In this document: one piece after another, positions 1 through 64,000 of the stretch
Layout of the letters: each line of letters begins with the position of its first letter
Numbering within the stretch: position 1 is the stretch's first letter
Assembly: GCA_036674765.1 (NCBI GenBank)
Contig: JARVKI010000064.1
Span: forward strand, 124,001 to 188,000
From: Seiridium cupressi
Taxonomy: Eukaryota; Ascomycota; Sordariomycetes; Amphisphaeriales; Sporocadaceae
Direction of reading: 5' to 3'
DNA: 64,000 nt
Program-made: the position numbers and the translations under genes
Notes under the pieces: generated by a model
Seen by the model: the letters and a program-made list of their open reading frames with translations, nothing else
Told to the model about the DNA's origin: nothing
The model's database searches: none

Positions 1-1646
1 ACATGCCAACCATGAAACAAAACTCGACCGACATATTGCCTTTTACGGTCGGCGACAACACATGATTGGTTGGACCCCAAGTCCACTCGGAGCCGAGGGA
101 TTGCCGGATTAATTTCAGCTCGTCTGTTGCAGCCAATGCTGACAAGTTTGCAGAGGATCCATCAATCAGAGGCACAGCCCAGCGGCAGCTGAATACTCGA
201 CTCGACCATGGGTCTTGACCCCCACCCTAAGTCGAGCCCGAGCACAACCATCCAGCAGCCACAGAACAGCAGCCTGATCAGCTCAACAAAGCCGAAAGAA
301 ACGTTGCTTCTCGTCGTGAGATTGCATTGATGGAAATGATACCAAGCACCCTGGCAAGCTGTCTACATACATTGACCCAAGGCTAGCGAAATATGAGGTA
401 TCACATTTTATACAGAAACCCCTCTGCTCGAGGATCCGCCCTAAGCCAGCCATCGAACATGGGTCGCGGAAATCACCTTTGGAGTGGCTGCATATGACAG
501 ATTTTAGGCAGGTGGATTGAAGATGGTACCTGGCTGTTTTGCAATCCTTGTATGTGCGACCAAGATTCCGTCAGCTGATTTATCAGATCTCTTGCTTTGC
601 CAACATTAGGGTCTCTTTGAGACATTCGACCTTGTGCGTTTGTCTTAGTAGAAAAGACAGCTGCTTGCCAAACGCCAACTACCGACATGGCTCTTGCAGA
701 GAGGCGTTTTAGTTGGCTGTCCAAGTTTGAGGTGAGGTCCTCTAAATTGACAAATACATATTGTTTTTCTTCAAGTTGCTGCATAGGACCTCGGAGATAT
801 TGCGATCTAAAACAACCCCACACCACCCGGGTGCTTCCCGTGAACTAGTACCCGCCTTCCGGTCGCCTCAACCTTATTACCAAACTATTGGGATTTTGCG
901 GCTGACTGTCTGGGTTGAACCTTGTGCTGTCCAAGTCCCCCCTATCGACAAGTCTCGCTTACCAGCCAACGCCTCCAGTTTCTTTCCTTGTCACCAATAG
1001 ACTGGCCTAACTAGCGCCTGCATTTCACGGTTCCCAGTAGCTGCAGATCTGCTGTCCCGATTACCCGGTTACACCTGCCTCAAGCCTCTTTCTGATTGAT
1101 CATATATTTCCGGTCAACCTCAGCCCCTCCAGCTGGGGTCCATGCGGCAATCTCGTGTGAGATTATTTGACGTATGTGCATGTGCGTCATTTGGCCCAAT
1201 ATTCGACCGTTTATGGGATCTGCAGATGTACAGTTTTGCCCTTGCGCCTCTTTCCGCACGTCAGATCCCAGCCGCTGCGGAAGCCGGCGCCCGCATGATC
1301 GCGAACTGTTCTCGCAGTCAGAGTTCTAGGCAGTACTGCATGTCTCTGCCATGGCTTGGATAAGCTAGGCGCACTGCAGCCGAGGATCAACATTGCATGC
1401 TCAATTTTAACCCGACTGTCGTGCCTTGTGCGGATATGTAATCACCACGACCAACGCTGTTGTTCTGGGAACGAAGCAACACCACTGGTCCTCTCACATG
1501 ACCCGCAATCACTGGTGCTTCCGCGAGCAGCTCTCCAAAAACGGCATTCCGTAGCAACATCACATTTATTGGAGTAAGACATATAGATCTACTAATCTAA
1601 CTTGCATAATGGATTCCAAATCCGTGAACAAGTTTTCACACATCGT

Positions 1647-1706
<60 letters not shown>

Positions 1707-2123
1707 TAATGACAGCGAAACCTGAACCAGTTCTTTTATTATGAGATCCGAAATGACCTTATAGTCACATAGTCTGCCGGATTAGCGGCGTGCAGACGAC
1801 GCAAATGGCCAGAGACAACACGGAGCTGTGCTTCTTATCAGCTTGAGCTGGATGACGGGGCCCTCAATCACAGTTTCAGCACTTCGAGACCTGCGACTGG
1901 GCCGTGGCACCTGGCAAGCAGGCAACGTGCAAGTCGCTCAGCTGATGGTTGAGCCAATGCATTGTCTACATAGTGCAATTCCCGACTGTGAATTCAGGAG
2001 TGCGACAAATCGGTGACTTCCCCAAAGGATTGCAATGTGATGATTTGAGTCTAGCAATACGTAGCCATGTCGTTGGTTCCCTCAGATGGTGGTAGTATCA
2101 TCATGTGTCTCTCCCAGCGCCTC
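1..2123. other. gene-free stretch
   Basis: Only short open frames without family motifs, codon bias or plausible exon chains occur here. An AC dinucleotide repeat lies near 1.65 kb. The right part would hold the 3' flank of the leftward gene ending at 2124. I see no RNA gene or mobile element. Confidence 0.5.
1653..1703. repeat. (AC)n microsatellite
   Basis: About 25 uninterrupted AC units make a perfect dinucleotide repeat in otherwise unique intergenic DNA. Such runs are length-variable by replication slippage. Confidence 0.97.
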
Positions 2124-3536
2124 TTAATTGTGTCCACGGAGCCCGAAGCCTGGATCGACCTTGAAGGGCTTCTCACGAATGAATGAGCTGATGTCGCTTT
2201 GATATGCGCATTCATTCAAGTAATCATGAACCTGGGGCAGTATGAGTCCGGGCTCTGTTGTGTCGCCTCGAAACTCGGGTATCTGAATTATGTTGTATGG
2301 CTGAGGACGAGCCTTCTCCTTCGAATCGTCAATGAGGACAGTATTGGTCTGGTCCCAACGCTTCCCCGCCTGTGCTTCAGGATGACTGGCCGCGACTTTG
2401 GGGTCGCCCCAGATGCTATCAAGTCGCTTGTAGCATTGAACCCTCTGATGGTAGTCCCCCGCACTTAGACCTAGTGTATCTCGTCCCCAGACAGCGACGA
2501 GCTTGTTCTGGTCCTGCGGTGATAGAATTTGTGGTACCATCTTGCCCACATTCTCTGGTTTAGCCGTCGACCATATGGCCACTGTGAATGTCCGCAGACA
2601 ATAGTCCAGGAAATTTCTGCTATACGGACGCTCTACAAATGTGGATGTCTTTTTATGATTAGGTCGATAGAGGAGAGTGCCGTTCAAGTCAATTATGACC
2701 AAAATATTGCGCGGGACTGGCAGCACAGAGGGTGATTTGGAAGATTGAGTTATGTATTCCTTGGTAGGATTCGGTACACCACCTGAGCTCTTTGAAGGTT
2801 TAATATAAGGTTTCTTATCCTTAACGTTGTCCTTAGTGATGGCAGGCCTGCCGAGGATGGGTATCTTCACTGCCGTGATTTGACCTGGCGTCAACTGTGG
2901 TAGTGGTTCTCCTACACTCGGATTGCTTGAAGTATCTGAGTCGATTTCAGCTTCGTTAATGCGACCATCCGGTCGAGCGCTGAGAGGCCCTCCATGACTT
3001 GGTCTCATCGCCGATGCCTGCATACCGGCCGCCGTGGTGCCAAATTGCTGATTTGGCTGACCAGAAACGGGGTAGTTCCCAAGCATGCCCTGAGGCGCAT
3101 GGTGGCCGCCATACCCAGTATTGGCCGGACCATAGTTTACGACTGGAAACACCTGCCCAACCTGCGGTTGCTGCCAGCCAGGCCATGCAGTGGCCGGATT
3201 GGGAGCCGGTATGAAGGCCGGAGCGTATGGGTCGAAAGCAGGCCCTCCTGAGCGCGTTGAGCGCGTCTCCCGCCGGTAAAATTGCTGCGAACTCATGATG
3301 CTGACTTTCGGCGCCGAGGAGCCTTCATCGTCTGGCGATGAGTCTTGGGTCGTGCTGTTGGGAATTGACGACGAAGCTGATGAGCAACCGTGCCGCGATG
3401 AAATGTGGATGGATTGGTTGCGCCACAGCCGTCGTCGCTGAAAAGAAAGATGCCGTGCTGATGTCGTCGATAGTGCACGCTGACTAAGAACAAAAGACGG
3501 CTGAAGCCTTGTTCTCCAAATGGCGGCCAATGTCAT
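2124..3536 (-). CDS. FCP1/NLI-type HAD-fold protein, probably mitochondrial
   Basis: A single-exon frame of 470 residues starts at an ATG at 3536. The first 40 residues are rich in Arg, Ser and Ala and lack acidic residues, like a mitochondrial presequence. Residues about 75-265 are Pro/Gly/Gln-rich and probably disordered. The C-terminal third is an FCP1-homology (NLI-interacting factor) HAD domain: motif I reads DLNGTLLYRP, a WSTAKPENV segment follows, and a VLIDDSKEKA segment matches the late acidic motif. Catalytic FCP1/SCP phosphatases carry DxDx(T/V); here the second Asp is Asn, so the protein may be non-catalytic, as Tim50 is. It could be a Tim50-like import factor or a fungus-specific phosphatase relative. 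The domain is clear; the role is inference. Confidence 0.85.
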   Translation of the reverse strand: MTLAAIWRTRLQPSFVLSQRALSTTSARHLSFQRRRLWRNQSIHISSRHGCSSASSSIPNSTTQDSSPDDEGSSAPKVSIMSSQQFYRRETRSTRSGGPAFDPYAPAFIPAPNPATAWPGWQQPQVGQVFPVVNYGPANTGYGGHHAPQGMLGNYPVSGQPNQQFGTTAAGMQASAMRPSHGGPLSARPDGRINEAEIDSDTSSNPSVGEPLPQLTPGQITAVKIPILGRPAITKDNVKDKKPYIKPSKSSGGVPNPTKEYITQSSKSPSVLPVPRNILVIIDLNGTLLYRPNHKKTSTFVERPYSRNFLDYCLRTFTVAIWSTAKPENVGKMVPQILSPQDQNKLVAVWGRDTLGLSAGDYHQRVQCYKRLDSIWGDPKVAASHPEAQAGKRWDQTNTVLIDDSKEKARPQPYNIIQIPEFRGDTTEPGLILPQVHDYLNECAYQSDISSFIREKPFKVDPGFGLRGHN

Positions 3537-5419
3537 TGGTATAGATGCATGGTTTGGTCAGATATTGAATGCTGCCAGATGATTATGCGCGCGCAGCTTT
3601 GCAGAATCGCAGGTCAAGATGGTGAGCAAACAAACTTTATCCACTCCATTGCGCCGGCAGGAAAGTGGGGCCAGATTTGGACGACCTGTCCAATCATAGC
3701 CCTTGTTAATTGTTTGCTGTCGAGTAGGACGACAAGTACGTCTCTCACTGAAAAATTTGAGAATCTAGACTGATTCAAATTTATAGCTGCCATATTTGAG
3801 GTGCTTCATTAGAATAGCATTTGTTTCTTCGCCCATTGCCAATATGTGCTGCTAAACTCTCACATCAGCGCGAGCGAAAGTTCAACCATACCGCCAATAT
3901 ACCCATAGTCGACCTCGAATCCGAGTCATGCTCCAATAGAGACGACCTCTTCTCTGGGCTGAGAAGATAAAGTTGTTGTACTGTATCAAGTAACAAAATT
4001 TTCCTTTCTCTCGATATGTCCGGAGCCTACTACCATGACTCGACCACCTTCGCCCAATTACTACCACTACTCCGCGAATTCACTTCTTGCCCGCATTACT
4101 CCAGATTTTGTCCCAGGCGATGATCCTCTCCCTAGCTTTCTCGGCATTCTTCTTCATCGTGCTACTCTGTCCGGACCCCACAGAGAGGTGCTCGGTTGGG
4201 GACACTGGACCCCCGAACACGTAGTTTTTGACTGAGTAAGGGGCTTGCTTGTCCCTGGTCCCTTTCCTGACACGCGAGCATCAGTCCGGGAACCAAAGTC
4301 ATGGGCCAGTGGTGGGTGAACGCGTATAGCTGAAAAGCGGCACTTACCCGCTGGACAATGCTTCAGCAGCTGATATATGAGGTGGAGAAGCCATGGCTCT
4401 TTTTTCTCTTCCCAAGCGATAGAGTGGGCGCAATCGTAGCAGCTGTGGATGGTGTGTTTATTTATTTGCTTTACTTGGTGCTATTGCGAACAACTCGGCT
4501 GAGCTGCAAACAGAGCAATCAATCCAGGACTGTGTGGGTAGCGACGATGATGTCTGAAATGTTCCCATTGGTGTTTCATGACATAGAAGGACTTGAGGAT
4601 AAGCTTGAGGATCCAATTGTAGCGGTGCCTAGAAAGAATCGATGTCGAGACCATGGTTGCGACTTCCACCGCGATCATTCGAAAGTCTCATGTGCCTAAA
4701 CTCAATGAGTCACCTCTTTGGTGCTTTCCATCTCTGACAAAACTATCAGCACTCTTGCCGTGCAGTCGTAGTTTTGTCGAGGTCATACCGTGGCTGTAGA
4801 ACTACGATGAAGGCAAGGTCAGTACCTTGATCGAGATCAAGGTGTTGCGGTCACATGGTTGCTCGCGGCCGCCCATATGCGCGCCACAATGGTGGGCACA
4901 TCTGTGCTCTGACATGGCCAACACAGGCATGGTGCCGTCTGATTGGCCATCCATCCTTATCGTCGGGTGTATTGTTGTGGCCTCTTTCGACCAGCTGCAT
5001 GGTGAGTGTGTCAATGGTGACAGGTGCCAAAGATCCGTCCACCCTGACGTCTCTCAATTGCAAGGAGAATGTACGGTGGCCAATTTTGATGGCTAAACAA
5101 TTTGGCCGCCATGCACGGGAGTTCCAACCAAGGCGGCAATTGCCGAGTTGAGTTGTGGACACCAAAGGGTAGGTCTGATCATAAAGTACGTTATTAGACT
5201 TGTTGTATGTAACAAGTTGCGAGCATCACGAATAGGGTGGGGAAGTCTCGCAAACCAGGTACTGGCGCCGCCGGCCATGCGTACATGTGTTTGGGCAATA
5301 ACATCGCACAGATTTGGGCATCTTACAGCTTGGATTTTGCTCGAGTTGATAGTCAATTTGCTCATCCATGCTAGACTTCTGCTATTCCAGACAGTTTGGT
5401 AGCCAAAAAAGCACATATA
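3537..5419. other. gene-free stretch
   Basis: This holds the promoter side of the FCP1-like gene and the 3' flank of the sugar transporter. A 66-codon frame at 4035-4235 has an acceptable start context but no recognisable features, and the other frames overlap one another on both strands without family signals. Nothing else is supported. Confidence 0.45.
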
Positions 5420-8065
5420 TCACGGACGACTCACTTCGGAGATACCATCCCGATCTGAGTCGTATGTTTCTAGCTCAATCTCATAAATCGAACCATCCAG
5501 CTGATCATCCACATCCTCCGGTGGCTTGTACAGTTGAGGAGGCGGTCCACGCCGCCGAAGCCCCGAGACAGACTCCTCGTCGTTGCTTTCGTTAGATGGC
5601 GATTGGCAGCGCCGAAAAGGTGAAAGCGCAAATCCTTTTACCGCCCAAGGAAGATATTCGTATAGTTGAAACCTCCAAAACTTGCTTTTAGGGACGGAAT
5701 ATATGAAGTCCAGGTCCTCAAGTGAAATTCGGCACGTCTCTTCAACAAAAAGAAATACCAGAGCCCATGCGATGATATTAAAGAAAGAAAATAGACCGAG
5801 AGACCCAGGGGAGCTTATTCCAGACACGAGACTGGTGGCAAGTCAGATTCGGGCTTTGACTTCGGAGTATTGAGCTTACCTTGGGAAAAACAACGACAAG
5901 AAACCTGCAAAAAGCAGATTCACGGCAACAGCAAAAGCGCATCCCTGAGTTTATGTTGGTACCCGGCCACGTAAAAACTGACTTGAATCTACTTACAATT
6001 TCGCGATGTGACAACGGAAAGCTAAGTAGATCAACCAGTCAGTTCAAGTCCTCGTGGACACATTGTGCTGTTGGATGAAGCATACCTCTCAGCCGCCAAT
6101 GTGAACGGGATAGGTCCTAGTAACATGATGAGCATCTCTGCAATGACCAGTTCGGGAGGTTTCCTCACCAAGTCCAGGGGAATAGAATATTGCGTGCACT
6201 GAGCATGGATAAGCCTCTACCGTCAATCGTCGACGCCGGAACACACTTACGGTACAGAAACAAGACAACCAAAGCACATGTGACTTTTGGAGCTTCAGTG
6301 ATCGACGTGTTATAGAGTGTCAGAAAGGAGAGAGCCGCAGCTGCTAGCATGAGCGCCATCAATGGCAACGTAATGAGCAGCCACTTGCGTCTTCCCATTG
6401 TGTCGATTCTCCTGATGGCTGGAAGTGCGAATGAAAAATTGAGAAACCCTGACAGGAATATATTAGAGCACACACAGAAAACAAGTGAGCCGTGCCGACC
6501 TACCAAACCCGATGCTAAAGTACATTGCCGTGCTCTTGTCGTTTGCGAAGATGTTAAAGAAAGTTCCTGGAGTCGTCAGTGCTATATTCAAGACTTTGTG
6601 TTCGTCGACAGGGTCGGCCGTACCTGAGTAGAAGGCTAGAATATTAACTTCACAGCGTTAGTCCTCGATACATCATGTTTCCGGCAGTGTTGTGCTTACT
6701 CCCACATAGTTGTTGTGCCAAGGCAGCAATAGAACTGCTGATAAGTGGGTTTCTGTTGCGCCTCTTGACGAACAGCTCTCGAAGTTGTTTCGTAAAGTCC
6801 CTAAAGACACCATATTTCTTGGGCCGCATAAATGCGACGAACTCTTTGAGGCTCATCCGCTTGTTATATTGCAACTCTACCTCCTGCTGTATGGACTTAT
6901 GGAGAAGGTATATATCTCGCATGGCGATCAACTAATAGGAAGTTCCCGTCAGCGGCAGGCGCTATACTTGCCGTGTACTACTCACCTCGCATCTCCTGAG
7001 AGTTTTTATGATGCTGTATGCCTTCTCTGGGCTGTACTTTGGGCCGCGTCGCAAATAATATCGAGGGCTTTCGGGGCAGACGGCGAGGACACAGAGAAGC
7101 ACAATCGAGGGCACCACGGGTGCCCCAAGGATTAAGGCAAGGGCGACATTTTCGTCGTTAGCCCTAGAAAATATAAGATTGAGAATAAATCCGACGAAGA
7201 TGCCACATGCAACCCTACAAAAGACATCAGTTCCCGCGCATAGCCTGACAAGGTGGTGAAAGGCGGTACAACTTACCAGAGCTGCCAGGCGAGAATTGAT
7301 GTCCCGCGCCAGTAGCCAACAGCAGTTTCAGACGCCAGTACTGGGGTGTTGACAGCTTTAATACCCATACCTGAGGCAGTGTCAGTATTTTTTGTCACGA
7401 CGTGCTACCATCCTCGACCTACCGATGCCGTTGATGATCCTGATGGCGAGCAGAATTTGCCATTTCGGGGTTGTCGTGCCTATTACCGGGACTATAGCCA
7501 ACAGGACTGAAGTGACCATGACCACGGACGCAGCAACGATCATCGAGCCTCGACGGCCGAATCTATCACTGAAGGGCAAAGCCATCCAACAGCCAAGGAG
7601 TGCGGCACCAAAGAATGGTGCGGCATTTGTTACACCTAGATACCAGTCATTCTCGCTCGGCTGTGAAGGGTACAGTATTGAATGGCTGATCTGGAAGTCA
7701 CTGTTGTCGCTGCCAGAAGTCGTCAGACTGCTAGGCGTAGATGTGGAGGAATCACTTGGAAGTCCAATTGCCTCCCGGTATAGCGAAGCGCCGTTGATTG
7801 ATGTTTGGACGTGGCCTTGCAGGAAGGCGGCAAGAGACACAGCCAGAATGACGACCAGCATGCCTCGTTCAGGCATAGCCGACTCATATTCAGCCACCAG
7901 AGCCTGTTTCTCCTCGCCATCAAGCTCGACCAGGCCTTCCGTGCTTCCTATCCAGCTCCCACGACTCATGTCCTCGTACGTCTTTGGGTGCTTACCGACT
8001 ATCGCGGCTCGCTTAAGCCGGTCACAGTTGACATTGGGAAGACATTGCTCGCGGAAGGCCTCCAC
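5420..8065 (-). CDS. MFS sugar/polyol transporter, 12 exons
   Basis: Twelve exons joined by GT-AG introns keep phase throughout and give 687 residues: 8065-7423, 7370-7277, 7214-6986, 6931-6700, 6647-6624, 6566-6504, 6448-6251, 6216-6169, 6116-6086, 6021-5997, 5944-5880, 5831-5420. Family landmarks appear in order: a hydrophilic N-terminus with PERGMLVVILAV entering the first membrane helix, SDRFGRRGS, the RxxNGIG segment, PESPRYY, QQLCGINILAFYSG, IDTMGRRKW, SPGLGPIPFTLAAE, FPLSHREIG and the final VEET segment. It is a plasma-membrane member of the sugar-porter family (Sugar_tr), probably proton-coupled. An insert of about 35 Ser/Thr-rich residues sits in the first outer loop. The cytoplasmic C-terminal tail of about 90 residues is long and acidic. 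The substrate cannot be read from sequence; fungal relatives include polyol, inositol and hexose carriers. Confidence 0.92.
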
Positions 8066-10658
8066 ATCGGCTGCCAGGTCCTCATCGCGTATATGGCCTA
8101 GTTTATGATCAATTGAGCTGCTTGGAAGAGACGACTACAATGGGGCGTGATCATGGAGAGGGGATTGCATGTTGGAAACGGTTCGCTTACTCAGGGCGTC
8201 ACCGAGATATGCGTCGTTGTTCGCAAAACGACGGCTCATTTTCTGGGTCACATCGGGTCAGGGACGCTACTCATCAGGTCCACATTCGATTCACACGGCC
8301 ACGACAAGGTAAAAACAGTATAGGAAGAGTATAGGACGAATGATGATCGGCGCGTCAAGAGCGTATGACGGGCGTCATTGGCCGGGATGGAGCACTGATG
8401 ACTTCAATCGCGCGCCCCAGGGTCGCGGAAGAAGCTTCACGGAAGGGTAATACCTTTATTCTGAATGCGGTGAGTGGAGACATGGCGCGGCTCTAAATGT
8501 TCATGTTATCGCGTTTCGCCTAGGTCGAGCCGGCATTTCGATCGTCGTCTTCCCACGAGACAGCCTTGCGAGGTGCGGTGGCAGTGGCAATCTGGGTTGG
8601 AATGGTTAAGGGATCTCGCAAGTCACGGATGTGCTCTCAGCAATTGGTGTGCATACGGAGGGGGCGCGACTGAAAAGCAGTCCAATCAGCCTCGCAAGGG
8701 GGAGCAGACGATTGATCCTGACAGCGTCGGTGCAAATCTCAGTAGCCGGCGTATTCGAGACTAGTGCAGCCCACGGCATGGGTAACCGTCAGAGATGCCA
8801 TCAAGCCACTTGTCAAACGTCTCGTCGCCCAGCACTGCTCAGCCCGACACTGTCTGATCATAATGGCACATGTGGCTTGATAAAGGACTTTTCGATCGTC
8901 GAGATCGCCATGGGAAGGGAACAAATGTGCGCGCAGCAAGCAGTACAACACGGCTTCGACAGGGCGGCATGTCCAAAAGTTCCCCCACGCGCTGTCTGAG
9001 TGGGCTGCTTTCGTCGCACCAAGGTCGCAGTGTATTGTGCAGCACCCATGGGCCTGGGTCGCCTTGGTCTGCCCTCAATTGAAACTAGGTCGACTGATCC
9101 CACCGTAGTGCTGCTGGCTACCTTTGTACTGGATCGTCACCAACAGCAGGCCAGAAAACATGCGTGGATGCCAACATAACATGCAAACTTTAAACTGCAT
9201 CAGGTTCTATAGCCCTTCTAGAAAATACTGAAGCTTAGGGGTGCCGCATTGCTCCCTTCTCATGAGGTCGAGTCCAGAGTTGCATGTATCTTATCCTATC
9301 ATGGCATGGTACAGGACAATACTGCTTGCTGTGTGTACTTGCCCGCTTGTCATTGATGTGTGTCGGGTGCACCATCCTACAAGGGCTGGACAAGTCTTAC
9401 CCCATCTTTCGGTGAGTCTAAGAGTGACTGGCGGTGCGGGGTATATACCTGGTGTAGATGGGCGGTGGACGAGTACATCTCCTTTCAATGCTGCATTGAG
9501 TTGACGACGCAGGATAATACAGTATCACGTTGCAAGCCAGCTGGCACTAGATATCGGAAAACAAGATGCTGGGCTGACATACTGCCGTCGATTTCTTGTA
9601 CATGGAAGCGAGTTCCGCCACAAAACGTTGTCCAACGGGGCTCCACGGGGAATTCGCAAGCGTGGAGGGTTTGCGGAGAAGGTACTTACCGTTCACCTCC
9701 GCAGAACCTTGGTCCCGGCTTCTTGGGCCAGCACGTTTAGCTACAGTCTGCAGTGTACCTAAGAATACATTGCCTGCGGACTCGCCCGACAGCCGGGGAA
9801 TGATGGATAGTACGTCGGGTGGTGGATGTCGCGCTGTTCCATCTTCAATGCCACCTCCATTCCCCGCACAGAAGGCTGGAATCACGACGGGATGCATTGT
9901 CCTACACAACACAGTCTGACTCAAGGCGGCTCGAGAGTGCGTTCGTGTTGCTTTGCTGCCGCCTAAGAGGTTGCACACTGATGACACTGTCTGGGCTACA
10001 TTTGGCCGCACTTTTTGCTACGATTGGGCCGTTGTGTTCCAGCTCACTCACCTGCCTCCAAGTACCTCCAAGGTAGGCCTAGCACTGCTAGCCCTGACTG
10101 TTGAACCCCAGACCCGTCACTCGCCGCTGGTCCCGTTCTAGCGTTCTAGCGTGGCGCAGGCCCGCATCGCTGATCATCCTTCTTCCACATCTCTCCTCGC
10201 ACTGCGCTCCCTGAGCCGTTTTTTCCTTCTCACCCGTCAACAACTTGCGAGTCTCCCAAACAGGCACCAGGCGAGCGCAAAGAAGCTTGCAATTGTTTGT
10301 CTACTTCTATTACTCACATCTCTTATTATTGGATTCATATGCTATAATCGCGCAACTATAGCATATTGCGCAGCCCTTTTCATGTATATTCACCACTGGC
10401 ACGAAGGCTTGGCATATTCTCATCCGCCTTGACCGCTTCCACGACAACGCCCGCGTCTGAAGCGCATCGATTTCGAGTCGACAGAAGGGTTTTGAGCCAA
10501 CCGGCAGAGGAGGAACACCAGCATTTTGTCCTGCTGCGATAATATTATATTCCATCACTGGCCTTTACGCGAATGTCGAGAGACCGAGCCTATAGTTGAC
10601 GGACAACTACCAAATCGATCGCGAGTGTAATTCGGCACAGTTACTGGTTACCACCAAA
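8066..10658. other. intergenic, divergent promoter region
   Basis: This lies between the divergently transcribed sugar transporter and ankyrin protein. Several overlapping frames of 60-154 codons occur on both strands, with no family motif, so I take them as chance. The last 500 bases before 10659 are pyrimidine-rich, which suits the long 5' leader of the ankyrin gene. I see no repeat or RNA gene. Confidence 0.45.
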
Positions 10659-13600
10659 ATGAGTTCAACACCACCCAGGAAAATCGCACAGGATGACCGC
10701 TCGGACGAAGCCTCTTCGCCTAACATGGCGGGTTCATGTGCGTCGAGTTCTAAACCCGAACCTCCAACCATGGTTCGCTCCGACATAGAGCGTATGAAAA
10801 CCGATCTGAAATCTTACCAACAACACTTTGTGGATGCCTGTCGCAACAGAAAATATAAGGAAGCAGCTACTTGCCAAAGGAGGATCATTGACTTGCGCGA
10901 CAATCTCTCGGCCTCTGTGCCTTTTCCCCTTGCCACGAGAGTTGAAGCGAACCTCAGACAGGCAGTCATTCTTCTCATGTGTGAAGATGTAGATGGAGCC
11001 GATCGATCACTTTTCCCCGACCTTGGAACGCTGTCTCAGCAGAGAGGGCTCCAGCACAGAGGCGATACTATGGCCTGGGGCGTGCTTTGTGCCAAAGTCG
11101 GATTTCTGTATATGAGATCAACAGCCAAGGACGACCTAGAGAAAGCCAAGGACTATTTGAACAGATCTCTGAATAGCCTAGTGGAAGTCAAGCCAAACCC
11201 TGCTGAGCACTTGTTTGCAATTGCGCAATGCTTGGCCGACCTCTACGACTTTACCACCAATGATGCTACTAGTGCAGAAGGCATGGTTGAATGGCTAAGC
11301 CAGAAGACTGGTCTTGACACATTCAGGAAAATCGCTGTATCCAAGGTTTCTACGGTTATCGACTGGTGTAAATCGAACGGCTTCAGTTTCGACAATCAGC
11401 GCTTTGATGTGTCCGCAATGGAACATGCCATCAAACAAAACGAACCTGCCCAACTGGAGACGATGCTAACTTTTACGGAGAGAACCCATCCCTCTAGCAC
11501 ACTTCCTTCCAGGCTTCTTCTCACAGCCGCCGAGACCCGAAATCTGACGATCAGTCAACTTCTATTTGAGCACAAAGCAAACGTGGATGCAGTTGACGAG
11601 GAAGGCAAAACTGTTCTACACCGTTGCTTGTATTGTCGTGATCCCGCCAAGGAACATGGCTCAAAGAGGGACGGGTCGAAGATCGCTGGTTTCTTTCTGA
11701 GCAAGAATTCCAGGCTTCTAGATAAGCGAGATCATTCAGGGAAGACTGCATTATACGTGGCCTGCGACGTTGGCTATGTTGAGATGGTGTCGTTCCTACT
11801 TGGGATCGAGGCTAACGCCAATATAACCGAGAACAATGCCCAGACACCTCTATATATGGCGTGCGAGCGTGGTCGCCGACAAATCGTGAGATGTCTCCTT
11901 GAGAAGGCCAAAGACCTCGAGCTTGACGCCAGAGGTCCAGGTGGGCAGACGCCTCTAATAGTCGCCGTCCAGTACGCTGCTGCCCATGCGGAAGGGAAGT
12001 CCATCGTCGAGCAGCTGCTCAAGAAAGGAGCGGACCCATCGATCGAGGACAATACTGGAAAGACTGCCGTTAGCTATGTTGGAGGAATTTGGGCTTCCGA
12101 CCTGAAGAGCACGTTGAAGAACGCCAGAAACAAGTCAAGCGACAGTGCATCCGCCCAAAGGATACCAGATATGGTTAACCTCACAATCGCCAATTCGTTC
12201 GACAAGTCACAAAAGCATAGTCGACCACCTAGTACAAGAACTTCGATGTTGGCAAAGATGTGGCAACCTCGCGTCAAAAGCGGAGCTTCAAGCCTCTTCA
12301 GCCCAAGCAGAACGTCTTTAGACACGGTATCAAGGCCGGCGGCATCCATATTCTCCAATGACATTTCATTGTCCCGACGTACCAGCATCACCGCAGCGAG
12401 CAGTATTGGCTTTGCTGATGCTACCCTGATCCCCGATAACGAAGCAATGATGTCAGGTACGGCCAAGGGCAGACCTGTCGCGCAGAAGGACGGACCTGGA
12501 CCGCTGCCATCAATGGGCCGTGGCAGGTTCTCAGATGATGCCCCTGACAACAGGTCGATGAGAAGTATGGACACAGGGCCGAGGCCGAGTCCAACATCGC
12601 GGCAAAATTCCGAGTTCAACCCCCACAATCAAGACGACACTCAAAGTCAAAGACACTCGGGCGGTTTAACGCCGCCACAACAAAGCAATAGCTTACTTCC
12701 AATCAAAGCTCGTCGAGATGTACACGGCACTGCTGGGTCGATTCACTCGAGCACTGATTCCGAGTATGACACACCATCTGACAGTGAAGAAGCTAGCTAT
12801 GATGGAGAACACAGCCCACTTGAGCCTCGACATCACAGCCTACCTGTGCGTTCGCATCCAGGCAGAATTGCCGAGCATCCAGCAGGCAATCAGGGACAAC
12901 AGAGCGGTGCATTCGACGGCGCCTCATCTATACCCACGCCGCCATCGGACCAACCTGGTGGAACAGGTTCGACCAAAGCGACTAGTGGCTTGGGCAACGG
13001 CAGCGGCTCTCGAGGTGGAAAGGTACGGAATGCAGCTCAGGCTCCAGACGCAGAGCAAAAGCGCCAAGTGCTTCTGGCATGTCCATTTGCCAAGAAGGAT
13101 CCAATCACCTATGAGCATTGTCACAACTACGAACTCAAAGAAATCAAGCACGTGAAGCAGCACTTGAAACGGTGTCATCTGATAGTGGTTTGTGCTCGAT
13201 GTATGGAAGGATTTTCCAACCAGGATATCTTTGATCAACATATTCGAGCCGGTGGTTGTGAGATAAGCGACCGTGAGCCGCCCGAAGGCATGACGATTAA
13301 ACAGCACGAAATCTTGAAGCCACGCACAAACCACAAACTTTCCCTTGAGGAACAATGGTTTTTCATCTGGGACACGCTTTTCCCTGGAAGGGAAAGACCT
13401 CCTACGCCTTACAAAGATGAATTCGTCAACCTGACGGAATTCCACAAGTTGATGAGAGATTTCAGAGATCGCCAGATTCCGACGCTGGCCGCCCGACTTC
13501 TAAACGAGTTGGGGATTGCCACAACACTCTCACATGATCAAGCCGTTGTCATACTGCGCAGAGGTATGTTGGAATTTGCCAGCACACTACAGCAATCTGG

Positions 13601-14396
13601 TGTGCTTGGACAGAACGATCATTCCACCGGTCTTGCAGGGCCATCAGGGTCCGCTAGCATTACAGGATTCTCCGAACCTAGTCCGTCCCAGAGGCAAAAC
13701 AGTCTTGAAGGGGCGTCTGATCAGCATACGCCTGACTCGAATGATCATCTGCTACATCAAGGCAGCCCTGGAAGCACTCAAATGTCGAATGATGAGTACT
13801 ACCAGTCACTACAACCGATTGAGGAAGTATCCACCAACTCATCAAGTTATCGGCAAGGCTCCGTAGGAGTTCCTCCAGACGTTGACCCGGCTATGCATCA
13901 GATACAACAAGGACCGCCGCGCACGGTCAACTTACCACATGAACACACCTTCCACCCATCGGAATGGAGCAGTCCCTACAGTGTTCAAGCACCGGATACA
14001 GCTCATGGTCATCTTCTTGGTGTAGGGGCCGGTTGGAATGACACGGCCATGATTGACAATTATAGCGACCCGCTGTATTCACCCAACCACATATTCAACA
14101 TGGATTCTAATTCAATGGATCAGATGCTACATCGCATGGAATATGACATCAACATGGACTTGGACATGAACAAACCTCAAGGAGGAGCCCAACCACCCAT
14201 CCAGACGCCTGGATATTTCCCAATACAACATGCGATGGAAGGGCAACAGGCGCCTTTTATTCCTGTCATGGGTGGGGGCCGGGGACAAGCTGCTCCTTAT
14301 CCACACATGCTTCAGAACACCGAGGGACAGAACGGATATGCCCCAACTGGTCGACAAGCGGGTAACATACAAGGCCCACATTGGAACATGCATTGA
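10659..14396 (+). CDS. ankyrin-repeat protein with C-terminal zinc-finger-like region
   Basis: An uninterrupted single-exon frame of 1245 residues starts at the ATG at 10659 (context ACCAAAATG); the frame extends upstream only through non-ATG codons. Residues about 20-240 form a helical N-terminal region opening with a DLKSYQQHF segment. Residues about 290-470 hold ankyrin repeats, with typical GKTVLHRCL, GKTALYVACDVG and AQTPLYMACERGR consensus pieces. A long Ser/Pro-rich disordered linker follows. Around residues 807-870 a Cys/His cluster (CPFAKKDP, KQHLKRCH, CARCMEGF) resembles the degenerate C2H2-like module of many fungal ankyrin and HET-related proteins, followed by a WDTLFPG segment. 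The last 300 residues are Gln/Asn/Met-rich. Function is unknown; such proteins are usually scaffolds or nuclear regulators. Confidence 0.88.
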   Translation: MSSTPPRKIAQDDRSDEASSPNMAGSCASSSKPEPPTMVRSDIERMKTDLKSYQQHFVDACRNRKYKEAATCQRRIIDLRDNLSASVPFPLATRVEANLRQAVILLMCEDVDGADRSLFPDLGTLSQQRGLQHRGDTMAWGVLCAKVGFLYMRSTAKDDLEKAKDYLNRSLNSLVEVKPNPAEHLFAIAQCLADLYDFTTNDATSAEGMVEWLSQKTGLDTFRKIAVSKVSTVIDWCKSNGFSFDNQRFDVSAMEHAIKQNEPAQLETMLTFTERTHPSSTLPSRLLLTAAETRNLTISQLLFEHKANVDAVDEEGKTVLHRCLYCRDPAKEHGSKRDGSKIAGFFLSKNSRLLDKRDHSGKTALYVACDVGYVEMVSFLLGIEANANITENNAQTPLYMACERGRRQIVRCLLEKAKDLELDARGPGGQTPLIVAVQYAAAHAEGKSIVEQLLKKGADPSIEDNTGKTAVSYVGGIWASDLKSTLKNARNKSSDSASAQRIPDMVNLTIANSFDKSQKHSRPPSTRTSMLAKMWQPRVKSGASSLFSPSRTSLDTVSRPAASIFSNDISLSRRTSITAASSIGFADATLIPDNEAMMSGTAKGRPVAQKDGPGPLPSMGRGRFSDDAPDNRSMRSMDTGPRPSPTSRQNSEFNPHNQDDTQSQRHSGGLTPPQQSNSLLPIKARRDVHGTAGSIHSSTDSEYDTPSDSEEASYDGEHSPLEPRHHSLPVRSHPGRIAEHPAGNQGQQSGAFDGASSIPTPPSDQPGGTGSTKATSGLGNGSGSRGGKVRNAAQAPDAEQKRQVLLACPFAKKDPITYEHCHNYELKEIKHVKQHLKRCHLIVVCARCMEGFSNQDIFDQHIRAGGCEISDREPPEGMTIKQHEILKPRTNHKLSLEEQWFFIWDTLFPGRERPPTPYKDEFVNLTEFHKLMRDFRDRQIPTLAARLLNELGIATTLSHDQAVVILRRGMLEFASTLQQSGVLGQNDHSTGLAGPSGSASITGFSEPSPSQRQNSLEGASDQHTPDSNDHLLHQGSPGSTQMSNDEYYQSLQPIEEVSTNSSSYRQGSVGVPPDVDPAMHQIQQGPPRTVNLPHEHTFHPSEWSSPYSVQAPDTAHGHLLGVGAGWNDTAMIDNYSDPLYSPNHIFNMDSNSMDQMLHRMEYDINMDLDMNKPQGGAQPPIQTPGYFPIQHAMEGQQAPFIPVMGGGRGQAAPYPHMLQNTEGQNGYAPTGRQAGNIQGPHWNMH

Positions 14397-15014
14397 TGTA
14401 GGGTTATTGGCGACTCGAAAGTGGGAAAGGTTTGATTTTTGTTGGAAAGCAAGTGATACCCTCGTGCTGGATCTGGGAATCAGCCTTAGCGCTTGAGGGG
14501 CGTTTGGGAGTCCTTTTTGCACGATGCCTCCGCATTCCTACGAGTATAACGGCATAAACTTCATGAACAAATGACTGTAGCTAAAAACATCATGTTTATC
14601 AGTCGTTATGGTAGTCGTATGTTGTTGGGATGTCTAGTCTACTTGAACTCTACTGCACACTATCTTGGCTAGTCCTTAGGATACCTGTAGAAGCCATTTG
14701 AGAGAAGAGTCACATATGTAAAGAACTCAACACTCAATATACCAATCCACGGCGACCAGCAGGAGCTAGTTACATGCAGTGGAACTTGAAAGGCTTCTGG
14801 CGTTCTTCAGTACTATAGATTAACTATGACAGTGGTCCCAGCCATCTGCTGAACCCCACAGTCACACTCCAGCGCAGTGGGTTTATCGATAACGATAACT
14901 GAGAAAATAAGTCAACCAGAGAGGCAAACACGCCTCTTCAGCTTATCGCTTCTTCCAACTCTGAGCAAACACTCAAGGCACCGAAATATAGAGCGCCGCT
15001 TTTCAACTCATATC
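14397..15014. other. intergenic, tandem genes
   Basis: This carries the 3' flank of the ankyrin gene and the promoter and leader of RRP36. No frame or repeat of note. Confidence 0.6.
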
Positions 15015-15977
15015 ATGAATCGATCACAACCAGCAAAACGCAAATTCCCCTTTGCAGGCTTGCAGAGAAGAGTGCGAGCAAGAAAAGAAGAGCCGGAACC
15101 CGATTTTGGAGAAGACTACGATAGCCAATCGTCACAAGGAGAGAACAACGACGATGACGATCGAGAAGCCTCGGAAGCCAGCGACAACCCACAGTCGGGA
15201 TCCGAAGCCGAAGAAGCCGAGCAGTCAGAAGACGACGATGAGCCCGCGAACCGCTCGCTAGTAGCATCACAGATCTCCTTCGGCGCCCTCGCCAAAGCCC
15301 AAGCCACCCTCCCTGGCGGACGCAAGAAACACCAGGGCGGCGGTGACGGTTCCGAGCCCAACTCAGACGATGACGACGACGATTCAGAGCCCGAGGAGTT
15401 CGACCGGAATGGCATAAGCAAACCCAAGCGCGTCGCCGGCCGGGCGCATAAGCACGCCCCCGCCGAGATGACGTCGAAGCGCCCCGTGACCCGCCGGCGG
15501 CAAGTCGTCGAGGTCAACAAGCGACAGGCACGCGACCCGCGCTTCGGGCCCCCCGTGGGCGGCGGTGCTGAGGCGGAGCACGATCAGGACATGGTGCGGC
15601 GGAACTACTCGTTCCTGAACACATACCGCGACAGCGAGATGTCGGCGCTGCGCACCAGGGTCAAGAAGACCAAGGACCCGTTCGAGAAGCAGAGGCTCGA
15701 GCGGGAGCTCATGAGCATGCAGAGCCGGAAGCAGGCGCAGGAGCGCAAGGATGCCGCGCGCAAGGTCGTCGAAGAGCACAGGAAGCAGGAGAAGGAGCTC
15801 GTCAAGCAGGGCAAGAACCCGTTCTACCTCAAGAAGAGCGAGCAGAAGAAGCGGGTCCTGGTCGAGCGCTTCCAGGGCATGAAGAAGAGGCAGGTTGACA
15901 AGGCTATTGTGCGGAAGAGGAAGAAGGAGACTGCCAAGGAGAAGAAGGAATTGCCGATGGAGAGACGGGCGAGGTGA
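15015..15977 (+). CDS. RRP36: rRNA biogenesis protein RRP36
   Basis: A single-exon frame of 320 residues starts at the ATG at 15015; the frame upstream opens only at a non-ATG codon. The N-terminal half is strongly acidic and low-complexity (runs of D, E, S). The C-terminal half is the RRP36 domain: RDPRFG, then RRNYSFLNTYRDSEM, a long Lys/Arg/Glu helix, KQGKNPFYLKKSEQKK and a basic end. RRP36 is a nucleolar component of the SSU processome needed for early 35S pre-rRNA cleavages at A0, A1 and A2. The gene is GC-rich relative to its surroundings, with strong C/G third positions. It is convergent with COQ8, with 191 bases between the stop codons. UTP13, another SSU processome gene, lies about 19 kb away. 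Confidence 0.93.
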   Translation: MNRSQPAKRKFPFAGLQRRVRARKEEPEPDFGEDYDSQSSQGENNDDDDREASEASDNPQSGSEAEEAEQSEDDDEPANRSLVASQISFGALAKAQATLPGGRKKHQGGGDGSEPNSDDDDDDSEPEEFDRNGISKPKRVAGRAHKHAPAEMTSKRPVTRRRQVVEVNKRQARDPRFGPPVGGGAEAEHDQDMVRRNYSFLNTYRDSEMSALRTRVKKTKDPFEKQRLERELMSMQSRKQAQERKDAARKVVEEHRKQEKELVKQGKNPFYLKKSEQKKRVLVERFQGMKKRQVDKAIVRKRKKETAKEKKELPMERRAR

Positions 15978-16168
15978 TCACAGTCAAGTTCAAGAGACAT
16001 TTGGACGATCGGCTTGACAGCTATTTGACTCCACGGGAATCAACCCAGGAAATAGTCTACAATTTTTATGATACCATGAGGCTCTGATATGTCTGTCTAT
16101 GCTATAATTTTCCGTATTTTACAAAGTGGTGATACAGTCCATCAAACCCTTCTGAAGTGTTGTACGTA

Positions 16169-18517
16169 TTACCTCTCAACTTCCAAAGCCGTCTTCTGCA
16201 ATGCTTTCTCGAACAACTCCTTGCACCTGACCTTGCTGCCCAGCCTGGCGCAGAGCAAGAAAGCACCGCTCAGCTTGCGGTGCAGACTATATGTCTCCTC
16301 TGGCGGTGGCGCCAGCCTCTCCCGGATCATAACGGGAATCAACGCCTTCACCCTCTCCGTAATTGTCTGGTCCTTGAAATCGTACACATCCGGCGCACTC
16401 TGCAAGAACGGTTCGGCGAGAGTTAGGACACTAGCCAGGTGAGCGTCGACCATAACTCGACTTTCATGCCCCGTCAAGTATCCGAGCTTCTCACTCAAGT
16501 CTTTGACGGTATCGCGATCTGTTCTGGACGCAGCGGCTAGGAGATTGACGTATTGTGTGACGAATTCGTCGGGGTACTCCCTCGATGCGCCGAAGTCAAG
16601 AAGTTCCAGTTTCTGTGTCTGAGCGTTGTACAGGAAGTTCGTCCAGTTCGGGTCTGTCTGCATGAATTTGAACTCGGTGATCTCCCTCAAGCATAGCCTC
16701 AAGACCTGCGTTCCGATCCAGTCACGCTGTTCCTGGGTGAAGGACGTCACCCTCGTCACGCCGATGCCCTCCATAAATTCCATGGTCAGAACCTGCTTGC
16801 CGCAGGCTTCGGGATACATCTTGGGGACCACGAAGACGTCCTCTTCGCCCTTCAGCAGCTCGCGGTATCGCTGCCCGCATTCGGCCTCGCGCACGTAGTC
16901 ACATTCCCAGCCGAGCTCGACTCGCGCGTTGTCAATGGTCTTGTTCAGGTACAGACCACGGGGCAGCATCTTGGTGGCCATCAAAAGCATCGACAAGTTG
17001 TCCAGGTCCGAGTTGATGGAGTCGGCGACACCGGGGAACTGAATCTTGACGGCTACCTTCTCGCCAGACTTCAGAGTTGCGCGATGGACTTGGCCGATCG
17101 AGGCCGCAGCAATGGGTTTTTCTTCAAAGTCAGAGAAGAGATCCCGCCATTCTGCCCCTAGATTGGTTGTCAGGACGCGGTCCCGCTGCCATGCGGGCAT
17201 GTAGTCAGCGCGATCCTGCACTCGTTGCAGGACCTCCTGGATGGGCGCAGGTAGCATCTTGGAGTCCTGGAATGACATTATCTGCCCTAGCTTCAATGCC
17301 GCGCCGCGCATTTGCGATAGCTTGGCTACGAGGCGCTCCATGTTGCCGGGGCTTAGCATGACGGACCCCTGGTTAGAACCACCACCGCCGAAGCCGCGGC
17401 TGACTCCTTCGCTGATAGCACCTCCTAGCATACCTGCGGCAAGGCTTCCGTAGTTCCACATTCGGCCAAGGCGTGAGGATGGTACTTTGGACTCACGCAG
17501 AACATAAGCTGCCTTCGAGGAGTCCGTGGTCGAGGCAACTGGGGCAGTCTCTGCTTCAGGAGTGGGGGTTGCCTCAGCTTGGACTAGCACTTCTTTCGCC
17601 ATCTCGGTGTGCTCCTGCTCTGCGCCTTGGCCTTTGGGCTGCGGGATCTCTTCTGCCTTTGGCGCGTCCAATGAACTGTCCATGAAGATTGCTGTATCCT
17701 CCTTTGGTGTGACTGGCTCTGTAGATACTCTAGCTTCAGCCCTCAATGATTCCGAGGCGCTCTCAAGTGGTCTGGCATCCTCCTTCACGACCCATTCTTC
17801 CCCCTTGGGCGCCACGGTCTTAGACGGTGTCGGAGACGTTGGTTTCTCTTCCTTCTTGTCATGGCCGAAATCCTTGAACCAACTTGGCTTTGGTGGCGGC
17901 GCAGTGGGCCGTATCTTTCCTAGATAGTCCTTCTGCTGGTCTAAGATCGAAGCCCCGCGATTGGTGTGGAAGATGTTGACGTCCACCTCTGGCGGTGTGT
18001 CATCCTCGACCGTTGATGGCTTAGGTGGTGTTGGGGTGACGCTGCTCTTTGCCGACTCATTTATGCTTGCATGAAACGCAGCATCATCAGCATTCGCAGG
18101 TTGAAAGCCGGGTCGTCCCTGGTCTGACTGTGTGAGTGGGACTTCCGGTACGGGCTGCTTTGCCGACCCTCGGGCAAGCTCTCTATATATCTCACTCCGT
18201 TCTGATAATGGTGTCTTATGGATGGGATTTGAAGAGACAGATTCGAATCCTGGGGGCTGAACTCCAACTGCTTCGGCGTTTATTGCCGACCCCTGTGACG
18301 TGGTGGTGACATCTGGCTGCTCTGGCGATGTGCGCGCAACCGGCGCTCCGGGATGCCACTGGCCCTGGACATTGTGTCCTTTCCATGATCTCACGATACT
18401 TGAAGTCTTGCCATATTGGTCCAACTGTCTCCCGCGCAGCTCCAAGTGTCTCGACGCGACGGATCTAGAAGCTTTGGCAACAGTTGCCAAATCGATCAAG
18501 AGATCCGCATACCTCAT
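16169..18517 (-). CDS. COQ8: ABC1/ADCK atypical kinase COQ8 (ubiquinone biosynthesis)
   Basis: A single-exon frame of 782 residues starts at the ATG at 18517. Residues about 1-330 are a low-complexity, probably partly mitochondrial-targeting region, longer than in yeast Coq8. The UbiB/ABC1 core follows with its signature pieces: ALKLGQIMS (KxGQ motif), AAASIGQVHRA (Ala-rich loop replacing the Gly-rich loop), VAVKIQFPG (ATP-site Lys), ECDYVREAE (ExD), QTDPNWTNF (catalytic loop) and LLDFGASREY (DFG). COQ8 acts on the matrix side of the inner mitochondrial membrane, where its ATPase activity supports the complex of CoQ biosynthesis enzymes. All motifs are intact. The start lies only 240 bases from the next upstream gene's stop, so its promoter is short or overlaps that 3' UTR. 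Confidence 0.95.
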   Translation of the reverse strand: MRYADLLIDLATVAKASRSVASRHLELRGRQLDQYGKTSSIVRSWKGHNVQGQWHPGAPVARTSPEQPDVTTTSQGSAINAEAVGVQPPGFESVSSNPIHKTPLSERSEIYRELARGSAKQPVPEVPLTQSDQGRPGFQPANADDAAFHASINESAKSSVTPTPPKPSTVEDDTPPEVDVNIFHTNRGASILDQQKDYLGKIRPTAPPPKPSWFKDFGHDKKEEKPTSPTPSKTVAPKGEEWVVKEDARPLESASESLRAEARVSTEPVTPKEDTAIFMDSSLDAPKAEEIPQPKGQGAEQEHTEMAKEVLVQAEATPTPEAETAPVASTTDSSKAAYVLRESKVPSSRLGRMWNYGSLAAGMLGGAISEGVSRGFGGGGSNQGSVMLSPGNMERLVAKLSQMRGAALKLGQIMSFQDSKMLPAPIQEVLQRVQDRADYMPAWQRDRVLTTNLGAEWRDLFSDFEEKPIAAASIGQVHRATLKSGEKVAVKIQFPGVADSINSDLDNLSMLLMATKMLPRGLYLNKTIDNARVELGWECDYVREAECGQRYRELLKGEEDVFVVPKMYPEACGKQVLTMEFMEGIGVTRVTSFTQEQRDWIGTQVLRLCLREITEFKFMQTDPNWTNFLYNAQTQKLELLDFGASREYPDEFVTQYVNLLAAASRTDRDTVKDLSEKLGYLTGHESRVMVDAHLASVLTLAEPFLQSAPDVYDFKDQTITERVKALIPVMIRERLAPPPEETYSLHRKLSGAFLLCARLGSKVRCKELFEKALQKTALEVER

Positions 18518-18756
18518 GGCCGCAATTACTGATCAGATCAATGCATTGATCTCATCTCATAACGTACTGACTCGGGCTTGGGCTAAGCAACAAAAAATAG
18601 CTCGAACTCGAAAGCGCCAGTCTTGCAATGGAATACTGATATCATCATTCAGAGAGCCCCGGTGGAAATTTGAAGATCCAGCCGCAGCTGACGCCGATTG
18701 GCTGTCGGTCCGCAGAAGTGGAGCATCTTCTTCGAGGACCCGACCGCTCTTCGTTT

Positions 18757-19746
18757 CTAATTATTTACCTGTCGTTCGCGTCGAGACTCGAAGCACTGAG
18801 AGGCCTTATTCTCTTCATCTTCATTGCGAGCCATACATGAGTGCCAACGGAGGTCGTCGCATGTCGGTATCCAGCTTGATATCTTTGCCATGACTGAATC
18901 ATTCAGTTCCCAAAAAAGAACACCATGACCGCCTTTTGGAGCGACATAGTCTTTGTATTCAGCGGATTTGAGATCGCTGAAGATATCCAGAAAGGCATGA
19001 ACCATCTCGTGGACGAGTGTGCCAATGAAGTCGCCCAGCCTGAATGGCCCAGTGGTGCCGCCGCGGAGCGGGCCCTGCTTTGCCAAGACAATCCGGAGCT
19101 CATAGATTCTGAACTCGCCGTATAGTAAACCAGCCTCTTTTATACACTTGTTGCTTTCTCTTAGAGTTCCCTCCTCCAAATGGAGACTGACTAGCGGATT
19201 GTGTTCCTGGCCTGGCGAGAGTGTTTCCCTTTGACTAGTCAACATCCCGAAGAAGAATATGCTGTCAATCATCACCATGTATCTCCGTAACATGGATTCG
19301 ACAGCTTTTGCGCGCATGTTCTGCAAGTTCTTGTTGACTTCCAAATTATACTTCTCAATAAGTTTGGTAATGGAGGGTGCATCTCTCCGTGCAAGCTTGG
19401 AAAGCGACTCACTCAAATCGACCAATCGTCGAGGCCCATGCTGCAACTCTCGAAATTCCTGTATCTTGGGATTCCCGTCGCGGGAATATGATTGTCTGCA
19501 ATGATCAGAGCGGTGCTTCAGGACTCTGACTACGTGCTCTTCATCACGGATTCCGGCAACAGTGATTGGCAGTGACTCACCTTGCTGAGACTCAGGAACC
19601 ATGCCGATTCGGCGATCGCTCCTATGGCTTTCTGTTTGTGAGAATGACGTTTCTGTGGATGTGAAGCACCTTTCATCCTTCGCAATGGGAGTGGTTGCGG
19701 AAGTTCGTTGGTGTGTGGCTGATTGCATATTTACTTGATGGGTCAT
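18757..19746 (-). CDS. SprT-like zinc metalloprotease-domain protein
   Basis: A single-exon frame of 329 residues starts at the ATG at 19746. The first 190 residues are polar with no clear domain. The C-terminal part has the SprT-like core: a strand reading FRIYELRIVL, then TLVHEMVHAFLD, which contains HEMVH (HExxH zinc-binding motif), and about 30 residues later GGHG, which supplies the third ligand region. SprT/Spartan proteases cleave DNA-protein crosslinks. This one lacks the C-terminal zinc ribbon and PCNA- or ubiquitin-binding motifs of Spartan, so it belongs with the short, fungus-specific SprT-like proteins of unknown substrate. Same strand as COQ8 and upstream of it. Confidence 0.8.
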   Translation of the reverse strand: MTHQVNMQSATHQRTSATTPIAKDERCFTSTETSFSQTESHRSDRRIGMVPESQQGESLPITVAGIRDEEHVVRVLKHRSDHCRQSYSRDGNPKIQEFRELQHGPRRLVDLSESLSKLARRDAPSITKLIEKYNLEVNKNLQNMRAKAVESMLRRYMVMIDSIFFFGMLTSQRETLSPGQEHNPLVSLHLEEGTLRESNKCIKEAGLLYGEFRIYELRIVLAKQGPLRGGTTGPFRLGDFIGTLVHEMVHAFLDIFSDLKSAEYKDYVAPKGGHGVLFWELNDSVMAKISSWIPTCDDLRWHSCMARNEDEENKASQCFESRRERQVNN

Positions 19747-21682
19747 ACGGAGGTAGTATCGTCAGGTTGGTATGGTACGTTTGAGGCTCTAACTTATAAG
19801 AAATGGTAGGTTTATATACGCAATGCAATAAGTGCAAATGATAATAGGGTCCAAGGAATATATGTCTCTTTTTACTCAGTGCACAACTTCCTTGTGTTCG
19901 CGGATATTATATTCAAACTATGGCAATATGTCTTAACAGCCAGATCGTCTAACAAAGCCAAATGCTGAAGAATAGCACAAGGAAGAGATCTCTCGATAGT
20001 GTTGTCCTAGGCTTAATCAACCGTCAAAAATTAATTACTGCATCTGTTCTACATATTCACTACTCGCCGGTAAGTGGAATTTCTTATTACAGAATTCCCT
20101 TCGAGGTTTAGTAACAATGCGATGCATTGTCTGTTTTACTTAATATACACCACTACTATCTTTTTAGTAGAAAAAGTCTTATACTTGGGCGATTTTACTG
20201 CTGTCAATGTGAGGTGCTTCCGATTTAACCATTCGTGCTGAAAATCGTTTTTATGGCCTGGCGTGCAGTTGCGGAAGGTTAGAATTTGCATTCATTCCAT
20301 TCATATATTCACGAGATTATGTGGATACTTGAATGAGATGGTGCAAATATCTACGTGTCATGATTTACGAAATCGTTGTCACTAGTCATAGGCAATTTGA
20401 TGTTCGTTTTCTAACTAGTGGCTCCTATATCCATTATTCACAATATTCTTCAGTGTGCTTTATTTGTATATTCTATTTCTCTATGCATCACGATTTATTA
20501 ACGATTTATGCTCATCGAACAGCCCTCGCGGCTCATATATGATGCCATATGCCACACTTACATCAATATCCAAGAAGGAGATCGCAGCGCCATGGATTGT
20601 ATCAACCAACGACTTCGGGCGATATAGTGATAATATTGAAATGGTGGGTCTCTCACGACCCCCGCAGTGTGGATGGTTAGCCATAGCCAAAGCGGAACCA
20701 CGTTTCTTGCTTCCGAGCACCGCGACCAACAGGTAGAGTCGGCTAGAGCACTGTTTTCTTTTGCTAGATAAGGCACTGAAATACACTACTTCTGTTCATT
20801 ATCTGCTGGAAGGTCTCTTACTAAACCGCCAATACAAGTATCACTTCTAGCGTGTCCCTAATGTATTTCTAATTCGGCCCTCTTCACTTCAGCGGCCATG
20901 CCGGAGCATTCCGGGTTCCATTCAGCAACGATATTGATTATGAGCCGGTAAATAGACCACCATAAGATCTCCATGGTCATTATCGGGGCATACACAAAGT
21001 TCATGTATCACGTTGGATGATCCAAGCTTCTTCGCCACATGGTTCCGAAGCAGTCCTTATAGATCGAATTATTGGAGTATACTGGGAGGTGCGCGACGTT
21101 GTTTTGTTGAAAAGTCTCCGCCAACCCTAGCATCCTCGCCAAGAAGAAAGCGAGGGGTAAACTGCCCTGGTCCTTTGTCTATCTTTGACGACTTCAAGAA
21201 GCTCAAGCCTCGAACAGGATTGCACAGGAGGACATGAGCATAGAGATAAACATAGAGTGATTTTAAGGGAAGGTCGTGGTGATAGGTTACACAACACCAC
21301 GACTTCTTGGGACATCTTGCATGAATGGTTGGAAGTGATGTGCACTAGAGACGCAGCGTTGACCTGATTGGCGTCTATTAGGGTAAGTAAGAGCATTCTA
21401 GACTGCTGGCAACTCAAAGTAGAGCGACGAGACGAAATCTAGCCAGTAACAAAGAATTGTCTCTGATAGGTAGAAGCGATGTCCATAGGGGCTAGACAGG
21501 TCTTTAAGGAGTGTCTGCACCATCATTCACAGCCGTAAAAATCATGAGTGTAGTGAATGTAAGACATCCAGTCCCTATAAATAGCTATTATCTCCTCGTT
21601 TACTGCTTTATTCTTCCTTTCACACCTCAAGTCCACACCTAACAGCAAAGACCAAGGATATCACACAGAATCATTCATCAAA
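19747..21682. other. AT-rich intergenic stretch
   Basis: Noticeably richer in A and T than the flanking genes, especially 19800-20560, with only short chance frames. The last 110 bases contain the TATA box and pyrimidine-rich leader of the secreted-protein gene. AT-richness could reflect old repeat-induced mutation, but no recognisable transposon remains. Confidence 0.5.
21576..21583 (+). promoter_or_regulatory. TATA box of the secreted-protein gene
   Basis: TATAAATA lies about 107 bases before the ATG and is followed by a CT-rich leader, the usual layout of highly expressed fungal genes. Confidence 0.6.
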
Positions 21683-22215
21683 ATGACTTTCCTCAAGATT
21701 AGCAGCCTCATGACACTCATGGCCTTGGCTTCGCCTACTTTTGCCGGCCTCCCCTACACTTTTGACTTCAAGGTCTACAAAGATCTTCCCCAAAAGGGCC
21801 TCACACAGATCGGCTGCATCAATGGTGCTGGAAACTTCATTACAAATAGCCAGTACTGCCTTCCGTTCCATGCAAACACTAGCATGAACCCGACTACCAT
21901 CGTTGGTTTCTACAAATGCGATGGTAGAAGCGGTACGCTCAATTGCTCCGATCCTCTGAGCACCGGCGTTGCTCTGTTCGGGGTAAGTTACCGGCTTCAG
22001 GACTTTCCTACAGGCTTACGATGTTGTGCTTTGAAACGTGCTAATAAATATTGCGCTTCTAGATTTCCGGGGCGGACCTGACCTACAATGGCTCGACCAC
22101 TTTTCATCAAGACCAGTGGCCACTCTCCGACGATGATACAGTTGGCGTGCCTACCATGATTGGAGAGGGCTCGAATGGCACGCTCTTGTTGCAAGTCCAT
22201 TCTGTCAGCGGATGA
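21683..22215 (+). CDS. small secreted cysteine-containing protein
   Basis: Two exons (21683-21982 and 22063-22215) with an 80-base intron (GTAAGT donor, GCTAAT-like branch site, CTAG acceptor) give 150 residues. Residues 1-20 are a signal peptide with a hydrophobic core ending at a TFAG-type cleavage site. The mature part has four cysteines, all in exon 1 (QIGC, QYC, YKC, LNC), room for two disulfides, and several N-glycosylation sequons (NTS, NCS, NGS, NGT). I recognise no family. Size, signal peptide, cysteines, a strong TATA box and isolation in gene-poor AT-rich DNA are typical of candidate effectors or cell-surface proteins, but that role is inference. Confidence 0.8.
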
Positions 22216-23420
22216 TTCTAAGGGAGCAAGCTCCGGTCGACGGGGGTGGGCAAGGTGTAATTGAGGTTACACTACTACTTCGTAACTTGGCTTAGACAAG
22301 GACTAATAAAAACCAAATAAACCCAATTCCGTTTAGCAAGTCAAAATTTTACTCGATTTTCCAATTGCTGATTGTTAAATTTATTTTATTAATACTAATG
22401 GCTCTGAGTCTACGATAGAGGCACGATTATAGTCTCAATAGTGCTTGGAAGTGTATAGCTGCCCTACCAATCAATAACCGCAGCTTGGGGGCACAAACCA
22501 TCCCGATGACCTACCCTAGCTAAGGCCGAACATCGATGCTAACCAGGGAAGGCATTGAGATTGTGAGTGAATACTCAAAGCCAAATCAATTCATTCCTGC
22601 TTTGCATGATTTCCCCAAGCCACTCCTCTGATTGAACACACATCGCAACTGTGCTGGGGAAGAAACCATCAAACTGCAACAAACATGGCTCAAGAGGAAA
22701 CAACCCCGGAAGCGTAAGTAGATTTTGGGTGACGTTCACTGTGCAGAGGCAGACTGATGGATGGATGCTAAAACCATATCTTGGTTCAATGTAAACGCGT
22801 AAGCATTCATTTTGACCATAATGGACTTGATTGGCCGGTTCGTAAAATCTCAGGTACGTCCACAATGGAGTGACTTAGTATAATGTAGTTAGATGAAATG
22901 TTCACCTAGGTTAGTGGATCTGGTTGTTACGTGTGGGGTCGTGCTACACAAGCGATGCACTTCACGCAATATTGACATTCTGCATCGTCAATTTATAGCT
23001 GACCTGGCTCTGCTTAATTGCTCCCGTCGCCTCGGCTATCACGTGAGGTTTGTCGGTTTGATCAGGAGAGTTGCGCCTTGGAATCTTGGCTTGCACAAGT
23101 CCACCGTGTGGGCATGTCCTACCCCGTGGCGACGCTAAAGTCCTCTCTCGTCGCGCCCCGCATAACATCCACGGGCGGTCGCCATTTCGCCTTTATACCG
23201 AGGGATCGGCGCCTGGTCGACGAAGATACCAGTCTATTCGAGGAGGTCTGTTGCCACCTTAAGTGGCATATAGAGAAGGCGAAACACATTGATAACATGT
23301 CAGATAAATGCCGAATGCATTGGCATTTAGTCAATAAAGCCGTGCGAGGAGACCTGAACATTGCTCAACCTTGAGAAAATCTGTATCCCTGTGGACAGCT
23401 GTCGGCAAAGTAAGGATATC
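22216..23420. other. intergenic stretch
   Basis: Between the secreted-protein gene and the dehydrogenase. It holds only short frames on both strands with no motif. I see no repeat or RNA gene. Confidence 0.45.
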
Positions 23421-24590
23421 ATGGCTACACCTAAGGCTTTCGATTTCACCGGCGATGTCGCCCTCGTGACAGGCGCAGGATCCCGCATGGATGGTCAGTA
23501 TATGGTATCCGTACAGGCGCAGCGCAGCACCTCCCGACTCTGACTACTTTATGTACATGTAGGAGAAATCGGAAATGGTCGCGCGACAGCTATCCTGCTC
23601 GCCCGACAGGGTGCCAAGGTCGCCCTGGTCGATTTCAACGTCGACTGGGCCAAAGAGACCAAGCGCATGATTGACGAGGAGGGTGGTGTGTCCGAGGTCA
23701 TTCAGACTGACGTCACCAAGGAGGACGACTGCAAGAGTGCTGTAGCAAAGACCGTTGAGCTGTTCGGCGGCCTTCATATATTAGTCAATATCGGTTAGTT
23801 GCGAATGGTGGCATGAGCGGCTATGGAGGTTATTGATAAGATGTGGGACTGACAAGTATGCGACAGTCGGCGTCGGCGGTGCCATTGGTGATGCTACAAC
23901 CATCAACCTCGAGGCATGGGATCGAGACTTCCGAATCAACGTGACAAGCATGGTTATGATGAGCCGCTTTGCTATTCCTGAAATGAGGAAAGCTGGACGC
24001 GGCTCCATTATCAACATGTCTTCAGTCAGTGGCTGTGAGTTGTGCAACCACCCAGATCTACCCAGTTTTTACTAAAGTGGGTTGTTATTCCTGGCAGTGC
24101 TTGGTGGAAACCCCAGTCTCCTGTATCCGACTACGAAGGGTGCCATTATTCAGATGACGCGTGCCATGGCTGCCCACCATGGTCAGGAAAATATTCGCGT
24201 CAATTGTGTGGCACCCGGAATGGTTTACACGCCAATGACACGAGGCCGTGGCATGACTGACGAGATGAGACAAGCAAGAATCAACCAAAACTTGATGAAG
24301 AAGGAGGGCACAGGCTGGGACGTTGGCTATGGTAGGATCCAATTCCATGGCTAGGTTCTGCTACAAGAAAACTAACTCCCCGGTAGCGATTTTGTTCCTG
24401 GCTAGCAGGGAGGCTGGGTGGATAACTGGTTTAATCATGCCTGTCGACGGCGGTGTAAGAGTTCCAACAGAAACCTTGCCCGTCCTACCCCATCCACTGA
24501 CATATCGAGCAGACTACCGCTGGCAAGGCTGATCGACCTGCCCTCAAGGCAGACAATCTGGCAGAGACCAATACCGGCATATCAAATTAG
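23421..24590 (+). CDS. short-chain dehydrogenase/reductase
   Basis: Six exons (23421-23493, 23563-23793, 23867-24034, 24098-24331, 24387-24454, 24513-24590) with phase-consistent GT-AG introns give 283 residues. The Rossmann start is VALVTGAGSRMDGEIGNGRA, a form of the TGxxxGxG nucleotide motif with a short insert common in one fungal SDR group. Then come the usual ILVNI strand, MSSVSG (catalytic Ser), YPTTK (YxxxK catalytic Tyr and Lys), RVNCVAPGMV and the late ITGLIMPVDGG strand. It is a classical cytosolic NAD(P)-dependent oxidoreductase with unknown substrate. Its stop is 79 bases from the stop of the convergent Zn2Cys6 gene. With the hydrolase and permease next door it may form a catabolic set. 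Confidence 0.92.
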
Positions 24591-24669
24591 GCAGTGTTCA
24601 GATTGCGAGAGTGCGCCGTTGGACGAGAATGTCCAAGCATTATGAAGCGCCTGGAACCAGAGTCAGGAC

Positions 24670-27198
24670 TCAAACTGGTGGTGGCCACCAATTACTACTT
24701 TCCATATGGATTTCTGGGAAGCAATCTAGCATCGACGATGAAGCACCGGCATACTCGAAGCCTGTACTCATACCAAAATCACCCGACCCCATACTGTCAT
24801 AATACGGAAATGCCGGGATGAAGCTTTGGCTGTCTGTTGAGTTGTGCGGCATCTGAGAGCTTCTAGGGAGGGTTTGCGGCCCAGTAGTCGAGTCCAGGCC
24901 TTTTTCAATGTTGTCAAGACTTCTTTGAAGTAGAGGACACTTTGCCAATCCTTGCCTAAGCGCTCGGGTGAAGGTCTTCATTCTGGCAGAGGCCTCCTCA
25001 TTGCCAGCTTTGACGTCCTGCATGAGCACAGTAGCACCGGTATAGATGCAATAAGCCATTAGATAGGTCAAGTTCTCGAATCCAAAAGTCTTCTCGTATA
25101 GCAGGAGGAGCCTCTCCATGCTTCGGGCAGCGAAAATGCTAGTCCGATAGTGTACAGTGGCAGACGTAAAAGGTCGGTGTAGAAGAATGATAGTGGCGTA
25201 ATATAAAAGACTGTACCCCCGTTAGCCTACGTGAGTCCACATAGAATTGAGGCTACAGCTGCAAAACATACTTTTGACATAAGATATGAGGAGGAGGACA
25301 GACTTCGGGAAGATTATCTGCATCATATCTTAGATATGTGGGTGATCGCTGCCGCCAAGTGGAGAGTCGGGCCATAATGCTCTCACGCACTCCGTCAAGG
25401 CCTAGAGTGCGGCGGCGCGAATATAGTCTCACAATCATATCGTTGATGATGATGGCTATCTCGCACGAATTGCTAAAGCAGGAAACATAATGGCCCCTCA
25501 TAGGCGGATATTCGTCTATCGTAGCCATAGCGAGGGAATCAGTACGAAACGGGATCCATTCTTCGTTCTCGGAGGACATATCCACTACGATCCTTTAGTT
25601 TTAGCCATAATGCGGAAGAATTAGGCATGGTCTTACGAAATTCAAATGCAATATTCTCCGGTACCTCGGTCATTGCTGGCATCCTTCCAGTATACAAGCT
25701 AATAGCTCTGATTCGTGGCGTTAGCGCACCTGGGTATTTGAAGCACAGCAGAAAGATTACCGAAACAAGGGTTTCTTACTTGTCCCAGAAATAGCAGCTC
25801 CAAAAGAGCCTCCGGCGAACCTCTACATCTGTCGGGTTCAGCTCTTGCAGATTTGGTGCGTTGGAGGCGGCATGATGAAGGCCTAGGTCCCATGCCATTC
25901 TAAAGGCCATACCACTGTAAAGCCAGGCCTGCGAGATGGACCCAAAAGCCAAGTCACGGGCACTTAGCTGGAGCAGCGCCTGCACTGTCGGAATAGAGCT
26001 AGGTTCGTGGATGGCAGGCCCGATCAGTAGGCGCGCTTTCGATATGAGCATTTCCGCGACCTTCCTGTCCTCGTATTTCGCAGCATGCGCACATAGCACC
26101 ATGAGTAGAAATTCAGAAAAGTATTGACCATCGGCTGACACATCGACTGCGATTTATCAGTTATGCTCCGAAATGAAACTTGTAGGGAGATCTGAACTTA
26201 CGGATAAAGGCTGGTCGGTATACCCACATGAACATGGGAGAAATCCATGTCCAATGGATCTTGAGTAGTTTTTCGATTACTGGATATGGGACGTCGCTGC
26301 GAAGCGCGGCCTGTTTGAGAGCAAAGGTTTCCCAGTTCTCAGCCTCCTTGGATCTCGCGGCCAAGTATATACCCGCCTCGCCTTTGCTTAACTTGTTGGA
26401 ATGTGTTGACGGTTGGGAAGCTGGCGAATCCAAATCAGGAGGGTCATGGACTGCAGACGTCGGGCCATAGAAGCAGATCTTCCCATCTTGGTCGAGGCTC
26501 AAGTCTGGAAGCACAATCTCTGGAGCCGAACCGCCTGCTTGGGTCGTATCTAATGGTGTATCTTCTTCGGACCACGGAAGAGGAGCGGACGTATCGCTGG
26601 GCTGCGGTTGGATGGAACGAGCCTCGTTGGCATTGTACTGAACGCAGCCCCGATTTATTACCGCTGGAGTTCTGGTTTCAGTGCTTCTTCGGAGTCGCTC
26701 GATAGTTTCCTCTGCCTCTTCCAGCCGTTTGGCCATGGCTAAAACTTGCGACATGGGCGGCACCTTCTCCCATCTACACTCGTTACCATATGCTTGGCAG
26801 GTCTTACATACTGGATGAGTTCCTTCACAGCGAACCTACCGCGGGCATTAGTCCAGCATTCAAACTAGCAGATTATATGGCTCGCCTTTCTCGCACTACT
26901 AGACATTAGTTGATTGTTCAAATAAAAGAGGTATCTGGCATGCCAGACGTTTCAACTGCTCTTCTAGTAGCTCAGAGCAGCGGATACAACCAGAGACTGG
27001 CTTTGCAGGGTGAGACATACTACAGGTTGGGTGTCAGCTCAGATGAACATAAACAAGACCTCTTTCGCGACTTACCCGGCAGGTCGCGCATGTCAGGCCT
27101 CGTTGTCTCCGAGTCTTCGCGCGCCGACGCTCAGAGGGTCGCGATGCATCAACATTAGAGGGGCCACTGGTTGATGGTGTTGTAGTCTCTTTATCCAT
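24670..27198 (-). CDS. Zn2Cys6 fungal transcription factor
   Basis: Six canonical exons (27198-27076, 26835-26202, 26146-25780, 25707-25637, 25584-25272, 25210-24670) stay in phase and give 682 residues. The DNA-binding domain is split by the first intron: exon 1 ends GLTCATCR, and exon 2 opens VRCEGTHPVCKTCQ and continues to NECRW. Three residues expected between CR and VRC (normally x-R-K) are missing in this model; see the finding on a possible micro-exon. A leucine/glutamate-rich coiled coil follows (MAKRLEEAEETIERLRR). The middle is the fungal-specific regulatory domain (Fungal_trans), with WLYSGMAFRMAWDLGLHH and RRRLFWSCYFWDK. A nuclear regulator, probably of its neighbours. Four CreA-type motifs lie upstream. 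Confidence 0.88.
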
Positions 27199-27886
27199 TA
27201 TTGTGTGGAAGTACAACACTCAATTTTTGATTAAAGGGCTGCCAGAATGAAAGTCTACGACTTTTGATCGGCATGCTGGACATCCGGGGATAAGACCTGG
27301 GGATGTCCCCGCTCACCCCAGGCTACTTACCGTGTGTTCCAAGGCTGGGGCTGTTCCACTAAAATGGTCTGAATAGTCCTATCCATGACAATGTCATTCG
27401 TTCATTTTCCCCAGACAAGCCCGGGGTACCAAGGCCAGCTAATTAGTGCTAGAGGCTAACGTACTAGTCTAAGGTGTCTTACTTCTACATAACGGGAGCC
27501 AGGACTGGAGCGTGGGCGCGATCGGCGGAGGTTTTCCCTATGGGGCTGGAGGGGGTTTCGGTCTTCTGGCGAGATTCCGCGGCTGACAAGCGACCCCTAC
27601 ATTGTAGCTATGCCCAACACGGCGTGATGGGCGAACGATGCAATCAAACCCACGATGCAGGTTGGATTGAGAACATTTTAGGTAAATGATTTTAATAGAA
27701 GCACATGACATCATCAGACTGTGCAGCTTTTGTTTCGTAGTTGATGAAGAGATCAAATAAAAGTAAAGCATACAGAACTGTATCCAGCATGATGCTTGCT
27801 GAATGTGGCAAGATACGGCATGCACATTGATTACTCTTTATGCAATGGTCGATCGGCTCATGTTATTGTTCATGATCTGTTCTGGC
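27199..27886. other. intergenic, promoter of the Zn2Cys6 gene
   Basis: 688 bases upstream of the regulator and downstream of the hydrolase. It contains a cluster of GC-rich CreA-type motifs near 27.3 kb and no convincing coding frame. Confidence 0.6.
27284..27321. promoter_or_regulatory. cluster of four CreA-type sites
   Basis: Four matches to the CreA/Mig1 carbon-repressor consensus SYGGRG lie within 38 bases: CCGGGG at 27284, CTGGGG at 27297, and on the other strand GCGGGG (27307-27312) and CTGGGG (27316-27321). They are about 90-120 bases before the regulator's ATG. Paired sites are typical of direct CreA repression, so carbon catabolite control is a reasonable inference. Confidence 0.45.
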
Positions 27887-28882
27887 TTATAATTTGGCGG
27901 TCATACCAATGGTATTTAAGCTTGTCTCAGCTGATAACCAATAATCGAACCACTCTATGATCTGTTTTAGACTTTGTTCTTTGACCCAACCTAGTATTTC
28001 CATGTCAGCATCGCGGTCATCAAAAGGTGTACGACCAAGGACCATACGTTGATAGGGATCGTTCGGGTCGCCTCTCAGCGCGAACCCGTGGGAAACGCCG
28101 GAGAATAATTGAAAATGCCATGTTTTCCGTCCTTCTTGGAGTATATCTAGTGCTTTCCTTCTCGATGGCAAGTCAAAGGTGTGATCCTCCTCCGAGCACG
28201 ACAGAAAAAGAGGCTCTGTGACCAGGTTAGTATTGTCGAAGCGCATTTACCTCAGCGACGGAACTCACTCTTGATCTGAGAAAAGTGGTGGTCCTTCAGG
28301 AAAGCTGGATGCGCAAATGCGCCCGCCGTTACGATATCTCCGGCGAGTTGATCACATACATACGGCGCGCCGAAGCAGTATCCGACACAAACATATTTTG
28401 TTTCAGGTCTGCCGTACTGTTCCCTGACCGCATCAACCCATTTCGGCACGGCCTTGTCTGCGAAGGTCATGTGCTTACGCTTCCATGCCTCATAGTCGAA
28501 CTCTGGGTTTGAAGTGTCATGACGGTTTTTGCGATGCTTCCAAACAGGATCCTGCGTATCTTGCGTTAGTCACTCCTGGCTGGATTCAAACAAGTACAAT
28601 TCGGATACAAACCCCACGGAAATAATCTAGTCCCAAGGTCAAGTAGCCTGCCTCAGCGAAGCTGTCCATGACTAGGAGACCATTTGGGAACATCCCCCAC
28701 ACGTCTGGGAAATACAGCAAAATGTGGCCATTTGCTTTGCCCTCTGCCGGCCTAGCGATGTAAGTCTCGACACCAGCAATGGTCACATAGCTTCCTCGAG
28801 CCTTGCCCTCGTGCAAGTGACCTTCGAGACAGCACGGACCGCTTGGCTTGGCGAGATAATCGTGTGTTTCAACGGCGCCCAT
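27887..28882 (-). CDS. dienelactone hydrolase family protein
   Basis: Three exons (28882-28613, 28551-28269, 28215-27887) give 293 residues. The start reads MGAVETHDYLAKPSGPCC, typical of the fungal DLH group. Landmarks: LLYFPDVWGMFPN with the first acidic and oxyanion region, YVCVGYCFGAPYV with the nucleophile Cys in GYCFG, SEEDHTFD with the catalytic Asp region, and GVSHGFALRGD with the catalytic His. Dienelactone hydrolases open the lactone ring in the 3-oxoadipate branch of chlorinated aromatic breakdown; fungal paralogues act on varied esters and lactones. No signal peptide, so cytosolic. It diverges from the permease over a 484-base promoter. Confidence 0.92.
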
Positions 28883-29366
28883 TCTTCACGCTTCTTTGGT
28901 GATTCAGCAAGTGCATGAACCTACTAGGGAGGACAAGCTTCAATTTACGTGACAGCGGATAAAAAGCAATATTGCAGTCTCCAGCGGTCTGGTTCTCTCG
29001 GGATCCTTGAGCGGGTCGTTGCGCCATGGCGAAAGTATCTTGCGAGTAAGTCACCAGAAGTTTCGGCCCGCGCTGTTTCGCCGAAGAACCGAAGACCGTT
29101 TGGATGTCGGTGGGGTCATGACCCAGTAGTTTTGGTTTCTGGGGTCTGGAGAAGTGGACCAAAAGCACCTCCATGTTTCCTTTGCCGCAGCCACCAGCAG
29201 GGGTCGAGATCAGCAAGATTCTCCAGCTTTTTGAGACTTCCCCAACTCTGGGGGATGTATACAAAGCCCTACGCCTTGCCGGTTTCCTCGCCTGCTCATC
29301 GCACCCAGAGTGCACATCGTCCTTCAATGTCAATCTGACCACGTTGACCAACAGGCCGTCGCAAAG
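28883..29366. promoter_or_regulatory. divergent promoter, hydrolase and permease
   Basis: These 484 bases separate the two divergent starts and probably control both. A perfect 12-base palindrome lies in it, with scattered CGG triplets of the type bound by Zn2Cys6 factors. Confidence 0.5.
29113..29124. promoter_or_regulatory. 12-base palindrome GGGTCATGACCC
   Basis: A perfect inverted repeat near the middle of the divergent hydrolase/permease promoter. A dimeric factor, perhaps the adjacent Zn2Cys6 protein, could bind it; this is inference. Confidence 0.4.
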
Positions 29367-31696
29367 ATGGCCCGTAACAGCCACACCAACTCCATCACCG
29401 CCGGTGAGGCCGTTGAGGCACAGAAGGATGTTGGTGTGCGACAACAGGAGAAGCTCGAGGCAGATCATCGACAGGTTGTAAGTTCAGACAGAACCTCCTC
29501 AGTATACCAAGAAACGTGCGAACTAATCTGGTCCTCTTGTGTAGGAAAATGCAGTTGGTTATGCACAGTACTTGGAGGGCTTAGATCTAGAAGTCTCCGA
29601 TAAAGAAGTCAGTGGAATCTGACACAGGAGCTGCGTCCGGACTAATGATTTCGCCCAGATGCGGCGCGTACGATGGAAGATTGACCTTATCGTCCTGCCT
29701 CTCTTTCTGATCACCCAGACCCTTCAGTTCATCGACAAGACGGCTTTGAACTATGCGAATCTATTCGGCTACCAGCAGGCCTTGGGTCTCCAAGGAAACC
29801 AATTCAATTATTTATCCGCAAGTATGTGCCATTCAGTTCAGCACGCGACAATAAATTAAGAAAATACTAATATCGATAATTAGTGGTGTATGCTGGATAT
29901 TTCTTTGGCCAGTACCCTTGCGGTTGGCTCATTGGTCGGTTCCGTGCCCAGAAAGTCATGGCCATCTGCATCATGGTCTGGGGTGCCTTGGTCCTGATCA
30001 TGACACAATGTAGAACTTACTCCAGTGCCCGTACGTTGTTACAAGTCTTCTTCGGCGTTAACGTGTTGCACTAACTGCTTCGATACAGTCGCGGTTCGAT
30101 GTATGATTCAACACCCTTGCTCCATTTGCTGATCACTTTGAATGATTGATGATGTCTACAGTTTTGATGGGAGTCTTCGAAGCTTCTGTTACTCCGTAAG
30201 TGGAAACCCGCCGAGACGCTAGACCTCATAGGACTAACATGAGCTAGCGGTCTGACTCTGATGACTGGTTTCTGGTTCACAAGAAGAGAGATCCCGCTGC
30301 GTCAATGTATTTGGTAGTACGCAACCCTAATCGAATTCCATGACCCCAGGGGATGGCTTGACTGACAATTCTCTATAGTTCGGCCCTGGGCTGGGGTGGC
30401 ATTGTGCGTCGGCGAAATCAGGCATGAACTTCTATCAGTAACCACTGACATTGGATCCTCACAGATTGGCTCATACATCTCCATGGGGGTTTCTCAGCTA
30501 CCTTCCAACATGAAACCTGAGCGGTGGGAGCTTATCTTCTTCATCGTACGCATTTCAATTTCCTATTAGGCATGTGCAGGGCTGACTCTTCGCTTAGCTG
30601 GGCGGAGTTACTTGCCTCTGGTCCTTTGTGGTGTGGTTTCTACTCCCTGATACCCCCTCGAAGGCGTGGTTCCTCAAGGAGCGCGAACGTATCATTGCCA
30701 TCAAGCGCGTCTCTACCAACGAGACCGGTATCAAGAACAAGTCTTTCGACAAGAAACAAATCGCCGTCGCCTTCTGGGATCCTAAGGGTATAATTCTGTT
30801 CATCTCGGTCTTTGCTGCGTAAGTTTTCAATATTTCGGACCCCAGGGCAGACCAAGCTGTAGTATCAAGGCTGACTCAAGCACGGGCACGCGCAGGGCAA
30901 TTCCCAATGGTGTTGTCAACTCATTCTCAACCATCATAATACAAGATATGGGATTTTCTACAACCATGACGACTGAGCTTAAGTCTGTTGGTGACGCGAC
31001 GCAAATCGTTGCATTGATAATCAGCGGTTTTATTGTCTTGAATATCCGCAACTGTCAGTGCTGAAATCTTGCCAAATGACCTATCTGTTGTCAGAACCGA
31101 CATCTGACCAATGCACAGCACGTCTTCTGGTGTCTACTGCGGCTAACATCCTTTGCACCGTGGCTGCCGCCTGCCTAGCATATCTCCCCCGTTCCAACAC
31201 TTGGGGCCGGCTTGTATGTTTCTGGCTCGTGAATGCGCAGTCTGTTGGCTTCACTGTATCCCTTACAACTATTTCCTCCAATATGGCAGGGTATACTCAC
31301 CGATCGCTGGCCAATGCTCTTGTCTTGTGAGTGATACAGGTCTGCTGCAACGCTCCCTTTCACTGACTCTCATCTTAGCACAGCCTATTGCTGGGGAAAC
31401 TTCACCGGTCCGTTCGTTGTCAAGGCTTCCGACGCTCCTTACTATCAAGGCGCCAGTATTGGCCTTCTGGTCGGCTATGCTATTAAATTGGGTTGCCACC
31501 TCTTGCTGCTCAGTGAGCCGATTGCCTCGGAAGTGAACGTATATGTCGAAGCTAATAAAACTTACCAGCCTATATGTTCGCAGAGAACAAACGACGTGAC
31601 AGGGTTCATGGCCCAGCAGATAAGGCTGCCAGTGATGAAGCGGGCATGCAGGATCTCACAGAGTTTCAGAACAAAAATTTCCGATACGTCTTATAG
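29367..31696 (+). CDS. MFS anion permease, allantoate permease (Dal5) family
   Basis: Fourteen exons with GT-AG introns give 516 residues in phase: 29367-29477, 29545-29607, 29659-29821, 29884-30030, 30089-30100, 30162-30195, 30248-30313, 30379-30403, 30465-30545, 30598-30818, 30896-31053, 31119-31326, 31379-31512, 31569-31696. Family landmarks: RRVRWKIDLIVLPL into helix 1, FIDKTALNYA, GYFFGQYPCGWLIGRF, FLMGVFEASVTPG, a WFLLPDTPSKAWFL loop, and the hallmark C-terminus ENKRRDR...NKNFRYVL. The Dal5 (anion:cation symporter) family carries allantoate, nicotinate, small carboxylates and related solutes across the plasma membrane. Exon 5 is only 12 bases. Next to a hydrolase, a dehydrogenase and a regulator, it probably imports the substrate that they break down. 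Confidence 0.92.
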
Positions 31697-32510
31697 TCAG
31701 CGGGCGAGAACAGGGTTCGGTAAATATATGTTCTTGCTTGCTAATCACGAGATCATGTTTCAAGAGAGATCTAACCCTTCTGTTTCCTTATCATGGCTAG
31801 TTCTGTAAAACAACTGATACCTTTGATCATTACTGGCCAGAGAATCTTAAGGGGCGTTACAAACTAAAAGATTAAAAGATCCATTGAGGACTGTAACGAA
31901 TGGGTTATCGCAAGAGACAAAAGCCCACCGCAATGTGTCGTATGCAAATGGTTACTCCGAGAGATGTCTTCTGAACGCTAATGGGCAAGAGTAGGAAGAG
32001 AATAGGTACCATGAAGTTCCCCATCATTTCGGGCCATATTGACGTGACTTCAATCAAGCTCACTGCCCACACATAGTTCTGTCATTAATTACTGTACGAT
32101 GCGTTAGAAGTGGTGATCTTGAGAGTCATATTATATCCAGACCAACGGATGTGTAGACAGTGGAGGTTTCCAAGGACTAAACTCAGCCATCATGGAAGCC
32201 TTGCCAAGAAACACTAGGCAAACCGGCAAGATTGGGTTCCATAATTATATGCTGGAGCAAGTTGTCGAGAGCTCAATTCGTGCTCAGCAGACCAAAGGAT
32301 TGCAGATCGCTGTACAATATACGTCATAATCTCAGCTGAGGCTGCGCCGCAATTCCGACCCCACCAGGAGATGGCTGTAAACCCAGCTGAATGGCTCAAT
32401 ACAAACGCAAGTCACTACATATGTATTTGCCGCCGACTTCTAATGACTCCTTCGCATCAGTTCAACAGAATATATATTGAAAATTCCGGACAACCACTAC
32501 CACGCGTTAG
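31697..32510. other. intergenic stretch
   Basis: No coding frame is supported. A TATATATT box near 32470 lies about 40 bases before the small frame at 32511. Confidence 0.5.
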
Positions 32511-32783
32511 ATGCACATCATGTCGACCCATACGGATGACAGCAAAACCATGTCCGTGGAAAAAAGGGATATACAATCTTCGGCGATATCAGTGGCTTCG
32601 GCACAGAGCCAGTCAAAGCCAGGCGCCGTTGGCGAGCGAGCCGCGTATTCTCACGCGGGCACAGATTGGGAGGCTAGGAACGCCCAAGCGGGTTCAACGA
32701 CAGAAGAGAGCCGCGCTCAAGGAGGAAAGAAGAGCTGGAAGCATCGACTGTTCAAGGGTCCCGGCTTAGGAATTTATGGATGA
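32511..32783 (+). CDS. small polar hypothetical protein
   Basis: A 90-codon frame starts at an ATG at 32511, with a second ATG at 32520. The product is hydrophilic, rich in Ser, Ala, Glu and Lys, without membrane segment or signal peptide, and ends in a basic KKSWKHRLFKGPGLG tail. A TATA-like box lies shortly upstream. I recognise no family. It could be a real small gene or the 3' exon of a longer one; evidence is composition and promoter context only. Confidence 0.4.
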   Translation: MHIMSTHTDDSKTMSVEKRDIQSSAISVASAQSQSKPGAVGERAAYSHAGTDWEARNAQAGSTTEESRAQGGKKSWKHRLFKGPGLGIYG

Positions 32784-33091
32784 GTTTTGGTGGTGGCTAC
32801 AATATTACGCCTTTTTGTGAATCAGAGTTGCGCACGTATGGAGTGTACGCGAGCCTGTCGTCTTCACAGACGAGCGGCTTATAAGCGTCTCAGCAGCAAG
32901 CCGCATCCCCAAGCAACGGGTATATGAATGTGAGAATGCTTCATACATATATACCAGTTATCGTTATATACAAAGTTCAATGCATCCACTCGATGCTTCT
33001 GCAGAAAATATAGACTAGATAGAATCGAACTCCTCGCTAGTACCATCCAACGCTCAACTAGTGGTACGACCTAGCTCTTGCTGTTCACCAC

Positions 33092-33910
33092 CTAGAGGCG
33101 GTATGGCGTCGGGTAGCCACTGATAACGTAGCTCTCTAGGCTGGTCGTGCCATTCATAGACGTGGCAATGGCCTCCGCGAACGCTTGCGCGCTCAAGTCG
33201 GCACCCTCAGGGCTCGTGTGTGTGTGGTCGTTGGGGTAGAGCGCGTTGGTCGCCGTATCGCCGAGCTTCGCATACATGTTGGCGACGGCCTGGAAGTGAT
33301 CGACGAAGGTTACGCTCGAGCTGGCCAGTGACGTCGCCGCCGTCTTCTGGTATCCGACAAACCGCGGCGCCGAGTAGACATATGAGCCGGTCTCCCAGAG
33401 GTTGTTAGGGGTCTGTGACGACAGGATAACTGTAGCACCCTTGGCAGTCATCAGCTTGGCGGCCTGTATCACGTAGAAAACGAAGGTGTAGACAGTCTCG
33501 CCGGTGGCATCCGAGACGCAGGTCTCAGTACCGGTACCAGGGCAGTCCGAACGTCCATTGTCGTCGGATTCAGGCGAGCCACCGTCGTTGTGGCCGAACT
33601 CGATGACTACGATGTCGCCAGACTGTACGGAATCAGCCACAGTTGCGAAGCGACCCTCGTCCCAGTACGAGCGCGCGGAGCGACCACCGATGGCATCGTT
33701 GACGGTCGTTATTGACACATAATCCCCGATATATTGGCCCCAACCGTCGGTGTCGCCGTCGTTGGCACCGTTCTTGGCCATGGTGCTGTCACCACATAGG
33801 TAAAGAGTGGGGGTGGCTCTGGGAGCCAGCTCGCGGTCAACGGGAGTTGGCGACGCGGCGGCCTGAAGGGCACTCAGTGCCAAAGCTAGTAGAGGAGATG
33901 CGAACTTCAT
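33092..33910 (-). CDS. secreted rhamnogalacturonan acetylesterase (CE12, SGNH fold)
   Basis: A single-exon frame of 272 residues starts at the ATG at 33910; the four codons before it begin with a non-ATG codon. Residues 1-19 form a signal peptide ending ALQAAAS. The SGNH blocks are present: LYLCGDSTMAK (block I, nucleophile Ser), DAIGGRSAR (block II Gly), EFGHNDGG (block III Asn) and YPNDHTHTSPEGA (block V Asp and His). The order and spacing match rhamnogalacturonan acetylesterases, which remove acetyl groups from the pectin backbone outside the cell. Length agrees with the family. It indicates a plant-associated or saprotrophic lifestyle. Confidence 0.93.
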   Translation of the reverse strand: MKFASPLLALALSALQAAASPTPVDRELAPRATPTLYLCGDSTMAKNGANDGDTDGWGQYIGDYVSITTVNDAIGGRSARSYWDEGRFATVADSVQSGDIVVIEFGHNDGGSPESDDNGRSDCPGTGTETCVSDATGETVYTFVFYVIQAAKLMTAKGATVILSSQTPNNLWETGSYVYSAPRFVGYQKTAATSLASSSVTFVDHFQAVANMYAKLGDTATNALYPNDHTHTSPEGADLSAQAFAEAIATSMNGTTSLESYVISGYPTPYRL

Positions 33911-34652
33911 GGTGAAGGACAAGGTAGGGCGTATATACTGTGGAGTTTTTGATATAAGCTTAAAAAGTAGGGCCGGCCTGTGCGAATAAGAGCGATAAGA
34001 AGCGAACGACCAATGTTGATTATATAGTGACGATCATTGCCTGTAGTTCATCTGGGGATTATAGACATTTTAATGGCGGCATGCATCGTCCTGCGCATCT
34101 ACCGGCAGCGCTTCCTCTTTGAGAAATCCGGGGTGCGGCTCCGCTGGACCGCCGGGATTTCTCTTGGCCCAGCTGACCCCCGAGCCTGGGCTGTTTCCAC
34201 CAGTCAATAAGAGATGAACCAGGAGCAAGGGGTCACTCCATATCCACTAGGTCGAAACAAGAACGGGCCCAACGCGACTTCAGATAGATTTTTACCACAA
34301 ATCGAAACCAATCCAAACAGTCGCCGTCAATTGAGGATTGCACGCGGATGCCCCTAGCGGGCCTTTTCTTGGCAACCATAGATTTTCGTCCCATGTGACC
34401 GAGATTCGTTGCAGAGCTCTCGGAAAGGTTTGCAACTGTATAAACCTCCGGAGCTACTACTGACAGGACCCTCATCGCCCTGCCATTACTTGACTTGGCT
34501 GTTACAGCAATCTCGGCTCAACGGACATGATGTATACTCATAGAGCATAGCAGGGGCAGCGCGGCGATTGATAGTGTACTGCTTTTCAATGAGCGCATGA
34601 TTTGAATCGACAATGACGGTCTAAATTTTCCGATGCATCAGACCTAGGAGCT
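33911..34652. other. intergenic, promoter of the acetylesterase
   Basis: 742 bases upstream of the acetylesterase and downstream of UTP13. It contains a strong inverted repeat near 34.14 kb. An 80-codon frame at 34233-34475 (-) has no recognisable feature. Confidence 0.5.
34121..34163. repeat. inverted repeat / hairpin
   Basis: Perfect 9-base arms GAGAAATCC and GGATTTCTC enclose 25 GC-rich bases that themselves hold a GCGG/CCGC core, so the whole can fold into a nested hairpin. It lies about 210 bases before the acetylesterase start. It may be a regulatory element or the remnant of a miniature transposon. Confidence 0.6.
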
Positions 34653-37425
34653 CTATGTCGCCATAACAATGTCGACATCCGCGCCATCCGCGATGCCTAA
34701 GCTACCTAGGCTGGGCGCAAGGCCGTCCATCTCTTGCAGGGTATATTCGACCAGATAGCTCTCATCTACCAGTTCCTCCATTCTCTTGTAGTGCCGCTCA
34801 GTATATACTTTTAGCGCATTCAACACCTCCTTCAGACTCTTTTGTCCACGAGCTCCTTTCACGGACAAGTTGGAAAGCTTCGATGCAGGATAGCTTCTGA
34901 CAAGGGTCCACAGGATTCGTTGCGCTACGTTCGCTGTCCTTGCATTTGTGTTCCAGTCTCGTAATCTCAGGAGAAGCAGGAATAATTGTTCGTCCGACAA
35001 GTTCGCGAGAACCTTGTCCACCGCTAATAAGCCCGTTAAGCTGCCTGCTTCCGGGGTTTTAGAGTTGATGACGTTTGTGAAAAGTGAAAGCAAGCGGCCA
35101 GGGTGGTTGAGCTGTAATGCCAGCACAATCGCTTGTCGGTAAGAGCCAGCGTGGATGTGGTTCTGGAGCTCCTGCTCCTGCTCGATCAACTTCAGCTGCT
35201 CCTGACTCGCAGCCACTTGGGTTTCCGAGGACGTGTCTTTCCAGAAGGTAACCGTAGAATCACCACTTCCTGATACAATCATATTGGTTCGTGGTTGCAC
35301 CGCTAGCGCCCAGACTCGATCCTCGTGGTTGTCCAGGGTGCATTCAGTCTCACCACTATTGGCATCCCAGACCTTTACAAGGCCGTCACCAGCTGCACTA
35401 GCAAAAAGCGTAGGCTTCTTCCCTCGGTCTTCGTTCGCCGGTATGTTTAGCCACACGACCTTGAGGACACTGTTTGTGTGACCCTCAAACGTCCGCAGGC
35501 ATGTATAGTCTGTCAGACTCCACAGCTTGACAGTCTTGTCACCACTTCCGGTAACGACCGCCCCCTTTCCGGAGACAGGACCTTGTTCACTCTGGATTAT
35601 AGGGGTGTTTGAGGGAGCGAAGCTGACGGACCATACACCTCGACGGTGGCCACGCAGAATACCTTGAACCTCACCCTCCTGCGTCGACCAGATCTTGACC
35701 GTCCGATCTTGAGATGCGGATGCGAACAGTTGCGACGATGGGTTTACATCGATAGCATTAATGTCCTTGTCGTGAGATTTGCGCGTGTAGGCAGCTCGCA
35801 GGCCTTTCTTTGAGCCTTGAGAATGGCGTGGGATTTCCCATTTCTTGATGGTCTGATCTTGCGATCCAGTAATCAAAAATGCTGGCGGATGGCTTAAAGG
35901 ATCAGCGAAAGCCTTTGAGCCTTCTGCTGGGCGCATTCGAGGAAATGCGACAGCGCCAATAGATTCGGCATGTCCGGAAAACACGGCGTAACATGTATAA
36001 GAGTTGTTTGCAGGGTCAATCCGCCACACACGTGCAGTATTGTCTTTGGCTCCTGTGGCAACCCAATGTCCTGACCAGTCTACATCGAGTGAAATGATGA
36101 TTTCCTCGTGGCCTTTCAAGAGAGCGATGTCCTGACCAAAATACTCTGACGAGACGAGGCTGCCAGTGCCTGGTTCCGTTACGGACACCAGTCTGATATC
36201 CTCCGAGTTTGTAGCTAGTGCCATCATCGAGGAATCGGCTAGAAGATACCGCAGGTCGATGATTTCGTCGTGTGTGCCTGATATCCGCCTGAAAGGCTCA
36301 GGTATCTGTGAGCTGGTCTCTTTCGAGGGAATATCAAATAGTGCCAGGGTGTGATCGACTTGGACACAGACAATGAATGGCAGCTCTGGTCTCGCGATAG
36401 CCCCCACAAATGCTTCGGGCTCAGGCTTTGCAGTCTGGTCTTTCGTAAGTTCCCGACCTGTGTTGGTGTCCCAATACCGGAGGCAACCGTTGGATCCAGC
36501 GGTATATGTGATGTTTCCATTTGCGGTAAAGCCCACAGCCTCAACCAACTCAAAGCTTGGCACGACTTTCCTGACCTTCCATGATCTCACGTCCCACCAG
36601 ATGATTGTCTTATCGCGACTGGCCGACACCAAAACATCTTGCTCAGGCGAGTATTCTAACCCTTGGACATCGGACACGTGTGACTCCAGGTTCGCAATGA
36701 CACTTCGCTTGTGCAAGTCCCATACGCGAACTTTGCCATCTTGACTTCCAGAAGCAAGGCGAAACCTGGCAGTCACCGACTGATCGTCTTCCGGCTCGTC
36801 TGCTGACGTCTTGGACTTCCTCCGCTTTTTCTTGTCATCTTTGCCGCCATTGATTTCGGGCCCTTTCTTCGAATTTGCCGCAACTTCAAAGAAATGCAAA
36901 GCAGATACGAGGACACTCGGTCCTCTGAATGAGTGAGTAACAAATCCGCCGGCAATGTCCCAGACCTTGATGCCACCATCGGTCCCGCCGGTCGCAAGGA
37001 GGGTACCCGTCCTATCGACCGCAAGAACTACAACAGGTGTGGCATGTGGTTTCAAGCTCCTCAAGAGCTGATGGCTGATCGGGCCGTTCGTTTCCGTAGA
37101 TTTGAGAGAGTAGATCCGCATCGACAAGGATCGTGAGCACACAATGAGGTGTGACCCGGATGGTGTTACTAAACATGGTCAGCTCGAGGAAGAGTTAGGT
37201 TTACTTTGTTTGCTGCCTACATGTTAGAGTCGAGATCTGCTCTCCGTCACCTTCCACCTTGCCCAGATGCTTCCCGGTTTTCAGGTCGGTGAAAACGACA
37301 TCCTCACCCAACGTTGTCGCAAGAACGCGAGCGCCATTGTCGAGGCCAATGGCACCACCGGTGAAAATAGGCCTTATGACCTCTGTCGCTTCAAACGTGG
37401 TCTTGAAAGGCGATTTCCCGGCCAT
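34653..37425 (-). CDS. UTP13: U3 snoRNP WD40 protein UTP13 (SSU processome)
   Basis: Two exons (37425-37221 and 37168-34653) give 906 residues. WD40 repeats run from about residue 60 to 660, with repeated GH...WD units such as GTDGGIKVWDI, GSQDGKVRVWDL, ASRDKTIIWWDV, GAKDNTARVWRI, GSGDKTVKLWSL and GSGDSTVTFWKD. An acidic/basic insert (DDKKKRRKSKT) lies in the first propeller. The last 170 residues are the helical Utp13 domain, with NHPGRLLSLFTNVI and LLLLRLRDWNTNARTA. UTP13 belongs to the UTP-B subcomplex and acts in the nucleolus on 18S rRNA maturation. The gene is divergent from the membrane-protein gene. Confidence 0.94.
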
Positions 37426-37734
37426 AGTGAGCAGTGTAAATGAAAGTCCTACTCGGGCGACCTTTGCTTGGACTCTCCCACTTTGAAGCTACCGAAATAC
37501 TGAAGCGGGATGCGACTCCCAAATTTTTTGCTTATCTTATCGGCCTGCAGCAGTGCGCCTGGAATCCCTGTCCGGCGCTATGCTGGTGGGGCGGGCTCTT
37601 GCCTTAGTTCGCTCAGCTAGCGCCTCACCAGCTGCTTCCCATCACGCTCATATCCAAGGCACAGCATCGGTATGCTCTCGCACCAAGCCTGCTCATATCT
37701 TGATGCCATCTGTTCATTCACTGCTTAGGACTCC
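37426..37734. promoter_or_regulatory. divergent promoter, UTP13 and membrane protein
   Basis: 309 bases between the two divergent ATGs. I see no specific operator. An alternative upstream ATG at 37571 for the rightward gene lies inside this stretch but does not lead into the coding chain. Confidence 0.45.
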
Positions 37735-39629
37735 ATGCTCTCTTGGGTTAGCAAGCTGTCATATACAGACCCTGATGTGAGCAATTGAAGACTGCGTTCT
37801 AAAATGGGGAGGCTCGGGCCCTTGACCTCGCAGGCATTGGTGCGTCCGTCGTCCATCTCGTCAGCTAATACGTTCCATTAACATTCAAATCAAGGGCCGC
37901 TCTCCGTACGATGACGTCGTTACGGGAACAGGCCAGGATGATCCGCATGAGCCCCAACGGCAATATGATGAGAAGGGCCGCATCATAAACCCAGACACCA
38001 AGCAGAGAATCAAGAATGTCATTCGCGCCCACAACGAGGTCATGCTTGTGATTGGCGTAGCAGAGCCTGAGAACTCGGGCGAGCCGCCAGAGGTCGCCAT
38101 GGCTCGGGACCATCAGGCCTACGAGAGTGAGACGGGCAGGACTCTCATCAACATTGGCCGCTCGCTCCATCCGCTTGGCACATGGGGAATTCAAGGCGTG
38201 CGACAAAGACTCGTGGTATGCATATCACATTATAGATGACCAGACTCGTATCCCTAACAAACATCCAGCTATATCAGCCTTACTCAAATGTAGCATTCTT
38301 ACACTTGATGCAGTACGAACGCGAACACCATTCCCTCACCCAACTGATGTTTACGGGGTTGCCATCGTTTGCGATTATGCGTAGCATAGAGTGGGCGCGG
38401 TCATCAGTTGACTGGGTACTGGAAAAGTCATGGTATGTACAAGCCATAACCAGTGAATGAGACGCTATCTGACATACTCCAGGTTGAAACTCGGTCTCGG
38501 GTGGTGCCAGTTCCATCTACAATTGTTCTTGACTATGCAGAGATTAGGTCTTATACCAAGTTCGAAGTGGTTTCCAGGAATCAAATTCTTTATCCCTTTC
38601 ACGGACACTTCGCCTTTTCCCGCTCCGCCACCAATTGACATTGTCAGTGCCGCTTCTATTGCCGGCTGGATCAATCGTCTTGCTCTGAACGTGGCTCCAT
38701 ATGCCGCCTTCTGGCTCTCCGGACGCCTTTTGAACTTTATTTACATAGGCATCTGGCCTCATATTCACTCACGACTGCCAAAGCCTGCGAGAAGCGAATT
38801 CTTCGCGCTGCGGCAGTTACCAATTGAGAGCAGACCTACTCAGCCCGACGACGAATGGCAGACTGTACCTGAGTCTCCCACCCTAGGCGCTGCCGACAGG
38901 GAGATACGGCATGGGCGGTCCTCAGAACAGGACGTGCCTACTCTGCAAGCCCTGGAAGGTCAGTCCGCAGGCGTCGAGAACGCAATACCAATCGGCGCGA
39001 TTCGGAGACAGAGCACATTCTCCAGTCGAGGCGGCGATCCAGACTACGGCACGGACGAAGAGGACGCCGAGATGGTCAACCCGACCCTCATCAGCTTCGA
39101 TGTTGACACAAGCGAGTCTAATGAACAGCCGGCAGGTGTCTGGTCCGCCGAACTCCGTCCCAGCTTTGGAGCGGATGGCCGGCCGCCACCAATGGACCAG
39201 CCCGTCTACATGGTCAACGCCCTCACTAGTCTACCGGCTGCACTGGCAGCGGATAATCTGGCCTATTTCGTCACGTACGTTGTCTGTGCACCATTCGATG
39301 CCGCCGCCCTCCGAGCCGCCGCCCGCGCTTTCGCTCGGAAGAGAGGCATCTCGACCGCCGATATGTACCAAATCAGCCTGATGGATGGTCTTAGCTGGCG
39401 AAATGTTGGTCACATCCTCGGACTTGAGGTCGTGAGGCTACTCGTTTCGGGAGAGCTCTGGGCGAGTATGAGCCTCATATCACAATGGCTCCACCTTACT
39501 GAAGATGAGTGGAAGGAGTTCCATAAGGAGGAACAAGAGGAGAGGGAGAGGGAGAGACGGCAACAGGCTGCGAGAGACACCGTCGCACGTTTGGAAGCGG
39601 TTGTCGAAGAAGCTGACGCCGAGTCTTAG
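37735..39629 (+). CDS. fungal membrane protein of unknown function
   Basis: Four exons (37735-37776, 37895-38215, 38269-38432, 38483-39629) give 557 residues in phase. Exon 1 has only 14 codons (MLSWVSKLSYTDPD) and is the least certain part. Exon 2 has a hydrophilic segment with KGRIINPDTKQRIKN. Exon 3 and the start of exon 4 have moderately hydrophobic segments (AFLHLMQYER, LNVAPYAAFWLSGRLLNFIYIG), probably one or two membrane-associated helices. Later there is an acidic disordered stretch (TDEEDAEM), a conserved-looking AALAADNLAYFVTYVV segment, and a C-terminal charged coiled coil of Glu/Arg. The pattern matches a conserved ascomycete protein with no known function. I do not assign one. 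Confidence 0.75.
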
Positions 39630-40209
39630 CAGATGCCTTGGTTAGGGTATAATGATAGCTTAGGTCGTGACCGTCAGCTGACCTGGAATGAACCCCATCG
39701 ACTAGACAGTCCGATGTATGTAGCTTGAATTGCGCAAAAGTTGCTTGTAAAATATGTCAACCTACTCTCAAATATCCACGGCCATGTCACTCCTAGCAGA
39801 CATTCAAGACATCACTCCTTTCATTAATGATTTAAATTATATCAATACTTGCATGACAGTGCCCGAGCTGTTCATTGATCTAACATTTATCTTCAGATGG
39901 ACATATGTTCCATGAATATATGTATCCAGGCACTAGCCCGAGCCATAAGTAAAGGATTCCCTTCTAGACACATTAAATTCGTGATCCCTCGTGGGTATAT
40001 ACACCTCCCTGCATCCTCTACAAAAGTCCCGGCTTCTCCCGATGGAAGCTGTGTGAAACCTGGTGTCATTCCCGTTGGGCAAAACTTTTGGGCACCCTTG
40101 AACGCCTGATTCCTAACCTGGAACCGTTCGATGGTCATGCCCCGCCAATACATGGAAATAGAGTAGCCGTCATAATAAACTCCCCCAATGCCCTAGCCCA
40201 TAACACAGA
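39630..40209. other. convergent intergenic stretch
   Basis: 580 bases between two convergent genes, holding both 3' ends. Nothing else seen. Confidence 0.6.
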
Positions 40210-43200
40210 TCAAGAAACAAAAACATCTCCAGATCCAGACACGCTGTCGACTAACAGATTCATGAAACTATCGCTCCCTTCTGGAATAATAGCGGGGATA
40301 GCATTCCCGGTGTTTGTAGGGGGGATGTGGTTCTTCTTCCCGACTTCCGCAGGGAACTGCAACCACTGATCGAAATCGATATTCGTTCCTGTCAAAGCAT
40401 TCCAGTCGAATTCATCCTGCTGGTGATTATTAAAGTCAAGATCCAGGTCCATTGGCGCATGTGCCCCCGCATCGCTCGACTCGCTCGCGCTGGGCGTAAG
40501 ACCGTCCTTGTCGGTTTGCGGCGGCGAGTTGCCGGCAGCAAGATCCGCTGGTGGGACGTACGTGGCACTGTTACTCCCGAGTCTATCAGCCTCAGGCTGC
40601 GTCATATACGGTGCGTTCTCGGGCGGTGGAGTGGCCATCTTTTCGGATGTGGGCACCGATGACGAGAATAGCTGACCGGCCTTCTCCAGCTCAGCACTCA
40701 TCTGGGCGCTGTGTGAGGCTTGGATATCAATAGCCGCCTTGCGCAGTGCAGCATCCAGGAAAGCGACGGCATAATCCGCGGCTGCATAAATGTCGCGCAA
40801 CTTTTCCATGACCTTCATACACTGTCGGAACCCACGCACAGCCTTGTCACGGGGATGTGGCAACGGGTTCTTCATCTCGAGCAGATGGATAATCATGGCC
40901 GGGAGAATGACGGTGACGCCGGTCGTCGGCAAGAATTTCTCCAGCCTGAGTTGGTGCATTTCAGCAGCCATGCGAGTGATTTGAGACGCAGCATCCCGGA
41001 CCTTCATCCGCGACATCTCTTGAGCCTGGCGAGATGGTGTCGGGGCATGCAGAGGGGAAGCATGGAGAAACTGCGGCCGATGGAGTGCCGAAATGGTAGT
41101 ATAATACACCATGTGGAGCAAGTTGCGCTGGACGGCGATCGTCTTGTAGCCATCTTTGACATCCATGGGCGTCAAGGCGCGATATTGGCAGCAAGCTGGC
41201 AGTTGCTCAGCCCAGGCCATGAGAGACAAGTCACACTCTGTAACAGTCTCAATGTTATCGAGCTGCTTCTTGGGATGAAGCATCATGGTGCTGTTGGTGG
41301 TGTTTTCGGCTCGCTCGGAATCCCTCACGAGAACAGAGTATTGTGCTTTGAGCATTTGACTAATGCACAAACACAGCTTCGCCTTGGCAACGCACATGGA
41401 TGCGAGCTGCTGTTGCATGAGCACATCGCGGACCAAAGTGCAGTCATGATTGACCACTTGGACGTCATCTGCAAGAGGACCGATTTCGAAATCCCCTTCC
41501 TCCAGCATTGGCACATCATAATCTTCATCCTTTATCCTCGTCGGTCTCCGCATGCCCAAGGCGATTAAACGGTCACGCATAAAGCATGACCACCATATCC
41601 TCTTCCACAGCTTCTGCTTCCTTGGCGACATGCTGGTGTTGGCAGGGTTGCGGTGCAGCCCAATGGTGTGGGCCAACGAAATAGCAACACCCATCCAATG
41701 CCATGTGTCTTTCTGATCATCTGGTGTTTCGTACCAATATGTCATGAGTAGTAGCGATTGGACGAGGATGAGGCGGTCGCTTTCGTAGTCGAAGTCGTAC
41801 AAGAGCTACCACTGTCAGCATGTGTCTTAACACTATGGAGACGATCCACCTACCCTTGTCTTCTGGAAGTAGGCCTTGCGGGCTGCTTTCCTACTTGCAT
41901 ACCCTGCCTCCTTCAGATATTTGACGTCTACGTAGGCAGTGCCAGCAAACATGACAGCATGGTAAAGAAACAAGCTGATCTGCCCGCATAGGCCATCCGC
42001 CGAGTTGATGGCGCTCAGGAAGTCATGCAATTCCAGCAGCGGCATATACGGATGGACATACTCGACGTAGGCTCGTAGTAGAGCATTCTGCAAGGGAAGA
42101 CTAGGTAACGTAAGTGCCCCCTTCACGTGCAAATAGCTCACATCCTCAGCGGCTATCTTGGCTGGCAAGGGCCGAATGAAAGCAGGGAGCTGGGACGACG
42201 CATCGGGCTCTTCGAGCGAGCTCAAGAACTGAGCAGTCTTGGCTTCACTGAAGGCAGCACTGTTCTGAGTAGAGGCGGTCAGGTTGGGCCATATGCTTGG
42301 ATATCTGGACCCATTGCTGCCAGACTGCAATTGGCTCAGCAACAATGGATCTGGGCGCAAGCTGGCGGACTGCTGATCTGTAGCACATGCAAATCTCGTG
42401 GTCAGTATGATTTCATCGACGTGACGGTTTAATTTTTTTGGACGGCTTAACAGAAGCTGGCACTGACATGTGAAAGTGCGTGGGGCGCTAGGGCGGTCGG
42501 ACTTACAGATGAGGTGCGGAACGTGACCCTCCAAGGCGGCATCTAAAAGATTAGGCTGGCTGGCTTGGTGACCAACCACATTCGTCGCGTCATCGCCGTT
42601 GGTGGTAGCAATGGAAACTTCGCTCTGGCGGCGCAATTCCGTTGCAGGGCTGATGTTGACGGGGTTGCTGGCAATGTGAGGTTTGAGTGCCTCGGCTTTC
42701 TGGTGGGCGTGGCTTTGACCTGCTGAGCTGGGGTCGAAGACATTCTTCCTGCAAGCAATCCAACAAGGTTAGACTAGAAGCCCAAAGAGTTGGAGAATTT
42801 GGAGCTGCATTGGATGGAGCGTGCGTATCATCCAAGAGTTGACGCAAGGTGAAACACAGAATGAGATCTGAATTGTGCTATGCAGCTTGCATAGGAATTG
42901 GGAATCGACGGCAGACGTTCTGATGGCTGTTACTCACTTTCGCCGGCGGCTTTCCTGCACGACGCACTCGACATTATCCCATCTGCAGTTGCCGCACGGA
43001 GCGCCTTCTACCACGTCGCAGCGCACTTTGCGTGCTCGACACGACACACAGGCACGTGCCGCCCGTCGTTTGGTGATCTTTAGTGCTCCATTAGGATCTG
43101 ACTCGGATGCTGTTCGTTTCTTCCCTGATGGCGAGTTGGCCTTTTCCTCGGGCGTCGGTAGTTTCGTGGTGTTCTCCTTGGCCGCCGAGTCCACATGTTG

Positions 43201-43239
43201 CGGCTCGGGCGAGCGGACCTCTGCACTGTCTTGCGCCAT
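40210..43239 (-). CDS. Zn2Cys6 regulator of the CTF1/FarA type
   Basis: Four exons (43239-42938, 42748-42507, 42377-41854, 41805-40210) give 887 residues. The start is the ATG at 43239; codons before it in frame open only at TTG. The binuclear cluster reads RAARACVSCRARKVRCDV then APCGNCRWDNVECV, closely matching cutinase transcription factor 1 and FarA/FarB. The middle is the fungal regulatory domain, with YVEYVHPYMPLLELHDF, TYWYETPDDQKDTWHWMG and KRIWWSCFMRDRLIALGMRRP. The tail is acidic with Asp-rich clusters. These nuclear factors activate fatty-acid catabolism and cutinase genes when long-chain fatty acids or cutin monomers are present. A CTF1 versus FarB assignment needs a tree, so I give no symbol. 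Length is close to known CTF1 proteins. Confidence 0.92.
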
Positions 43240-45449
43240 CGTGTAAGTAGAGCCAACAGGGTTGTCGGGCACCTGGATCTGCAAGATAGCGGCGAACAGG
43301 AATGCAAATGCCTTGAATTGCCCAAGGAGCTCTGCTTTCCTCTTGATTCGTCGAAATGTGGTCCTGGCAAGGTCGAAGGCCGATAGAGAGCACTTCAGGC
43401 GTGTTCCTTCACGCTATAAGTGAGTTGCACCCGATCAAGGATGTCAGCGGCGAGAGCTCGACCGCTGAAGCTGGAAACTTTCTGCCGTAGTCTATGACTG
43501 TCGAACTTTCGCACATACACATCGGAGTCTTGAATGGGGAGCATTGATTCCAGGTTTGTCGAATACGGTGCTGTAAACTTTCTGGGGAAGAAAACGAGAC
43601 GGACCTCGCGGGAGCGGACGGGTGGGGGGCCAGGGACTAATATATTTCATGGAGATCTTCCACGCGATCAGATCGTGTAGAATAGTCTGGCAGGGGGGTG
43701 GGCACGCTGCTGTACAAGGTACCTGACAGGCGGACGCAAGGTGGGCGTTTGGGTCTCCTAGTCGTAATGTAATACTACGAAACTGGAATGCGTGTCTCCA
43801 TAACTCGCCCATCTCGTGCCCACATGGCTATCTTGGCAGCCCCAGGAAAAACAGTTATCAGACAGGGGGAAAGCAGCGCAGGATCCGTGTTTCCGATTCT
43901 TTTCTTCTCACATGCTCTCCCCTCAAAGGCAAGCCGATAGAAGCCACCTTCCAGCGCTGACAACTGACGGTCAGAGAGGGCGAATAGCATGCGGTAGAGA
44001 CAGTCAACTTTTAGGTAATCGTAGGTCATCCAGCTTGACTGAACAGCCCTGGCGGCGGATTCTGTACCTCTTCTCGGGTTGTGCTGCCGCACCCCAGGAA
44101 AGGTTCAGACGGCTCCGCCTCCAACTGACAACGAGCCCCTCCACAATAGAGAATTGTGGAGTAGCCAATCACTGCTGAGGTCTAACACATCGGTGATGCT
44201 CCAAAAGATGTAACTCGTGAGCCATGCCTCGACGAGGCTAGAGCCGCCATACTCGACGAGTCAGCAGGCGACCTTTGGCTACGGCATTAGCGCATACTAG
44301 CGGCATTGTTGAAATCCTCGAGTGTTCGAGGCCTCGACACAAGATGCTGTCAAGACCGGGTAATGCATTAAGGGTACGTTCCGAGGCTTGCCGTCGTTGG
44401 TGTATTGTCGTACTTGGAGATATCAAGGAGATCGTTACTAGCGCTTGCAGCTCGTCGTAAAGCCCGACGGGGATTTTGTGTCTACTCAGTGGAGTTATGT
44501 GCCGAGGCATGTACCTAGACAATTTTGGCAGATCTCAAGGTGAGAAATCGAAGGCCAGGGCTGAAGCCCAAGACGAGCATGCATTAGAAAAAGCTATCGT
44601 CGCTTTTGGGGCTTCCCCCGGTCCACTTAAAGCCCTGCGCAGGTGGTGATAGGAAAGCACAAAGTCGTCCGCAAATCCGAGACTGTTCCTCAAACAGCGA
44701 GACGCGAGGCTGGCGCTGGATCCTGGTCCATGCACGGCGAAAATCGGGTCACGCACAGCAGGAATTGCGGTAGGAGTCCATCGTGAAATGCGCCCAAGTG
44801 GATCTCGATCCTATGAGGTGTCGAAGATTTGAAATGACGATGCAAGTTCACAAACGCTCGAGGGTCGCCTACGGGGCAAACCGGCCAGTCTCGCAGCGCT
44901 CAAGGAGTATTTGTTGGTGCACTGGATTAATGATTAGCCTCGTGGGCGTAGAATGTGCCGAGCGTGGGCACAGCTGGCGTGCAGATGAAAGTTGTGAGCA
45001 GCGCCTGGGGTGGGAAAGACGTCGTCGGATTCGTCGGCGCACAGAGCAGCGTGAAACAATGGAGCGCGAGACTCGATGCTCGGCAATAGATGAAATCGCG
45101 AATTGGGGTGCGGAATCTAGACCGTTATCGAGGCGATCAGCCGCTGTGTGCAGACCAGGAAACGTGCCTGGTCCAGTGTCCACCGCTGCTCTGTACTCGA
45201 GCAGACCCTCACCATTACGTCGTCACGAGTTCTCCCGAGGCGCTATGTGAAATCATTCCCCTTTTCCCTCCCCCACACCAGTTTGGAGAATGCCCCTCCC
45301 CCTCATTCTCCCAAGAAATACGTACCAGCCCGATCCCATGGGGCTCCCACATTTGAGCTGGTGGACAGCTTGGCGCTCTTCAGGGTTCATCTTGGGAGAA
45401 AGCCATTAATTTAAACTAGTAACGGCCAGTCTCTTTTGCGCTTGGTCGC

Positions 45450-45462
45450 TTTTTTTTTTTTT
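45450..45462 (+). repeat. poly-T tract
   Basis: Thirteen consecutive T in gene-free DNA. No pol III gene is recognisable just upstream. Confidence 0.8.
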
Positions 45463-48398
45463 ATTTCTGGTCGGATCGTGTTCACCGTTGCGGTGAGCGG
45501 TGAAACCTCCCACGGATTAGATCCGCTGTCCTCTGCCCACTATCAAGGCCACAAGATCCCACACGTCTCTCTTCAATCACGTCTCCCGGCAAAGCTGCCG
45601 GAGCAGGATCGGCCTCCGACCACAGGAAGGTGACATCACCCGCGATCAGTGGAACGGCCCCCGCCCGTCTACGGATGTGTGTCGGCTGCCTCACCTCTCC
45701 TTGGGGTACGCTATAATCAAAGACACGGACATGATCACCCCGCAAGCATACTAACTGTGCCAGGGGTGAACGACCATGCATGAAGCTGCGGCCAAAAGAA
45801 GCCAGGGCTCCCTACCGTCTATCATGCAGGCTTGAGCCTTTGATCGTCAGCCAACCAGGTCTCCTATACTGGAGTACCACGACAGATGCTCAACGCTACC
45901 TAACGAGAATGGCAAGGGTATATGAACGTGCTTCCGTACTTTTCCGAAACTACTTACGAGATAAGTCCTCCAAAACTAAACATTACGAGTCGGAGTTGGG
46001 ATTCAAAGAAACGAAAACGCTACGGCCTAACCTGAAACTATTGAACCTGCAGCACGCCCACATCCCTGCGTAGATTCGTAGCAGTCACTGATATCGTCCG
46101 GGTGATGGAAATGGGATTATTGCTGCCAGAGCAGTATCACGTGCTCATCTCAGTTAGCCCGGGTCGAATTTCTAGCGAGGTCAGATTTGATATCGTGGTT
46201 CTAAAACCTTCCTGATTATGCGCTGTTCGAGTTTGCCTTTGGTCAAACGATTATGTTCCTCGTTTCCAGTAGGATGGTGTCTGTTTTGTTGACGGAAGGC
46301 TCGCTAATAGCCTCCCAGGGTCGCTGAACAGACTGCCCAATGACCGGGCTGTTTCATCGGTGTACTTGGTACATGTAGTCAGAGAATAGTATCGGCTTCT
46401 AACTATTAACGCTATGGCGCGTAGGAAGCCGTCGGCACTGCGACACGTATTGCGAGTCGATAAGCTTCGAGGATTCTACTTGGTGATCTCCTTACTCTCT
46501 TTCTTCTTCTTTGACTGGGGGCTTCCCTCAAAGATATCGCCGCAATCAGTCAAGTCCTTCATGCTGTATTTCTCTTTCTGTTGGAGCTTGCCGGTATGAT
46601 ATTGTCACCACTTGTCTACTCATATTCTATCCCTGTGCTTCTTTTGCTTCGCTGTATCACTGTGCGGCACGCTTAGCTACTCGGTTCCCTCAGGGCCCTT
46701 GGTAATTAGCACAGGACCAACCGAAGCGTACTTTCTAGTAAGCCTTGATAAACCATATGTAGTAAACCGTCTGATCCGCTCAATTCTCATGCCGTGTGCC
46801 CTGGGCAGCCACTACAGAGAAGACTACTTAGCATTACATACATGCACTCGAGCTTCAGGTGGTCAAAGTTAGTTTATCTTCCCTACAGATTTAAGCAAAA
46901 GAATGATCAGGTGGATTGATTGAAGATGTCCCTCCTTTCATATTAGCCTATTACGTTGTTTTAGGCGCCGCTAACGTTATCACCCATGATATTCACTTCG
47001 ACAGACCCCCAACTGTTTCTCTACAGCCAACACTAGAAAACTACGTAGGCTCTGCTTAAAAATAGGGTCAATTTTGATACTAGAGTGAACGATACTAGAG
47101 CTCCTGGCGGGCTGCTTCACGACAAGAGAGACAAGAACGTTGCACAGGATGCTACTTGATGCGAAAGTTGGTGTGAATACACAGGATGGGTGTTATCAAT
47201 CTGGAGTGATTCAACGTCATAATAGACTAGCTATGTCTAAAGAGATTTGCTTGTGATATACTTGCAGGCCTCTCTCGATGGTCTATACTATGCCAAAAAA
47301 GAGTGTAAAGGCAAGTACGAGGATTGCCACCCAGAATGTATACCATTGAACTCCATTGCGCCTGAGCCACCACTACTATGTGGTTGTTTGCGGTTTCGCA
47401 CCGTCTAGAGTCTGCTTAAATATGACGGGTCGGTCGTGCCGTACGGAGAATCTTTCGAAACGGCGATCCCTGGAGCGAAGTCTCCCTCGTTGGGCAACCA
47501 TAGGGTCCAATACAAATTGATTTTTCTTGAATGCAATGCCTACCCACGCAGACCGCTCATTCTGAGGGAATAATAGAGCGGGCGTGCAAAGCGTTTCATC
47601 AAGCATATCCCTTGGGAGAACGTGCGTTTTTTATCCTGGGTAGCAACTGTCAGTCGAGATTGAAAGGAACTTCGAAAGCAGCTCACTTCAGTTGTGCTTT
47701 TAGTAACCAAGCGTGATGGTAGATGAATACCGACTTGTCGTCTTCAGCCATTCGTAGATATGCAAGGTTGCTGGTTCAGATAATATTGATACCACCTATT
47801 ACGGCCCAAGTCCTGGGCCATGCCGTTACAGCGAATTCGAATAACACTCCGGGATCCGCACTGGTTGATCGGACACCAACTTCAACAGTTCGAGAGGCAT
47901 CATCGCAGACGTCTTTCGCCCTTCTACCACCAGACTAGGTGATTATGGGCATGGCTTCCATCAGTCATCCCATGAAGTCAGTGTATGTGTGCGGGGCGGC
48001 TCTGGTGAGTTGTGTAATGATTCTGGGTGTTTAGATCCATACCTGTACGAACCGGCGACGAGAGCCGGGAACGTGGTAGTTACATCGGGTGCCACTCTAA
48101 GTATGCGCCGTGATAATGTATGCCTATTTACGTGGACGTGTAATGGATCTTTGAAACGTGTTACAACAAGAAGTTGATTTTTGGAGATATGGTTACATGA
48201 AAAAAACAAAAAAAAAAAACAATGATATCATTTACCAAGGCACACTTTCTCAGGTTGAGTATTCCTTTGACTTACGGAGCACCTAATGTTGTTTGTGTTA
48301 TAGTGATAGGGCTCTGGAGATGGATTACTTTCCATTGATACTCCTTATTGGTGCAGCATAAATGGCTTGTGTGACTCTTTCTTGAACAGGAAGTCGGT

Positions 48399-48482
48399 AC
48401 ATACGACCATTTCCTTTAGAGAATCACCTTCCCATCCGCTCTGTCCACTGCCTAATGGAGATCGTTGGATAAGTTAGATGAA
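48399..48482 (+). pseudogene. decayed 5S rRNA-like segment
   Basis: The first 12 bases, ACATACGACCAT, equal the conserved 5' end of fungal 5S rRNA as I remember it. GAGAA at 48421-25 and TTCCCATCCGCTC at 48429-41 fall at the expected spacing, the latter with one mismatch and a single-base gap before it. Downstream only weak similarity remains and the usual 3' end and terminator T-run are missing. Dispersed 5S genes and pseudogenes are normal in Pezizomycotina. The match is from memory, so an alignment is needed. Confidence 0.45.
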
Positions 48483-49128
48483 GTCCTAAGTTGCAGGCCG
48501 CGGCCCAAAAAGTTAACGACTCCACTTTCTCCAGCATCTGAAATACCGGTTCACGCGACCGATCTACACTCCATGAACTATGCATCTGTCAAATGGTGAA
48601 GTGTACTTGGAGACCATGATGGACAATGGTGACGTGGTGCACAGGCCCTGCGAAGTTTCTTTGTATTGGAAACGTCCCTAAAAGTACCGGACATTGGGGG
48701 CACACAGATATAATAAAGTCCATCGCATGCACACCCTATACATCTACAGCTAAAATACTTCCACCTACCATACGTACGCTGTAGTCAGGCCGGTCACCAG
48801 GTACTCTGGCCTAGGTAAGTAGGCACAGTAGTAGTGTGCTCCGTCTAACATATAGGAATGCTATAACCTTCCGTTTAGTCCATTTATCTTGTATGTAGCT
48901 GCATCGAAACGCCCCGTCGAGATTACTGCTGGAAAACACACCGAGAACTCGGGCTCTGCTGTCTATCAGTCGACGTGGATTGAGATTCTAGCAACACATA
49001 GCAATCATTAGTCAACCAGAGAAAACATATATCAGTAGTTATTATTCGTGTCTAGGGGTATTTCATCATAACACTACACTTTTACACATCAGTATCCTCC
49101 TACAGAATGCTCTCCAAAGGCATCTATA

Positions 49129-52100
49129 TCATCTCATCCGCTTATGGAAAAACTGCTTTATTCTGTAGCACGTTCTTCTCAACCACTCCCACATCTTTCT
49201 GGGGATCTTTCGGACTGGTGATTCCAGGTGCTCCGTTACGCCCACAAAGCCAGTGGTTGCGTTTGGTGGATGGCTCAAAATAGGTTCGGCGTGCTTGGCC
49301 GGCTTTGTTTCAAGTTCCGACCCTTGCTTCGAGATCTGGTGTGACATCCGATCTGGTTCTTCCACGTGATGTGCCGCCGTGTCTGGGTGGTCCTGAGGGT
49401 GCCGTTCGACATGCTCGGGGCTGTGAGCCCTCTGGCCACATAGAGTCGTACGCTCCAAATCGGAGGACTGGCGGTCTCCTGTGTCGACTCCATCCGCCAA
49501 GGATTCAAGGTCGCTTCCTTGGGTCGTGAATGGCGTATCTACAGGCGATTTGCCGCTGGGACCCGAATTCAGGGAGAGCGCAGTAAGATCGGTCTCACCA
49601 TGTTTTAGCACCGCGGTAGCCTCTGTATAGCAGGCTGCCCGGCTATTATCTTCAATTTGTATGGGAGTCTTGTTCAGACCATTACCATCTGGTGGCGCCG
49701 AAGTCTCACCATCATCAGTCTCAGCGTGCTGGAAAGCCTCGATTGGTTCATCGATAGTGGAACTTGCGTCGAATTCACCTGACCCTTTTCCGACCCCGTT
49801 GGTCTCCAACTTTTTTAGTTCGCTGAGTATAAGTGTCAGATCTTCGGCATCACTTGTAGCTTCGTCGCTGCTGCTTGGCATCTCCTGATAGTTAGCTAAT
49901 GATTCTTACAAGCTTCTCGGGTAAGCGCCATCTACACATACTGTTGGTTGACCGTCGATTGGCACACTGCTTTCACGACGGTCTGGAGAGGATGCCTGAA
50001 GCGGATCACAGTATCCAACGCTGGCTTCGCATAGCTTATACACATGCGTGAGATGGGTGTGAAATTGGTCGATTTTCTCCCTTTGCGCAGGGTCGGGAAC
50101 CAGAAGACTGTGCTTGATGTGATGCAGGAAATCCCGAATGCATTGAGAGCAGTTTTCTTGTCCCTGTAAATCATGGATCCACTATTCACTATGAGCTTTA
50201 TACCCTTCTTGGGGGTCGGCATGATACAACTTACTTTGACCACACAATCCTTCACTTGCGGGACATACGTATTTGGTGGACCGAGACTTCGTGATTTAAT
50301 ATTGAAGAATTTGTCTTCGGGAAAAATAGAATCGCCGAGAGGCTCGTCTTCCTCCAGTCGAATGCTTTGGAAGGTCTCACGTGTGGCCTTATACCCGCGG
50401 GTCGCCTCGTACCCGACCAAGAACCACGATATAAATTCAAGGTATAGGCAACCCAAGCTCCACATGTCATACGCCTGGGAGATATATCGTTGTGTATCGA
50501 ACTCCGGAGCTCTGTAGGTGCGAGACAAGCCCAAAACTTTGTCCTGTGGGACGTGAGATACCGACTTGGCTGAATGAAAGCGAGTCAATCCGAAATCTGA
50601 AACCACCAGGTGATGTTGCTTATGGCCAGGAGGCATGAAACAGAGTATGTTTTCCGGCTTGATATCACCATGTCTTCCACGATTCTTATCTGCATCTTCC
50701 GCATGAGCAGTGATGCTCAGATTCTTGTTACTGGACCATGACCCGTGATGATGAATTTTCCTTAGTCCGTCAGCGATGCCGAGACACTGTTTGATGAGCC
50801 AGCGAACAAGGACCGGTGATGAGGTCGGATCTGGTGTCTGTTCCCAGAGATCCACCAGATTTCCATGCGCCCAGTCGAATAGAAGGTAGTAATTTTTTGC
50901 GTGCTGGAACGCTACCCTTAGTCGGATAAGATGGTCGTGACCTGGGTTAGGCCCGCTGAATCTCTCCAAGACTTTCACCTCCTGCTTGTAGGCCTCATAT
51001 TCGTCCGAATGAATTTCTTTGATGGCGAAATAGGGGTTGGTACTTCGAGATCCCTATCACCAATTAGAATCAAGTCCTAGTCTGTTTCAAGCTACTTACA
51101 TCTGAGTCTACGAAGCTGTGATGAGCCGGATGGATCTTGACTTTCCAGACCGTCCCGTATCCTCCACTTATCTTCTTCTCCCACTCCAAGAAGGGCAAAA
51201 TTATCCTACCGTTGTCGATTTTGTAGAAGTGTAAATCGTCAGGAGGCATATCAAAGAAAGGCGCCAAAACTCGATATTGCGTGTTAGTGAAGTTTTCCAT
51301 ATCGTTCCATTTCCATTTATCTAGATAGATAACTTCGGGGGCGCTTCTCTTTTGAACCTGCACCACGTTGCGTTGTTGCTTGTTTTTGTGTAGCCTTAGT
51401 GGAAGATGGATGTCACGGATATCGTTTTGTATGAAATCTTCGATGCAAACGACTTTACCAATCAGTATGAGGACAGCAAGTATCATACGGCGGCTGTTTT
51501 GGTGGACATTGCTGTGGATAGCAAGCGTCATAGTCTCGATCTTCTCAACTTCGCCTGGGAAAGCTCGATGCAAGATCTGATTGATCCTCGTCTTATCGAG
51601 CAGCGAGACAAGTTTGTCAAGAGGCAGAAAGTCCTGGTCCATTTTTGCATCGTGATGACTGTCCTCGAAGGCGTCACGCAACTGGTTGTCCACGTGATCA
51701 AGATATTCTGTATCGTCCAGGTCTTGGCCCAATTCCTCTGCAGTAGCAGATTGCTCCGGTGGGGATGAGACAAACACGGCCCCTAGTCCGTTGAGAGTGC
51801 CTTGGGTGTCACGGTCATCTGGGCGAAATGCCGGTGTTCGTGTCCCATCCACAAGGTAGTGTGGATGCAGTGAGTCTGAAGAGGCTCTTTTTCGTGGCCC
51901 CGATCTGCTAATTTGGTTCAGACCAATACTAAATCCAAAGTCGTCGATGGTCGTTATGCTTTTGAAGTCTGAGTGTCGACTGGGCGCCCGGGAACGCTCG
52001 TTATCGTCTGTAGGGGTACGAGGATCTTCTCCTGGAGCAGAAACCTGCACACTAGGCGTCGGTCGCCCAAGATGGCCCACTTGCTCCGTGGAGAACTCAT

Positions 52101-52350
52101 TATCGACGGCGAGAAAAGTGCCTCGAGATAATCTTCGGCCTCTATCGTCCTTGAGGGACGATGCCCTTGGTGAATGGGAAGCTGAAGCTGATTGTGGCCT
52201 TAACTTCTCTAGTGGATGCGGAAGATAAATGTCGTCGGTTGAATCCTCTCCTTCTTGATGGTAGGATTGTTTAACGCCCTCTCGTGGTGGGATTTTAGTA
52301 TAGTGTCCGGCGGTTGTGAACCGCATCTCGGCCTCCGCTGTAGGCTCCAT
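49129..52350 (-). CDS. protein kinase with shared N-terminal domain and long acidic tail
   Basis: Four exons (52350-51100, 51053-50235, 50181-49942, 49884-49129) give 1021 residues; the last intron has a strong GTATGT donor and a GCTAAC branch site. Residues 1-215 are disordered. Residues about 222-385 form an N-terminal domain (NQLRDAFED, FLPLDKLVSLL, ILAVLILIGK, QYRVLAPFF) also found in the divergent neighbour. The kinase domain spans about 390-720: GGYGTVWKV loop, AIKEI Lys, HGDIKPEN catalytic loop (HGD replaces HRD), SDFGL and RAPEF. All catalytic residues are present. A C-terminal region of about 250 residues is acidic and disordered and ends in MWEWLRRTCYRIKQFFHKRMR-like cationic amphipathic sequence. 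Probably a Ser/Thr kinase of the expanded fungal families linked with HET and NLR genes. Confidence 0.85.
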
Positions 52351-54831
52351 CGCGCATCGTGGAACGTTAAGGGCCCGTCACGAGGAACTGATAGGCCCGA
52401 GCATCTCACAAGAAGTTGAAGAAGTTGACTTTCGCCCGAAGGTAGCGACTTTACTAGCGGCGACCTTGGAACGGTTTTCGTGAAACGGGAACTCCAGGGC
52501 CAGGAAACAGATGGTGTAACGAGGTCCCACGTCTTCTCCTCATGTACGTCGCCGTACTGCCATGAACACCCATCAGTAACCCTAATCATTGGGGGCCGAA
52601 ACGAGGCTCTGTGTGCGTCTGCAGGCGGCCTTGTGCAGGTAGTATTTCCTGCTTACCGCCCATCTCCTCGCCTACAGTCGCGCTAGCCTCCATAAATGCA
52701 GCCGCGTTCCTTTTGGGGAAGAATACCGAGCTGAACGGCCGAACCCTGCGAGCGGCTGAGAACATGGTGTTGCACTTCTGCGCCTCGGTTTAATCTTTTG
52801 CGGTTAACGTAAGATGCTGAGGATTGAAAATGGTCGATGTGATCGATGGCTACACAGTTTTGACTACACCAACGGGTTTCTTGATGTTACAAGCGCTCTT
52901 CGAGTTCGAGTAGACGCCAGGCTCTGTGAAAACTTGTGCTGTGGTCCCCCAAGTAGCTCGATTGCGACTAGTCTAGTTCGTGCCTATAGGAACTAACCGA
53001 CACAATCTGACTTGCATATGGATCAACCCCCCACCCCCTTCTCCTAAAGGACATGAGGTAGGTAGCAAATATTTTTGGCAACAATAGTCCGGACGCGCCA
53101 CCACATGCTCGAGACAATAAGCTGAAGACTCATGGTCCTCGTGACTTCGGGGTTCTTCGTATTTAATGTATCTTTGTGTGGCCGGTCGCTAGACCCTCTA
53201 AATAGCAGCCACCGATCAATGTTCATATAAAGTGGCATTGAAACGCTTTCAGATGGATGCATGCTTCGTACCTCGTAGTTCAGAAGCAGAGAAATCAAGT
53301 CGCTCCTGAAGACGCAAGGCTTTCGCTTATTGTAAGCCTCTGACACATGTTGGCCGGTCCAGTGGCCTCACAGCCTCAGCCTCCACGCTTACTGATGTCC
53401 TCCAATGTAGCTATCATGCACGAACAGGGGTATGCCGCATTCGTAGCCTGTCGGATTCGGTGTGAGCATGCCACCAACATGGATTCTATTCTAATCAACG
53501 TCGAAGTGGAAAAATACCGCAGAAGTCCTAGCCCCCAGCTTACATATATATTTCTCGCCAGCGCTCGACCCCTTTCATCATCATTATCGGAAGCAGGCTT
53601 TAGATAAGATATTTTCAACATTGGTTGATTGTTCACGACTCATCTTGCGGTTTCTGATCTTTGATCTTATACCAGATCCTCAATGCACCTCTCCTCCAGG
53701 GCAAACGCGGCCAACAACTGTGGGGACAGCTCTGTGGTGAAGCTGCACTCCAATCATGTCCGGGATCCGCGAGCACTGTCTGGCGTCCTGAATTCATTGT
53801 GGGGGGAAGGCAACTTTCGTGTCGAACTCCGCAACGATATATACATAATCCACAAACATAATAAGACGACCATTAAGAGCAGAATGGAGCCCACGCCACA
53901 ACATATCATTGCTTGATAGAGGACTTATAGGGGGAGAATAGAGATAGATATCAACCACATCGAATGTCGCGTAAGTACATCATACGCGTTGGAATATCGC
54001 TAAGGAGGTGAAACTAATATGTGAGAAGCCTAGGCCGGGGCAAAGCGAATACCGTATTGCAGGCGCTCGGAAAACAGGCAAACTCAGCAGGATATTCAGT
54101 GAAATTGCAGTCGAGGTTCCAGGAGTAAAGGAGTAAAGATACCCATGTGCATAGAATATGTGATAAGTTTATAGAGGAAACAGGTTGTTTCCAGGCTTCG
54201 TTATGCATTTGTTTCATGTCTTTTACTCCTGTCAGCCCGAGGCGCAAGCGATAAACTGCGCCCGGCATAGCAGCAGACATGCTGATCAGGAGGCCTAAGC
54301 TTCGGTTTTAAAGTTGCATGCATATAGGTCACCGAAACAATATCATCGACCGACGGCTAGTGCCACATGGACTAAAATGGCTTGCATGGCCAATACATGG
54401 CAGATGGTCGCCGTGCATACATGTAGTTACATTTCGCTAGCGCTTTTGCAGGGGCTAGCATCGAGGCACACAGTTCAGCCTATCGCATAATGTAAGACAC
54501 ATGATTGGCGAGTGTTTACTACCTGTGACATCAACCGAGATCCTGCATGTCCACCGGTGGCAGTGTCACATGTCCAATGCCATTTTACACTAGAAAGATG
54601 CGCAGCCTTGTGTAGTTACATATTGTCGGGCGCACTTGTTCGCCAAAAAAAGTAAGAATAAAAAGTGAAATCTGTGGCGGTGCTTACAATGGAAGGAATA
54701 TATTACACGGATCCCACCAACCACTTGGTGTTTGCGGACCAAGTACCATCCAATAACACTGTCTGCGAGTGGCTATTTCTGAGTCAAAAAGCTTTTCGCT
54801 CTCTGTGGATACACCACGCAACTCAGAACAA
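52351..54831. other. divergent intergenic stretch between the kinases
   Basis: 2.5 kb separating two divergent related kinase genes. Short frames only. The right border is uncertain because a non-ATG frame extends the kinase-HET reading frame upstream to 54769 and an extra 5' exon cannot be excluded. Confidence 0.45.
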
Positions 54832-57800
54832 ATGGGGGATGATTCGGAATCGAATGAGCTGTATCACCAGATCCGGGATGCCCTACAGACATGCGATGGA
54901 GATTTTGAAGGCCGAGAGTTTTTACCAAATGACCAAATGGATAATTTTATGACGGCGGAACACATCGAATTAGCACTAAGGAAAGAGAATGTGTCACCGA
55001 TACCGGACCTCATTGACTACGTGCTCAGCTCGGCAAGGAGAGTCTTCTTAACCCTCGTCACAATCGAGAATCTCCCAGCCTTGATCGATCTCAAGACTGA
55101 AGGATTCAGGGATGAGAACCTACCAATCCATCGGATGAAGAAGCCACAGCCAGGTATTGGGTCCTGGGACGAGCCTATGAAGGCTGTAGGTACCAAACGT
55201 TGGACGACATTTGTAGGGTGGAAGAACATGCTCGTCGACAGCTTCATCACAAATCAATGGAAATTCCTTGCTCCAACTTTTGGTAGAGGGAACTTCGTTC
55301 GTGTCTTTCAAAGAGACCAACCCTTGCCTTTTATCACACCGGGTGGTATTACTGTGCGGAGAAGGGGCCATTTCAGCTTAGTACTGAGAGTCGGGGTTCA
55401 CTCCGCTCATGCGGATCCAGAGTTATTCAACGAGGTATGTAATGTAATGAAAGTGATTGACAATATATTTACGATGCAAGGTCGATGCGAACGTTTCCGA
55501 GGTGGCCGTCAAGATATTTAACCGTGGACTTGAAGACGATTTTTACAGGGAAATGGAGACATTACGAATCATAAAAGAGCTGGAGCATGATCATCTGATC
55601 AAACCCATCGCGGCATTCGAGAATGGAAGCCTTCAATGCTTCATATTTCCCTGGGCTGAAGGAGGTACGTATAATTGTATCTAAAGTTTAAAATGTTCAG
55701 TGCTGACGGAAGTTTCACTAGGCAATCTTCGGGATTACTGGAAACGAACAGACTCTGCCCTCAGTGGTCGGCCAATGCGAAACGAGGAAACAGTCTCCTG
55801 GGTCTTAACACAGATGCGCGGTCTCGCCAATTGTCTCAAGCTGCTTTGGGATGCAAATTGTAGACATGGTGATTTGAAACCGGAGAACATCCTCCTTAAT
55901 GGGCAAGGGAATATGGTAATTGCTGACGTTGGACTGTCTAAAATCCACACCGCGGTGACAGAAAAACGGAATAAAAGCTCGTCGGCGAAATTTGCCACAC
56001 GTCGATACGCAGCACCTGAAATCTATATGGATGATAGGCACATGCCTTTATCTCGAGATTATGATATATGGTCAATGGGCGTCGTCTTGCTAGAGTGGGT
56101 AACATGGCTCCTCCATGGGGATAGCAAGCTTCGCGACTACGCTGCACTTGATACTCTCTGGAACTTCACAAACGGAAAGCATGAAGTACACCCCAAGACC
56201 AGGGCCTGGATTTCTGAGATCAAACATGACCTGAGCGCTGATACAGCGTTGAAGGATATAATTGAACTCATCGAGGCTCGCTTGTTGATTATTGAGCTGT
56301 CGGAAGAGGGGGAGTCGCTATCCATGGGTCGTGCGAAAGCCACATGGCTATCAATGTGTATGGATAATATATGTGAACGGGCAAGGCGGGAAGCATCCTA
56401 CCGATATGATCCCAGAATATGGCAACGGACGAGAGATTCCGCGACGACAGGTGCAAACTTGGATGTACCATTCCAACACAGACCCCGAATTGCAAAACTA
56501 CCTTCATCGGATCCTATCAGCGACAGTGTTGGGAGTAGTACAAATGATAATCTACCAAAGATCAACATTCAGTCCACGGACGGCCAAACGACGCAGCCAA
56601 ACTTGACTCTGGCTGTCGTTCCTGATGAGTATAACGAAGTAAGTCGCTCAGAATATGGCACATATATATATCCTTTCTGACTTGCATAGTTTCATCGTCG
56701 AACCCTGAAAGATGTATGGGATTCTGGACCAGACAATAAATTTGCATCCTCTATTTTCGACCTAGTCAAATGGACCACGTTAAAGCCTAGCTCATCGCCG
56801 TCAACTCTGTGTTCTTCTTGCCGGTCAATGGCTAGCTGGACCAACCGGTCTGAGCTCCCCTATGACATGAGGACACTCGACAGTCGAGGACAAGACTGCG
56901 ACTTGTGTAGGCTGATCTATGAATCGCTTCTGGCATCAGGAGTAAAGCTTGACAGTTCGGGAAAATTGTTGCGTGTTGGGTCAACTCTCAGGAATGATTC
57001 CTCAGCATCGCCTATCATATCGATCTATGTTGATCCACCTGCAGGTACGAAAACACTAACTTCACATCGGTCCCTACGCTGAATTTCAACAGATTCAGAA
57101 AAGTTTCCATTGCCGTTCGCTCAACTGGGCCTTCCACAACTGCCACAGCCGTCTAGCGGAACGCAGGCCATCATATTCCGCCAGTGGCTGCGGACATGCG
57201 ATCATGATCATAAGTGCCTAGTCACTTCGCAGTCTCAGGATAAGTTCAAGATGCCAACGAGGCTTATCGATGTTGGAACATCGTCCGAACAAAGCCTACG
57301 GCTGATAGAGACTACAGGCATGGCCTATGAGAAGTACGTTGCGCTTAGTCATTGCTGGGGAGACGTGCCAGAACACTTAAAACTCTGCACGTACCGCAGC
57401 AATATCGAAGATTTCAAGCGAGATATCGAGTTTGCGCGGCTGCCTCAGAACTTCAAGGACGTTGTGACTGTGACAAGAACCCTGGACATTCGGTACGTCT
57501 GGATCGACTCACTCTGCATCATCCAAAAAGACAAGTACGACTGGGAGATCGAAGCTGGCAATATGGAGCTCGTCTTCAGTGCGGCATATTGCACCATCGC
57601 AGCGGACTCGGCCGAGTCTTCTCTGGCTGGATTTCTGCACAAGAGAGAACCTCGGCCTTGCGTGACGGTGAAATCACGAGCTACCCAGCTCTACTTCTGT
57701 AAAGCGATCGATGATTTCCATCATGATGTTGAGAAGAGTGTACTAAATACACGGGGGTGGGTCCTTCAGGAGAGAGCCCTATCACGCAGGACAATCCACT

Positions 57801-58657
57801 TTTCCGCAAACCAGGCCTATTTCGAATGCGGTCAGGGGGTGCGCTGCGAAACATTGGCGAAGTTGCGCAAGTAAGGCTTCGTTCACCCCGTTTTGCTATG
57901 ACTTTTGACTGACGTGTTCAATAGCCCTAAAGCCGAGTTCCTTGAAGACCCTGATTTCCCCCGGTCAGCCCTCAAGCACTTCAAGGCTCAACGACAAGTC
58001 TTTTTCCACGACCTGTACTCCATGTACTCGAAACTCACGTTCCGATACCCAACCGACCGATCAGTCGGACTGCTGGGCCTGGAGCGTCGGCTGGCGCGTA
58101 CCTTTGACACACAAGCTGATTACGGCATCTTTGAGAGCTACCTCCACAGAAGTCTCTTGTGGATGCCAGAGTCGAAGGAAAAGCTGAAGCGGATTTTGTA
58201 TGAAGACCGTAGCGTGCCCTCTTGGTCATGGATGGCATACACTGGTGCGATCAAGTACGTTGACGCGCCCTTTAATGGTGTGGAATGGAACACGAAAGAT
58301 GTCAAAAACCCATTTGCATCTGGACCACTTCGGCAAAGCACAAGTACCAACAAGCAAAAGCCAATTGCCGAACTTGAGGCTGTCGCGCACCAATTTCATG
58401 CCAGCACATTCAGCATGTTTGAAAGACTGAAACGTTGCATGTTTGACACGGAGCCGCACGACGACTTGACTCCTCTTCGATGTGTCGTGCTTGGAAAGGA
58501 TAAAGCAGGGAGTGAGCAGGACAGAAGCGTCTACGTTTTGATAGTTAAGCCGGCCTTCCCAGAGACTCGAGATGGGATCTGGAAACGCATTGGGGTGGCC
58601 TGCATTCTGTCGTCTCACCTGTCTGAGAGGTCTGGGATATCCGTGAGAATCCATTAA
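54832..58657 (+). CDS. protein kinase-HET domain fusion protein
   Basis: Six exons (54832-55434, 55481-55664, 55722-56638, 56690-57044, 57093-57870, 57925-58657) stay in phase and give 1189 residues. Residues 10-160 match the N-terminal domain of the divergent kinase (QIRDAL, REFLPNDQ, QWKFLAPTF). The kinase domain (about 175-460) has a weak Gly loop (RRRGHFSLVLRV), AVKIF Lys at about 212, HGDLKPEN at about 311, DVG instead of DFG at about 331, and RYAAPEIY. The fourth intron (GTAAGT...CTGAC...CATAG, phase 0) joins it to a HET region: CSSCRSM, a CDLCRLIYESLL preamble, then KYVALSHCWGD at about 765, YVWIDSLCIIQKD, AAYCTIAADSAES and NTRGWVLQERALSRRTIHF. HET domains trigger incompatibility cell death. 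Kinase input with HET output is inferred. Two separate genes remain possible. Confidence 0.8.
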
Positions 58658-59686
58658 TTCCAACGTTTCTTGCACTCAATTGCTTAGCTATACTTGTATG
58701 ACCCGAAAGGTACTGCTGGTTTTTAATTAGCACCTTGTTTTCTTAGATCAGATCAGAATAGACGTATAACACCATGTTTTCTCGACGTTACCACTGCCAT
58801 ATGTATGATTTATGAGTTTGTCGCAAATATGGAGTCAGGGCCTAAGGGGCTGGTTGAAGTCACGGTCTTCGCCATAATACACCATTCATGAAACTTAAAT
58901 GCTAAAGCTGTTTCTAAAAATTCAAGAGGGCTTAGACTCAGGAGGCGGCGGCTCGAGTATCTTCTCGGGCGAGGTCAATCCCCAGTGTCAACCAGCCGGA
59001 GCTATGATGGTTAATGCACCTTAATATCCAAACAAGAGAGTGGGCATATATTTAAATATAATTTTAGTTGCATTTTTCATCGTGCATTACATCACGCAGT
59101 AGATTGTAAGGCACTGTCATGACAGACATCATACATGCATATTGCACCTTAATGTGGATTTTGACCCGGTCCCTTATCTATGTAGGAGCTTACCTTGAGT
59201 AGCGCAGCATCTAACGATTTCATGAGATGCGCAAGGTCGAGCTTAAAGGTGATGATAGCAGGTCAAGAACAGATTTGAGAGGCACGCAGCCTGACCTTTC
59301 ATTTGTTCATCATGTGATTATTCCAATCTCTTAACTTTGACAACAATAACGCACTTGCTTGCTAACGTTCTAACCTGTAAGTCCTGGCAACCGATGGTCT
59401 CTACAGTCGTAGAACCTTTTATTTTGCCAAAATCAACCAAAAGTGGTATTTTGGGGCCCATTGATAGTGGTAGGAAAGAATGTCCTCGTCGGCGCTGTGT
59501 CCCTTGGGCATATTTGGCCCTGGAGCATCCCTCCAGACCAGTGTTGCGATCTCGAAGCTTGCACCCGTAGTCTAACATGGACCGGCATGTCGTCCTTTGG
59601 CTGGATCGGTCCAGTACCAACCTCATATAGCCTTTGATTGTCAACCATGTCTAGGGGTATTGTTTTATCTCCACTTGCATTAAGAG
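58658..59686. other. intergenic stretch
   Basis: 1 kb between the kinase-HET gene and the P450 remnant, moderately AT-rich. Short frames of 60-108 codons near 59.3-59.6 kb overlap on both strands and carry no motif. Confidence 0.5.
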
Positions 59687-60668
59687 TCAGTGGTAAATTT
59701 GATCAATATTGCAGTTTGCAGCATTCACATACCGTATCTTATCGTGCTCGTCCCAGGCTTGCTCGATATGAAAAGTGCGAGCGACAAACACGCATACGAG
59801 TCGCAACTCGACTAACGCTAATTCTACACCGATACGGTTGCGAGGGCCTGCAATATAGGAAGATTTCAGTAGTCTGATACGCCGTACACGGTAACGATCA
59901 TGCAGCCCTACCGAGAGAAAATGGCATCCAGGCGTCCTTTCGTGGAAACAGGGGGTCCCCTTCAATAGCCGTCCATCGTTCGGGTATGAATATGCTTGGT
60001 TCAGGCCAATATTGTGGACTTTGCTGGATGCCAGGGGCTGCAGGCCAGGGGGTGGAACCCTCCAGAGGATACTGGACCGTTGAACCAGGGACTGTAAGGG
60101 ACATCTTGAACGTCGGAGCGGCTCTCGCACTAGCCGCCAGCGGGTACATCCTAAATGTCTCTTTGATTACCGCCAGGGTGTAGGGCAAGTTGTAGATCAG
60201 CGTGGGTGTTTTCCGCAACACTTTTGCTGCATCATCTGGATTGGGGCCGAGCACAGCATCGTGCTCACGTCGCATTTTCGACAAACAATCCGGATGATCT
60301 TCGAGACATTTCATGAGGAAACATATTGTGGCGGCGGTAGTGTCTTGTCCAGCAAATAAAAAGGCTTTGATGTTAGCTACAATCACATCAATGGCTCGAG
60401 CATCGGGCTGTCTCTTAGAGACCCAAGTATCCTCGTTACCAAGATACTTGGCTGCAAGAGCCACCACAGTGGATTTCCGACTCCCACTATTATCATCAGT
60501 GGAATTCAGTCTATCTTTGATATGTGATTCAATCAGGCTCTGCATTACTCGGTTGTTTCTCGCAATGGCAAGTTCATGCCAAGGCATACGACGATAAAAA
60601 AAAAACCCGCGGGCCTCGTTCGATCTAAGATTCATGAGCTCGACCTGTTCATGTAGAGTTTGGAACCG
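59687..60668 (-). pseudogene. 5'-truncated cytochrome P450 lacking the heme cysteine
   Basis: Two exons (about 60668-59912 and 59847-59687, phase-1 intron) encode the C-terminal two thirds of a P450 of the group that includes StcS-like enzymes. I see FLFAGQDTTAA (I helix), IKETFRMYP (K helix ExxR), FIPERW, GDPLFPRKDAWMPFSLGPRN and VELALVELRLV. The N-terminal membrane anchor and first part are missing; upstream sequence is antisense to the next gene. In the heme-binding loop the expected Cys is Arg, codon CGT at 59834-59836, so the protein could not bind heme normally. The rest of the frame is open, suggesting recent loss. It stands next to two other damaged oxidoreductases. Confidence 0.82.
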
Positions 60669-60707
60669 GGGTGCCGGTCCTTCGGCAGTCTGTTGGTGGA
60701 ACTGCAT

Positions 60708-62049
60708 ATCACTATAGTCGTGATTGAGAAGCAAGCTCAGCTTGGCGGCCACGCCGAGGCCTGGGAGATCCTGCGACCGGAACGCCTGTTGATATCGGAG
60801 TCGTCGTGTTCGCTCGTTCGAATACGGTCATCGACTACTTTGCTCGCTTCAACCTCTCGCTCACTCCTATTGATAGCACAAGCACAAGCGAACATGTCGA
60901 ATTCTCCACGAGCAAAGTCATTGACTTCGTCCCGCCTAGTCAGGAAGCCTTCACCACTGTCTTGAGTGCTTACCTAGATCAATTGCACAAGTATCCGACT
61001 CTCCAAGATGGCTTCAACATGACCTACCCCGTTGAATCCGATCTTCTGCTCTCGTTTGGGGAATTTATCACCAAATACGGATTGGAAGACTTGGTGTTCC
61101 GAGCCTTCCTGGTCAACCAGGGGGCCGCGCCGCTACTGGATATCAGCATGCTATATATATATTCAAGTACCTCAATTCAGACGAGATCGACAGTCTTGAA
61201 CGTGGCTTCCTGACTACGCAGCATCATTCCACCACGGAAATGTATCGAAAGGCCGCTGAATACTTGGGCTCTGATGTCCTACTCAACTCTACAGTCTTGG
61301 CAATGGATCGATCGCGCCCCAAAGAGGCACGCGTTGCCGTCCAAACAACCAGTGGTCCTAAACTACTTATTGCAAAGAGTATCCTGTCAACGATCCCACC
61401 AGTGGTGGAAAACATGGATGGATACGACCTTTCTGAAGGAGAAAAATCATTGTTTCGGGGATTCTTTGCCAACGGGTACTACACCGGCGTTCTCAACAAC
61501 ACGGGACTGAATAAAGCACTTATCGCTACCGCACCAGGCCAACCGTACGGCATGCCTGTTCTTCCTGGTATACATTCTGCCTATCCAATACCAGTGGGCG
61601 AGGGGATCCTCCAGGTGTTTTACGGAAGCCCAACTGTACTCCCAGACGAAGACGTCCAGGCTGACGTCATAGCGAGCGTACGACGATATCACCACGAGAA
61701 CGAGTTACCGTTGTCAGAGTCCAACTGGCTTAAGTTCTCTAGTCATTCCCCCTTAAATCTCATGGTTTCGAACAGCGCCATCGCCGATGGCTTCTACGAG
61801 AAGCTTCTTTCGCTACAAGGACGGCGAAATACTTTTTATAATGGGGCGACCTGGCATGCACAAGATTCTAGTGTATTGTGGAAGTTTACGGATGATTACA
61901 TTATTCCTATCTTACTCAAGTCTCTTGAAGAAAGGGAATGTCTACGATGGCATAGAATCATTACGTACACGAAGTTGCCAATGTGGGATGTTATGAAATG
62001 GCATAAGTTCGCAACGTGGGGACGACGACTTTTCTTCACGCATTGCTAG
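60708..62049 (+). pseudogene. 5'-truncated, frameshifted FAD-dependent amine-oxidase-type oxidoreductase
   Basis: Sequence starts inside the Rossmann fold at ITIVVIEKQAQLGGHAE; the preceding GxGxxG strand is absent because the P450 remnant begins there on the other strand. Three frames are needed to read it: the first to about 60765, the second from about 60770 (DPATGTPVDIGVVVF) to the ATATAT run at 61152-61161, the third from there to 62049 (KYLNSDEIDSLERG, FFANGYYTGVL, NGATWHAQDSS). Family: flavin amine oxidase-like dehydrogenases that include beta-cyclopiazonate dehydrogenase relatives of fungal secondary metabolism. A coding continuation through introns was looked for at both breaks and not found. 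Not expected to make an active enzyme. Confidence 0.8.
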
Positions 62050-62240
62050 CCAGTATTCCATCGAACAGTGATGCAACTCTTACTGGCATTCAATTGCATG
62101 TCTACTAAACTTGAGGAGACTTCTGCTTAATGCATATCCCGCTTTGAGGTTTTACGATAGCTCTCTGCCAGCAAGGTGTCGACTAAACCGCGACCTGTCA
62201 CCTCCCCCATTCTGGCTTGACAAATTGGGAGTCTTGTCTC

Positions 62241-63832
62241 TCAAGGGAACAGCTTCCATCCTCCGGCAACGCCTTTTTGGAAGATTCCTTCAGGGTCAAA
62301 CTTCTCACTGACTCTCTGCAGATCCTTCTTATTCTCCACTCCGTAAGAGCCGATCGGATCCTGAAAGTTGAGCGAGTAGTTCATGAATGTGAAATCAATC
62401 AGTTGGCCCCTCGACGAGGCATCTTTTTTCATCTTCTCCAAGGCGTCTTTGAAAGTCCCAAATATCTTCTCGTCGTCGCTCTGTAAGTTCCAGTACATCA
62501 AAAATGCCACGGAAACGATGGAGCCAAGGCCGGGATCGAGACCTAGCGAGTTTCCGCCCTTCTTGGCTGAGGCTTCAAGCTGAGAGCGCGCATACGGCTG
62601 GAGGGTGTAAGAACATATCAGGCCTTCGCAAGCTTTGATAGGCCCAAGGGCGGCCTTCCAAATCTCACCACCGGCCACCAGGGTGGCTACATCGGCCTTC
62701 ACGTGGAGATTCATATAGGCGGATCTAACCTAAATCAGTTTTGCTTGTTCTTCTGTGCAGGACATATGCTCATGATCTTGGTCGCACGTACCTTTGATTT
62801 GGCGGGATTTCACCCGCTTGTTCCCTTGAGGCTTCCGCAAGGTTCATCATACGCATGGTGTTCAGCCCACCGATCTGGGGTTCCACGGTGGTGAAAACAT
62901 CCAAAACAGAAGGTTTCTCGACCTCCTGAGTGTAATACATCTGATTCATTCCCACTGCCTCGGGACCGAACATTGCGGTATAACCTAGACTCATCATCAA
63001 ATGTGTTTCTACGGTCGCGTCAGGCTTTTGGAGCTCATGAACCAGTGCTTCAACTTGGCTGGGGAAACTCGGGCTGAAGTAATATAAAGCCCCACCCTTG
63101 CTTGAAAGTTCTCATATCGTAGCGAGTGATGACGCCAAAGTTGCTGCCTCCACCTCGGAGTGCCTTCCAGAGATCGGCATTCTCGTTGACGTTCGCATTG
63201 ACGACCTCACCTGAGCCAAGGACTAGCTCGTAGTTCATAACCTGTGAGAGAAAGGTGGTGAGCATAACTCCGGCCTTGCTTGCCTAACAATATAGGAAAC
63301 GGGTGAGAATAGCCTGAGGATTCACATGACTCACATCATCACATATGAAGCCTTCCCGAGACGAGAAGAACGACAGACCACCTGATAGTGCCAGCCCTCC
63401 TATGCCGCCCTTGCCCGAACGCGAACCAGAACAGCCGAGTCCCTGTTCGACCAGTTTGTCATAGACGGAACCCCAATTTTCGCCGGCAGCAATGGAGACG
63501 ATACCATCGTTGACTTTAATGCCGGTTAGGAGATCCAAGTTCAGAGTGATGCCATCCTGGATGTTGGAGCAACCTGGCGCAGGCTGACGACCACCGCCAA
63601 CAATGGCAAAGGCTGCTTTGTTGGCGAGGACGAAGGGCTTGATGGTTTTGACGAAGGCCGAGATGTCTTCCTTGGTCCTTGGTCGGACAATGCAGGCCGG
63701 GACGATGTCCGATTGCAGGGCTGACTGGTACGAGCTACGATTGAGGGAGTTGTGCTCTTCGGTGCCCCGCAGAGCGAACTCGACTCCGGGCAGGGCCAGT
63801 CTCAGGGTCTCAATAGCTTCGGAAATGCTCAT
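62241..63832 (-). pseudogene. BBE-type FAD-linked oxidase with a frameshift
   Basis: Exons 63832-63335, 63241-62792 and 62724-62241 encode a berberine-bridge-enzyme-like FAD oxidase. It has VRPRTKEDISAFVK, IVGGGRQPAPGCSN (FAD pyrophosphate loop), GLALSGGLSFFSSREGF, LWKALRGGGSNFGVIT, a substrate domain, and a FDPEGIFQKGVAGGWK end. In exon 2 the frame breaks in the G-run GGGTGGGG at 63090-63097: one base too many (or two too few) leads to a stop 14 codons later, while similarity resumes in the shifted frame (ALYYFSPSFPSQVEAL). No intron of viable size resolves it. The original flavin-attaching His is not obvious. No signal peptide. Either a recent pseudogene or a sequencing error in a homopolymer. 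Confidence 0.78.
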
Positions 63833-64000
63833 CTTCGTTGCCAATGTGCTCCAACTGGGCAATTGGAAGTAGATTCGGTAGGTGAGTAGGTAGGGATAAA
63901 ACAGACTTGGACAACCGTTGCAAGCTGCCTCAATCAGACTGATGGAGGATTTGGGGAGAGGGGACTGGCGTGACTTGGTTTGCTTGTGTTCCTCGTTCCT
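63833..64000. other. upstream flank of the BBE-type gene
   Basis: Only promoter-side sequence of the leftward oxidase remains before the window ends. Confidence 0.6.

Follow-up and report, generated by a model that had tools for sequence, protein, structure and literature searches.

In fungi, the HET domain is reported to be enough to cause cell death (PMC10197012, PMC12881547) and to be a remote relative of the TIR domain (PMC4986451, PMC9815663). How HET domains kill, like the architectures of most HET proteins, is presented as a question still unanswered and an evident gap in knowledge (PMC10197012). Among fungal NLRs, head-to-head arrangements are reported for 13 of 225 two-NLR clusters (PMC12258605). 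A report on Trichoderma describes kinases that carry ankyrin or TPR domains and, separately, HET combined with other domains, with no kinase-HET protein in the sections of it that were covered (PMC3218866), and the main text of a fungal kinome survey holds no words starting with 'het' (PMC2838846). No description of a kinase-HET architecture was found in the literature searched, which consisted mainly of open-access journal papers.

We analysed a window of Seiridium cupressi DNA, that is, the whole stretch of 64,000 nucleotides. It encodes a predicted kinase-HET protein (KHET) and, on the other side of a shared intergenic region, a related kinase without HET. The more interesting result, in our view, is this conserved linked pair of NTD-kinases (NTD, N-terminal domain) with the death domain on one member only. 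The main features are the following:

54832..58657, plus strand: kinase-HET gene (KHET), six exons, 1189 aa, from the predicted spliced model and homologues
56639-56689, plus strand: intron joining the kinase and linker to HET, phase 0, GTAAGT donor, TAG acceptor
52351..54831, no strand: intergenic region of 2.5 kb between the divergent KHET and partner genes, a possible shared control region (putative)
49129..52350, minus strand: partner gene, NTD-kinase without HET, 1015 aa, exons 52350-51100, 51053-50235, 50163-49942 and 49884-49129

The spliced frame of KHET runs from the ATG at 54832 to the TAA at 58657 through 1189 codons without internal stops. Its five introns are 46-57 nt each (55435-55480, 55665-55721, 56639-56689, 57045-57092 and 57871-57924), and the order of the product is NTD, protein kinase, disordered linker, HET domain and C-terminal region. 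A sequence-only reading of this DNA had proposed that a phase-0 intron brings the kinase and HET domains into one 1189-residue frame, which the spliced model and the Pfam matches bear out; the consensus splice signals it named at 56639-56689 are there too (GTAAGT and TAG, together with a YTRAY branch-like match), and the stop codon that it placed inside the intron corresponds to the TGA at 56678-56680, which ends the open frame of the kinase exon. When donors between 56450 and 56680 and introns of 39-130 nt were considered, six GT..AG pairs fused the two frames stop-free, all six with a YTRAY branch-like match, and a consensus donor was present in only one of them, 56639-56689. The junction lies between residues 568 and 569, at the end of the linker that is disordered (aa 501-572) in an AlphaFold2 model of a Seiridium cardinale relative, and the residues on its two sides (DEYNE before it, FHRRTLKDVW after it) are continuous in relatives (for example, DEYNELHRRNLDDVW in P0002 and DEYSEHQNKQLNDAW in P0006). 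The presence of kinase and HET in one predicted chain is well supported.

The domains, and the residues expected to matter in them, were located in the window as follows:

54859..55356, plus strand: NTD, aa 10-175, in exon 1, from a profile match (54856-55338) and an AlphaFold2 model of exon 1
55357..56194, plus strand: protein kinase domain, aa 176-420, Pfam PF00069/PF07714 and profile matches, split by introns 1 and 2
55511..55513, plus strand: kinase lysine K212 (VAVK), K in 116 of the 116 rows with a residue (5 gaps)
55865..55888, plus strand: catalytic loop HGDLKPEN, H311-N318, with H, D and N in 121 of 121 rows and G in 119 of 121
55925..55927, plus strand: metal-binding Asp D331 of D(V/F)G, in 121 of 121 rows
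57335..57772, plus strand: HET domain (Pfam PF06985), aa 768-913, E 8.3e-30, also found by the genome search
57551..57553, plus strand: HET Glu E840 in DWxxEA..M, E in 110 of 121 rows, candidate TIR-like Glu

Conservation was scored in an alignment of 121 rows, comprising the window protein and 120 listed homologues (the best 120 of 380). The Pfam kinase match covers aa 201-420 (E 5.3e-24, far over the cut-off), and the residue set of an active kinase (Lys, αC Glu, catalytic Asp, Asn and the Asp of D-x-G) is complete: E225, the αC Glu, is kept in 120 of 120 rows, and H311, D313, N318, D331 and G333 in 121 of 121 each. In 119 of 121 rows, a glycine (G312) stands where an Arg normally precedes the catalytic Asp (HGD, not HRD), which makes the KHET kinase, by sequence, a non-RD kinase. 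The HET match reaches 104.5 bits against a curated cut-off of 22.5 and spans profile positions 1-146 of 146; KHET is therefore a member of PF06985 above the curated Pfam cut-off, and its cell-death function is predicted. The HET core residues are kept about as well as the catalytic residues of the kinase (S772 in 121, H773 in 120, W775 in 120, G776 in 121, D825 in 119 with 2 gaps and E840 in 110 of the 121 rows), with the motif set itself (SHxWG, WIDSxCIxQ, DWxxE) taken from this alignment. E840 is a candidate equivalent of the TIR Glu.

Scanning KHET against Pfam down to E 1 returned kinase-type and HET families only, with no NACHT, NB-ARC, WD40 or lectin domain. A comparison of the HET exon with PDB sequences gave a best E of 0.31. 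The AlphaFold2 model of the Seiridium cardinale relative (60-row alignment) had a mean pLDDT of 84.0 and a pTM of 0.57, so the relative placement of the domains should not be read from it; a whole-model fold search was dominated by kinases, with FGFR, RET, IRAK4 and JAK2 among the best 50 matches, and was uninformative on HET or the NTD. As a side observation, the 45.4-Mb genome contains at least 151 HET matches, counted exon by exon, which indicates a rich HET repertoire.

Exon 1, which holds the NTD, matched no Pfam family, and its AlphaFold2 model (pLDDT 90.4, pTM 0.87) found no PDB entry by Foldseek at E 0.001 or better (best E 0.75) and none among viral models by fold search; neither VIA nor a profile search against PDB sequences yielded a convincing relative. 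According to the model, then, the NTD folds confidently, and a convincing match among solved structures was not found; with no known fold relative, its ligand is not inferable by fold. Between KHET and its S. cardinale counterpart, 23 of 166 residues differ in the NTD, 8 of 245 in the kinase, 13 of 155 in the C-terminal kinase part plus linker, 17 of 190 in the pre-HET part, 7 of 185 in HET and 10 of 239 in the C-terminus. The NTD differs at a higher rate than the kinase (p 9e-5) and than the rest of the protein (p 2.6e-4). This rapid change fits a recognition role, and it could also be relaxed constraint, since the pre-HET part and the linker likewise differ more than the kinase and HET. In comparisons with distant relatives, the NTD is better conserved than the linker.

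When 5.8 billion proteins were searched, 380 KHET homologues emerged among 7994 scored candidates. The closest listed relative is the S. cardinale protein, with 1189 aa and 93% identity, and the listed homologues are mostly named as HET-domain, kinase-domain or hypothetical proteins. Their genera are ones that we take to belong to the Sordariomycetes, Leotiomycetes, Dothideomycetes and Eurotiomycetes. This search with the 1189-residue protein, which the sequence-only reading had proposed, returned the same domain order throughout: by precomputed Pfam annotation, kinase and HET occur together in 120 of the 120 listed homologues (the best 120 of 380), a figure that is conditional on a length window and a ranking that favour full-length fusions. 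The NTD profile matched 116 of the 120, having been built from the same set. Judged from these matches, the NTD-kinase-HET order is widespread in Pezizomycotina and not peculiar to the S. cupressi gene.

In a FastTree phylogeny of the NTD-kinase region, all 120 listed KHETs and three from the S. cupressi genome formed one starred set of 123 rows that contains no rows from the partner list, which suggests one old kinase-HET fusion. The exception, P0166 from Colletotrichum siamense, comes from the partner list and carries kinase and HET, but its kinase sits on a long branch apart from the KHET set; the tree program flags its joining with P0232 as a possible long-branch artefact, and P0166 is possibly either a second fusion origin or a misplacement. 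Another listed protein, P0034 (PFICI_02646 of Pestalotiopsis fici), is a kinase-HET with an extra aldo-keto reductase domain (PF00248), perhaps from a merged gene model.

The partner gene and a comparable locus elsewhere in the genome comprise these further features:

51178..51681, minus strand: NTD of the partner, profile E 1.5e-20
50379..51041, minus strand: kinase domain of the partner (HGD, DFG), profile E 1.2e-44
Contig C62, about 200.9-201.1 kb (L039 2865-3110), minus strand: 246-nt stretch between the kinase and HET frames of a second kinase-HET gene, which may hold introns or belong to a decaying gene

A search with the partner gave 223 matches, and HET was absent in 119 of the 120 listed (the best 120 of 223). 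Its best match is 99% identical and comes from Seiridium cupressi, with a longer N-terminus in the database model. In the partner clade, all 38 kinase rows retain the K, E, HGD and D, so that these kinases are non-RD as well. There are at least seven NTD-kinase genes in the S. cupressi genome, including the window pair, a pair on contig C62, a kinase-HET gene on C130, and genes on C2 and C1. The C62 pair is also head to head, with a kinase-HET at 199.3-202.8 kb (minus strand) and an NTD-kinase at 206.0-207.3 kb (plus strand); the kinase and HET of the former lie in separate open frames, 246 nt apart, with at least five stops per frame in between. For the kinase-HET on C130, no NTD-kinase partner was found in the 17.5 kb searched.

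Other details of these loci deserve mention. Downstream of the C62 partner kinase, a stretch at about 3055-3740 of L040 is fused to the kinase in the S. cupressi database protein P0144, and a separate HET open frame at about 4031-5644 of L040 matches the HET profile weakly. Several HET-less NTD-kinases end in basic aromatic tails (window 49129-49230, minus strand; L040 about 2930-3005; L042 about 3900-3956), which perhaps bind membranes. Among database proteins of the partner clade, 17 of 37 have a net charge of +5 or more over the last 30 residues, compared with 2 of 120 among the KHETs and 21 of 83 among the remaining NTD-kinases; the difference between the partner clade and these remaining NTD-kinases is not significant (p 0.10), and the basic tail was rejected as a hallmark of the partner.

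Linkage between KHET and its partner was assessed by matching organism and equal contig size in the two lists (the best 120 of 380 and the best 120 of 223). A KHET and an NTD-kinase were on contigs of identical length, which does not equal adjacency, in 20 of the 32 species common to both lists, and linkage was unseen in the lists for the other 12; orientation is known from the S. cupressi genome alone. No equal lengths across different species occur in the lists, and random placement in 45 Mb would put the second gene on those 20 contigs 0.93 times in all. Locus tags are consecutive in three genomes (PFICI_02645/02646, G7054_g9174/g9175 and JN550_000478/000479) and close in two more. Of 34 partner-list rows from shared species, 19 of the 22 in the partner's starred 46-row clade were linked versus 1 of the 12 outside (Fisher p 1.3e-5), with the clade boundary picked post hoc, after the tree was known. 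Alternative sets of 34 to 58 rows held 18-19 linked and 2-4 unlinked rows inside (p <= 7e-5), and a set of 119 rows, nearly all of them, gave no linkage contrast. The sole linked case outside the clade, Cosmosporella, has distant tags (Fc.00g001410 and Fc.00g010200). The tree distances of the two gene sets are correlated (rho 0.77; 22 pairs, of which S. cupressi contributes two; 0 of 2000 permutations), a correlation partly explained by shared species history. On this comparison of lists, the physical linkage of KHET and partner is conserved, and it holds in many genera whose proteins are about 35-50% identical to those of the window.

Taken together, these sequences suggest an undescribed two-gene immune or self-recognition switch. 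The sequence-only reading had seen a receptor-type switch in one chain; the fusion of kinase and HET stands, and the divergent partner kinase, which it did not mention, makes a two-gene module a likelier mechanism than a one-chain receptor. Our preferred reading, with a probability of about one half, is that KHET is an NLR-free intracellular receptor-executor and forms half of a conserved divergent two-gene cell-death module. It builds on what the sequences themselves establish: the single predicted frame, the domain order, the catalytic residues, the single-clade family and the linkage of the pair. Beyond these, we infer that the NTD has a recognition role, that the kinase is active, that HET drives death and that the two genes are functionally coupled. 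The NTD, fast-changing between close species, would sense either a partner protein or a cue of non-self or damage. The non-RD kinase, whose catalytic residues are intact, would relay the signal via phosphorylation or by driving oligomerisation, and regulated cell death would then be triggered by the TIR-related HET domain at the C-terminal end. The HET-less NTD-kinase partner may act as sensor, helper or regulator. A kinase that gates HET is the simplest arrangement, because the catalytic residues are kept and the kinase lies upstream of HET, and a receptor-type switch with a cell-death output is plausible, since published accounts hold that HET suffices to cause death (PMC10197012, PMC12881547).

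The main rival to this module is that the linkage was inherited from tandem duplication without cooperation. KHET would then be a self-contained HET-type allorecognition or stress receptor, and its neighbour a duplicate kept close by inertia. Both genes share NTD and kinase ancestry, and the linkage could be a leftover of this kind, the partner and KHET kinases being relatives; moreover, the C130 kinase-HET is alone in the stretch searched, and 12 of the 32 shared species are unlinked in the lists. However, the link is kept in many genera despite identities of only about 35-50% to the window's proteins, and the S. cupressi genome has a further pair arranged in the same way; we regard this rival as unlikely. 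The C130 gene and the 12 unlinked species also bear on a poison-antidote or self-incompatibility unit, in which a self-toxic KHET would be restrained by the partner NTD-kinase of the same genome: the conserved divergent two-gene layout suits such a unit, as does het-B incompatibility, which is reported to be controlled by two neighbouring genes, one of them encoding HET (PMC10890737), but a kinase-HET with no close partner in the searched stretch and species with no linked partner in the lists leave it very unlikely.

Other alternatives concern KHET itself. Its kinase could be an integrated decoy that mimics a host kinase targeted by factors of mycoviruses, bacteria or rival fungi, in which case damage would free HET and catalysis would not be the signal. 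For fungal NLRs, the possibility that kinase domains serve as integrated decoys has been raised (PMC12258605), and plant kinase fusion proteins are reported to act in immunity (PMC10260399). Against this, nearly all of the 121 rows retain the catalytic residues, and few parts of KHET change as slowly as its kinase; we regard a decoy as quite unlikely. It is highly improbable that kinase and HET are separate products, whether by retention of 56639-56689 in some transcripts, giving a kinase-only isoform that ends at the TGA at 56678-56680, or by a promoter of HET's own. The intron-internal stop means that retention would yield a clean, partner-like NTD-kinase, but the intron has a consensus donor, homologous sequence spans the join in relatives, and all 120 listed homologues (the best 120 of 380) are fused, although the length window and ranking favour full-length fusions.

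The two-gene module, if real, would give fungal immunity a class of receptors built on kinases, in parallel with the kinase fusion proteins of plants. A kinase wired to HET in one Pezizomycotina-wide clade, with a sister kinase linked to it, makes a concrete and testable switch. A broader proposal, possible but tentative, is that filamentous fungi have an NLR-independent class of kinase immune receptors, in which an NTD-kinase and its NTD-kinase-HET paralogue work as divergent sensor-executor pairs and recognition lies with an NTD of new fold; such a class would be the fungal counterpart to immunity by kinase fusion in plants and to receptors paired as sensor and helper.

Compared with known systems, KHET shares with HET-domain cell-death proteins a full-length PF06985, the domain called sufficient for death (PMC10197012, PMC12881547), whereas its sensor side consists of the NTD and a protein kinase, with HET in the C-terminal half. 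As in the two-gene death units of fungi (nwd2/het-S, gasdermin-protease and the Bh/Bp pair of het-B), there is a linked pair with one death-domain member (PMC10197012, PMC10890737); here, however, the pair consists of two related NTD-kinases, of which one has HET and the other does not, and Pfam reveals neither an NLR nor a protease part. Fungal NLRs with kinase domains and the head-to-head NLR pairs of Sordariales likewise place a kinase in a putative immune receptor and pair genes head to head (PMC4986451, PMC12258605), but KHET has no nucleotide-binding domain by Pfam and combines kinase and HET in one chain, and its linkage to the partner is frequent in the species examined, in contrast to the rare head-to-head NLR pairs (PMC12258605). 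With IRE1 (PMC7736581), the likeness is mechanistic alone, namely a possible kinase-driven oligomerisation that activates a C-terminal effector; the effector domain is not shared, and IRE1 is membrane-spanning. In plant kinase fusion and tandem kinase immune proteins such as Lr9, Sr43 and Pm4, too, the kinase is one of several fused parts, whereas the domain fused in KHET is HET, and the likeness drawn here is one of architecture.
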